Part shown: positions 1 to 42,327 of the stretch, one piece after another
How positions within the stretch are numbered: position 1 is the stretch's first letter
Layout of the letters: each line of letters opens with the position of its first letter
NCBI GenBank assembly: GCA_017559445.1
Contig: JAFYSJ010000009.1
Location: forward strand, 1-42,327
Direction: 5' to 3'
Source of the DNA: Clostridia bacterium
Lineage (GTDB): Bacteria; Bacillota; Clostridia; RGIG7378
Length of the DNA: 42,327 bases
The notes under the pieces: model-generated
Told to the model about the DNA's origin: nothing
Seen by the model: the letters and a program-made list of their open reading frames with translations, nothing else
Database searches by the model: none
Made by a program: the position numbers and the translations under genes

Positions 1-232
1 GTAGAGCTTGGTCTATGGATTTGCCGCTAAGTGCTTTGCGGTATTCTTGATTGATTAGATGCTCTTCATAGTTTGTACCTACATACGTGCCGTTTACCGA
101 ATAACTGCCCATTAAAGGAAACAGGATAGAAAAGCCAATAACTGCCATGCAGACGAGAAGAGATATCCACAGCAGCTTCTTCTGCACCAACTTTTTCAGT
201 TCAAATCGGTACATGATAAGCAGGTTATTCAT
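1..232 (-). CDS. ABC transporter permease, N-terminal part only (runs off the left edge)
   Basis: The first 77 residues of a membrane protein are visible; the rest lies outside the window. It opens with a short cytoplasmic stretch rich in lysine (ELKKLVQKK), then one hydrophobic helix (WISLLVCMAVIGFSILFPL), then an extracytoplasmic segment. This is the usual start of an ABC-2-type permease. The ATG at 232 has GAGGAGGG about six bases upstream, and its first codons overlap the stop of the upstream ATPase gene by 8 bp, so the two are translationally coupled. Its partner ATPase is the adjacent gene. Substrate is unknown; the sigma factor at the head of the cluster suggests an envelope-stress or antimicrobial-peptide role (inference). 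Confidence 0.7.
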   Translation of the reverse strand, partial: MNNLLIMYRFELKKLVQKKLLWISLLVCMAVIGFSILFPLMGSYSVNGTYVGTNYEEHLINQEYRKALSGKSIDQAL

Positions 233-929
233 GGCTTCCCTCCTCAAATTGCGCAAGATAGAAGCTCTCTAAATCGCCCATCTGTTCGTCCCATGCTCCG
301 TGATAAATCAGATTTCCATCTTTCATCATAAGCACCTCATCGGCAATATGCTCGATGTCGGAAACGATATGTGTGGATAGGAGTACGATACTGTCTTTAC
401 CGAGTTGTTGTATAAGGTTTCGGAAGCGCACGCGTTCTTTGGGGTCCAATCCGGCGGTGGGTTCGTCGAGGATCAGCAGCTTCGGGTTGTTCAGCAGTGC
501 TTGAGCGATCCCCAGTCGCTGCTTCATACCGCCCGAAAATGTTTTAATCTTTTTGCGGCCCATGTCCTCAAGACCGACCAATTCCAAAAGCTCATTTGCT
601 CGCCGTTTCGCTGACTTCTTGGGCAATCCCTTCAATGCCGCCATATACATCAGAAAATCCATAGCAGTAAATTCAGGATAATAGCCAAAATCCTGAGGTA
701 AATACCCGAGTATTGCTCGATATCCTTCCTCGCTCACGTCTATACCATCAAAAGTGATAGTGCCGCTTGTAGGCAGCAGGATTCCACAGAGCATACGCAT
801 AAGGGTAGTTTTCCCAGCACCGTTGGTGCCTAAAAGGCCAAAAACGCCGTTATGCAAACGCAGGCTGACACGGTCTACTGCGGTTTTGTTCTTAAATTGC
901 TTTGTTAATCCGTCAATGATAAGTTCCAT
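225..929 (-). CDS. ABC transporter ATP-binding protein
   Basis: This is the nucleotide-binding subunit of an ABC exporter or extruder, 234 residues from the chosen start. Visible motifs in order: Walker A GTNGAGKTT, Q-loop GYLPQDFGYYPEF, signature FSGGMKQR, Walker B LLILDEPTAGLDP and the switch histidine in LLSTHIVSD. A longer frame opens ten codons upstream, but GGAGGAATATAC stands directly before the ATG at 929, so I take MELIIDG as the start. The gene overlaps the upstream membrane-protein gene by 25 bp and the downstream permease start by 8 bp, so the cluster is one transcript. The family includes exporters of peptides and multidrug type; the substrate cannot be read from the sequence. 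Confidence 0.93.
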   Translation of the reverse strand: MELIIDGLTKQFKNKTAVDRVSLRLHNGVFGLLGTNGAGKTTLMRMLCGILLPTSGTITFDGIDVSEEGYRAILGYLPQDFGYYPEFTAMDFLMYMAALKGLPKKSAKRRANELLELVGLEDMGRKKIKTFSGGMKQRLGIAQALLNNPKLLILDEPTAGLDPKERVRFRNLIQQLGKDSIVLLSTHIVSDIEHIADEVLMMKDGNLIYHGAWDEQMGDLESFYLAQFEEGSHE

Positions 930-1636
930 GTATATTCCTCCGTTCGCTTCATCATACAATGTATTTCATATGCCAACTCAATGAGTAAGAAAACCGACAA
1001 AACAAGCCACCAACCGGTATAGATTTCTTGATAGATAAGGTCTGTCACAAAATGCAGGCCGGTATTAATTCCACTGACAATTACAGCAACACACATACAC
1101 CCATAAACAGCTTCCTTACCATTGACACGGCGAGCGATCCACAAACTGAAATTTACAGTCAAAAGGTAGGGAACCATAAGATACATCCCCGTTTGAAGCA
1201 GAGAAAAATCATTGCCAATACAGCACATAGGTGTAAGAAAGGCAATTATGACGAAATTGATTAGTCCCAAAATACTCATTCTTGCGAGGACCACGCTTTT
1301 TAATGAAAAACGTGTGGACATTTCAAATTCGCTCATTCCATACGCCATTGAGCGTGTGCTTTCCGTAACTGCCAAAAGCCCCAATAAAGGAACAAATGCA
1401 GATACAACCCATAATGTATTTTCGCTGATACTGTAAGCACAGAACAGCGCAAGTAATAATATCAAGCAGGACAGAACCCTTGATGATTTTCTCACGTATG
1501 AGGCCTGCACCAATATAAACCGAAACATACCGATCTGCGGCTGAGGCAATGACCTTAAAAATCTTACCTTTTCCTGTTGATTTGGTTCAGGAGCTGCAAA
1601 TGCTTTTTGAATATTGCGCTTCAGCTTATTATTCAT
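905..1636 (-). CDS. Multi-pass membrane protein of the sigma/ABC cluster (possible anti-sigma or permease-like partner)
   Basis: This 243-residue protein has a soluble, charged N-terminus of about 55 residues followed by roughly six hydrophobic helices, the first near SCLILLLALFCAYSIS and the last near WWLVLSVFLLIELAY. I do not recognise a named family. It starts inside the 3' end of the sigma-factor gene (8-bp overlap, AAGGAGGG as ribosome site) and its own end overlaps the ATPase start. A membrane protein encoded immediately after an ECF sigma factor is often its anti-sigma factor, and the cytoplasmic N-terminus here could bind the sigma factor; that is inference. The alternative is a second ABC permease subunit. 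Confidence 0.75.
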   Translation of the reverse strand: MNNKLKRNIQKAFAAPEPNQQEKVRFLRSLPQPQIGMFRFILVQASYVRKSSRVLSCLILLLALFCAYSISENTLWVVSAFVPLLGLLAVTESTRSMAYGMSEFEMSTRFSLKSVVLARMSILGLINFVIIAFLTPMCCIGNDFSLLQTGMYLMVPYLLTVNFSLWIARRVNGKEAVYGCMCVAVIVSGINTGLHFVTDLIYQEIYTGWWLVLSVFLLIELAYEIHCMMKRTEEYTWNLSLTD

Positions 1637-2093
1637 TTGAAAATCCCTCCTTCGACATTTCTTCCTTGAGCCATTTCAATGATTTGGATAGCTTTCGATA
1701 AACGGCAAATCGGGACAAACCGGTAATCTTACAGATCGCTGTAACGGATATTTCGTTTACGTATCGCAAGAAAATCAATTCTTGTTCATCCTCCGGCAAT
1801 TTTGATATGGTCATTCTTAATGTTAAATTACTTATCAGGTCTTCGGTTGGGTCATCTATAACTTCTTCTGTTATTTCTTCTAAACTTTCAACCGTCCGCT
1901 TTCTAAAGTGATCTATACACAGATTCTTTGCAATTGTATATAAGTACGGCAGCTCTTTGTCGTTATCAAGAGTTAACCCCTGCCTATAAAATCGAAGAAA
2001 GGTTTCCTGCGTAATATCCTGTGCTAACTGCGTGTCGTACAATTTGAAATAGCAGTAACGATATATTTTGTCATATTGTTCTTCAATATCCAT
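1629..2093 (-). CDS. ECF-family RNA polymerase sigma factor
   Basis: A 154-residue sigma-70-family protein of the extracytoplasmic-function type. Region 2 is seen around residues 5-65, with the conserved AQDITQETFLRFY and a region 2.4-like LYTIAKNLCIDHFRKR. Region 4 spans about residues 95-150, with ISKLPEDEQELIFLRYVNEIS and the helix-turn-helix ISVTAICKITGLSRFAVYRKL. Region 3 is absent, as in all ECF sigmas. The start follows a GGGAGG site. It heads an overlapping cluster with a membrane protein and an ABC ATPase/permease, an arrangement where the sigma factor usually drives expression of the transporter in response to an envelope signal (inference). I see no convincing ECF promoter upstream; a weak TTGACC element lies near 2260. 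Confidence 0.92.
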   Translation of the reverse strand: MDIEEQYDKIYRYCYFKLYDTQLAQDITQETFLRFYRQGLTLDNDKELPYLYTIAKNLCIDHFRKRTVESLEEITEEVIDDPTEDLISNLTLRMTISKLPEDEQELIFLRYVNEISVTAICKITGLSRFAVYRKLSKSLKWLKEEMSKEGFSNE

Positions 2094-2288
2094 GTGCTAC
2101 AAAACCTCCCTTCATGATGTTTAACGGATTAGGGGTATCAAATGTGCGGCTATTCAAAAAAATCTTTATCCTTTTCCTTTCGTCATTCCTTCTGCAATTC
2201 AATGCATTTTTAATGAAGACATCTCCACTTTTGGCAAGGATAGAACTAATCTTGCGAAAAGTTAGTGGTCAAGGTCTCTCTTGCGACC

Positions 2289-2332
2289 AAAAAATAAGAC
2301 CTTGGTCATCGTTTCCGATGACACAAGGTCTT
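2289..2332 (-). terminator. Intrinsic terminator of guaA
   Basis: A 16-bp stem with one bulged base at 2296-2332 carries a GAAA tetraloop on the minus strand and is followed by six T residues (2289-2294). It lies about 105 bases after the guaA stop codon and separates guaA from the leftward sigma-factor cluster. Confidence 0.85.
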
Positions 2333-2436
2333 CAAAATTACTATATTGTTTGCTTTTGCAGTGATTTATCTAATGGGGAAAGGATAAAGAAAATTGCCCC
2401 GAAGAGGATAAACCATTTTTGCTAAAACACTATTTA

Positions 2437-3417
2437 CTATTCCCACTCAATTGTGCCGATTGGCTTTGGTGTCAAATCGTACAATACTCTGTTGATACCC
2501 TCAACCTCATGAGTGATTCTATCTGTAATCTTGTGAAGTACGCTGTAATCGATCTCCTCAATAGTAGCTGTCATAGCGTCCATTGTGTTAACAGCACGGA
2601 TAATTGCGGGCCATCCCTCATATCTCTTGCCATCTCTTACACCAACACTCTTTGTGTCTGGTACTGCGATGAAGTACTGCCATACCTTACCTGCAAGGCC
2701 AGCGATCTCAAACTCCTCACGGAGAATAGCATCTGCCTCACGGAGAGCATGAAGTCTATCTCTTGTAATAGCACCAAGGCAACGTACGCCAAGTCCAGGA
2801 CCTGGGAATGGCTGACGGTATACCATGTTGTGAGGAAGACCCAATGCGTCACCTACAACTCTAACCTCGTCCTTATAAAGGAGCTTAACAGGCTCAACCA
2901 ACTCAAACTGCATGTCCTCTGGGAGACCGCCTACGTTGTGGTGTGCCTTAACGCCGTCGGACTCGAGAATGTCAGGATAAATTGTACCCTGTGCCAAGAA
3001 GGAAATACCCTCAAGCTTAGTAGCCTCTTCGTCAAATACCTTGATGAACTCGTTACCGATAATCTTACGCTTTCTCTCAGGCTCAACTACGCCATCCAAC
3101 AAATCGAGGAAACGGTCTGTAGCATCTACATAAACCAAGTTAGCATCTAACTGCTTACCGAATACTTCAACAACCTGCTCGCTCTCACCCTTACGCATGA
3201 GTCCATGGTTAACGTGTACACAAACCAACTGCTTGCCAACAGCCTTGATCAAAAGAGCTGCAACAACAGATGAATCAACGCCACCAGACAAAGCCAACAA
3301 AACCTTCTTGTCGCCAATCTGTGCTCTAAGTTCAGCTACCTGCTCGTCGATAAAAGCATTAGCCAACTCAAGAGTCGTAATGCGTTCCATTGTATCGGGT
3401 CGCTTATTACCGTTCAT
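2437..3417 (-). CDS. guaA: GMP synthetase, ATP-pyrophosphatase plus dimerisation domains only
   Basis: Converts XMP to GMP using ATP and ammonia. The protein is 326 residues, against about 510 for the usual bacterial GuaA. The ATP-pyrophosphatase P-loop SGGVDSS sits at residues 44-50, and the C-terminal dimerisation domain has QPFPGPGLGVRCLG and ends in the conserved PKPIGTIEWE. The N-terminal class I glutamine amidotransferase domain (Cys-His-Glu triad) is missing; upstream of the ATG the sequence is non-coding with a ribosome site (GGAGGATAATAT), so this is not a truncated reading. It therefore needs free ammonia or a separate glutaminase subunit, as with the split archaeal enzyme. It appears monocistronic with its own terminator. 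Confidence 0.9.
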   Translation of the reverse strand: MNGNKRPDTMERITTLELANAFIDEQVAELRAQIGDKKVLLALSGGVDSSVVAALLIKAVGKQLVCVHVNHGLMRKGESEQVVEVFGKQLDANLVYVDATDRFLDLLDGVVEPERKRKIIGNEFIKVFDEEATKLEGISFLAQGTIYPDILESDGVKAHHNVGGLPEDMQFELVEPVKLLYKDEVRVVGDALGLPHNMVYRQPFPGPGLGVRCLGAITRDRLHALREADAILREEFEIAGLAGKVWQYFIAVPDTKSVGVRDGKRYEGWPAIIRAVNTMDAMTATIEEIDYSVLHKITDRITHEVEGINRVLYDLTPKPIGTIEWE

Positions 3418-3483
3418 ATATTATCCTCCGTTGAATCGTTTCGGGCCCTACCCTACTCCGTAAAATTACAAGTGTCACTGGAT

Positions 3484-3512
3484 ATTATATACCCAACTTC
3501 TCTTATAGAAAA
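3484..3512 (-). promoter_or_regulatory. Putative guaA promoter
   Basis: A perfect -10 TATAAT (3484-3489) lies 17 bp from a weak -35 TTTTCT (3507-3512). No purine-riboswitch core is recognisable between it and guaA. An AT-rich inverted repeat at about 3519-3553 may mark the end of the upstream CDF gene but lacks a clean T-tract. Confidence 0.4.
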
Positions 3513-3557
3513 TCCATTTTTATAACAAAATAAAAGTTTTTTTGTCCTTTTGTTATA

Positions 3558-4760
3558 TTACTTTTTTAACCCTGGCATGTCAGCAATATCCGGAACAAAC
3601 TCTCTGTCCACTGTAATTACTGTCATGTACTTAGGGTTAATTTCCTTGATTCTCTTAGTAATCTCCACCTTGAGCATATCTGGAGTGTACTTCTCTACGT
3701 CATATGGGTGAAGCACGTCAAAAATAAGATTTGTATGTGTGGGACCAACTACCATTCGGAAGTCGTGGATTGAAAGTCTTTCGTCAACTCCCTTTACCAC
3801 TGTGTTAACCAAAACCTTGGTGCTCCTTACGAACTGGTTATCGTCCTCGATGGGGTCCATGTGAATAACAAGACGGATGTTATGCTCTTCCCACATGTCT
3901 CTCTCAATGTTATCGATGGTATCGTGAGCTTGCAAAATATCTGAATTTGCAGAAACCTCAACGTGCACAGATGCAAACCACATGTTAGGGCCATAGTTAT
4001 GTACCATGAGATCGTGGATACCCTTAACACCATCATATCCTGCAATGTGCTCATAAATAACGCGAATAAGCTCTCTGTCTGGTGCCTCGCCAAGGAGAAC
4101 CCTCATGTTCTCAAGGGCAATGCCAATACCTGCCTTGCAAATAAAGATTGCAACTAAAATACCCATGTAACCGTCCAGGTTAAGGCCAGTAAATGCAGAA
4201 ATAATGGATGCAACCAAAACTGCTGTTGTGGACAATACGTCAGAAATACTGTCTGCCGCAGTTGCCATCATCATCTGAGAATCGATTATTTTGCCAAGCT
4301 TTCTGTTAAAGAAATAGAGCCAAAGCTTACCCAAAATAGACAGAACCAGAACAATGGCCACAGCCCATCCGAACTCGGAATCCACAGGGTTAATGATCTT
4401 TTCCACAGAGGACTTTCCAAGCTCCACGCCCAAGAACAAGATAAGTACAGCAACAATAATAGTTGTAATATACTCTACTCTAGCATGTCCAAAGGGGTGC
4501 TCCTTGTCCGCAGGGCGAGATGCCATCTTAAATCCCACAAAGGAAATAATGGAGGATCCTGCGTCGGACAAGTTGTTAATAGCATCTGCCACAATGGAAA
4601 CGCTGTTTGACAAAAGTCCCACTGCCAACTTGGACATAGAAAGGAGCAGGTTAACAACAATACCTGTTACACTGCTCAAAAATCCGTACTTACTGCGAAC
4701 CACTGGGCTCTGTACGTTCTCCCTATCCTTAACAAACAAACGGATCAACAGATCTGTCAT
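3558..4760 (-). CDS. Cation diffusion facilitator (CDF) metal exporter with long C-terminal domain
   Basis: A 400-residue metal/proton antiporter of the CDF family (usual length about 300). Six helices lie in residues 25-220. The metal site of helix 2 reads D59-AIN-N63 in VADAINNLSDAGSS, the loop HPFGHARVEY follows, and helix 5 has DSISD (DxxxD). The absence of histidine at both sites fits a Mn2+ or Fe2+ rather than Zn2+ preference (family knowledge, so an inference here). A cytoplasmic domain follows at about 225-300, with about 95 further residues that repeat the domain's character (FRMVVGPTHTNLIFDVL). Its ATG overlaps the stop of the aminotransferase gene by 4 bp. Confidence 0.92.
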   Translation of the reverse strand: MTDLLIRLFVKDRENVQSPVVRSKYGFLSSVTGIVVNLLLSMSKLAVGLLSNSVSIVADAINNLSDAGSSIISFVGFKMASRPADKEHPFGHARVEYITTIIVAVLILFLGVELGKSSVEKIINPVDSEFGWAVAIVLVLSILGKLWLYFFNRKLGKIIDSQMMMATAADSISDVLSTTAVLVASIISAFTGLNLDGYMGILVAIFICKAGIGIALENMRVLLGEAPDRELIRVIYEHIAGYDGVKGIHDLMVHNYGPNMWFASVHVEVSANSDILQAHDTIDNIERDMWEEHNIRLVIHMDPIEDDNQFVRSTKVLVNTVVKGVDERLSIHDFRMVVGPTHTNLIFDVLHPYDVEKYTPDMLKVEITKRIKEINPKYMTVITVDREFVPDIADMPGLKK

Positions 4761-5926
4761 TTTTTCATAAACCTTTCAATACGCTCAAGAGCCTTCTCGA
4801 TATTCTTGATTGAATATGCGTAAGACACTCGGATAAAGCCTTCGCCGCTGGCACCAAATGCATTGCCAGGTACTACAGCAACTCTCTGCTCCTCCAAAAG
4901 CTTAGTACAGAACTCCTCAGATGTAAGGCCTGTGGAGCGAATGCATGGGAATACATAGAATGCTCCCTTAGGCTCAAAACAAGTAAGTCCCAGCTTGTTA
5001 AAGCCGTCTATGATATATCTACGGCGCATGTCGTACTCTTCCTTCATCATGGCAATATCTGAATCGCCATTGCGCAAAGCCTCAATAGCTGCATACTGAG
5101 CTGTTGTGGGAGCAGACATAATGCCAAACTGGTGAACCTTAATCATCTGCTTAATAAGTGGAGCTGGTCCACAAGCAAAACCAATACGCCAGCCTGTCAT
5201 GGCATAAGCCTTAGAAAGACCGTTAATTACAACTGTTCTCTCCATCATGCCTGGAATATTAGCAATAGAAACATGCTTTTCTCCGCCATATGTAAGCTCT
5301 GCATAGAGCTCGTCTGACAAAACAACAATATTTGTCTCTGCCAAAACCTCTGCAATTTCCTCCAAATCCTCCTTGGCCATAATGCCACCTGTTGGGTTAT
5401 TGGGGAAAGGCAAAATAAGGAGCTTAGTCTTAGGAGTAATAGCCTCCCTAAGCTGTTTAGCTGTAAGTCTAAACTCGTCCTCTTCCTTAAGGTCAATCGT
5501 TACTGGTGTACCACCTGCCATCTGTACCATAGGCACATAGCAAACGAATGCTGGCTCGGGGATAATAACCTCATCTCCTGGAGTAACAAGGCAACGAATA
5601 GCAGCATCAATAGCCTCGCTACCACCTACAGATACAAGCACCTGAGTTGCTGCATCATACTTAAGGTCGAATCTGCGATTCATGTAGTTGCAAATCTCTT
5701 TACGAAGCTCCATAAGGCCTGCATTTCCTGTGTAGTGGGTATGTCCCTTTTCCAAAGAAAGAATGCCTGCTTCTCTAATATGCCAAGGAGTAACAAAATC
5801 TGGCTCTCCTACGCCAAGAGAAACCACGTCCTCCATAGTAGCTGCAATGTCGAAGAAACGACGAATACCAGAAGGTGGAATGTCCACCACCGTTTTGTTA
5901 AGAGTACTATTAATATCAAATGCCAT
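4757..5926 (-). CDS. Class I/II pyridoxal-phosphate aminotransferase
   Basis: A 389-residue fold-type I aminotransferase transferring an amino group between an amino acid and a 2-oxo acid. Visible features: substrate-side SLGVGEPDF near residue 40, the loop FPNNPTGG near 175, the aspartate in VVLSDELYAELTY, the PLP-binding lysine in GLSKAYAMTGWRIGFA near 240, and the C-terminal arginine segment FIRVSYAYS. Substrate cannot be assigned; the aspartate/aromatic aminotransferase subgroup is most likely. It follows an Lrp/AsnC regulator with only two intervening bases, the standard pairing in which Lrp senses the amino acid handled by the enzyme, and it overlaps the CDF gene by 4 bp. Confidence 0.94.
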   Translation of the reverse strand: MAFDINSTLNKTVVDIPPSGIRRFFDIAATMEDVVSLGVGEPDFVTPWHIREAGILSLEKGHTHYTGNAGLMELRKEICNYMNRRFDLKYDAATQVLVSVGGSEAIDAAIRCLVTPGDEVIIPEPAFVCYVPMVQMAGGTPVTIDLKEEDEFRLTAKQLREAITPKTKLLILPFPNNPTGGIMAKEDLEEIAEVLAETNIVVLSDELYAELTYGGEKHVSIANIPGMMERTVVINGLSKAYAMTGWRIGFACGPAPLIKQMIKVHQFGIMSAPTTAQYAAIEALRNGDSDIAMMKEEYDMRRRYIIDGFNKLGLTCFEPKGAFYVFPCIRSTGLTSEEFCTKLLEEQRVAVVPGNAFGASGEGFIRVSYAYSIKNIEKALERIERFMKK

Positions 5927-5928
5927 AA

Positions 5929-6423
5929 TTACAGTACCACCTGTCTATCATCCTGGTTGTCCTTTTCGTACACGATGCCGTTCTGCTTATACTTGCGCAA
6001 AACAAAGCATGTGTTCTGGCTAACAACACAATCCATTGGAGCAATACGCTCAGCTGCAAAAAGTGCAACCTCCTTCATTGTAGCGCCCTCTACCTCAACG
6101 AGGATATCGTATGCACCGCTCATAAGGTAAACGCTGCGAACCTGAGGATACTGCCACATTCTCTCTGCGATGCGGTCAAATCCCTCTCCGTACTGAGGAG
6201 TAACCTTGAGCTCGATAAGGGCAACTACTCTCTCCTGACCAGCCTTATCCCAGTTGATCAAAGTGTGCTTTCCTACGATAACGCCTTCCTGCTCCAACTC
6301 ATAAATAGTAGCCGCTACTTCCGCCTCAGACATACCCGCGAGCAACGCCATCTGAGCATAAGTTAAGTTCTCATCTCTGGCGATAATGTTCAATAATTCA
6401 AGCTTTTTGTCCTTGGTCATCAT
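5929..6423 (-). CDS. Lrp/AsnC-family transcriptional regulator
   Basis: A DNA-binding amino-acid sensor of about 164 residues. The winged helix-turn-helix is in residues 5-60 (LLNIIARDENLTYAQMALLAGMSEAEVAATIYELE), followed by the RAM/Lrp ligand-binding domain from about 70 to 145 (VALIELKV...VRSVYLMSGAYDILVEVEG). A GGAGG sits five bases before the ATG at 6423; an upstream ATG at 6435 would place that site inside the coding region, so the shorter start is preferred. The gene lies 12 bp after the M16 protease stop and two bases before the aminotransferase, which it may control as well as itself. Confidence 0.92.
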   Translation of the reverse strand: MMTKDKKLELLNIIARDENLTYAQMALLAGMSEAEVAATIYELEQEGVIVGKHTLINWDKAGQERVVALIELKVTPQYGEGFDRIAERMWQYPQVRSVYLMSGAYDILVEVEGATMKEVALFAAERIAPMDCVVSQNTCFVLRKYKQNGIVYEKDNQDDRQVVL

Positions 6424-6435
6424 AGCAACCTCCAT

Positions 6436-7749
6436 CTACTTTAAATAATTTTGAATTTGTTCTTTTGTGATGTTTCCCACAGCAGAAATGGCAAAATCCT
6501 GAGATGAGAGACAATGTCTCAAAACCTCATTAATCTTGTCTGTACTAAGGTTGTCCACCATGTCGATAACCTGATCTAGAGTCTTAATCTCGTTATACAA
6601 AACCAAGCTCTTGCCAAGGCTGTTCATCCTAGAACCACTGCTCTCAGATGCCAAAACCATGGTTCCCTTAATCTGCTGTCTAAGAATATTCATCTCGTCC
6701 TCAGATATGCCCTCTGTAGCCAGTGCACTAAGCTGCTCTCTAACTACCTTGATAAACTCCTGGGCCTTATCTGGGTTCATGGCACCGTATACAGTAAATG
6801 CACCATTGCCCTTGTTGTTGGACACATATGTGTAAGTGCTATATACCAAGCCTCTCTTTTCTCTCAACTCCTGGAAAAGTCTAGAGCTCATACCGCCGCC
6901 CAAATATGTGCTGACGATACCCATGGCCATACTCTCCATCTCATCCTCTGGTGGAGGGCAAGGGAGTGAAATGCACATGTGAAGCTGCTCTATATCCTTG
7001 TTCCTAACGTAAAGGCCTGGGTGGAAAGTGGCCTTGGCATAGTCTGTGTGGGAACCTGTTCCCCTCTCCCATTTACCAAAATACTTTTCCACTGCCTCCA
7101 AAAGCTGTTCCTTATCAAAGTTGCCAGCTACTGAAATACAGGCGTTATCTGGAGTATAGTAACGCTTAGTATATTCCTTAAAGGCCTTTGTGTCTATGTT
7201 TTTGAGGGACTGGGCTGTGCCCAAAATAGGCAATCCAAGGGAATCGTCGCTATATGTTCCCTGAGCCAAAAGCTCATGAACTAGATCCTCTGGAGTGTCC
7301 TCGTCCATGCTAATTTCCTCCAAGACAACCTGTCTCTCCAAGTCAATATCCTCTTGGGCGAACTTGGAATTAAGAACCATGTCGGACAAAACATCAAGTG
7401 CTGTGTCCAAGCTAGTATCCAATGTCTTAGTGAAATAGCAAGTGACCTCCTTGCCTGTGAAGGCGTTAATCTGGCCACCAATATTCTCAATACATTCAGC
7501 CAACTCCTTGGCTGTTCTAGTTGTTGTTCCCTTAAAAAGCATATGCTCAGTAAAGTGGGAAATTCCACTGGGAGCAACATAACCCTCACTTAAAAGGGAA
7601 GTTCCGCCATGTTCTCCCACGGCGGAACTCTCATTACGGGAGCCCGTGCCGATCCACACACCTACTGCTATTGAACGCAAGTTAGGCATATGTTCCCACA
7701 CGATTCTCAACCCGTTATTTAATTCTGTTTTACCAAAAATTTCTCTCAC
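6436..7749 (-). CDS. M16-family zinc metalloprotease (processing-peptidase-like)
   Basis: A 437-residue insulinase-family protease, similar in order and neighbourhood to MlpA/YmxG of Bacillus subtilis, which also follows pnp. The inverted zinc motif HFTEH (HxxEH) is followed by MLFKGT, and the distal glutamate is in the segment EDIDLERQVVLEEISMDEDTPED. The C-terminal inactive half begins near residue 220 and keeps GGGMSSRLFQELREKRGL. Odd point: just before HFTEH, where family members have about ten residues, there is an extra segment of about 16 to 20 residues (GEHGGTSLLSEGYVAP). The start is a GTG seven bases after pnp with a poor ribosome site, so translation is probably coupled to pnp. Confidence 0.9.
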   Translation of the reverse strand: MREIFGKTELNNGLRIVWEHMPNLRSIAVGVWIGTGSRNESSAVGEHGGTSLLSEGYVAPSGISHFTEHMLFKGTTTRTAKELAECIENIGGQINAFTGKEVTCYFTKTLDTSLDTALDVLSDMVLNSKFAQEDIDLERQVVLEEISMDEDTPEDLVHELLAQGTYSDDSLGLPILGTAQSLKNIDTKAFKEYTKRYYTPDNACISVAGNFDKEQLLEAVEKYFGKWERGTGSHTDYAKATFHPGLYVRNKDIEQLHMCISLPCPPPEDEMESMAMGIVSTYLGGGMSSRLFQELREKRGLVYSTYTYVSNNKGNGAFTVYGAMNPDKAQEFIKVVREQLSALATEGISEDEMNILRQQIKGTMVLASESSGSRMNSLGKSLVLYNEIKTLDQVIDMVDNLSTDKINEVLRHCLSSQDFAISAVGNITKEQIQNYLK

Positions 7750-7755
7750 GAAAAA

Positions 7756-9846
7756 TTACTTAAGGCAATCCTTTCTGGAAAGGTTAAGTCTACCCTTTTC
7801 GTCGATCTCGAGAAGCTTAACTGTCATCTCGTCACCAACCTGGCAAACATCCTCAACCTTTTCTACTCTCTTCTTGTCCAACTTAGAAACGTGAACCAAG
7901 CCCTCAACGCCAGGGAGAATCTCAACGAAAGCACCGAATGCCATAAGGCGTGTAACCTTACCTGTGAATACTGTGCCTACCTCGATATCACCTGTGATAC
8001 CCTTGATGATCTGCTTAGCCTTCTCACCTGCTGCAGGATCGATGTATGCGATGCTGATGTTGCCATCGTCATCGATATCAATCTTAACACCTGTCTCAGC
8101 GATGATCTTGTTAATTGTCTTACCGCCAGAACCGATAACCTCACGGATCTTGTCTGGATCAATCTTCATCTGCATGATCTTAGGTGCATATGGAGACATC
8201 TCCTTACGTGGCTCTGGAATAGTAGCCAAAATTACGTTATCGATAATGTGCTCACGGCCCTTCTTTGTCATAGCAAATGCCTGCTCGATGATCTCGTAAG
8301 AAAGTCCCTGAACCTTAATATCTACCTGAATAGCTGTGATACCTGTCTTAGTACCAGCAACCTTGAAGTCCATGTCACCGAAGAAGTCTTCGATACCCTG
8401 GATATCCATGAATGTGATGAACTTGTTCTCATCGTCCTCATCTACGAGAAGACCACAAGAGATACCAGCTACAGGCTCCTTGATCGGAACACCAGCATCC
8501 ATAAGTGCCAATGTGGAAGCACATACAGAACCCTGAGATGTGGAACCGTTGGACATAAGAACCTCAGATACCAATCTAAGAGCATATGGGAACTCCTCTG
8601 GAGAAGGAATTACTGGTACAAGGGATCTCTCTGCAAGAGCACCGTGACCAATCTCTCTACGTCCTGGGCTTCTAGGTGCCTTAGCCTCACCTACGGAGTA
8701 ACCAGGCATGTTGTAGTGGTGAATATATCTCTTAGTCTCGTCAAGGTCGATACCATCAAGCTTCTGAATATCGCCGAGAGAACCAAGTGTAAGTGTTGTA
8801 AGAACCTGAGTCTGACCTCTCTGGAAGAGACCGGAACCGTGTACTCTTGGCAAGAGACCTACATCTGCAGACAACTCTCTGATCTGGTCAAGAGCTCTGC
8901 CGTCAACTCTGCGGTGCTCCTTCATGAGGTACTCACGTACAACAAACTTCTCGAGCTTATACATAGCCTCACCCATGTAGGATGTATCCTCATCTGGATT
9001 CTGCTCAAGAATAGCTGCCTTGATCTCCTCTGTAAGGTTAGCAATAGCAACGTCTCTGTCCTGCTTGTCTACAGCAAGAACTGCCTGACGCATCTTGTCA
9101 TAACCAAGACCCTTAACCTTCTCCCATACGTCGTGGTCAAGAACTACTGGTGTGTAAGCGAACTTAGGCTTACCAATCTCGTCTACGATGCTCTGAATGA
9201 AGTCGCAAACTTCCTTAATTGTCTTGTGACCTTCCTTAATAGCGTCAAGCATAACCTGATCGTCTACTCTGTCAGCACCAGCTTCGATCATAACGATCTT
9301 ATCCTTGGAACCAGCAAGTGTTACGTACATCTGAGAAATTTCTCTCTCAGCAGCGTTGGGGTTAACAACAACCTTACCGTCAATGAGACCAAGTACGATA
9401 CCAGCAATAGGTCCGTTGAATGGAATGTCAGAGATACATACTGCAATAGAGGAACCGATAAGAGCAGCAACCTCAGGAGAGCAATCCTGATCTACAGACA
9501 TAACTGTGTTGATGATGCAAACGTCGTTACGAAGATCCTTAGGGAACAAAGGTCTCATAGGTCTGTCGATAACACGAGATGTGAGAACAGCCTTCTCAGA
9601 AGGACGACCCTCTCTCTTAATGTATCCGCCAGGAATCTTACCTACGGAATAAAGCTTCTCCTCGAACTCTACGCTGAGTGGGAAAAAGTCGATGCCATCT
9701 CTTGGCTTAGCAGATGCTGTTGCTGTGGACATAACAACTGTATCACCATATCTAACAAGACATGCACCGTTGGCCAACTGAGCAAGAACGCCTGTCTCAA
9801 TAACAAGGGGTCTGCCAGCAAGAACTGTTTCAAATACCTTCTTCAT
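7756..9846 (-). CDS. pnp: Polyribonucleotide nucleotidyltransferase (PNPase)
   Basis: Phosphorolytic 3'-to-5' exoribonuclease acting in mRNA decay as a homotrimer. The 696-residue length is normal. The first RNase PH domain covers about residues 1-225 (ending of its core marked by GREGRPSEKAVLTSR), a helical linker follows, the second RNase PH domain spans about 310-540 (with RRVDGRALDQIRELS and GHGALAERSLVPVIPS), the KH domain has IREVIGSGGKTINKI near 570, and an S1 domain closes the protein (GKVTRLMAFGAFVEILPGVEGLVHVSKL). It follows rpsO, as in most bacteria, has its own promoter, and its leader can form a long stem-loop. The ATG is preceded by GGGAAAGG. Confidence 0.98.
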   Translation of the reverse strand: MKKVFETVLAGRPLVIETGVLAQLANGACLVRYGDTVVMSTATASAKPRDGIDFFPLSVEFEEKLYSVGKIPGGYIKREGRPSEKAVLTSRVIDRPMRPLFPKDLRNDVCIINTVMSVDQDCSPEVAALIGSSIAVCISDIPFNGPIAGIVLGLIDGKVVVNPNAAEREISQMYVTLAGSKDKIVMIEAGADRVDDQVMLDAIKEGHKTIKEVCDFIQSIVDEIGKPKFAYTPVVLDHDVWEKVKGLGYDKMRQAVLAVDKQDRDVAIANLTEEIKAAILEQNPDEDTSYMGEAMYKLEKFVVREYLMKEHRRVDGRALDQIRELSADVGLLPRVHGSGLFQRGQTQVLTTLTLGSLGDIQKLDGIDLDETKRYIHHYNMPGYSVGEAKAPRSPGRREIGHGALAERSLVPVIPSPEEFPYALRLVSEVLMSNGSTSQGSVCASTLALMDAGVPIKEPVAGISCGLLVDEDDENKFITFMDIQGIEDFFGDMDFKVAGTKTGITAIQVDIKVQGLSYEIIEQAFAMTKKGREHIIDNVILATIPEPRKEMSPYAPKIMQMKIDPDKIREVIGSGGKTINKIIAETGVKIDIDDDGNISIAYIDPAAGEKAKQIIKGITGDIEVGTVFTGKVTRLMAFGAFVEILPGVEGLVHVSKLDKKRVEKVEDVCQVGDEMTVKLLEIDEKGRLNLSRKDCLK

Positions 9847-9957
9847 ATTTTTTCCTTTCCCTCATCCTCGGTAGTGCGTAGATTCAGATGCAGAACCTAT
9901 GCTCTGTAGCTCAATCTACCTACTACACCTGGACGAGAACTGCCCTTGGCAGCTTAA
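9847..9957 (-). ncRNA. pnp mRNA leader with long stem-loop
   Basis: Between the pnp promoter and its start codon, 9871-9884 can pair with 9913-9926 (12 of 14 positions), closing a loop of 28 bases. In enterobacteria a comparable pnp leader hairpin is cut by RNase III and used for autoregulation by PNPase; here the role is inferred from position and structure only. Confidence 0.5.
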
Positions 9958-9963
9958 TTTATT

Positions 9964-9991
9964 ATTATATGAAAACGCATAATATATTCAA
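9964..9991 (-). promoter_or_regulatory. pnp promoter
   Basis: -35 TTGAAT (9986-9991), 16-bp spacer, perfect -10 TATAAT (9964-9969), just downstream of the rpsO terminator. Transcription would begin near 9957. Confidence 0.65.
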
Positions 9992-10030
9992 AATCTATCT
10001 AAATACACATGCGAAATCAGCCTAAAATAG

Positions 10031-10060
10031 AAAAATAAGGAAGGGACTACCGTCCCCTCC
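10031..10060 (-). terminator. rpsO terminator between rpsO and pnp
   Basis: A 9-bp GC-rich stem (10039-10047 with 10052-10060, one G-U pair, loop GGTA on the minus strand) is followed by TTATTTTT. Some read-through into pnp is likely, as in other rpsO-pnp operons. Confidence 0.8.
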
Positions 10061-10078
10061 TCCATTGGCGAAAGGTTA

Positions 10079-10342
10079 TTACTTTCTAATACCGAGCTGC
10101 TTGCAAAGCTCTCTGTACTTCTCGATATCCTGCTTAGCAAGATAGTTAAGAAGGCCTCTTCTCTGACCTACCATCATGAGCAAACCTCTGCGGGAGTGGT
10201 TGTCGTGTGGGTTAGCCTTGAGGTGGTTGTTGAGGTGGTTGATACGCTCTGTCAAAATAGCAACCTGTACCTCTGGGGAACCTGTGTCACCCTCGTGTCT
10301 AGCATAAGTGTTGATAATACCCTGCTTCTTCTCCTTGTTCAT
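10079..10342 (-). CDS. rpsO: 30S ribosomal protein S15
   Basis: An 87-residue primary 16S rRNA-binding protein of the small-subunit platform. It shows the family core: [48 protein letters not shown] and the ending [13 protein letters not shown] longer frame exists upstream, but MNKEKKQG at 10342 matches the family start and is preceded by GGAGG with a five-base spacer. It has a strong promoter and a structured leader, and pnp follows. Confidence 0.98.
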
Positions 10343-10456
10343 AAATACCTCCAAAGTAATACCTAATACGAAGTGTACGTCCCAGGAGTGACAATAGGAT
10401 GATGTGCTCATTCGCACGTCCTAAAGTCGGGCGATACACTGCGTACCGGCGCAATC
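10343..10456 (-). ncRNA. rpsO leader, probable S15 autoregulatory structure
   Basis: The 114-base leader closes by pairing 10435-10445 with 10367-10377 (10 of 11 bp) and contains an inner hairpin GTGC/GCAC around 10400-10420, giving a multi-branched fold just upstream of the ribosome site. S15 represses its own translation by binding leader RNA in many bacteria; Firmicute leaders commonly form three-way junctions. Assignment is by position and fold. Confidence 0.55.
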
Positions 10457-10462
10457 TAGTGC

Positions 10463-10491
10463 ATTCTATCACAGACGTTTTTCAAAATCAA
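10463..10491 (-). promoter_or_regulatory. rpsO promoter
   Basis: -35 TTGATT (10486-10491), 17-bp spacer, -10 TAGAAT (10463-10468) with an extended TGA directly upstream. It begins immediately after the WYL gene stop codon. Confidence 0.7.
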
Positions 10492-10494
10492 CAT

Positions 10495-11475
10495 CTATTT
10501 ATTAGCTTCTAAATTCTTAATAAGAAACTCCCTGTACTGTTCCAAAACACTCTCTGGTCCCAAAATTCTGGCCATACCTCCAAAGGATGCCACCCAACCA
10601 AAGAACTGGTCACACACAGCCACCCTCTCTGTCCACTTAAAGCTGTGACCATCTATATCCACAGGAGTGTAATTCTTGCCAAACCTGTCGAACACTGCAC
10701 TAACTAAGCTGTTATCAAAGGCCATGGCCACGTCATACTCCTGCCCGTCAAACATGTTGAAGTGTCTATTGCGATACTCCGTCTTGTTCTCCTTGGTACT
10801 GTCGGAAACTGTAGCCTCAATATTCTCCACCTTAGTTTGCTCCATACGATCAACTCTAAAGTGCTTCTTTTTGTTTTCCTTTTCGTCCCATGCTACCAAG
10901 TAATAGAAATCATCTAACAACAAAAGCATTGGAGTTACCAAATACCTAGCACCGTCATGCAAATGCTCCTTATATCCATTTTTGTTGTACTTAAAATAGG
11001 CAAAGGATAACTGCTTTCCACCCTCAATAGCCTGCTCTATGGCATCTATTGTGATAAAAATTTTCTCGTTATTTGAAATGTTCTGTGCAGGAACATAAAG
11101 AGATCTCTTCAAACTCTTGGAATCATAATCACTGCAAAGATTACCAAGCTTTTGTATTATGCTGTCCGCCTTTTTCTCCGTCAAATACTTGGATGCTTTA
11201 ACAGAGTCTGCCAAAATCTTAAGCTCAATCAAGTCAAAATCTCTACTTGCCACACGATATTTAGTCTCTGCGCCTTCTTTTTGCTTAACAAGGTCCATCT
11301 CATCCTGCAAAAGGAACAAGTCGTTGTATATGCTCTTGCGCTCAGCCTGAATGTCGCGAGTAGCCAAATGGGCAATAATATCCTGTACAGTTACGCCATG
11401 TTCGTCGTCTGTTCTCTTCTCTAAGAATTCCTTAATGTATAACAGCTTTAACTTTTGTTTTTCAGACTTTGCCAT
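10495..11475 (-). CDS. WYL-domain transcriptional regulator
   Basis: A 326-residue DeoR/YafY-like regulator. A winged HTH lies in residues 1-75 (KLKLLYIKEFLEKRTDDEHG, then HLATRDIQAERKSIYNDL). The WYL domain follows from about 130 to 225, with the characteristic LSFAYFKY, RYLVTPMLLLLDDFYYLVAWDE and KKHFRVDRMEQ; a WCX-type C-terminal domain ends the protein. The domain senses nucleic-acid or nucleotide ligands in studied members. An open frame extends 38 codons upstream, but those codons are translated repeat array (SRKQSLLVIA-like) and the ATG at 11475 has AAGGA upstream and starts MAKSEKQKLKLLYI, as family members do. Its target is unknown. Confidence 0.92.
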   Translation of the reverse strand: MAKSEKQKLKLLYIKEFLEKRTDDEHGVTVQDIIAHLATRDIQAERKSIYNDLFLLQDEMDLVKQKEGAETKYRVASRDFDLIELKILADSVKASKYLTEKKADSIIQKLGNLCSDYDSKSLKRSLYVPAQNISNNEKIFITIDAIEQAIEGGKQLSFAYFKYNKNGYKEHLHDGARYLVTPMLLLLDDFYYLVAWDEKENKKKHFRVDRMEQTKVENIEATVSDSTKENKTEYRNRHFNMFDGQEYDVAMAFDNSLVSAVFDRFGKNYTPVDIDGHSFKWTERVAVCDQFFGWVASFGGMARILGPESVLEQYREFLIKNLEANK

Positions 11476-11500
11476 GTTTTTTCCTTTCTTTTCACTCAAA

Positions 11501-11891
11501 CTAGCAACGAAGTTGCGGCCTACTAGCGCGTCAGCGCGGTTCACTGGCAACGCAGTTGCGATTACTAGCAAGCTTTGCTTGCGGCTCACTAGCCGAAGGC
11601 GGCCACTAGCACCAACGGTGCGATTACTAGCAAGCTTTGCTTGCGGCCTACTAGCCGAAGGCGGCCTACTAGCGCGTCAGCGCGGCCACTAGCGTAGCGG
11701 TTCACTAGCAACGCAGTTGCGATTACTAGCAAGCTTTGCTTGCGGCCTACTAGCGCGTCAGCGCGGCCACTAGCGTAGCGGTTCACTAGCACCAACGGTG
11801 CGATTACTAGCAAGCTTTGCTTGCGGCTCACTAGCCGAAGGCGGCCACTAGCGCGTCAGCGCGGCCACTAACGAGCTTTGCTCGTAGTTCA
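11501..11891. repeat. Array of 19 miniature CTAG-headed hairpin units
   Basis: Nineteen tandem units of 16-24 bp begin at 11501, 11523, 11544, 11565, 11589, 11606, 11627, 11651, 11669, 11689, 11705, 11726, 11750, 11770, 11786, 11807, 11831, 11848 and 11868. Each is (A)CTAG followed by a small inverted repeat and a short linker (GGCC, GGCCT, GGTTC, GGCTC or GATT) ending in A. The stems fall into seven families: GCAAC/GTTGC (3 units), GCGC/GCGC (4), GCAAGC/GCTTGC (4), GCCG/CGGC (3), GCACC/GGTGC (2), GCG/CGC-like short (2) and ACGAGC/GCTCGT (1). Unit 3 reads CTGG and unit 19 CTAA at the head. Blocks recur: units 9-12 and 13-16 have the same order except for one stem family. The last unit ends on the EamA stop codon. 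It contains open frames but no ribosome site or protein-like composition. Confidence 0.9.
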
Positions 11892-12746
11892 CTTGCTCAT
11901 GCTTAGTTTCGCCGTCGCTCCAATTACAAGTACAACGCCAATGCCACTCATCAATGTCATAGGTTCCCTTTGAACCAGCACTGACACGAGAACAGCTACT
12001 ACAGGATCAATATAACTCAAAATAGCCACAGTATGTGCTTTCAAATTTGGAATGCTACCAAAATACATCAAATATGCCACACCTGTATGCAAAACTCCTG
12101 CCACCAACAGAAGCACAAACTCCTTACCTGTTGGCAAAATGGATGGGAGCTTTTCCACCCACAACACATATGGAAGCATTGCCACTGCAGACACTGCCAA
12201 TTGCATCATGGTCCTGTCCATTGGTGCAATATTTTTAATGCGCCTATTAAGCAACACAATTGTTGCGTACATACATGCTGCAACAAGTCCAAACACAACG
12301 CCTGTTAAATCAGCTCCACCCTCCTGGAAAACTCCAGATACAAGGAGCATACCTCCCAAAGCCACAAGCGTTAAGACATACTGAATCTTGGTCATTCTTT
12401 CCTTATATATAAATGTAGATACAAGGATTACTATAACTGGAGCCATGTAATAGCACATGGTGGCCACGGAAATTGATGTGTGGTTGTAAGCCTCAAAGAG
12501 ACATGCCCAGTTTGCGCCAAGCAAAACACCTGACACAATGAGCAAACCTAAGTTTTGCTTAATGCCAGCACGGTCGATTTTCCTGCCCGTGGCAAGAGAT
12601 ACCAGACCAAGGAACAAGGCGCCCACAGTTCCCCTTACCAAAGCAATAAGGCCAGAACCCTGAGACAAATGTTTGCGCACTAAACCAATGGTGCCAAAGA
12701 TACCCATTGATCCTATTTGCTTTAACAAGTCCTTGTTTTTCTTCAT
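11889..12746 (-). CDS. EamA/DMT-superfamily transporter
   Basis: A 285-residue inner-membrane permease with ten hydrophobic helices arranged as two EamA repeats (first ending near GGMLLVSGVF, second near VVLVIGATAKLS). Members export or import small metabolites such as amino acids, sugars and cofactors; the substrate cannot be told here. Conserved features include the first-repeat segment ANWACLFEAYNHTSISVATMCYYMAPV and the second-repeat LSYIDPVVAVLVS. The start at 12746 (MKKNKDLLKQIG) has AGGAG eleven bases upstream; a longer frame reaching 12806 adds a non-conserved stretch. The stop codon TGA lies inside the last unit of the hairpin array, so that array would form the 3' end of its mRNA. 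An ECF-transporter S component lies upstream on the same strand. Confidence 0.9.
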   Translation of the reverse strand: MKKNKDLLKQIGSMGIFGTIGLVRKHLSQGSGLIALVRGTVGALFLGLVSLATGRKIDRAGIKQNLGLLIVSGVLLGANWACLFEAYNHTSISVATMCYYMAPVIVILVSTFIYKERMTKIQYVLTLVALGGMLLVSGVFQEGGADLTGVVFGLVAACMYATIVLLNRRIKNIAPMDRTMMQLAVSAVAMLPYVLWVEKLPSILPTGKEFVLLLVAGVLHTGVAYLMYFGSIPNLKAHTVAILSYIDPVVAVLVSVLVQREPMTLMSGIGVVLVIGATAKLSMSK

Positions 12747-12849
12747 CTGCAACTTTTCTCCTAAAAAACATGGCCAAAACCCTTGATTTGCAAGGATTTC
12801 AGCCACATTAACTCTTTTGTCGTCTTATTTTAAACTGTCTGCTAATCCC

Positions 12850-13377
12850 TTATCTTCCAATCTTTCTCTTTTCCAAAAGCATAATAACTGGTGGAATTAC
12901 AACCAACTGAAGGATGATTCCAGGAATTGCGTTTGTGAATGCACCTGCTACAAATGCCTGCAAACCAAATGAGCCTCCATTCATTCCCATGCATACGAAC
13001 ATTGCAATGCCCCATACAATACGTCCTGCCAACATTGCGATAATCAATGACAAGTAGATATATCTCTTACCCTTGGGGAAGATCTTATAAAGAAGGCCTG
13101 CAATTACACCATACACTGCCAACTCAAAGGACATACATATTGCTGTCGGAAAAAGTGGCGGCATGGTTGCCGTCAAAGATCTAAAGATAGGCGCAATCAA
13201 GCCCACAGTAAGACCCCATTGCCATCCACATACGAATCCGCAGAGCAATACTGGGATATGCATTGGACACAACATTGACCCAATCTCTGGAATCTGACCT
13301 GTCAGATATGGCAACACATATGTCAAAGCCATAAACAAGCCTGCTAAAACAACCTTTTTAACCTTACTCTTAACCAT
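12850..13377 (-). CDS. ECF transporter S component (vitamin/cofactor-binding subunit)
   Basis: A 175-residue integral membrane protein with about six helices, the substrate-capture subunit of an energy-coupling-factor importer. Family-type motifs are LTGQIPEIGSMLCPMHIPVL, LCGFVCGWQWGLTVGLIAPI and the segment IAMLAGRIVWGIAMFV. It belongs to the group formerly called DUF3816; members bind vitamins such as folate, pantothenate or riboflavin, but the ligand cannot be read here. No energising ATPase or T subunit is in the window, so it probably uses the shared module encoded elsewhere. No riboswitch is visible upstream; it lies 11 bp after the glycosyltransferase gene and probably shares its transcript. 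Confidence 0.87.
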   Translation of the reverse strand: MVKSKVKKVVLAGLFMALTYVLPYLTGQIPEIGSMLCPMHIPVLLCGFVCGWQWGLTVGLIAPIFRSLTATMPPLFPTAICMSFELAVYGVIAGLLYKIFPKGKRYIYLSLIIAMLAGRIVWGIAMFVCMGMNGGSFGLQAFVAGAFTNAIPGIILQLVVIPPVIMLLEKRKIGR

Positions 13378-13388
13378 AACCCTTTACC

Positions 13389-14516
13389 CTATTTAAACAA
13401 TTCCTTCCATTTACCCATAATCTGGCTAGGCAAGTACTGGTATGACAGTTCCTTAGCCCTGCTACCCATGGCATGCAGCTTTTCCCTATCCTGCAAAAGT
13501 CCAACAATAGCATCTGCCATTTCATCCATATTTCTATCCTGAATCAAAATGCCGTTATCTCCGTTTGTGATAATGGCCTCAGGACCAACTGGTACATCAA
13601 AAGACACAAGTGGCAATCCCACAGAAGATGCCTCCAAAAGAACCATTGGGAAGCACTCTGTTTGAGATGTCATTACGTACATATCGGAATCAAGCATATA
13701 CTTCTCAACTTCTTCCTTAGATACCATGCCTGTAATGGTCACCTTATCCTGCAAATTGTACTCTGCGATTAAATTCTCAAGCTTGGCCTGCTCTTCTCCG
13801 CCACCAACGATTGTCAATGTAGCCTCTGGAACTCTCTCTGCCACCTTGCTAAATACGGTGATTAAATCATCAAAGGCCTTAACTGGGTGAAGTCTGCCAA
13901 CTGCAACCAACTTGTTGCCTTGGCACGGAGCAGAATATTCTGGCACGCTTTCCAAAATGTTGGGAATCTCAACTAACTTAATCTTTGAGTTATTCTCCTG
14001 CCACTTGGAGTGATTAGCCATGGCTCCTCTGCAAAGAACAACTAAATAGTCGATATTCCTAAAGGACTTCTGAAGTTGAGCCACGTACTTAGGAGATGCA
14101 TCGTGCAAGTGCTCCTGTGTAAGTGTCACAACGCCCTCTGGTGCCAATGCAGACAACTGGTCTGCAAAATCTATTCTAGTGGACAAAACGTAATCTGTAT
14201 CTAACTTCTTGATAGCCTTGGCCATAAGATTTTTCTTAAGGTACAAAATCCTGAGAGCCTTGCAGATTTCCTTAAAAATAGCCACAGGCTTGCCCTGATC
14301 CAAAGCTGCCTTAAATGTATCTCTGTTAGGAGCATCGTTCATGAGATATGTAACCTTAACTCTATCGTCAATAGGGTATGCTGGCTCCTTAAACATGCTG
14401 TACACGGAAATAATTTCAACGTCATAGTCATTGGCCAACTGGTTAGCCAATGTTATGGTCTGCTTCTCTATTCCTCCGTGCTGCAAATGCAACATCAAAA
14501 TGGTTACTTTCTTCAT
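13389..14516 (-). CDS. GT4-family (GT-B fold) glycosyltransferase
   Basis: A 375-residue retaining glycosyltransferase that transfers a sugar from an activated nucleotide donor. The N-terminal half begins MKKVTILMLHLQHGGIEKQT with the acceptor-side GGIEK loop; the donor half has VAVGRLHPVKAFDDLI near residue 190, TLTIVGGGEEQAKLE, and the EX7E-type motif MTSQTECFPMVLLEASSVGLP that contacts the nucleotide sugar. The start at 14516 follows GGAG; a frame reaching 14534 adds six residues without a site. The role could be cell-envelope or teichoic-acid-type polymer synthesis (inference). It has its own promoter and probably carries the ECF S component on the same mRNA. Confidence 0.92.
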   Translation of the reverse strand: MKKVTILMLHLQHGGIEKQTITLANQLANDYDVEIISVYSMFKEPAYPIDDRVKVTYLMNDAPNRDTFKAALDQGKPVAIFKEICKALRILYLKKNLMAKAIKKLDTDYVLSTRIDFADQLSALAPEGVVTLTQEHLHDASPKYVAQLQKSFRNIDYLVVLCRGAMANHSKWQENNSKIKLVEIPNILESVPEYSAPCQGNKLVAVGRLHPVKAFDDLITVFSKVAERVPEATLTIVGGGEEQAKLENLIAEYNLQDKVTITGMVSKEEVEKYMLDSDMYVMTSQTECFPMVLLEASSVGLPLVSFDVPVGPEAIITNGDNGILIQDRNMDEMADAIVGLLQDREKLHAMGSRAKELSYQYLPSQIMGKWKELFK

Positions 14517-14545
14517 CTCACACGCTCCATGCAATGATTTATTTC

Positions 14546-14574
14546 AGTATAAGGTATATAAGGCTTGTTTTCAA
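14546..14574 (-). promoter_or_regulatory. Promoter of the glycosyltransferase/ECF-S operon
   Basis: -35 TTGAAA (14569-14574), 17-bp spacer, -10 TATACT (14546-14551). It lies between the terminator of the candidate sRNA and the glycosyltransferase start, showing that the sRNA upstream is not simply its leader. Confidence 0.75.
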
Positions 14575-14588
14575 CGAATTTTAGGCAT

Positions 14589-14684
14589 AAAAAATCCACA
14601 GCCAATAGGGGTGACTGTGGTAGGGAAAACATTTAGTGGAGGTAACAGGGTATTGGGAAATACTCCACTAATAAAAACGGAATT
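14589..14684 (-). ncRNA. Candidate orphan small RNA with C-rich loops
   Basis: A stretch of about 96 bases with its own promoter (14691-14719) and terminator (stem 14596-14601 with 14615-14620, then six T at 14589-14594). The 5' domain closes with the 9-bp pairing TTAGTGGAG/CTCCACTAA and holds a small hairpin GTATT-TCCC-AATAC. Single-stranded or loop regions are rich in C (TCCC, ACCC, TTTTCCCTACC, CACCCCTA), resembling the C-rich motifs that Firmicute sRNAs use to pair with Shine-Dalgarno sequences. No ribosome site or plausible peptide is present. I do not recognise an Rfam family. Confidence 0.6.
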
Positions 14685-14690
14685 TATATA

Positions 14691-14719
14691 AGCATACTAT
14701 CTACTTTTTCGGAATTCAA
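14691..14719 (-). promoter_or_regulatory. Promoter of the candidate sRNA
   Basis: -35 TTGAAT (14714-14719), 17-bp spacer, -10 TATGCT (14691-14696). Predicted start near 14684. Confidence 0.6.
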
Positions 14720-14758
14720 CGAAAGTACACTTATATAACAATTTGTTTACAGTTTCGT

Positions 14759-14788
14759 AAAAAAAGAGCAGAGATTATGTCTCTGCTC
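14759..14788 (-). terminator. Terminator of the SCIFF/decarboxylase operon
   Basis: A 9-bp perfect stem GAGCAGAGA/TCTCTGCTC (14766-14774 with 14780-14788) followed by seven T on the minus strand. Its 5' arm overlaps the last codons of the decarboxylase gene. Confidence 0.92.
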
Positions 14789-16121
14789 CTCTAACAACAT
14801 ATATATTTTTGACTCCGTAATACCTAAAGCAGTCAATTGCCTGCTGGTCTATTCTCTCTCCGCATACCAAGATTGGAACTGCAGGTGGACAGGATACAGA
14901 AGGGTTAGCCAAGATTCTGCCAAGGCTCTCCTCTACATCTATCATTTCTATTGGACTCATTGTGGCCTCTCTAACAGACATAGCCTTCTGAGCCTTACAT
15001 GGCTTAGGTGGGTTCATGTCAATTGGCTCACCATGACTGATTCCGGCCATAACATCTGCAAATCTGTTTATGCCCTCTTCGCCAATTTCTGGCGTAAGCA
15101 TCAAAACCAAATAGTCCTGATCTGCGAACTCGCAATAAATACCATTGCTTTTAAGAATCTCAGCCAGCTGTGTTCCTGTGTATCCCATGGTCTTAGGTGT
15201 AAGACAAATCTTAAGATATTCCTGACTACTATCCTTAAATCCAAGAACCTTAAGTCTAGCCTTGAGCCTAACTACAGAAGGTACAAAGTCCATAAGTCTT
15301 TTGCGCAAGGTTTCCATGTAAACATTGGCCATATCCAAGGATTGCAAAATCACATAAGATGGACTAGTGGATCCAAACAATGCCAAGGCCTTGGAAACAA
15401 TAGGGTTGAACTCCTCCATATGTCTCTGTGCCACATGCAAATATGCGCCACCTGTCAAAACTGGCAATGTCTTGTGGGCTGAGTCGCAACAAATATCCGC
15501 TCCCAAATCCACAGGATGCTCAGAATTAACCAAAAATTTAAGATATGCACCATGAGCATTGTCTACCACCAATAGCATATCGTTGGCATGGCACACCTTA
15601 GCCAGTCCTGCCACATCTGCCACATTCCCAAGGTAGTCTGGACTAGTTATATAAAGAGCGGTGGGCTTTGTTTCCTGCTGGCTTAAATGCTGCTCCAACT
15701 GAGCAGGAGTAACATTGCAGGCCAAATAAGATGTTTGGTTCTCTGGATAAATCCATTCCACATCCATGTCCAAAAGTGCCACTGCACTTAGAAATGTACT
15801 GTGCACGTTACGGGCGCTTAAAATTTGAGGCTTTTGTCCCCTGGCTTTTGCATACTGCAAAACAAGATACAACATGGCCCTAATACAGTGGGAAGACCCT
15901 TCTGTGGAATACCATGTAGGGCAACCAAATAGAGCTGATGCATTTTCTTGGCTCTCCAAAATGATGCCATCTGCGTGATAAAGGCTGTCTGCACCGTCTA
16001 TTTCTGTAATGTCTATTTTCTCCAAACCAAGAAAAGTGGCCCCCTTGTGTCCAGGCATATGTAGCCTGAGAGGGTCACTCTCCAAATATCTATTCACATA
16101 ATCGCAAATAGGTGTATTCAT
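14775..16121 (-). CDS. Orn/Lys/Arg decarboxylase-family PLP enzyme
   Basis: A 448-residue fold-type I PLP protein related to the short clostridial/bacillary arginine or lysine decarboxylases (SpeA/YaaO type). The N-terminus has the family hallmark LRLHMPGHKGATFLG, followed by TEIDGADSLYHADGII; the aspartate binding PLP is in LLVVDNAHGAYL and the Schiff-base lysine in DSAHKTLPVLTGGAYLH near residue 227. A C-terminal domain after residue 350 has PIEMIDVEESLGRI and CPPAVPILVCGERI. It would produce a polyamine precursor, but substrate is not certain. The ATG at 16121 uses a GGAG located in the end of the radical SAM gene, one base after that gene's stop, so the two are coupled; a longer frame from 16145 is less likely. 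Confidence 0.88.
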   Translation of the reverse strand: MNTPICDYVNRYLESDPLRLHMPGHKGATFLGLEKIDITEIDGADSLYHADGIILESQENASALFGCPTWYSTEGSSHCIRAMLYLVLQYAKARGQKPQILSARNVHSTFLSAVALLDMDVEWIYPENQTSYLACNVTPAQLEQHLSQQETKPTALYITSPDYLGNVADVAGLAKVCHANDMLLVVDNAHGAYLKFLVNSEHPVDLGADICCDSAHKTLPVLTGGAYLHVAQRHMEEFNPIVSKALALFGSTSPSYVILQSLDMANVYMETLRKRLMDFVPSVVRLKARLKVLGFKDSSQEYLKICLTPKTMGYTGTQLAEILKSNGIYCEFADQDYLVLMLTPEIGEEGINRFADVMAGISHGEPIDMNPPKPCKAQKAMSVREATMSPIEMIDVEESLGRILANPSVSCPPAVPILVCGERIDQQAIDCFRYYGVKNIYVVRGAET

Positions 16122-16122
16122 T

Positions 16123-17493
16123 TTACTCTCCAAGAGCTCTAGCAATAGCTACCATAATGGCGCACTCCATTCTCTTGCGGAACAACTTACATCCATTCTC
16201 GTATACGCCAGTTACGGAACCTGTTGCATGGTATGCGTTAGCTGCGCAACCGCCTGAGCAATAAAGTCTAGCCCAGCAATCGTGGCACTCAGGGTGAGCA
16301 TATACATTGCATGCTGCAAACTCAGCCTGAATCTCTGTGTTAGTAACGCCATCCCAAATGTTACCGAGCTTGAACTTCTCCTCGCCTACGAACTGGTGAC
16401 ATGGGTACAAATCTCCCCAAGGTGTAACAGCCATATACTCTGTACCGCTGCCACAACCAGAAATACGCTTGTAAATACAAGGGCCTCCTGTAAGGTCAAT
16501 CATGTAGTGGTAGAAAGTAAATGGTCTACCCTCCTTGTCTCTCTCAAGCATGAGCTTAGCCAAATCCTCGTACTGTCCCATAACTACAGCCAAGTCCTCT
16601 TCTGTAAGCTCGGATGGATCTCCTGCTGCACAAACTACAGGCTCCATGCTAAGCTCTGTGAAACCAAGATCAAGCATCTGCTGAATATCCTTAAGGAAAT
16701 CAGGATTGGCGTGGGTGAATGTACCACGCATGTAGTAATCCTTGCCGCCTCTTGCCTCAACAAACTTCTGGAACTTGGGAACAATCTTCTCCCAGCTACC
16801 GTTGCCTGCATAGTCTACACGGAAACGATCGTGAATCTCCTTACGACCATCGAGACTGAGAACAACATTACTGCACTCCTTATTTGCCCACTCAATAACA
16901 TCGTCGGCTACCAAAACGCCGATTGTTGTCAAAGTGAAACGGAAGTTCTTGCCCTTTTCTTTCTCAATGCTACGTGCGTAAGCAACCAAGTCCTTAACAA
17001 CCTGGAAATTCATAAGAGGCTCGCCACCAAAGAAGTCAACCTCGAGGTTACGTCTAGTGCCGGAGTTCTCAATGAGGAAATCGAGAGCCTGCTTACCAAC
17101 CTCGTAGCTCATAATTGCGCGCTCACCATGGTACTTACCCTGGCTAGCAAAGCAATAAGAACAATTAAGGTTACATGTATGTGCGATGTGCAAGCAAAGA
17201 GCCTTAACAACTCCTGCTGTCTTCTGCTTAAGCTTACCTGCCATGGGGGCAAATGTATCTGGAGCAAAGAGCTTACCTGCATCCTTAAGTCCCTGTACCT
17301 GCTCGTAGCAAGCATCGAGCTCAGTCTTGTCCACCTCGGGATATGACTTAGCAACTGCATCAAGCACAGTCTCCTTAGTATTGTCCTCAAACATGGCAAT
17401 GATGTCATATGCAATGGAATCTACTACGTGTACAGAACCAGAACATACGTCCAATACAATATTGAATCCGCCTAATTTATATTGATGTATCAT
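16123..17493 (-). CDS. scfB: SCIFF peptide maturase, radical SAM/SPASM protein
   Basis: A 456-residue radical S-adenosylmethionine enzyme that builds Cys-to-threonine-type thioether (sactipeptide/ranthipeptide) links in the SCIFF precursor. An N-terminal peptide-recognition domain spans about residues 1-85 (IHQYKLGGFNIVLDVCSGSV). The 4Fe-4S-binding CxxxCxxC is C107-x3-C111-x2-C114 (HTCNLNCSYCFA), with the conserved ERAIMSYEVG after it. The SPASM region near 340-440 has CGSGTEYMAVTPWGDLYPCHQ, HPECHDCWARLYCSGGCAA and a late cysteine in YENGCKLF, enough for two auxiliary clusters. The ATG follows AAAAGGAGAG. The SCIFF gene lies just upstream with a terminator between them. Confidence 0.96.
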   Translation of the reverse strand: MIHQYKLGGFNIVLDVCSGSVHVVDSIAYDIIAMFEDNTKETVLDAVAKSYPEVDKTELDACYEQVQGLKDAGKLFAPDTFAPMAGKLKQKTAGVVKALCLHIAHTCNLNCSYCFASQGKYHGERAIMSYEVGKQALDFLIENSGTRRNLEVDFFGGEPLMNFQVVKDLVAYARSIEKEKGKNFRFTLTTIGVLVADDVIEWANKECSNVVLSLDGRKEIHDRFRVDYAGNGSWEKIVPKFQKFVEARGGKDYYMRGTFTHANPDFLKDIQQMLDLGFTELSMEPVVCAAGDPSELTEEDLAVVMGQYEDLAKLMLERDKEGRPFTFYHYMIDLTGGPCIYKRISGCGSGTEYMAVTPWGDLYPCHQFVGEEKFKLGNIWDGVTNTEIQAEFAACNVYAHPECHDCWARLYCSGGCAANAYHATGSVTGVYENGCKLFRKRMECAIMVAIARALGE

Positions 17494-17515
17494 TAAATAC
17501 TCTCCTTTTAGTCAC

Positions 17516-17541
17516 AAAAAAAGGCCGCCGTTATCGGCGGC
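17516..17541 (-). terminator. Intercistronic terminator between SCIFF peptide and maturase
   Basis: Stem GCCGCCG/CGGCGGC (17524-17530 with 17535-17541, loop of four) followed by seven T (17516-17522). A strong terminator at this place should make the peptide transcript exceed that of the maturase. Confidence 0.9.
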
Positions 17542-17558
17542 ACTTAATTCACGTGCAA

Positions 17559-17711
17559 TTACTTGCTCTCTACAGTATTCTCACACTGCTGATTTGCAAT
17601 GCCACAGCTTGTCTTGCAAGCAGACTGGCAAGATGTCTGGCACTCACCGCAGCCACCGTTCTTAGCGCTGTCACACAAGTTACGTGTCTCAATAGTCTTA
17701 ATATGCTCCAT
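17559..17711 (-). CDS. scfA: SCIFF (six cysteines in forty-five) ribosomal peptide precursor
   Basis: A 50-residue precursor starting MEHIKTIETRNLCDSAKNG. The core carries the family pattern CGEC-x3-C-x3-C-x3-C-x6-C with cysteines at 21, 24, 28, 32, 36 and 43 (CQTSCQSACKTSCGIANQQC). A seventh cysteine at residue 13 in the leader part is unusual, and the leader is a little shorter than in the members I know. It is too short for standard gene callers. AGAGGGTG precedes the ATG and a near-consensus promoter lies 37 bases further up. The product is modified by the adjacent radical SAM protein; its biological role in Clostridia is not settled (redox/quorum roles have been proposed). Confidence 0.95.
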   Translation of the reverse strand: MEHIKTIETRNLCDSAKNGGCGECQTSCQSACKTSCGIANQQCENTVESK

Positions 17712-17747
17712 AGTATCACCCTCTATTAAGAATTATTCTTTCAGTTA

Positions 17748-17776
17748 ATTTTACACGCACAGAGCAAAGCTGTCAA
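17748..17776 (-). promoter_or_regulatory. SCIFF operon promoter
   Basis: Consensus -35 TTGACA (17771-17776), 17-bp spacer, -10 TAAAAT (17748-17753). One of the strongest-looking promoters in the window. Confidence 0.85.
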
Positions 17777-17826
17777 TTAACATTTACTTTATGTTCATAC
17801 TTGATTAGGCTTTCTTTAATCTTTTC

Positions 17827-17835
17827 TGCTATACT
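17827..17835 (+). promoter_or_regulatory. Extended -10 promoter of the VTC/DUF4956 operon
   Basis: TGC directly before TATACT (17830-17835) is an extended -10 element; no good -35 is present. It is divergent from the SCIFF promoter, 50 bp away, and 32 bases before the GTG start. Confidence 0.55.
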
Positions 17836-17866
17836 ATATAGGTATTATAAAAAAGGAGGGGCTAAA

Positions 17867-18610
17867 GTGAAATTTCAGACAGTATTTAAGCGATATGAAC
17901 TTAAATATTTAGTTACACGTGAACAGCAACAAGCTATCCTCTCCGCCATGGAACCATATATGCAGTTAGATGCATATGGTGAGACCATCATTCGTAATAT
18001 ATATTTTGATACAGACAACTATAGATTGATTCGCCGCTCCATTGAGAGACCTATGTACAAGGAGAAGCTAAGAATCCGAAGCTACAGTCAGGCAGAGCAA
18101 TTCAGTACCGTGTTTGTGGAACTTAAGAAGAAGTTCAATAGCATCGTTTACAAGCGCCGATTGCCACTTCCCCACCAGCACGCAATGAACTGGATCAAGG
18201 GCTCGGCAGATTGTCCCGTGGATACGCAGATTTCTAGGGAGATCGATTATTTCCGCAACTTCTACGGTAAATTGAAGCCCTCCGTATTCTTATCCTACAG
18301 GCGATTTGCTTATTTTGATAAATCTGGCACTGATTTTAGAGTCACCTTTGACGACCAAATCCTATGTAGACAAGAGGATCTGAACCTTTCCTCCCCTGTG
18401 TACGGAGAGCCTATCTTGGATCCAGAACTAGTTCTAATGGAGATTAAGTGTTCTGGTGGCATCCCTCTTTGGATGACCAAGGTCTTATCTTCCATGAAAA
18501 TTTACAAGGCTAGTTTTTCTAAATACGGAACAGCCTACGAGAATCTTATTTTTAACAAAACTTACTTAACTGCCATAAAGGAGACAACTAACTATGGAAT
18601 CACTCTTTAA
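17867..18610 (+). CDS. VTC-domain polyphosphate-polymerase-like protein
   Basis: A 247-residue cytosolic triphosphate-tunnel enzyme of the VTC4 type; relatives polymerise ATP gamma-phosphate into polyphosphate. The beta-strands lining the tunnel show the expected acidic/basic residues: FKRYELKYLV at the start, RNIYFDTDNY, EKLRIRSY, VFVELKKKFNSIVYKRR, FLSYRRFAYF and LVLMEIKCSGGIPLWM near the end. A GTG start at 17867 follows GGAGGGG; an in-frame ATG 22 codons upstream lacks a site and would encode a hydrophobic leader not expected here. It overlaps the DUF4956 gene by 17 bp. Synthesis of polyphosphate is inferred from the family; no synthase activity can be confirmed from sequence alone. Confidence 0.88.
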   Translation: MKFQTVFKRYELKYLVTREQQQAILSAMEPYMQLDAYGETIIRNIYFDTDNYRLIRRSIERPMYKEKLRIRSYSQAEQFSTVFVELKKKFNSIVYKRRLPLPHQHAMNWIKGSADCPVDTQISREIDYFRNFYGKLKPSVFLSYRRFAYFDKSGTDFRVTFDDQILCRQEDLNLSSPVYGEPILDPELVLMEIKCSGGIPLWMTKVLSSMKIYKASFSKYGTAYENLIFNKTYLTAIKETTNYGITL

Positions 18611-19286
18611 GGGAATTTTTGACTCATCTTTTGTAACAACAATCAGCGTAAGCGACTTCATGCTTTGCCTTGGTTTTTCTATTTTACTTGGTGCAATTAT
18701 TGCAGCATCCTACCTTTTCAAGAACAAGCATACTAAGAGCTTTGTTATTACATTGGCCATGCTTCCAGCAGTTGTTTGCGTAGTTATCATGATGGTTAAC
18801 GGTAACATCGGTGCTGGCGTGGCAGTAGCTGGTGCATTTAGCCTTGTCCGTTTCCGCTCCGCTCCTGGTTCCGCCAAGGAGATTGTAGCTATTTTCTTCG
18901 CCATGGGTTCCGGCCTCATTGCTGGTATGGGCTACCTTGGTTACGCAGCCCTTTTCACTCTTGTAATGTGCGTATGCTTCATGGCATTCAACCTCATTAC
19001 ATCCGGTGGCAAAAAGCCTTATGCCCTTAACAAGACAGTTAAGATTACTGTTCCAGAGGACCTTGACTACACAGGAGCTTTTGACGAAGTATTCGATAAG
19101 TACACTAAGTCCTACGAGCTTGTACAGGTTAAGTCAGTTAACATGGGTAGCATGTTCAGACTTGTATATGACATTAATCTTAAGGACCGCAATCTTGAGA
19201 AGCAGATGATCGACGAGCTTCGCGTTCGCAACGGCAACTTGGAGATTATGGTATCTAAGCAGGAGACTGCAGTAGCTGAGTTATAA
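18594..19286 (+). CDS. DUF4956 membrane protein
   Basis: A 230-residue membrane protein with about four helices in the first 150 residues and a soluble C-terminal domain (KTVKITVPEDLDYTGAFDEVFDKY). The segment GNIGAGVAVAGAFSLVRFRS followed by APGSAKEIVAIFFAMGSGL is the DUF4956 hallmark. DUF4956 genes are widely paired with VTC-domain genes, here with a 17-bp overlap. A role as membrane partner or channel for the polymerase product is a reasonable inference but unproven. The ATG at 18594 has a GGAGACAA site seven bases upstream within the VTC gene. Confidence 0.92.
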   Translation: MESLFKGIFDSSFVTTISVSDFMLCLGFSILLGAIIAASYLFKNKHTKSFVITLAMLPAVVCVVIMMVNGNIGAGVAVAGAFSLVRFRSAPGSAKEIVAIFFAMGSGLIAGMGYLGYAALFTLVMCVCFMAFNLITSGGKKPYALNKTVKITVPEDLDYTGAFDEVFDKYTKSYELVQVKSVNMGSMFRLVYDINLKDRNLEKQMIDELRVRNGNLEIMVSKQETAVAEL

Positions 19287-19306
19287 TTCTATATTGAGAG
19301 AGTTTT

Positions 19307-21496
19307 ATGAAAATTAAGGTTTTCACACTATTAGTTTGCCTTTCTTTGGCCTTAACAGGCTGTTCTAAACCTGGACCTGGTCCTAATTCCCCCAATGGCC
19401 CCTCTACTACACCAACTATTCCAAGCACAAACACAGATCTTGGTGGTGATAACATGAGCTTTGGTGAGTCTTTAGATAAACTTGGCGCATACGCAGGTTA
19501 TTTCGAAGAGAATGTTCAGAATGTAACTATTACCCACGTATCTGGCACCAAAAAGGCATACGCTATTGAAGGTAGCACCATCACTTTTAGCGAAGTTTCC
19601 GAGGACACAACCTACTCTATTTCTGGTAAGTTCAGAGGCAATATTGTTATTAACGCTGGTGACAACCACAAGCTTAATTTGGAGCTTAACGGATTGACTT
19701 TAGTTTGCAGTACAACTAACCCTATTTTGATTAACAGTGGTCTAGAGGTTGTAATCACTGCCAAAAAAGACACTACTAGCTACATCTACGACACTCGTTC
19801 TGCAGTGGATTCCAACGACAGCACTCTTTACTCTGGCGCTATTCACTCCAATGTGGACCTTGAGTTAGATGGCAAGGGCACTTTGATCATCGTTTCAGAG
19901 AACAACAACGGTGTGCACACCAAGGACGATCTTCAGGTTAGAAACCTTAATCTTTTGGTAGCATGTGTAGACAATGCACTTAAGGGTAACGATAGCGTTG
20001 AGATAACAGCAGGCACAACAACTCTCATTTCCACAGGTGGTGACGGCATTAAGACAACTAATAGCCACATTTCCACTAAGGAAAATCAAAAAGGCACTGT
20101 TACCATTTCAGGTGGTTACCACACAATCTACGCTGCTTGTGATGGTATTGACGCAGCATATGACGTAGTTGTTGACGATGCCTCTACTGTGCTTAACATT
20201 TTCACAGATAAGTACTCTAACTACTCTGGTGAGATTACAGATAACTCCTCCTCTGAGTACCGCATTATGTTTACTGGTTCTGCATTCTCCTACTCCATCA
20301 AGTATTACAACTCAGATACTGATTTCCAGTGGGTAAATGCCACATACGACACAATGCAGACTGGCGGATGGACAACTTACTTCTACTACACATTCCCTAA
20401 GCTGACTCAGTACAGCAAGATGCAGGTTTACATGTATTCTAATGGTCAGACACAGGGACAGGATGGTTCATACTATGCATGCTCCGAACTCATGGAGCTT
20501 AACACTGCATACGACACAATTTCCATTACCTCTAAAAATGCCAACGTAAGCTTTAGCTGGACTAATTACACCACAACTCCTCAGAACAATAACGGAGGCT
20601 GGGGTGGTGGCCCTGGCGGCATGGGAGGACCTGGTGGTATGGGTGGTCCCGGAGGCATGGGCGGACCCGGTGGCATGGGCGGTCCTGGTGGCGGTGGAAA
20701 TACCGAAAAGGGTGACCATTCTACTAAGGGAATCAAGGCTGCTAACCAAATTACCATTAACAACGGTATTATTAGCATTAAGTCCTACGATGACAGCATC
20801 CACGCCAATAACGATACTGCTCTCCAGAACAGCACTTCCCCATTGGGCAACGTAACAATTAATGGTGGCAGCATCTCCCTCTACAGTAACGACGATGGTA
20901 TTCACGGAGATAACAAGGTTACTATTTCCGGTGGAGTTGTGACTATTTCCCACAGTTACGAAGGCATCGAAGGCGCACAGGTTGCAATAGATGGTGGCAA
21001 CGTTTCTATCGCAGCTTCCGACGATGGCATCAACGGAACTGGGAACTCTGGCACAACAATCGCAATTAACGGTGGACAGCTTTACATTTTCTGTAATGGT
21101 GACGGAATTGACTCCAACAGCCGTCAGTCATACAAGAGCATTACATTCTCTGGTGGTAACACTGTAATTATCTCCACTTCTGGTGGTAACTCCAGCATCG
21201 ATGCAGAGGGAGGTTACAGCTATACTGGTGGATCTGTAGTTGCCATGTGCCCACAGGGAGGCATGTCCAATGAATCCACTAAGGGACAGAATTTCCAGAG
21301 CTATGGAACAACTGCTAAATTGTCCCTTAACACAGGTAGTTACTTAGTTGTAAAAATGGGAGACCAAACAGTTACAATCCAAATGCCAACTTCACTGTCT
21401 GCATTAGTTGTTATGTTAGGTGACAAGAATGCTAGTGCTAAGACAGTTAACTCCGCAGACGCAACACTTGACAGCAACGGAGTTGCCTGGAATTAA
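19307..21496 (+). CDS. Cthe_2159-like beta-helix lipoprotein (carbohydrate/Ca2+-binding domain)
   Basis: A 729-residue secreted lipoprotein. The signal peptide MKIKVFTLLVCLSLALTGCS has lipobox LTGC (lipidation at Cys19), followed by a Pro/Asn/Thr linker. The mature part consists of short repeats typical of a right-handed beta-helix (GxxTISGGYHTIYAACDGIDA, NGGSISLYSNDDGIHGDNK) with many D-G-I turns, the pattern of the Cthe_2159 family, whose founding member is a Ca2+-containing polysaccharide-binding protein. Two such blocks flank a GGPGGM repeat at residues 434-463. Many Asp/Asn turns suggest calcium binding. It is 20 bp after DUF4956, so all three are one operon that ends in a terminator. 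Confidence 0.87.
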   Translation: MKIKVFTLLVCLSLALTGCSKPGPGPNSPNGPSTTPTIPSTNTDLGGDNMSFGESLDKLGAYAGYFEENVQNVTITHVSGTKKAYAIEGSTITFSEVSEDTTYSISGKFRGNIVINAGDNHKLNLELNGLTLVCSTTNPILINSGLEVVITAKKDTTSYIYDTRSAVDSNDSTLYSGAIHSNVDLELDGKGTLIIVSENNNGVHTKDDLQVRNLNLLVACVDNALKGNDSVEITAGTTTLISTGGDGIKTTNSHISTKENQKGTVTISGGYHTIYAACDGIDAAYDVVVDDASTVLNIFTDKYSNYSGEITDNSSSEYRIMFTGSAFSYSIKYYNSDTDFQWVNATYDTMQTGGWTTYFYYTFPKLTQYSKMQVYMYSNGQTQGQDGSYYACSELMELNTAYDTISITSKNANVSFSWTNYTTTPQNNNGGWGGGPGGMGGPGGMGGPGGMGGPGGMGGPGGGGNTEKGDHSTKGIKAANQITINNGIISIKSYDDSIHANNDTALQNSTSPLGNVTINGGSISLYSNDDGIHGDNKVTISGGVVTISHSYEGIEGAQVAIDGGNVSIAASDDGINGTGNSGTTIAINGGQLYIFCNGDGIDSNSRQSYKSITFSGGNTVIISTSGGNSSIDAEGGYSYTGGSVVAMCPQGGMSNESTKGQNFQSYGTTAKLSLNTGSYLVVKMGDQTVTIQMPTSLSALVVMLGDKNASAKTVNSADATLDSNGVAWN
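20606..20695 (+). repeat. In-frame 18-bp repeat encoding GGPGGM
   Basis: Four GGPGGM units plus one GGPGGG form a flexible linker between the two beta-helix blocks. The units differ at third codon positions (GGT/GGC/GGA/GGG mixing, CCT/CCC), so selection appears to act on the protein. Confidence 0.9.
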
Positions 21497-21510
21497 TATG
21501 CATTACACGG

Positions 21511-21541
21511 GGATTTCGATATTTTCGAAATCCTCTTTTTT
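21511..21541 (+). terminator. Terminator of the VTC/DUF4956/Cthe_2159 operon
   Basis: 9-bp stem GGATTTCGA/TCGAAATCC (21511-21519 with 21525-21533), then TCTTTTTT. Confidence 0.85.
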
Positions 21542-21565
21542 GCGCTTTTTTTCTATATTTCTTTG

Positions 21566-21574
21566 TGATAAAAT
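21566..21574 (+). promoter_or_regulatory. Extended -10 promoter of the cation exchanger gene
   Basis: TGA precedes TAAAAT (21569-21574), an extended -10; no clear -35 in the T-rich stretch upstream. It is 34 bases before the start codon. Confidence 0.5.
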
Positions 21575-21607
21575 AACGCCGATTTTGAATCTTTTTTGGA
21601 GGAAACC

Positions 21608-22624
21608 ATGGAATTTTTTGGTTTTACACTATTTGGCTCCCTCACTGGAGCTCCATTGCTCATTGTTGCAGCAATTATTTTCATTGTAGGTTTGTTGCTC
21701 ACTATTAAGGGTGGCGACTGGTTCGTAGATTCTGCATCCTGGTTTGCTGAGGCAACTGGTATTCCAAAGTTCGTTGTTGGTGCTACAGTAGTTTCCTTTG
21801 CTACCACACTTCCTGAGCTTTTGGTTTCTGTACGAGCCGCCATGAACGGTTCCGCTCAGTTGGCTATTGGTAATGCAGTTGGTTCTGTTACAGCTAACAC
21901 AACTTTGATCATGGGCGTTTCTCTCGTTGCCATGGCTGGTCTTGTTAACAGAAAGAGTTTCTCCCTTAAGGGCGGACTTTTGTTAGCCGCTGTTGTTGGT
22001 TTGACAGCCCTTTCCATTAAGCTTAGCCTTCCTGTATGGTCTGCTTTTATCCTCTGGACAATCTTCCTTGTGTTCATGGTAAGCAACGTTATCGAGGGCA
22101 AAAAGAGCGCACAGGGTGATGACACTGCAACTACTTTTGACAAGAAGGAAGTTCCATCTAAGATCCTCTTCTTTGTTATCGGTACAGCTTCCATTATTCT
22201 TGGTGCTGAGGGTCTTGTTTCCGCAGGTAAGACAATTGCCACAGGCATTGGTATCAGCGAGACAATCATCGGCTTCACAGTTATCGCATTGGGCACATCT
22301 CTCCCTGAGCTTGTAACCACACTCACTGCTATCCGCAAGAAGGAGTCTTCCCTCTCTGTTGGTAACATCATCGGCGCTAACATCATCGACACTACCTTGA
22401 TCCTGCCTCTTTGCTCCGTAATCAACGGCACAGCACTTCCAGTAGACAGAGTTAACTTGGTATTCGACTTCCCAGTATGCATTGCTGCTTGCGCTGTAGC
22501 TGTTATCCCAACAATCATCCAGGGCAAGTTCAAGAAGTGGCAGGGTTTCGCTCTCCTTGCAATTTACGCAGTCTACATGCTTCTCCTCGTTCTCAATGAG
22601 GTTGGCGTTGTAGCAATTGGCTAA
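21608..22624 (+). CDS. Calcium/sodium-type cation exchanger (CaCA superfamily)
   Basis: A 338-residue antiporter with two inverted five-helix halves. The alpha-repeats are clear: GATVVSFATTLPELLVSVRA with GNAVGSVTANTTLI in the first, and GFTVIALGTSLPELVTTLTA with GNIIGANIIDTTLI in the second; the E in each TLPEL/SLPEL segment binds the cation. The ATG at 21608 follows GGAGGAAACC; a nearby TTG at 21596 is less likely. It has its own extended -10 promoter and terminator, independent of the upstream operon. The neighbourhood with a Ca2+-binding surface protein and a polyphosphate-polymerase-like protein suggests, but does not prove, a role in calcium handling. Confidence 0.92.
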   Translation: MEFFGFTLFGSLTGAPLLIVAAIIFIVGLLLTIKGGDWFVDSASWFAEATGIPKFVVGATVVSFATTLPELLVSVRAAMNGSAQLAIGNAVGSVTANTTLIMGVSLVAMAGLVNRKSFSLKGGLLLAAVVGLTALSIKLSLPVWSAFILWTIFLVFMVSNVIEGKKSAQGDDTATTFDKKEVPSKILFFVIGTASIILGAEGLVSAGKTIATGIGISETIIGFTVIALGTSLPELVTTLTAIRKKESSLSVGNIIGANIIDTTLILPLCSVINGTALPVDRVNLVFDFPVCIAACAVAVIPTIIQGKFKKWQGFALLAIYAVYMLLLVLNEVGVVAIG

Positions 22625-22645
22625 TAGTTTCTGAGTAAAAAATAT

Positions 22646-22676
22646 GGGACTTTCCAATTTGGAAGGTCCCTTTTTT
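22646..22676 (+). terminator. Terminator of the cation exchanger gene
   Basis: 10-bp stem (22646-22655 with 22661-22670, one G-T wobble), followed by six T. Confidence 0.88.
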
Positions 22677-22694
22677 ATGCTATGAAATATCTAT

Positions 22695-22952
22695 TTACAC
22701 AAGTCCCATGCCCATTTCAACAAGCAATGCTACCACTACAACTTAGAGTGAAATAATAAATCCGTGAATCATGGGCCTAATACCTACCTTTATCATGCTG
22801 GCAAAAGATGTTCCAAGACCAATAGCCGCCAGGGCACAATACCATGAGGAACTTACTAATTGTCTTAGTAGTAGAAACAACTGCAGTAGGAACAGCCACA
22901 AAGCTGGCCATCAATGATATTGCCACAAATCCAAGGATGAACCAAAAACACC
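22695..22952 (-). pseudogene. Degraded C-terminal remnant of a YeiH/UPF0324-type membrane transporter
   Basis: The minus strand encodes FWFILGFVAISLMASFVAVP, TTKTISKFLMV, then after a +1 shift ALAAIGLGTSFASMIKVGIR and PMIHGFIISL, then an in-frame stop, then VVVALLVEMGMGLV and a stop. That is the C-terminal third of the YeiH (putative sulfate/small-molecule exporter) family with at least one frameshift and one internal stop. Upstream in frame a stop codon occurs at 22953-22955, so the 5' two-thirds are absent. It sits against the terminator of the next gene upstream. Confidence 0.75.
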
Positions 22953-22955
22953 CCT

Positions 22956-22988
22956 AAAAAATAAGGCATACCTCCGTGGATATGCCTT
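22956..22988 (-). terminator. Terminator of the lipoprotein gene at 23069-24121
   Basis: 8-bp stem AAGGCATA/TATGCCTT (22963-22970 with 22981-22988), followed by TTATTTTTT on the minus strand. It lies about 80 bases after the lipoprotein stop; the pseudogene starts right after the T-tract. Confidence 0.78.
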
Positions 22989-23068
22989 AGATATGCTTAA
23001 ATATGCCCTATTTGTCGTCTAATATGATTATGTGTATATAAAGCGACGTTTCGCTGTGATTAACGCCT

Positions 23069-24121
23069 TTAATACTCAGGATACATCATAAGATACACAT
23101 TATGATGTCCATCTACTAAACAATCGCCTTCTATTATCCTAAAGCTGTACATGTAGTTTTCTCCAAATACAATCCTATTACCTAAAATCTTATATTCATA
23201 AGTGCCTACAGGGAACAATTGTGCATTTGAACCATTATGAGAAATTGTGATAGTTGCAGTTGCCTGAGAAATGTTATCTCCCACTTCTCCAGAACTCTTT
23301 GACATACCAAATTTCACAGTACATTCACTAACATATCCATCAACAAGCGAAGTCATCTGCCAGTAAACATCAGATGAACCATATGTTAAGAAGGATCTAT
23401 CAAAGTCTGGCAAGCTAAACACTGTTAAGTAAGGCTCGTCCATAATTCTTGCGAAATAGTTATTTTCCTCCCAACAAACCAAATCGTCACCAAACAGCAT
23501 AAACTCTGTTGCTTCTCCGTCAATATCGATTGTGATTAATCCCTGAGAATACGTATATGAACCTTCCTTTTCCTCCTCGGTTCCGTAATCCTTTACAACA
23601 ACTTTACCTTCCTTATTAAACAACAAGGCAATAGAGTAAGGATGTGCTTCGGAACCAGACAATTCCCATGGAACATTCACAAAATCATCTAGCTTGAAAT
23701 CCTTGTAATTTACGTCGCACACTAGATTTCCAACAGTAAGAATATCTTTTTGGAAGAAGAAGTTAAATCCAGTCATGGCAGTGAGAGAGCCTCTAAGCTG
23801 AATAACCCTATCCCCACCATTACTATTAAGATAGAAGTTTCCATCCTCACCCTTATACAAGCAATTATATGGATATATGCCTACTGAAGAGAAGTTATAG
23901 TTATCTCCTGCCTTAATGCACACCACTTCCTTGCCATTAATCTCAGATGGCACAGTGGGTTCCTCTGCATCCCCTATATATCCTGTGATCATGATTCCAC
24001 CTTCTACCTCCTCGTAGACCCAACCTGGATCCACCTTTGATCCTCCACCTGGGAGATCACACGCAGCTAGAGTGAACACAATACACAAACTTAAAACAAT
24101 AAGCCAAATCTTTCTATTCAT
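23069..24121 (-). CDS. Putative lipoprotein of unknown function
   Basis: A 350-residue exported protein with signal peptide MNRKIWLIVLSLCIVFTLAAC (lipobox LAAC, lipidation at Cys20). Just after it, the segment GGIMITGYIGDAEEPTVPSE and NGKEVVCI resembles a single leucine-rich repeat of the BspA/LRR_5 type, followed by sequence without recognised domains that is rich in beta-strand residues (GEDGNFYLNSNGGDRVIQLR). A central stretch resembles repeated tokens such as EGKVVVKDYGTEEEKEGSYTY, which are common in Clostridial surface lipoproteins. Function unknown. Its extended -10 promoter is 23 bases upstream and GGAGGA precedes the ATG. Confidence 0.75.
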   Translation of the reverse strand: MNRKIWLIVLSLCIVFTLAACDLPGGGSKVDPGWVYEEVEGGIMITGYIGDAEEPTVPSEINGKEVVCIKAGDNYNFSSVGIYPYNCLYKGEDGNFYLNSNGGDRVIQLRGSLTAMTGFNFFFQKDILTVGNLVCDVNYKDFKLDDFVNVPWELSGSEAHPYSIALLFNKEGKVVVKDYGTEEEKEGSYTYSQGLITIDIDGEATEFMLFGDDLVCWEENNYFARIMDEPYLTVFSLPDFDRSFLTYGSSDVYWQMTSLVDGYVSECTVKFGMSKSSGEVGDNISQATATITISHNGSNAQLFPVGTYEYKILGNRIVFGENYMYSFRIIEGDCLVDGHHNVYLMMYPEY

Positions 24122-24143
24122 AAGGTTCCTCCGTTTTTCTTTG

Positions 24144-24172
24144 ATTATATCACTGCAGCATAGAACATTAAA
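24144..24172 (-). promoter_or_regulatory. Promoter of the lipoprotein gene
   Basis: Perfect -10 TATAAT (24144-24149) with TGA extension, 17-bp spacer, -35 TTTAAT (24167-24172). Confidence 0.65.
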
Positions 24173-24280
24173 CCTATATCCAATCTACAGAACATTCTTG
24201 GGAGGTAAATATTATTTCAAACCGTATATTTCTCCCTTTACGACAAGTTTATCATTTATCACCATAAACAGCTCAAAGAC

Positions 24281-24314
24281 AAAAATAAGGCTTCCTGAAA
24301 CTTCAGAAAGCCTT
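24281..24314 (-). terminator. Terminator of the opp operon
   Basis: A 12-bp stem with one G-T wobble (24287-24299 region with 24302-24314) carries a T-tract ATTTTT on the minus strand. It lies just after the DUF3899-like gene. Confidence 0.82.
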
Positions 24315-24327
24315 TGTTACACAATAT

Positions 24328-24768
24328 TTATGTTGTTATCTCTGGCACGTACACAGAATAAAACAATGCGAGAAAAATTAATCCAACAGCTAAAAATCCA
24401 AGCCCTACCCAAAGAATATACATTGGAAGTTCCCCACGCTTAGCGGCCTGTTCCTGTTTATATTCGTAGTAGTTACTTGTTCTCTTCTTAAATGGGGTAA
24501 ACAGGTAAAGTAGATTCTTAAAGCCAAAGGAGAAAATATCCAAAGTTCCTGTACTACCAATCCAAATCATGCCAAAGATACCAAGTATAAGTAATCCTGG
24601 CAAACAGAATGTGTCACACAAGACGTAATATAACTTCTCTGTGCTCTCTACATTAAGCAACCCTTCTAATCCAGCTACTGCCACAGATAGCAACAAGCCG
24701 ACGACCGCAACAATGCAGCCGCCGACCAATTTGTTCTTATTATTCTTTTGTAAATTATTCTCTGACAA
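24328..24768 (-). CDS. Small membrane protein, DUF3899-like
   Basis: A 146-residue membrane protein with helices near residues 14-35, 52-70 and 118-140 and a charged loop (KNLLYLFTPFKKRTSNYYEYK). The central block TGTLDIFSFGFKNLLYLF resembles the DUF3899 family; function unknown. It starts with TTG one base after the OppF stop, with GGAG ten bases upstream (the final codons of oppF), so it is the last gene of the opp operon. Whether it contributes to transport is unknown. Confidence 0.65.
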   Translation of the reverse strand: MSENNLQKNNKNKLVGGCIVAVVGLLLSVAVAGLEGLLNVESTEKLYYVLCDTFCLPGLLILGIFGMIWIGSTGTLDIFSFGFKNLLYLFTPFKKRTSNYYEYKQEQAAKRGELPMYILWVGLGFLAVGLIFLALFYSVYVPEITT

Positions 24769-24769
24769 T

Positions 24770-25975
24770 TTACTTAAGCTCCATAATAATTTTATCGTAC
24801 TCAGCCTGGTTGCACATTACAAAGTGACCTGGCTTAACCTCTCTAAATGTAGGCTTATCTTCAGAATAATCGTGAGCTTCAAGAGGCTTATACTCAATAC
24901 GCTGTCTCTTCTTCTCATACTGAGGGTCTGGCAATGGAACTGCAGACAAAAGAGACTTTGTATATGGGTGCATTGGGTTCAAGAAAAGCTCATCAGAAGG
25001 AGCCAACTCTACCATCTTACCGTAGTACATAACACCGATACGATCTGAGAAATACTTAACAACAGACAAGTCGTGAGCAATGAACAAGATAGTAAGACCC
25101 ATCTTCTCTCTCAACTCATTTAACAAGTTAATAACCTGTGCCTGAATTGATACGTCCAAAGCAGATACAGGCTCGTCAGCGATAATCATCTCTGGTCCCA
25201 TGATAACGGAACGAGCTACACCGATACGCTGTCTCTGACCACCAGAGAACTCGTGTGGGAATCTTGTAGCGTGCTCCTTAACCAAGCCTACCATCTCAAG
25301 AACGTTATAAACCTTCTCACGAATAACCTTCTTATCCTTCTCGCCCTGGATTCTAAGACCCTCTGCGATAATTTCCTCTACGGTCATTCTTGGATCCAAA
25401 GATGCGATTGGATCCTGATAAATCATCTGAATTCTAGTAATGAACTTCTGCTTCTTAGCCTTGCGAAGTGCAACTGCATACTCAGCCTTAATAGCCTGAA
25501 GCTCTTCCTGATTATTTGCTGCGGCAATCTTTGCTTCGTACTCGTCCTTTACCTGCTGGCAAAGTTCCTTAGCATAAATCTTGTCACCGTTCTTCTGATC
25601 TGCAATAGCCTTCTTCATCTGAAGCTTCTGATCTGCAATCTCAGCCTGTGTCTCAGCCTTAATCTTTGCAACCTCATCAGGAGACAACTCCTTATCCTTG
25701 CATGCATCTGCATATCTCTTACGAGCCTCTACAATTGCATCCTTATAGGACTTAGTTCCTGCGCAAATACGACGTCCTCTAAAGTATACGTTACCACCTG
25801 TAATATCATACAACTTAATGATGGAACGACCTGTAGTTGTCTTACCGCATCCAGACTCACCTACGAGACCGAATACTTCGCCACGCTTAACCTCAAAGGA
25901 AACATCATCAACAGCCTTGGTAGGACCGAAATACTGACACAGATGTTCTACTTTTAGCAATACTTCATCCTGCAT
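24770..25975 (-). CDS. oppF: Oligopeptide ABC transporter ATPase OppF-like, with a coiled-coil insertion
   Basis: A 401-residue ATPase of the peptide/nickel importer family (usual length about 310). Walker [10 protein letters not shown] at 39-47, Q-loop MIYQDP near 184, signature [10 protein letters not shown] near 241, Walker [14 protein letters not shown] near 262 and switch IAHDLSVV near 299 are intact, and the family C-terminus [12 protein letters not shown] is present. Between residues about 74 and 179, that is between the beta-sheet subdomain and the Q-loop, lies an extra segment of about 100 residues, rich in Lys/Glu/Ala ([20 protein letters not shown]) with heptad-like coiled-coil character. 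The insert does not disrupt known catalytic motifs. It is two bases after oppD and shares its transcript. Confidence 0.93.
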
Positions 25976-25977
25976 AA

Positions 25978-28158
25978 TTATTCCTCCTTACCTGCTGCTT
26001 CTTGCTCTTCCATTCGAGCCTTCATACGATTAATTCTATCAAGTACAGACTTTGGTGGATCTACCTTTGGTGCCTGTGGGTGCAACAACCATGTTGCAGC
26101 ATAGTGAGAATCAGAAATCTTGAACATTGGAGGCTGTGCCTTGTAGTCCATTGCAACAGCATATCTGTTTCTGTCTGCGAATGCATCACCTACTGGTGGG
26201 TAAATCATATTTGGTGGAGTACCTGGAATAGAATCCAACTTCTCCTTTGTATCCAAGTCTGGCATTGAAGAAAGCAATGCCCATGTATATGGATGTGCAG
26301 GCTCATAGAAGATTTCATCGGCAGTACCGATTTCTACAATCTTACCTGCATACATAACAGCAACTCTGTCTGCCATGTTAGCAACAACACCAAGGTCATG
26401 TGTAATGAAAATTACAGAAACATTTCTTGCCTTCTTAATGTTGTTGATCAACTCCAAAATCTGGGACTGAATTGTTACGTCAAGAGCTGTTGTTGGCTCG
26501 TCACAAATCAATACGTCTGGGTCAGCGGAAAGTGCGATAGCAATAACAATACGCTGTCTCATACCACCTGAGAACTCAAATGGGTACTGATTATATCTTC
26601 TACGAGGCTCGGCAATACCTACCTCTTCCATAAGCTTAATAGCTCTGTTCTTAGCAATAACCTTAGTAATCTGCTGAACTGCACCTGCAGCATAAACCTG
26701 CATCTTATCAGTGAAGTTCTCTGCTTCCTTAACAAAGTCTGGCACATTGTCCATGGAGTACTGGAAGTCAGCCAATACTCTCTCTGCAATAGCTCTGATA
26801 TTTGCCAAGTTAAGGCTCAAATCAACGATGTTTGCAGGAACAACCTTCCAATCTGGTGTCTTACCAGAAGCAACAAGCTTCTCATACTTCTTAGATTCAG
26901 CAGCATATCTTGCAGCCTCTGCCTCGTTGTTCTTTTTACTTGCATGGTAAACTCTGATAGCTTCCTCAACAGATGTCTTGTAAATATATGCAGGACTTAC
27001 CTTATATGTGCAAAGTGGGTTAATTCCCTTTTCTACAAGCTCTGCAGACTTCTTTTCAAATGCGCTAAGCTTTGCATTATCAACCATATCTCCATCTGCT
27101 TCAAACTTAGCAAGCATCTCGTTGATATAGTTAATAGCTGCAGTTCTTGTCTCAACCATGTCGTCATCTGCTGTACGAAGAGCTGCAACTGTGTACTCTG
27201 TGAAGTCCTTCATGAACTTATTCTCCAAGTACTGCTCCAACTTCTCGTTCAACTGCTCCAAAGGAAGATCCAAGGAAATGCTGTTATCGCCATGCATATC
27301 GTAGTATGCCTTAGCAAAAGAAGATATCTTAGCCTTGTTGTCGCCTTCTGTAAAGATTGCAAGCAACTTCTTAAGAGCATCGATCAAGGGCTGATTATCG
27401 CCACGCTTTGCCATCTGGAAACCCTGCTTTACCTCTTCAACAACAGGAGCAACAACTGCCTCATCTACAACATAAGGATGAACAGATGCCTTTGCAAGTT
27501 CAACGATTTCCTTAACATCTCCTGCAAGATCCTTAACGCTATTCTTCTCAAGCATAAAGATCAAGTCAGAAACATCCTTAATACCGTTGGATGCACTATT
27601 CTTTGCAGAATAATATGCTTCCTCAAGCTTAGAACCCTTCAACAAAATGCTCTTGTAAATGTTAAGCATTGAGTTGATGTCCTTATCTGCAGGCAATCTA
27701 CCTACATTCTTAGCCTTATTAAGGTAACCCTCCAAAGCCTTGATGTAGGAGTTAAGCATAGACTTATTCTCTTTCTGATTTGCCTTGCCCTTAAGGAGCA
27801 TAGCCTCTGTCATCTGCTTACCAATCTTAACGATTGGGTTAAGGCTTGACAAAGGATCCTGGAAAATCATAGAGATCTTATCGCCTCTAATATGATAGAA
27901 CTCATCCTCTGTAATCTTAAGAAGGTCCTTACCATCGTAAATAACCTCTCCGCTCTCAACGATAGCGTTAGGAGCAAGAATACCAAGAATAGCTCTGTTA
28001 GTTACAGACTTACCGGAACCAGACTCACCTACAATAGCGAGAGTCTCTCCCTTATACAAATCAAATGAAATGTTTCTAACAGCCTGAACCTTACCGTTAA
28101 TTGTCTTAAATGATACCTTCAGGTCCTTGACCTGCAATTTCTTTTCACGTGCCATCAT
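25978..28158 (-). CDS. oppD: Oligopeptide ABC transporter ATPase OppD-like, with a 380-residue helical insertion
   Basis: A 726-residue ATPase (usual length about 330-350). Walker A GESGSGKS at 44-51, Q-loop MIFQDPLSSLNP near 97, signature FSGGMRQR near 529, Walker B DVLICDEPTTALD near 548 and switch FITHDLGVVANM near 584 are intact, and the C-terminus has the family's PGTPPNM zone. Between residues about 124 and 505, within the helical subdomain that contacts the permease, there is a segment of about 380 residues, mostly helical and charged (NKSMLNSYIKALEGYLNKA, LEQYLENKFMKDFTEYTV). I recognise no named domain in it. The ATG overlaps the oppC stop by 4 bp. Confidence 0.93.
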   Translation of the reverse strand: MMAREKKLQVKDLKVSFKTINGKVQAVRNISFDLYKGETLAIVGESGSGKSVTNRAILGILAPNAIVESGEVIYDGKDLLKITEDEFYHIRGDKISMIFQDPLSSLNPIVKIGKQMTEAMLLKGKANQKENKSMLNSYIKALEGYLNKAKNVGRLPADKDINSMLNIYKSILLKGSKLEEAYYSAKNSASNGIKDVSDLIFMLEKNSVKDLAGDVKEIVELAKASVHPYVVDEAVVAPVVEEVKQGFQMAKRGDNQPLIDALKKLLAIFTEGDNKAKISSFAKAYYDMHGDNSISLDLPLEQLNEKLEQYLENKFMKDFTEYTVAALRTADDDMVETRTAAINYINEMLAKFEADGDMVDNAKLSAFEKKSAELVEKGINPLCTYKVSPAYIYKTSVEEAIRVYHASKKNNEAEAARYAAESKKYEKLVASGKTPDWKVVPANIVDLSLNLANIRAIAERVLADFQYSMDNVPDFVKEAENFTDKMQVYAAGAVQQITKVIAKNRAIKLMEEVGIAEPRRRYNQYPFEFSGGMRQRIVIAIALSADPDVLICDEPTTALDVTIQSQILELINNIKKARNVSVIFITHDLGVVANMADRVAVMYAGKIVEIGTADEIFYEPAHPYTWALLSSMPDLDTKEKLDSIPGTPPNMIYPPVGDAFADRNRYAVAMDYKAQPPMFKISDSHYAATWLLHPQAPKVDPPKSVLDRINRMKARMEEQEAAGKEE

Positions 28159-30011
28159 TCTGTACCTCTCAATGAAGGATTGAATGCATCGCGGAGACCG
28201 TTACCGAAGAGGTTAAAGGAAATCAACAACAATGCAATAATAATAGATGGAATAATCAACAAATATGGGTAGTTAGTAAGACCTGCAGAGAAACCCTTTG
28301 ACAACAATGTACCAAGAGATGTTGTTTCACCGTTGAAACTTACAATACCCAAATAGGACAATGTGGACTCGGAGAATACAACACTTGGAATAATCAAAAC
28401 TGTTGAAGTAATAAGAGTACCCAATGCGTTTGGCAAAATATGCTTGAACATAAGTCTCAAGTCACTAGCACCCAATGTACGAGATGCAAGAACATACTCC
28501 ATGCCCTTGAATCTGTAGAACTGAGTTCTTGTTCTGTGAGCAATACCAATCCATCCTGTCAAAACAAATGCAAACAAGATACCTACAACTGCATTTACCT
28601 TACCTGTCTGAACAAGGAAAATCTGGAACAAGGATGCAACAACAATAAATGGAACTGCTGCAAGAACATCAGAAATACGCTCCAAAATAAGGTCAACTCT
28701 GCCGCCATAGTAACCCTCGATTGTACCGTAAACAATACCAATTACGAAGTTAATAAGAGATACGCATACAGCCAACAACAAGGACAATCTAATAGCCTGA
28801 GCCAATCTTACAACGTAGTCATAACCCTCAGCATCTGTACCCATCAAGTGATCATCTGGAACATGATAGAACTCTGTGTTTCCACTCATGTCTACAGAAA
28901 GAGTACCGTCCTCATTCTCAATGAACTGACCGCCACACTGCTCTACCCAAAATACATACTGATAATATGTGTAAGAGAGAACACGTGCCTTGTAAGTATT
29001 TCCCTTATCCATGGAAATATAGTCTGCTACCTCAGCTACATAATACTTAACACCCTCTTCGAATGTTGTAGCCTCGAAATAGAACATTGTTCCAGCAAGA
29101 TCCTTTTCGAAGAAGTACTTCTGTCCTTCTTCGAATGCTGTAATATCTCCAGCCTCTACATACTTGCTTGCATAGTTAGGGAAGTACATCAAGTTAGTAA
29201 CACCCTTGCCCTCTGCATCCAACTTTGACAACTGCTTGTATGTGTACTCGTTACCATCTACATCAAAGAATCTACCATCAGATGTGCAAGGATATCCCTT
29301 GTAAGAGAAGTACCATGTCTGTGTATACTGTGTATCGTCACCCTCAAAGTACTCAGATTCTGTGTTCAAATCTACCATTGGGTAGATAACCTTTACGCCA
29401 GAGGCCTCTTCAAAAGCCTTGATCTGAGCATACTTCTGTGGTGTAAGACTCTCATACTTGAATCCAATCTCAAAATAACAGTCTACATCTGCCATTGAGT
29501 ATGTCTTCTTCTCTGCTGTGCCATAGAACTCACCTAAATTCTGAATAGGTGCGTATGCTGACTGGTTACCGATTGTGGAGTTAACTGCAAGACCGCCTTC
29601 TGTCCACTCTCTAACACCATTCTCATAAGTATCAATTGTAGATACTGCAATACCGTTAAGTTCATAGTAGAAAGGAACAGACAACTTCTTAGAATACTGT
29701 CCATCCAATCCAAGCCAAGCAAACTTCTCAGACTTGGGACGCATGTACTTATATGTGTTGTACTTAAATCCCTGTTCATACTGTGAAAAAACAGGTGCAA
29801 GCAAGGCAAAAAGGATAATGCAACAAATAATAACTGCAGCAACAATAGAACTCTTATTCTTGCAGAAACGAATCATAGCGTCTCTAAAAGCACCAATTGG
29901 CTTAGTATCTAACTTTTTATCGCGGATGTTATCATCCTTTTGGCAGAACTCAAAATCAGCAGCTGTTAAGTTCTCCAAATTAATATCATTAACATAATTC
30001 TTATCAGCCAT
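28155..30011 (-). CDS. oppC: Oligopeptide ABC transporter permease OppC-like, with a large extracytoplasmic insertion
   Basis: A 618-residue permease (usual length about 300-340). Helix 1 lies at about 54-74 (SSIVAAVIICCIILFALLAP); the core resumes near residue 388 with HLMGTDAEGYDYVVRLAQAI and five more helices, and the EAA loop RTLGASDLRLMFKHILPNAL is intact. The family normally has about 50 residues between helix 1 and the GTD motif; here there are about 310, predicted outside the membrane, with repeated FEEGxKYxx tokens (FEEGQKYFF and FEEGVKYYV) and many Tyr. The ATG at 30011 overlaps the end of oppB by 8 bp and follows GGGAAG; a GTG at 30020 is less likely. Confidence 0.92.
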   Translation of the reverse strand: MADKNYVNDINLENLTAADFEFCQKDDNIRDKKLDTKPIGAFRDAMIRFCKNKSSIVAAVIICCIILFALLAPVFSQYEQGFKYNTYKYMRPKSEKFAWLGLDGQYSKKLSVPFYYELNGIAVSTIDTYENGVREWTEGGLAVNSTIGNQSAYAPIQNLGEFYGTAEKKTYSMADVDCYFEIGFKYESLTPQKYAQIKAFEEASGVKVIYPMVDLNTESEYFEGDDTQYTQTWYFSYKGYPCTSDGRFFDVDGNEYTYKQLSKLDAEGKGVTNLMYFPNYASKYVEAGDITAFEEGQKYFFEKDLAGTMFYFEATTFEEGVKYYVAEVADYISMDKGNTYKARVLSYTYYQYVFWVEQCGGQFIENEDGTLSVDMSGNTEFYHVPDDHLMGTDAEGYDYVVRLAQAIRLSLLLAVCVSLINFVIGIVYGTIEGYYGGRVDLILERISDVLAAVPFIVVASLFQIFLVQTGKVNAVVGILFAFVLTGWIGIAHRTRTQFYRFKGMEYVLASRTLGASDLRLMFKHILPNALGTLITSTVLIIPSVVFSESTLSYLGIVSFNGETTSLGTLLSKGFSAGLTNYPYLLIIPSIIIALLLISFNLFGNGLRDAFNPSLRGTE

Positions 30012-30996
30012 TCTTGCCACTTCCCATTCTAATTCTAGGATCGATAAATCCGTAGCTCAAGTCTACCAAAATACCAGCCAAAAGACTGATAACTGTATAG
30101 AACATACCTACTGCTACAAATACATCGCAGTCAAACATTGAGTAAGCCTGAATATACAACTTACCCATACCCTGAATACCGAAGATATTCTCAATAACCA
30201 TTGAACCGCCCAAAACGCCAATGAACTCACCGATAATCATGGGGAGAATCGGAACCATAGCATTTTTCATAGCGTGTCTTGTAATAGCCTGTCTACGCTT
30301 GAGACCCTTAGTTCTAGCCAAAAGCATGTAGTCCTGAGTAAGGGACTCTGTAAGCTCAGCTCTTGTGTATCTAGCATATCCTGCAATTGAACCAAAGGAT
30401 AGAGCCAAAACTGGAAGTATCTGAGACTTCAACATTGCTGCATTGAAGTAGCCTCCAACTACAACAGCATCCTGTACAACCAACATACCCTCTGCTCTAC
30501 CAATGGAGAACACAAAATACTGCATCAAGAAAGCATATACGTAGGATGGAACTGAAATAAACAACATAACAGCTGTAGAAATCAAGTTATCCTGCCACTT
30601 ATTCTTCTTAAGTGCAGCATAAATACCTAATACAAAACCCAAAGGTACTGCAATAACTAATGAATATACGTTAACCAATACTGTTGGCAACAATCTAGAC
30701 TGAATAATCTCTGCAACAGGATAGTTAGGCTTAAGGTACATAGAAATACCAATATTGCCATCTAAAACCATATTCTTAAAGAAAATAGCCAGCTGAACAA
30801 AGATAGGCTTGTCCATACCCATAGCAGATCTTCTGGCCAGCATAGCCTCTGCCTGAGCCAATGTCAAAGACTCCATCTTACTTGCCAAGTAAACATTCTC
30901 GTATATACGTATTAGGATAAAGCACATACTGGTAATAATAACGAAACACATTACTGCCAGCAGAATACGTTTAACAACGTATTTAAACATATCCAT
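30004..30996 (-). CDS. oppB: Oligopeptide ABC transporter permease OppB-like
   Basis: A 330-residue permease of normal length with six helices. N-terminal FKYVVKRILLAVMCFVIITS is typical, followed by the conserved MGMDKPIFVQ and DGNIGISMYLKPNYPVAEII, and the EAA loop ARTKGLKRRQAITRHAMKNA. It is preceded by GGGAGG. Unlike the other subunits it lacks a large insertion. It is the first gene after oppA, separated by hairpins that probably limit read-through from oppA. Confidence 0.94.
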   Translation of the reverse strand: MDMFKYVVKRILLAVMCFVIITSMCFILIRIYENVYLASKMESLTLAQAEAMLARRSAMGMDKPIFVQLAIFFKNMVLDGNIGISMYLKPNYPVAEIIQSRLLPTVLVNVYSLVIAVPLGFVLGIYAALKKNKWQDNLISTAVMLFISVPSYVYAFLMQYFVFSIGRAEGMLVVQDAVVVGGYFNAAMLKSQILPVLALSFGSIAGYARYTRAELTESLTQDYMLLARTKGLKRRQAITRHAMKNAMVPILPMIIGEFIGVLGGSMVIENIFGIQGMGKLYIQAYSMFDCDVFVAVGMFYTVISLLAGILVDLSYGFIDPRIRMGSGKNG

Positions 30997-31023
30997 ATGT
31001 TATACCTCCCTATTGAATCTATA

Positions 31024-31104
31024 TGTTTCCATAAAGAGAGTATCACAGACATTAAACATATGTGATACTCTCTTAATGGAAACAGCGGCTTATTTGAAGC
31101 CGCT
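31024..31104. repeat. Two hairpins between oppA and oppB, including a 24-bp-arm inverted repeat
   Basis: Arms 31024-31047 and 31061-31084 pair at 23 of 24 positions around a 13-base loop. Directly beside it, AGCGGCTT/AAGCCGCT (31084-31091 with 31097-31104) forms a second hairpin nearest the oppA stop. Neither is followed by a long T-tract, so partial termination, mRNA 3'-end protection or processing is likely; such structures often keep the binding-protein mRNA in excess. Confidence 0.75.
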
Positions 31105-31142
31105 GCTCCCTCAATCATCTAATTTTAATAAACTATCCGAAA

Positions 31143-33590
31143 TTATTCGTAGTTCAACTGACCGTTCTGAGACTTTACGAAGTCTGCCCACTCAGCATCA
31201 GAGTAGTTAAACTTGATGTAACGAAGTCCGCCGTAACCATACATAATGTTATAGTTATTTGTGATGTAATCGAACTTCATGGAGTGCATAGAAACTTCAC
31301 ACTCAGAGTAAATCGGGATACAGTAGTAGTTGCTCAACATGAAGTGCTCAAGAGCAGCCATGATCTGAAGCTTAATCTCTGCATCAGCAACTGCGTACTC
31401 GCCGCTGTTGATGGACTTACCCCACCACTGAATTGTCTGTGTAATGTCCTTACCATCGATGTTGATTGTCAATGTCTGTGTTGTAGGATCGAAACCACCC
31501 CAGTCAGCGTCTGTACCCTCGTAGTAAAGACCAGAAGCCTCGTGAATGTTTGTGTAGTCAGGATCTACGTAGCAACGGATACCGGAGAATGGATAGAATG
31601 CAGCACCACCCCATGCACCACGAGCCATCTCGCACTGACCTGTACGAACCATGTCATAACGAGAAGGAGAGCTGGATGTCTGGAATGTAACTGTAATAGC
31701 ACCCTCGAAACCTGTGCCCTTTGTAGCCTCTGTCAAATACTTGTTAAGAAGCTCTGCCTGGTTAAGGTCATCAGCAGAAACTGCATCGTCTGCGGAGCAG
31801 TAGCATGTAAGGTTAATCTTCTGGCCAGGTGTGTAGTCGCCAGCTGCTACCATTGCATCGTATGCTGCCTGGAACTTAGCCTGAGCATCCTTTACAGAGT
31901 AACCTGTAATTGTGTCATACAATGCCTTGAGCTCTGCAGAGTTCATGCCTGTTGTGTCATAACCGTACAAGCTAAGTGTTGCAGCCATAGCAGCATCAGA
32001 ATACTTGTAAACGGAAGAAGGATCATTCTCTACATCATAGTAGTAGAGGTTGTTGTAAAGGTTGTAAGTTGCCTTACATCCTGCAGTTGTCTCAGCAGCC
32101 AACTCTGTTCTGTTGATAGCAAGAGACATAGCGTTACGGAAGTCTGTGTAAGCAAGAGCTCTCTTGTTGGAGCCATCGCCGATAGAATTCTCAAGAGCTA
32201 CAAGAGCCTCGTAATCTGTACAGAAAATATAACGGAATGTGTATGTCAAGTCTGTTCTCATGAGGTAATCAGAGTACTTATACTTTGCAACGTCGGAAGC
32301 CTCAAGAGCGATGTCATCAATCTCACCAGAAAGGAACATCAAAAGGTTTGTAGCATGCTCAGAGCTGATCTTGTATGTGATCTTCTGGCACTGCCACTGA
32401 TCCTGGTGCTTGCCATCCTTGTTCTCTACGAAGTTCTCGTTCTTCTCAAGAACGAAGCTTGTATCTGTGAAGGATGTGAGCTTGTAAGGACCATAGGACA
32501 TAATCTTGTCTGCTGCTGTACCGTATGTTGTAACAACGAGACCTGTGTCATATGTTGTCTTATTTGCCTCGTAGAGACCCTCATGAACGAGCCAAATAGA
32601 TGTCATAGCAATATTGAAGTAGAACTCAGTAACTGGATCCTCTGTGATGTAGATGATTGTGTAATCATCAACCTTAAGAAGACCAACCTCATCCCATGTA
32701 CCGTTACCGATAGACTCTGTTGCCAAGTAAAGGTAATCAGGAGCATAAGACTCGTAAGCTGCGCCAGGAGCGAAGTACATATCATAAACTTCCTTACCGG
32801 AAATCCAATCGCCGTCCTTACCCTCTTCAACTGCGAGGTCACGATACTTAACTGTATCTGTAATAGCTACATACTGTGGGCAGCTGTTGCCGTTTGCATC
32901 CTTGCAGTCAGCGCTCATGCCCCAGAAATCGTACATATCGATGTAGCACTCAACACCAGCCTCAGCTGCGTTGTTGTAGTTCTTGGAACCAATTGTTACA
33001 TATGTTGTAACCTTGCCACCCTTGAAGTAAGAGTAACCACCCCAAAGAGCTGTGTCAGAACCTGTGTAATATGTGTTAGCACGGTAGTTCTGCATAGCAG
33101 GGTTAAGCAACTGCTTCATGGAGTAGATGTATGTATCAGCATTGATAGGTGTACCATCTTCCCAAGCTGCCAATGGGTTAAGAGAAATCTTCCATACGCG
33201 ACCAGACTCTGTGGACTTAATGCCCCACTTTGCGTTGTCAGCGTATGTAGCTGTGATATCCTCGATATCAGAAGCCATAACGTAGAGCCACTCATATGTC
33301 TCAACGCCATTCTCATCTACCTTGTAACCAATGTCAACAAGACCAGCTGTAATGTAAGACAGCATTGTGTCCTCGTTGCTCATTTCCCATGTATGTGGGT
33401 TAAAGTTTGTAGGAGCTGCTCCCATAGCAAATGTCAAGGAATATGTCTTATCAACATCGTTTCCACCAACATCACCAGTAACATCTCCTGTTCCTCCATT
33501 GGTTGTTTCTGTCTGCTTACCGCAAGCGGAAAGAGACAATGCAGAAACGATCATAACCAATGCAAGAAGCAAAGAAATTATCTTCTTCAT
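31143..33590 (-). CDS. oppA: Oligopeptide-binding lipoprotein OppA-like, enlarged
   Basis: An 815-residue substrate-binding lipoprotein (usual length about 530-560). Signal peptide MKKIISLLLALVMIVSALSL with lipobox LSAC, Cys23, then a Gly/Thr/Asp linker. SBP_bac_5-type features include LTFAMGAAPTNFNPHTWEMS near the mature start, VWKISLNPLAAWEDGTPINA near 130, and a binding segment with FRNAMSLAINRTELAAE near 480. There are extra segments, for example around 180-290 (VTIGSKNYNNAAEAGVEC), and the total excess is about 260 residues. It binds peptides or other ligands for delivery to OppBC. It follows AGGAGGACAAT and a consensus-like promoter, and is separated from oppB by hairpins. Confidence 0.93.
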   Translation of the reverse strand: MKKIISLLLALVMIVSALSLSACGKQTETTNGGTGDVTGDVGGNDVDKTYSLTFAMGAAPTNFNPHTWEMSNEDTMLSYITAGLVDIGYKVDENGVETYEWLYVMASDIEDITATYADNAKWGIKSTESGRVWKISLNPLAAWEDGTPINADTYIYSMKQLLNPAMQNYRANTYYTGSDTALWGGYSYFKGGKVTTYVTIGSKNYNNAAEAGVECYIDMYDFWGMSADCKDANGNSCPQYVAITDTVKYRDLAVEEGKDGDWISGKEVYDMYFAPGAAYESYAPDYLYLATESIGNGTWDEVGLLKVDDYTIIYITEDPVTEFYFNIAMTSIWLVHEGLYEANKTTYDTGLVVTTYGTAADKIMSYGPYKLTSFTDTSFVLEKNENFVENKDGKHQDQWQCQKITYKISSEHATNLLMFLSGEIDDIALEASDVAKYKYSDYLMRTDLTYTFRYIFCTDYEALVALENSIGDGSNKRALAYTDFRNAMSLAINRTELAAETTAGCKATYNLYNNLYYYDVENDPSSVYKYSDAAMAATLSLYGYDTTGMNSAELKALYDTITGYSVKDAQAKFQAAYDAMVAAGDYTPGQKINLTCYCSADDAVSADDLNQAELLNKYLTEATKGTGFEGAITVTFQTSSSPSRYDMVRTGQCEMARGAWGGAAFYPFSGIRCYVDPDYTNIHEASGLYYEGTDADWGGFDPTTQTLTINIDGKDITQTIQWWGKSINSGEYAVADAEIKLQIMAALEHFMLSNYYCIPIYSECEVSMHSMKFDYITNNYNIMYGYGGLRYIKFNYSDAEWADFVKSQNGQLNYE

Positions 33591-33658
33591 ATTGTCCTCC
33601 TAAAAAAATTAGACGAATTTATTTCACTTCTCCCAAGAAAGGGGAAATGAATAGAACA

Positions 33659-33687
33659 ATGTTACCCATAATTTGACTTTGTGTCAA
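33659..33687 (-). promoter_or_regulatory. opp operon promoter
   Basis: Consensus -35 TTGACA (33682-33687), 17-bp spacer, -10 TAACAT (33659-33664); predicted start near 33652, giving a leader of about 60 bases. Confidence 0.75.
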
Positions 33688-34189
33688 TCCTAGCGCCATC
33701 CAATGTCAATTTTTGTGAACTAAAATTTCATCTTTATTGACATTTTTGAGTTTATATTATTCATGAAAATTGCATATTATATGCCAATTGGGGGGATTTA
33801 CTTATAAATTGCCTTTTTTCTTACTAAAACCTATGTTCACATATCATAATAATGAGCACCATTTTTTGTGAAAAATAACGATGTGATTTTTTTGCATATT
33901 TTTTATGACAAACATCGCCTAATTCCTTTTATTTCAACAAAAACAGTAGCTTTCTTCTCTCTGTTACATGCCAATGTCATAAGCCTACTATTATATATAT
34001 GTAATATATAATAAATAAGGCATATGGTTTACAGGTTTTACACCCTATAAACAAGCATATCTAAAATTCCATATTATGGTGAATTATAAAATGAGATGCA
34101 ATTTACAAGGTCTTTGTAGATACTGTTTGTGGATGAATTTTAGCGCTTTTTGTGAGGTTGCTTTTCGGTATACAAATCACAATATACTT
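33688..34189. other. AT-rich intergenic region without a gene
   Basis: About 500 bases upstream of the opp promoter. I see no open frame with a ribosome site, no tRNA and no recognised riboswitch. Small palindromes such as GCATATTATATGC near 33772 could be regulator sites for the opp promoter; nothing firmer can be said. Confidence 0.5.
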
Positions 34190-34213
34190 CAGGCACCCCA
34201 TAAGAGGTGCCTG
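34190..34213. terminator. Hairpin after the anchored surface-protein gene
   Basis: 8-bp stem CAGGCACC/GGTGCCTG with an 8-base loop, just after the stop at 34221. The T-tract on the minus strand is poor (AAGTATATT), so it may be a weak terminator. Confidence 0.55.
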
Positions 34214-34220
34214 ATTAAGA

Positions 34221-35090
34221 CTAACATTTCTTTTTTATAACGACTATTACTGCCACTACAACCGCTGTTATTGATACTCCTGCACAGGACCAATGTATAA
34301 TCTTCCATTCTCTATCTCCCTGCGTAGTGTCTATAGTTGCTGCAGGCGTTGGAATGCTAGTTGGAGATGGTGTTACATCTGGTGTAGACTCTTGGGGCAC
34401 ATATACTTCTTGATCAGGGTCATGACCTAAAGAGGCATAGGACTCACGCAGTGTATATATAGATGCCTCTTGAAGAAATCTCAACACCATTTTTTCATCA
34501 TAAGACTTTCTTCTGGAGTAACATTTGAATCTATAACCATTTAGCTCCAAATATCCTTCCCATGAATATTTAGTCTTTCCTTCGCTATCTACTGTTGGGT
34601 TTTCTTTTGATTCATATAATAGAATTTCACCTATCTGTCTAGGCTCACAATCATATTCCCTACCTCCACTAAAAATTTCATATTCATCTGTTGAGGGAAT
34701 ATAAAGTTCGTACCTAACATCCGTATACCAAATCAATATACATCCTTCCCCTACATATCCTGTATCTGCAGTATAGGTTATTTTTTTAAAGCCATATCTT
34801 GTATGAGGCAACTTTAAGTCATCTAAAAAATCCACAAGATCATACACATATTTGTTTCGTTCTTCTATAGGAATATTTTTAGAATAATATGAAGCAAATG
34901 GGTCTTTGCTTATAGTTTCTGCCAAAGGAGCCAGTTCTGGATTATCCTTACCTACATTAAGCAACTGTATAACTTCTTTTCGTTTAAAATTTAAGCTGTA
35001 TCCTGTTACTACAATATCAGCCTTTGCAACATCTACCGCTAACAAGCACATAATAAAGACTGACAAGAATATAACAATATATTTTTTCAT
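34221..35090 (-). CDS. Putative membrane-anchored extracellular protein with Pro/Thr stalk
   Basis: A 289-residue protein with an N-terminal signal peptide (MKKYIVIFLSVFIMCLLAVD, probable cleavage after AKA), a globular part of about 200 residues with no family I recognise, a stalk rich in Thr/Pro (TPDVTPSPTSIPTPAATIDT) and a C-terminal helix ending in lysines (SITAVVVAVIVVIKKKC), so it is type I membrane-anchored facing outside. There is no sortase motif. Tyr, Glu and Lys are abundant in the globular part. Its upstream region holds a promoter and a leader RNA with a terminator, so expression is probably controlled by attenuation. Function unknown. Confidence 0.75.
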   Translation of the reverse strand: MKKYIVIFLSVFIMCLLAVDVAKADIVVTGYSLNFKRKEVIQLLNVGKDNPELAPLAETISKDPFASYYSKNIPIEERNKYVYDLVDFLDDLKLPHTRYGFKKITYTADTGYVGEGCILIWYTDVRYELYIPSTDEYEIFSGGREYDCEPRQIGEILLYESKENPTVDSEGKTKYSWEGYLELNGYRFKCYSRRKSYDEKMVLRFLQEASIYTLRESYASLGHDPDQEVYVPQESTPDVTPSPTSIPTPAATIDTTQGDREWKIIHWSCAGVSITAVVVAVIVVIKKKC

Positions 35091-35254
35091 AATGTCCTCT
35101 TATTAAAATATTTATTAAAAGCACAAAAAGCGCCTACACTCTTCTTCAGAGTACAGACGCTCACACATAAGTCTATCTAATATTTAGGACTATGGTGGTA
35201 GAGTCTCTCCTCTGCCAAGCAATCACTTCTCGCCTAATATGTCCTTTACATTTC
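35091..35254 (-). ncRNA. Structured leader RNA with attenuator, upstream of the anchored surface protein
   Basis: A promoter at 35261-35289 starts an RNA of about 130 bases that ends in a terminator at 35125-35161, about 35 bases before the start codon of the surface-protein gene. The 5' domain can close AGGAC/GUCCU around small hairpins (AAGNNNNNNCUU and AGAG/CUCU). This is the layout of a riboswitch or other attenuator; it matches no class I know. A free-standing small RNA is an alternative. Confidence 0.5.
35125..35161 (-). terminator. Terminator/attenuator inside the leader
   Basis: An interrupted 11-bp stem (35129-35140 pairing with 35149-35161; AGCGnCTnnACTCT type) followed by TTTTT on the minus strand. 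It lies between a promoter and the gene, so it would act as an attenuator. Confidence 0.72.
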
Positions 35255-35260
35255 CTTTAT

Positions 35261-35289
35261 AACATATTTATGTATCTTTGAAAAGTCAA
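35261..35289 (-). promoter_or_regulatory. Promoter of the leader RNA/surface-protein unit
   Basis: -35 TTGACT (35284-35289), 17-bp spacer, -10 TATGTT (35261-35266). Confidence 0.5.
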
Positions 35290-35344
35290 CTCTAGCATAT
35301 TACACTCACCCCCCCATTATTTATCGAATTACAATAAAAATTTA

Positions 35345-35373
35345 TTGACTTTCGCTTATTCCTCTGTTATTTT
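35345..35373 (+). promoter_or_regulatory. Promoter of the DUF2975/HTH/DUF4173 operon
   Basis: -35 TTGACT (35345-35350), 17-bp spacer, -10 TATTTT (35368-35373) with a TGT extension. Divergent from the leader-RNA promoter. Confidence 0.6.
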
Positions 35374-35406
35374 GAGCTTAGAAAGAATTCTCCACAGGAG
35401 GTCACT

Positions 35407-35880
35407 ATGCTTAAAATATCTAAGAAGTTATCCACTACGCTCTCCCTGGCACTGGCCATATTCTTTTTTGTTAGCTGCGTTGCAGGGCTTTTTGTTCTCC
35501 CCACTTTGACAGAAATGCTAATCAATCTTCCCGACAATATTGGTCATCGCGAGAATATCACTGAATTTGGTCGCACACTTGCTCTGATCTGTGCTTACGC
35601 CATTGTCCTGATTATGATGATGGCAGATACAATGCTCTTTGCTTTGCTTATGAACGTACGCAAGGGTGAAGTGTTTACCAATAGTACTGTTTCCCAAATT
35701 AGGGGAGTTTCTTGGTGCTGCTTGGGACTTTGTCTCCCCTTTGGAATCTTGGGTTTCTACTTCCAACTTTCCTGGATCGTATGTGGATTGGCAATTTTCC
35801 TCGGTCTCTGCCTCAGAGTTTGCAAGAACGCCTTTGAGGAAGCCGTAGAAATCAAAGAAGAAAACGACCTTACAATATAA
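35407..35880 (+). CDS. DUF2975 membrane protein
   Basis: A 157-residue protein with four helices (about residues 12-32, 58-80, 100-120 and 122-140) and the family segment ALLMNVRKGEVFTNSTVSQI. DUF2975 proteins are regularly encoded next to a small YozG-like HTH protein, exactly as here 11 bp downstream. The pair is thought to be a membrane-linked regulatory unit, but no mechanism is proven. GGAGGTCACT precedes the ATG. Confidence 0.9.
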   Translation: MLKISKKLSTTLSLALAIFFFVSCVAGLFVLPTLTEMLINLPDNIGHRENITEFGRTLALICAYAIVLIMMMADTMLFALLMNVRKGEVFTNSTVSQIRGVSWCCLGLCLPFGILGFYFQLSWIVCGLAIFLGLCLRVCKNAFEEAVEIKEENDLTI

Positions 35881-35891
35881 GGAGGCTTACC

Positions 35892-36098
35892 ATGATAATA
35901 CTTCATTTGGACGTTATGATGGCCAAACGAAAAATGTCACTTAACGAGCTCTCCTCTAAGGTTGGCATTACTTTGGCAAATTTATCTATTCTCAAGAACA
36001 ACAAGGCAAAGGCTATCCGCTTTTCCACTTTGGAGGCCATTTGCGAGGCACTGGACTGCTCCATCGCCGATATCATGGAGTACGTCCCTGAAAAATAG
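35892..36098 (+). CDS. Small Cro/CI-type HTH regulator, YozG-like
   Basis: A 68-residue single-domain DNA-binding protein: MMAKRKMSLNELSSKVGITL followed by ANLSILKNNKAKAIRFSTLE and ending IADIMEYVPEK, the YozG/HTH_26 pattern. It probably regulates its own operon with the DUF2975 partner. GGAGG lies seven bases before the ATG, and the next gene starts 10 bp after its stop. Confidence 0.92.
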   Translation: MIILHLDVMMAKRKMSLNELSSKVGITLANLSILKNNKAKAIRFSTLEAICEALDCSIADIMEYVPEK

Positions 36099-36108
36099 GA
36101 GGTGAACC

Positions 36109-37650
36109 ATGTATCCTGAAGAAAATATGAACCTACCCGAAGAACAGAAGGCACCGGAGTATAATTATTCCAAAGTAGACACCATATTTGCATGGCTCAG
36201 CTTAATCTTTGGCTTTTGCTTCTGCAAATCCCTTCCTGTATCTGAACATCCATTTGGCGGCTTTCTCCTTATTCTCGCCTTATTCATTACAGGATTTGTC
36301 GTTTTGAGAATCAAGAAAGTTAAGCCTGCTACTAACTGTATTCTTGCTGCAGTTTCTGCACTGGTAATTGGAGCTGCTCTACTCCTTACTAACACAGTAT
36401 TTTTAGTAAATCTTTCCTTTGCTTACGCCTTGGCAACATTCTGTTATTTTATCTGCGCTGCATTGGGCAACAGATTAGAGGACGGCTTCTCCGACTACGT
36501 ATATGTGGACTACTTTAAGGCTTTAATCCTTTTGCCTTTCAGTTCTCTTGCCTCTATTTTTAAGGCTCTTTCCAACAAAACTACCAAGAAGGGGTCCCAG
36601 ATTCTGATCAACACCATAATTGGTATTGGTATTGCCATCATCCCCACGGTTATAGTTTTCCTTTTCCTGTCATACGATAAGGGCTTTACCAAAATATTAA
36701 ATGACCTTTTCTCATTCAACACAGATAACTTCTCCAACACTGTGCTCTGCTTAATCTGGACACTTCCTCTGGGAATGTATGGTTTTGGCTTGTATGCTGC
36801 ATCCCTCCAAAAGAAAATGCAGGAGCATGTTTCTGTAGAAATCTGTAAGGAAAAGTTGCAGCAGGCTCAGATTTTGCCACATGTTACGGCAGCTGTGGCC
36901 GTTATGCCAATCCTCTTTTTGTACGTAGTGTTCTTTATTTCCCAATGGCAGTATTTTGTATCAGGATTTACAGGTGTGTTGCCCGAATCCTTTAGCTATG
37001 CAGAATATGCTCGTCAGGGTTTCTTTGAACTTTGTGCTGTATCTGTGATTAACTTGCTTTTGATCGTTGCCATTGCATTTGCCATTAAGCGCAAAAAGGC
37101 CGGTAATCCTGTTGTTTTGAAGATTGTTACTTCTATATTTTGCCTCTGCACATTAGTTCTCATTAGCACCGCCGTCGCAAAGCTTGTTATGTACATCGAA
37201 TACTACGGTCTGACTCCTAAGCGTATCTACGCAATGTGGCTCATGATTCTCATTGGCGTTGCATTTGTAATCATCGCTCTTGGCCAGTTCGTAAGTAAAA
37301 TCAAGGTTGTTGCAGTTTGCTTTACTGCCTCTGTTATCATGTTTGCTGGACTTGCCTTGTGTAACGTGAATGCCATCTGCGCACAGTACAATGTTAATAG
37401 ATACTTAGATGGTAGCCTTGAGACTTTGGACATGTCTGCTATGGGTGAGCTTGGTGATTCAGCAATTCCCTCTCTAGTAAAGGTTGTGGAATCTATGGAT
37501 GACAACACAGACTCTAGACTCAAAAAGCTCATTGTTGATAATTTGAAAAGCAGAGCTAATGCATTTAAATATAGGGACTTCTCTATTTTCCAAGTTTCTG
37601 TACCATACTTACAGGCAAAGGCTGCATTGGCAGATTATATTGAGGAGTAA
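36109..37650 (+). CDS. DUF4153/DUF4173-family polytopic membrane protein
   Basis: A 513-residue membrane protein with about ten to twelve helices followed by a soluble C-terminal domain of about 100 residues. The family hallmark is MYIEYYGLTPKRIYAMWLMI near residue 365. After the last helix the sequence ends in a soluble segment (CAQYNVNRYLDGSLETLDMS onward) as in related proteins. Function is unknown; genes of this family often accompany DUF2975/HTH pairs in Firmicutes. The ATG follows AGGAGGTGAACC. Confidence 0.88.
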   Translation: MYPEENMNLPEEQKAPEYNYSKVDTIFAWLSLIFGFCFCKSLPVSEHPFGGFLLILALFITGFVVLRIKKVKPATNCILAAVSALVIGAALLLTNTVFLVNLSFAYALATFCYFICAALGNRLEDGFSDYVYVDYFKALILLPFSSLASIFKALSNKTTKKGSQILINTIIGIGIAIIPTVIVFLFLSYDKGFTKILNDLFSFNTDNFSNTVLCLIWTLPLGMYGFGLYAASLQKKMQEHVSVEICKEKLQQAQILPHVTAAVAVMPILFLYVVFFISQWQYFVSGFTGVLPESFSYAEYARQGFFELCAVSVINLLLIVAIAFAIKRKKAGNPVVLKIVTSIFCLCTLVLISTAVAKLVMYIEYYGLTPKRIYAMWLMILIGVAFVIIALGQFVSKIKVVAVCFTASVIMFAGLALCNVNAICAQYNVNRYLDGSLETLDMSAMGELGDSAIPSLVKVVESMDDNTDSRLKKLIVDNLKSRANAFKYRDFSIFQVSVPYLQAKAALADYIEE

Positions 37651-37659
37651 GCAAAGCCT

Positions 37660-37758
37660 ATGAGGAAGACTATATTACTTCTAGTTGCTCTCATTCTAAT
37701 CCTCGCAGCCATACCTGTTAGCCTTATTATCTACACTCATAACGTTATAACCCTGTAA
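37660..37758 (+). CDS. 32-residue single-helix membrane peptide
   Basis: A short open frame 9 bp after the DUF4173 stop: MRKTILLLVALILILAAIPV then SLIIYTHNVITL. It is one hydrophobic helix with a positively charged N-terminus and would be a small membrane protein. GAGGAG lies twelve bases upstream inside the preceding gene's end. Its position at the end of a membrane-protein operon, before the shared terminator, supports expression. Chance is possible because the frame is short, but the composition is clearly membrane-like. Confidence 0.55.
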   Translation: MRKTILLLVALILILAAIPVSLIIYTHNVITL

Positions 37759-37809
37759 GAGTAAAAAGTCTTGGAAATGGCTGGTATCATGTTCATCAAT
37801 AAAAAGACT

Positions 37810-37833
37810 AAGAGGTGCTAAATAGCACCTCTT
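37810..37833. terminator. Bidirectional terminator
   Basis: 10-bp perfect stem AAGAGGTGCT/AGCACCTCTT with an AAAT loop. T residues follow in the rightward direction (CTTTTG) and in the leftward direction (TTAGTCTTTTT), so it serves both the rightward operon and the leftward HAD gene, which ends four bases away. Confidence 0.8.
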
Positions 37834-37837
37834 TTGC

Positions 37838-38485
37838 TTACTCTTTAATCAATTGTTTAATGCGTTCAAGCAATTGGCGAATGTTATCGATTACGGCATC
37901 TGGATACACAGCGTACCCAAAACCATACCTTGCATAAATAAATGGAATGCCTGCATAACGTGCAGCTATTTCATCACCTTCTGTGTCACCAACATAAATC
38001 GCTGACTCGATATTGTTTCTGCTCATTATGAGTTTAATATTATTCCCCTTGTCCATGCCTGTTCGACCAGACATCTCTATGTCAGAAAAATATTTTTCAA
38101 GTTTATGAGCCTTCAAAAAAGCAGAAACGTAGCCATCCTGGCAATTGCTTACGATGTATAGATCATATTGCTGGCTTAAGGTCTCTAATGTCTCTTCGAC
38201 ACCTTCGTACAAGACCGCTCCGTGTTCTGTCAGATACTTTACCTCTTCAACTCCGAGCTCATCAATAATGGAATTTCTTTCAGTAAGGCTTAACTCTGGG
38301 AAAAGCATTTCCCCAATCTGTTCCATGGTCTTTCCCATTATTTGCGATACTTTTTCCTCTGTCATCCTAAAGGAAATATCAGCATGTTTATCAAGCACGC
38401 GGTTCCAAATATCGGTTACACAACTAGTTGAATCCCAGAGGGTACCATCTAAATCAAAAATAACAGATAGGTTTGTATTGCTCAT
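37838..38485 (-). CDS. HAD-superfamily phosphatase, phosphoglycolate-phosphatase-like
   Basis: A 215-residue haloacid-dehalogenase phosphatase. Motif I is VIFDLDGTLWDSTS near residue 10 with the nucleophile aspartate; motif II is the serine in LYIVSNCQDGYV; motif III is the lysine in RTGMDKGNNIKLIM; motif IV is AIYVGDTEGDEIAARYAGIP. The alpha-helical cap lies between motifs I and II (residues about 18-85). Substrate unknown. ATG at 38485 follows AAGGAG; a frame reaching 38515 adds ten residues and lacks a site. It is 87 bp from the HipA-like gene on the same strand. Confidence 0.92.
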   Translation of the reverse strand: MSNTNLSVIFDLDGTLWDSTSCVTDIWNRVLDKHADISFRMTEEKVSQIMGKTMEQIGEMLFPELSLTERNSIIDELGVEEVKYLTEHGAVLYEGVEETLETLSQQYDLYIVSNCQDGYVSAFLKAHKLEKYFSDIEMSGRTGMDKGNNIKLIMSRNNIESAIYVGDTEGDEIAARYAGIPFIYARYGFGYAVYPDAVIDNIRQLLERIKQLIKE

Positions 38486-38572
38486 AACAATCTCCTTCTT
38501 AGAGCCACTAATCATTAAACTTTAGATTCCAGAATGGCTATCACAAAGAATTAATTGTATCACTTTTGCTCT

Positions 38573-39724
38573 TCACAAATCTGCTAACATATCAATTTTC
38601 TTTCTGTAACCTTTCAGGATTGAATTGACACAAGGGATCAATGAATCTTGGGAATATATTTCTCTTATTTCATCTTCGGTAGGAAGTTTAGATATATCCA
38701 AGCATTTCTTATCTTTTACATATTCAATAAGCTGTTTTTCAAATCCTCTAAAACTGTTAACCTCTATTTTAGTTAAATCATCAAACTCTGGAGTTCTAGG
38801 ATTTTGCCAAAACATTGAGTTTCCAGAATCGAAAATAGGAGCCATTTTTACAAATTCAAGAGTATGTGTATTTCTTAAAACTCCAAAATTGTTAAAATGC
38901 CTGTCCGTATTTGTCATTACAAAATCGGACAAAATCTGATATTCCAAAAAACTTCTAACTTCTTCATCCTCTAACCCATGCTGTACACACATCTGAATAA
39001 AGTGTTCATACATAGATACAGAATTATCCTTCTTCTTGGATTCGACAATCTCAATTGCTGGAATAAATTCTAAATCATCTGATGTAAAACTTTCACATGT
39101 ACAGAAGATTTGCTGACTATCTCCATAGGGAATCGGAGTATATGCTACATAATCATGCTTGCCCTGTTTTTTATGCAATAAGGTTGCTACAACCTCATTT
39201 AGACTTTCCTGAGAGTTGCTACCACGATTACCCTTGACAAGATATCTCTTACCGTCTGAAATAATCCACTTTTTTCTAAGTTCACCTTGCAATGATGAGC
39301 TTGGGGAAAAAGTGTTGGCTTGCAAATCTAATACATTTTCTTCCAGCTGACCAAACTGCATATCTCCAACAGGGTCCTTAAAATCATTGGTGAAGAGATT
39401 TATATCCTTCCATCCCAATTCCATGTCTATTGGTTTAATCCAATAGTGATCTGTTAAACTAAGACCCAGATTTTTTACCAAATAGCCTTGTGGCGTAGCA
39501 ATTCCTAAGCGCTCCAGAATTCTCTGAATTTTTCCCTGACCAATAGGGACTGCACGACGCTGCCACCATTTTTTGAGCATAGCAACATCTATTTTTCCAC
39601 CAAGTGGAACTAAATGTAGGTTGATTAATCTTGATACTCGTAGAATGGCGCCTGATATTTCATCTATTACTAACACACAAACACCTTCATCGCGATGCAT
39701 CAAAACATATGTTTTTTCATTCAT
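38573..39724 (-). CDS. HipA-like Ser/Thr kinase-fold protein
   Basis: A 383-residue protein with HipA-type kinase features in its C-terminal half. ATP lysine: KRYLVKGNRGSN with K164; catalytic loop TNTDRHFNNFGVLRN with D274 and N279; metal-binding aspartate in APIFDSGNSMF, D299. The N-terminal half (LGLSLTDHYWIKP, WKDINLFTNDF) is typical of Firmicute HipA-domain proteins and differs from E. coli HipA. It is coupled to the Xre-type gene upstream: the ATG at 39724 lies 6 bases after that gene's stop (a GTG at 39733 would overlap it). Such pairs resemble toxin-antitoxin or regulator-kinase modules; whether this one is toxic is unknown. Confidence 0.85.
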   Translation of the reverse strand: MNEKTYVLMHRDEGVCVLVIDEISGAILRVSRLINLHLVPLGGKIDVAMLKKWWQRRAVPIGQGKIQRILERLGIATPQGYLVKNLGLSLTDHYWIKPIDMELGWKDINLFTNDFKDPVGDMQFGQLEENVLDLQANTFSPSSSLQGELRKKWIISDGKRYLVKGNRGSNSQESLNEVVATLLHKKQGKHDYVAYTPIPYGDSQQIFCTCESFTSDDLEFIPAIEIVESKKKDNSVSMYEHFIQMCVQHGLEDEEVRSFLEYQILSDFVMTNTDRHFNNFGVLRNTHTLEFVKMAPIFDSGNSMFWQNPRTPEFDDLTKIEVNSFRGFEKQLIEYVKDKKCLDISKLPTEDEIREIYSQDSLIPCVNSILKGYRKKIDMLADL

Positions 39725-39729
39725 ACTTC

Positions 39730-40200
39730 TCACCAGCTTCCATAATCACTACGCTGCCACAAAACATCATCTATCTTCATTTCCATATGAAATGCCGCTG
39801 CCTCAATCAAAAACGGAAGCATCGCCTCTGTAAACACTGCTCTAAATGGAACCAAATACTGCTCACCATCGTAATAGAACAAAATAGATATCTTATCATT
39901 ACAACAAACCCATCGACCTGAAGTATTATATTTTTCGCAATATAATTGTTGTTTCTGTATTGCAATAATATCCATCTTGTTAGATGGCAACAATTCTGCC
40001 CCTTGACTATTATCGAATAACAACTCATCTGTTGTGCATCCCAAAGCTGCTGATAATCTTAGTAGCACTTCTCCACTAGCAGAAGATAACTTTTTGTGGC
40101 CCTGCTCGTAATCTTGAAGCGTGCGAAAATTGACACCACTAAGCTGTGCCAATTCTTTTTGTGTTAAATTTCGATTTTTTCTAATTCCTTTAAGGCTCAC
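39730..40200 (-). CDS. Xre-type HTH regulator paired with the HipA-like kinase
   Basis: A 156-residue protein with a Cro/CI HTH at residues 1-65 (IRKNRNLTQKELAQLSGVNF, TLQDYEQGHKKLSS) and a C-terminal domain without a recognised family that is rich in aromatic residues (ILFYYDGEQYLVPFRAVFTE). The start is GTG at 40200 with AAAGGAGGT seven bases upstream; a GTG three codons further up lies inside that site. It ends six bases before, or overlapping, the kinase start. A 16-bp palindrome between its -35 and -10 suggests autorepression by this protein. Confidence 0.9.
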   Translation of the reverse strand: MSLKGIRKNRNLTQKELAQLSGVNFRTLQDYEQGHKKLSSASGEVLLRLSAALGCTTDELLFDNSQGAELLPSNKMDIIAIQKQQLYCEKYNTSGRWVCCNDKISILFYYDGEQYLVPFRAVFTEAMLPFLIEAAAFHMEMKIDDVLWQRSDYGSW

Positions 40201-40224
40201 AAAAATCACCTCCTTTGCACATAT

Positions 40225-40254
40225 ATTATACGCTTTTTAGCGTACTATATGCAA
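40225..40254 (-). promoter_or_regulatory. Promoter with palindromic operator for the HTH/HipA-like pair
   Basis: -35 TTGCAT (40249-40254), 18-bp spacer, perfect -10 TATAAT (40225-40230). The palindrome TACGCTTTTTAGCGTA (40229-40244) lies in the spacer, overlapping the -10, ideally placed for a repressor. Confidence 0.72.
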
Positions 40255-40268
40255 GAGAGGTGTTTATC

Positions 40269-40580
40269 CTAAACGTCTATTCCAAAGAATCTATTTTTCA
40301 TAAGTTTCACAGCATCAAATGTCTGTGTGTAGAAATAAAAATTCTCCTCTGTTTCATTCTTTTCCATTAAGGAAGCAAAATACAAGAACTCATCCATCCT
40401 GAGGAAAATCAAAGCTACGCTTTTGGGGATCAAATCCACATCAAGAAACTCTTGGATAGCCTCTTCAGACCTAAAGAGTAAATCATGAATTGTCTCGTAT
40501 GGGATTTCATCCAAATCAAGAACGGTATATGTTAATTCATTCCACTCTTCGGCTATATTATTCAACTCTGTATATTCCAT
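40269..40580 (-). CDS. Small acidic hypothetical protein
   Basis: A 103-residue protein rich in Glu, Leu and Phe (MEYTELNNIAEEWNELTYTV, IPYETIHDLLFRSEEAIQEF), probably all-helical, without signal peptide, helix for membrane insertion or recognised family. AAGGAG precedes the ATG by six bases, which supports a real gene. It lies upstream of the Xre/HipA-like pair on the same strand, but that pair has its own promoter, so functional linkage is uncertain. Confidence 0.7.
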   Translation of the reverse strand: MEYTELNNIAEEWNELTYTVLDLDEIPYETIHDLLFRSEEAIQEFLDVDLIPKSVALIFLRMDEFLYFASLMEKNETEENFYFYTQTFDAVKLMKNRFFGIDV

Positions 40581-40671
40581 GGCGAACTCCTTATGTTTCT
40601 AGTGTGACTAAATTCTAACACAAAAACAAATGATTTTCTTTATGACTCAAAATATATATTAGGAACCAACA

Positions 40672-40809
40672 ACCTTGCCTCTTATGGTGACCGCATCTCC
40701 TTCGCACTTTTCGTGCTCGCTTCTGCGACCACTGCGCCGATTCATGTTCGCTTTTCCTGCCTCTGGCAGCGCTCTCATTCATCGCATGTTATTCGCCCAA
40801 GGGCTCATA
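40672..40809. repeat. 138-bp direct repeat, copy 1
   Basis: Matches 42190-42327 at 134 of 138 positions. It contains small palindromes such as CTGCC/GGCAG and GCAC/GTGC; one of the four differences lies in a hairpin loop. The second copy runs off the window, so the true repeat may be longer; similarity could continue beyond 40809 in copy 1. Confidence 0.95.
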
Positions 40810-40857
40810 ACCCTCCTCCGGCCCCACCACCGCCTTTTGCGGTATTTCACTCATAAC

Positions 40858-40888
40858 AAAAAGCAGCCGTTCTTTTGAACGACTGCTA
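40858..40888 (-). terminator. Terminator of the TetR gene
   Basis: 11-bp stem (40862-40872 with 40877-40887, one wobble) with an AAAA loop on the minus strand, followed by five T. It lies 63 bases after the TetR stop and before repeat copy 1. Confidence 0.88.
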
Positions 40889-40950
40889 TGGCAAGTTGCA
40901 ACGATTTAGATGTCGATGTAAGATTTGTTCGATTAAATTGTAGTTTATTG

Positions 40951-41547
40951 TTATCGACTTGTCTTATCTTTTCCATAAATGCAAATCGAGATAATTTTGG
41001 AAATTTCTTTTACGGACTTATCACAACCGTTTTTCAACCACTCACTAACGATTGCATTTATACCATTAAGATAGTACATCATCACATATTGCCTATCGCT
41101 CTGCGGATAATTAAACCTATCTAATATAGGATTGAATATGTTATCAAACATTCGTTTATATACATCTTCAAACCCCAAGGTCTTATTGTTTGCAAGTGCT
41201 GTACCAAAAACCTCTTTATTGTCTTTGATATAAGTGAAATAAGGTGTAAGGTACTTATCACAAATGAATATCAAATCGTTAAGTTCGCAGTTTTTGAGGT
41301 TGAGTGCGATTGACTTTGTATCGGTTGAGAAATACGACAAAAAATCATTCAATAAATATCGTGTAGTTTCGTCAAGCAAATCTCCAATAGTCTCATAATG
41401 AAGATAGAATGTTGTACGATTTACTCCTGCCGTTTCGCAAATCTCACTAACGGTAATATAATCAAACGACTTCTTTTTGAGTAGTGAAATCAATGCAAGG
41501 TCCATTTTTGTGGCCGTATTAAAATATTTGCTTTCTGATTTATTCAT
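40951..41547 (-). CDS. TetR-family transcriptional regulator
   Basis: A 198-residue repressor. The N-terminal HTH reads DLALISLLKKKSFDYITVSE and ICETAGVNRTTFYLHYETIG, the standard TetR recognition helix pattern; the rest is helical ligand-binding domain with low similarity, as expected, and a tail like the TetR_C_8 class. AAGGAG precedes the ATG. It probably controls the adjacent membrane protein gene (41572-41922), 24 bp upstream on the same strand, and itself. Base composition is lower in GC than the neighbouring block, and the two genes sit between direct repeats, so recent acquisition is possible. Confidence 0.9.
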   Translation of the reverse strand: MNKSESKYFNTATKMDLALISLLKKKSFDYITVSEICETAGVNRTTFYLHYETIGDLLDETTRYLLNDFLSYFSTDTKSIALNLKNCELNDLIFICDKYLTPYFTYIKDNKEVFGTALANNKTLGFEDVYKRMFDNIFNPILDRFNYPQSDRQYVMMYYLNGINAIVSEWLKNGCDKSVKEISKIISICIYGKDKTSR

Positions 41548-41571
41548 ATTACCACTCCTTGCATTTGGTTT

Positions 41572-41922
41572 TTATTTGTCAGCGATTTCTTTTGCGAGTT
41601 GCACGATTTCATAGGCATATTTCTTCTTGCCATTTTCAAGCATTTTCTTGTAGATGGGATAATTTACACCACACCCGATAAGACCAATAACGCCTACAAG
41701 TATTCCAAGTATCATACCACCAATGCCACTACCGATAACTTGCATAGCAAGGCACATACCTGTACCAAATATAAGTGCCGAGATAATTCCGCAAGAATAG
41801 GTAAAAATGGTGGCAGGGAGTTTCGCCTTGTTATCCAAATTTTTGAGGGCAACGAGTTTGGAGCTCTCTTTCGGAGCATAGTCCTTTGCGATTGATTCTG
41901 CAATAAGTTTGTCTGTGTTCAT
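41572..41922 (-). CDS. Small two-helix membrane protein of unknown function
   Basis: A 116-residue protein: a soluble N-terminal part (MNTDKLIAESIAKDYAPKES), two helices (about residues 38-60 and 67-87, IFTYSCGIISALIFGTGMCL and SGIGGMILGILVGVIGLIGC) and a basic amphipathic tail (KKMLENGKKKYAYEIVQLAK). Similar short Clostridial proteins are sometimes labelled dihydropteridine reductase without basis; I see no enzyme motif. The ATG at 41922 follows GGAGG by eight bases; a longer frame would put that site inside the gene. It is probably the target of the TetR regulator. Confidence 0.8.
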   Translation of the reverse strand: MNTDKLIAESIAKDYAPKESSKLVALKNLDNKAKLPATIFTYSCGIISALIFGTGMCLAMQVIGSGIGGMILGILVGVIGLIGCGVNYPIYKKMLENGKKKYAYEIVQLAKEIADK

Positions 41923-41954
41923 TTTAAGAACCTCCATTATTTTTTTGTAACCAC

Positions 41955-41964
41955 ATTGTACAAT
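41955..41964 (-). promoter_or_regulatory. Possible operator/-10 region of the membrane-protein/TetR operon
   Basis: Palindrome ATTGTACAAT includes a possible -10 TACAAT, with a weak -35 TTAGGT 17 bp upstream. Its position would suit binding by the TetR protein. Only the palindrome is directly seen. Confidence 0.3.
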
Positions 41965-42157
41965 TACAAGGAGATTAACCTAACAACACAAAATTCAAAA
42001 TATGTTGATTTAAGAAAATTTTTATTTGTCTAACTGCTTATATCAGTGAATTTAAAGTTTTTTCATGTGGTATTATCTTGGCATTTGGTTCAAGTCCTCC
42101 CCGATATACATAAAACAGGGTGGATATCTATGAAATCGCAGTTCAAAAAATGTAAAG

Positions 42158-42187
42158 AAAAAAGGGGGTGAAGGACTTGATACCCCC
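42158..42187 (-). terminator. Terminator of an operon that lies beyond the right edge
   Basis: Stem GGGGGT/ACCCCC on the minus strand with a 12-base loop (42164-42169 with 42182-42187), then six T (42158-42163). It lies just inside repeat copy 2, so something transcribed from beyond the window ends here. Confidence 0.6.
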
Positions 42188-42189
42188 TG

Positions 42190-42327
42190 ACCTTGCCTCT
42201 TGTGGTGACCGCATCTCCTTCGCACTGTTCGTGCTCGCTTCTGCGACCACTGCGCCGATTCATGCTCGCTTTTCCTGCCTCTGGCAGCGCTCTCATTCAT
42301 CGCATGTTATTCGCCCAAGGACTCATA
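42190..42327. repeat. 138-bp direct repeat, copy 2 (cut by the window end)
   Basis: 134 of 138 positions equal to 40672-40809, in the same orientation, 1518 bp away. Together the copies flank the TetR/membrane-protein pair. Its full extent is unknown. Confidence 0.95.

Follow-up and report, generated by a model that had tools for sequence, protein, structure and literature searches.

The window, which is the whole 42,327-nucleotide stretch of DNA that was analysed, carries an array of 19 head-to-tail units (11500-11890, followed by a terminal ACT) between the genes for an EamA-family transporter and a WYL/WCX-domain regulator. The flanking genes are on the minus strand, and the order is EamA transporter, array, WYL regulator, S15 (rpsO), and PNPase, and an ECF transporter is also found in this neighbourhood. 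The features at the locus are the following.

10495 to 11475, minus strand: WYL/WCX-domain regulator gene; its ATG at 11475 follows the array after 24 nt (minus strand)
11482 to 11489, minus strand: AAAGGA ribosome-binding site of the WYL gene, between the array and the start codon
11500 to 11893, plus strand: array of 19 units (ACTAG/ACTAA, hairpin, linker) with ACT at its end
11668 to 11748, plus strand: four-unit block, copy 1 (GCGC, GC, GCAAC, and GCAAGC hairpins)
11749 to 11829, plus strand: four-unit block, copy 2 (GCACC hairpin in place of GCAAC)
11867 to 11893, plus strand: right-terminal unit (ACGAGC hairpin) with the terminal ACT
11889 to 12755, minus strand: gene for an EamA-family transporter, with its last codons at the array

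The TGA stop codon of the EamA gene (11891-11889) is made by the terminal linker of the array, and the C-terminus of the protein is about 4 residues shorter than in a congener (...IGATAKLSMSK* compared to ...IGATCAGELLGHRQD*). The WYL frame is open into the array, and the preliminary description had considered that frames within the array would add peptides to the WYL protein. This is unlikely because the normal ATG (11475-11473) and the AAAGGA just upstream of it come after the array, and therefore the open frame is probably not a coding extension. Neither a promoter-like nor a terminator-like site was found in the array or between EamA and WYL (11893-11475). A role as transcription roadblock, which had also been suggested, or as terminator is not borne out because there is no terminator-like site at the array and the orientation of arrays is unrelated to the coding strand. 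Elsewhere in the window, an 18-nt tandem repeat at 20606-20692 (plus strand) encodes PGGMGG repeats inside a 729-aa lipoprotein-like ORF (19307-21496), and 16123-17493 (minus strand) encodes a SCIFF peptide maturase (TIGR03974), which points to Clostridia; a short ORF nearby (17559-17711) may be the SCIFF peptide.

Each unit of the array consists of an ACTA(G) tag, a hairpin that follows it without any spacer, and a short linker (GGCTC, GGTTC, GGCCT, GATT, or GTAT, among others). The unit heads are at 11500, 11522, 11543 (variant ACTGGC), 11564, 11588, 11605, 11626, 11650, 11668, 11688, 11704, 11725, 11749, 11769, 11785, 11806, 11830, 11847, and 11867 (variant ACTAAC), and the hairpins fall into seven stem families (GCAAC, GCGC, GCAAGC, GCC, GCACC, GC, and ACGAGC). 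At 81 nt each, the two four-unit blocks share 94% identity, and GCACC takes the place of the GCAAC hairpin in the second copy. Tandem Repeats Finder also marks 11536-11853. When the perfect stems of the first 18 units were summed the total was 81 bp, compared to 17.5 +/- 5.0 bp (maximum 37 in 2000 shuffles) when each unit body was shuffled. The array of 19 hairpins on a common scaffold is thus real, and the units, the seven stem families, and the block duplication were all found again.

The window array is not unique in its genome, a MAG that is about 96% complete with 0.8% contamination in 40 contigs and that, together with one distant congener, forms the basis of the data. There were 57 arrays with 4-22 heads each (median 12) in 612 kb sampled from this genome, and they make up 2.3% of the sampled DNA; this sample was drawn around array-bearing regions and not at random, and it holds 435 matches to the pattern ACTAGC-N3-11-GCGRYY. 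In the whole genome this pattern has 583 matches compared to 4 for the reversed control, and BLAST of the same 1.68 Mb assembly gave 74 matching pieces. The genome-wide estimate is about 75 arrays with about 900 units, where genome totals rest on pattern counts and unit statistics on the 612 kb of stretches. About 10 stem families and their linkers are common to these roughly 75 unlinked loci. The 57 arrays contain 696 heads and inside them only 4 heads are in the opposite orientation, although some whole arrays stand back to back (L013). The G+C content of the arrays is 58% compared to 42% in the window. Five of the 57 arrays are at contig ends (L057 at the end of contig C13, L070, L075, L077, and L079); the arrays seem to break the assembly, and the unit orders at contig ends may be incomplete.

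The search of related genomes for tagged hairpins that had been proposed earlier was carried out, and it showed that arrays are absent from the congener, class, and phylum samples. The pattern had 0-1 matches in the congener and only 0-15 scattered matches in each of about 390 genomes of the same class, compared to 583 here; a strict two-unit pattern was found 287 times in this genome and not at all in 397 other genomes of the phylum sample. In 42 named Clostridia genomes there were merely scattered chance matches, and no arrays were found in the GTDB contig collection, which may leave out this genome. A phage or plasmid origin was considered and rejected: nothing in the phage and plasmid collections matched the arrays, and two pattern matches in viral contigs were unrelated coding repeats. 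No description of arrays of this kind in Clostridia was found in the open-access literature.

The earlier view that pairing rather than sequence is kept is supported by the whole set of units. A perfect hairpin directly follows ACTA in 558 of 614 units, compared to 189 +/- 11 after shuffling, and among distinct units the number is 191 of 224 compared to 64 +/- 7. Within families, departures from the consensus affect 0.38% of stem sites and 12.4% of loop sites, which is a 33-fold difference, but this contrast is partly built in as compensated variants are counted as other families; in either case broken stems are uncommon. Pairing in the 6-bp families extends to all 78 cells (100%), four of the six pairs are changed on both sides, and the covariation score was reached by none of 500 shuffles, while slid controls fail. 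The units are 15-24 nt long with stems of 2-6 bp and a GRYYC-type linker. The main stems all close with a C-G pair, and the triloops are GNA in 274 of 441. The smallest units are exactly GC-GNA-GC (GCGCAGC, GCGTAGC, and GCGAAGC). DNA mini-hairpins of the sequence d(GCGNAGC) are exceptionally stable; those are a DNA structure and not an element family, whereas here they are one member among about 10 hairpin families of a natural array. There is also an unusual class, GC-GA-xy-GNA-y'x'-GA-GC (GCGAGTGAAACGAGC, GCGAATGCAATGAGC, and GCGAACGAAGTGAGC), in which the inner pairs are kept and GA lies opposite GA; these GA/GA mismatches could form sheared pairs, which would be confined to the ACTA strand. 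With DNA parameters this strand was the more stable in 314 units and the less stable in 27 (419 weighted units), the energy difference being small, about 0.3 kcal/mol on average, whereas with RNA parameters the strand asymmetry was absent (166 versus 182).

All 57 arrays are intergenic, the single called overlap being an ORF that runs into its array. Their orientation is random relative to the local coding majority (25 versus 32, p = 0.43) and to the flanking genes (++ 17, -- 21). What is not random is which end of the array meets the end of a gene. The right end (...YACT(A)) is at most 32 nt from the stop codon of an ORF reading in for 26 of 57 arrays and the left end for 6 of 57 (p = 5e-5). 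The same polarity was obtained with called genes, 23 of 30 for the right end and 1 of 24 for the left (p = 4e-8), where the gene caller missed one left-end ORF at L060. At right ends that abut genes the stop codon is TAG in 12 of 23, compared to 19% of sampled called genes (p = 5e-4), and the alternative there is a TGA made by AG|TGARCC. At ruvC (the ruvC-ruvA names are by inspection and not by family search) the array replaces the last codons, so that the protein ends in ...MEGMLSKPMR* here and in ...MESMLK* in the congener, and the TAG is again derived from the array. A second gene, at L063, likewise terminates in array sequence. At L060 (6798-8428) the region between two arrays contains a 95-nt repeat in two copies and a 23S_rRNA_IVP (PF05635) gene that takes its TAG stop from the left end of an array. 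This four-helix-bundle type gene was considered as a marker or carrier of the arrays and was rejected as it is present in a single copy in both genomes.

Comparison of orthologous sites, which had been proposed for following gain and loss of units, gave a partial answer. In a 343 kb sample of the congener, with protein identities of 55-93%, five orthologous gene pairs that correspond to six arrays here, the window locus included, have no array at all. The gaps at these five pairs are 65-249 nt in the congener, between matched coding parts, and 312-1676 nt of intergenic DNA here. Whole arrays are therefore absent there, but the congener is too distant for exact empty-site breakpoints or target duplications to be read. 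That block duplication occurs is also seen from the order of units across the arrays. Words of 3, 4, and 5 units are repeated within arrays 57, 24, and 9 times compared to 20, 5.6, and 1.5 times in shuffles, words of 4 and 5 units are shared between arrays in excess over shuffles, and the mutual information of adjacent units is 0.40 compared to 0.18 +/- 0.02. The extreme case is L057, which is a plain alternation of two units. At several loci there is a nearly identical composite of about 240 nt made up of TTTAGTG heptamers, a core with further hairpins, and four fixed units; near-identical four-unit composites with a common 5' module are found at L046, L051, L054, L066, and L069.

Pairing that is kept, dispersal, near-strict head-to-tail order, intergenic location, absence from the congener, and polarity to gene 3' ends are directly supported. 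We consider it fairly probable that the array belongs to a dispersed family of non-autonomous palindromic repeats, specific to this lineage and REP/BIME-like, of which it is one copy, with unit insertion and its target as the inferred part. The unit would comprise an unpaired ACTA tag, a linker, and between them a mini-hairpin that is closed by C-G and whose loop, as read on the tagged strand, is mostly a GNA triloop. Such units may insert as folded single strands just 3' of a (T)AG/AGT trinucleotide, as read on the gene strand, and the TAG at the end of each unit would regenerate its own target and give rise to head-to-tail chains. Chain growth by reinsertion is suggested by the shared anatomy, the one-way placement at (T)AG, and the TAG that ends each unit. 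The units would later be reshuffled as slippage or recombination duplicates blocks and exchanges hairpins. In IS200/IS605 and REP systems a tetranucleotide at the foot of the hairpin guides cleavage in single-stranded DNA (PMC6006769). What may bear on targeting of this type here is the polar placement at 3' ends, the enrichment of TAG, and the ACT at the right end, which could belong to the element or to the target. The mobilising enzyme and the single-strand intermediate are presumed. As candidates for the mobiliser a Y1 transposase, a RAYT, and a reverse transcriptase were considered, and none was detected: there was no match to Y1_Tnp (PF01797) or RAYT (NF047646) in the genome at E <= 0.01, where a gene could have been missed since the MAG is about 96% complete, and no RVT_1 was found. 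Any function for the host is probably incidental: genes would gain new stop codons, C-termini would be slightly changed, and the 3' UTR between genes would become structured.

An explanation that has to be weighed against this is that the hairpins act in transcripts, as 3' UTR stabilisers, by stalling ribosomes near the stop codon, or as an attenuator between EamA and WYL, and that they are kept by selection. Arrays are indeed in 3' UTR or inter-cistronic positions, many of them no more than one unit away from a stop codon, ribosomes can be stalled by REPs that lie within 15 nt of the stop (PMC12306157), and the lack of a promoter or terminator between EamA and WYL is in keeping with it. Yet the orientation is random relative to flanking genes and coding majority, for 24 of 54 arrays no gene reads into the right end, folding energies have no RNA strand bias, and the congener orthologues manage without arrays, so that we regard selection for a function in RNA as unlikely. 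Expansion in place of a hairpin-prone tandem repeat, by slippage and recombination at many pre-existing loci and with no transposition, would account for the block duplications and hairpin exchange within arrays and for the simple alternation at L057. Some copying between loci is nevertheless needed because of the common families, the near-identical composites at five loci, the absence of any seed unit from orthologous congener loci, and the polarity of the insertion sites, and we hold expansion in place on its own to be quite improbable.

Since this is a single MAG in 40 contigs with 5 of 57 arrays at contig ends, some unit orders may be mis-assembled, but that the arrays as such are collapsed repeats or foreign contigs is very improbable: 52 arrays lie inside contigs and have unique coding sequence on either side, the flanking genes are syntenic with their congener orthologues, and contamination is low. 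It is harder still to believe that these are arrays of the CRISPR, integron attC, or satellite type. They are tandem, built of units, and have variable inserts, and there the likeness ends, as there is no constant repeat of CRISPR length, there are no unique spacers, and the variable part is self-complementary and comes from the families common to all loci. Sites of attC type are longer than 15-24 nt, and no cassette is present. A structured RNA family was also looked for and Rfam gave no match at the gathering threshold. None of the three, CRISPR, attC, or plain satellite, fits these arrays.

The dispersed, REP/BIME-like repeat that we prefer has partial counterparts among known systems. The preliminary description held that the array was unlike CRISPR, REP, or satellite arrays. 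This stands for CRISPR and satellites, and also for REPs as far as the tag, the strict head-to-tail order, and the lack of a detectable RAYT are concerned, but REPs have already been described as combining a tag with a hairpin, reaching high copy number, lying between genes at 3' ends, and providing TAG stops (PMC3733652). The traits of REPs found here are a short hairpin directly 3' of a tag, many intergenic copies, and stem sub-families with complementary changes. Like the GTAG REPs, SMAGs, and BIMEs (PMC3733652, PMC2817692, PMC6006769), the arrays have loops mostly of 2-5 nt, lie near gene 3' ends, give TAG stops from the tag termini, and form clusters with repeated blocks. They differ from GTAG REPs in that the tag is ACTA and not GT[AG]G at the hairpin foot, the stems are 2-6 bp compared to 5-13 bp, and the cognate RAYT (TnpA_REP, an HUH Y1 transposase) was not detected. 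Head-tail REP dimers are absent or rare whereas here there are near-strict head-to-tail arrays of up to 22 units, and in BIMEs the palindromes alternate whereas opposite heads are almost lacking inside arrays. The CGTC REPs (dRS3, RPE-4/6; PMC3733652) are likewise tagged palindromes without a dedicated transposase, but they have a CGTC tag, stems of 8-9 bp, and mostly head-head dimers with rare clusters. Because the tag, the stem length, the head-to-tail order, and the lack of a RAYT differ, we do not file this family in either the GTAG or the CGTC superfamily. No Clostridia REP family was found in the REP literature examined (PMC3733652, PMC2817692, PMC6006769). The GC clusters of yeast mitochondria (PMC4478555) likewise consist of short GC-rich hairpins that fuse and become shuffled, AG being the putative target duplication, with a dedicated enzyme that is not proven; they are mitochondrial and of unrelated sequence, stop-codon polarity is not described in the part of that source consulted, and the likeness is one of convergence.

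A more far-reaching possibility, which we put forward only tentatively and consider rather doubtful, is that these arrays represent a third superfamily of tagged bacterial palindromes (ACTA) that spreads without a RAYT by some single-strand-DNA route, each unit carrying its own TAG insertion target at one end, with the result that growth of the arrays starts at gene stop codons, proceeds head-to-tail, and rewrites C-termini. Known REPs come mainly from Proteobacteria, where they form head-head pairs and have RAYT enzymes, and a densely arrayed, head-to-tail analogue from Clostridia with another tag and without a visible enzyme would separate what is essential (tag and mini-hairpin) from what is incidental (RAYT and inverted pairing). 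With about 10 compensatory stems on one scaffold and loops that favour DNA mini-hairpins, the question whether selection is at the level of DNA or RNA becomes testable. The arrays also show short repeats repeatedly replacing stop codons and C-termini.

Often directly to the left of an array there is a second dispersed module, which consists of runs of TTTAGTG/TTTGGTG heptamers and a core (ATTACTTTGGAACGACCCAAAGTAAT...CCGCTACTTCCGAAGCGCGGG) with its own hairpins. It is found at L046, L049, L051, L058, L059, L063, L066, and L069. Pieces of this core are present in the congener with 88-92% identity (L163, L165, and L166). As judged from these sequences, the core is probably older than the arrays because its parts occur in the congener without ACTA arrays.
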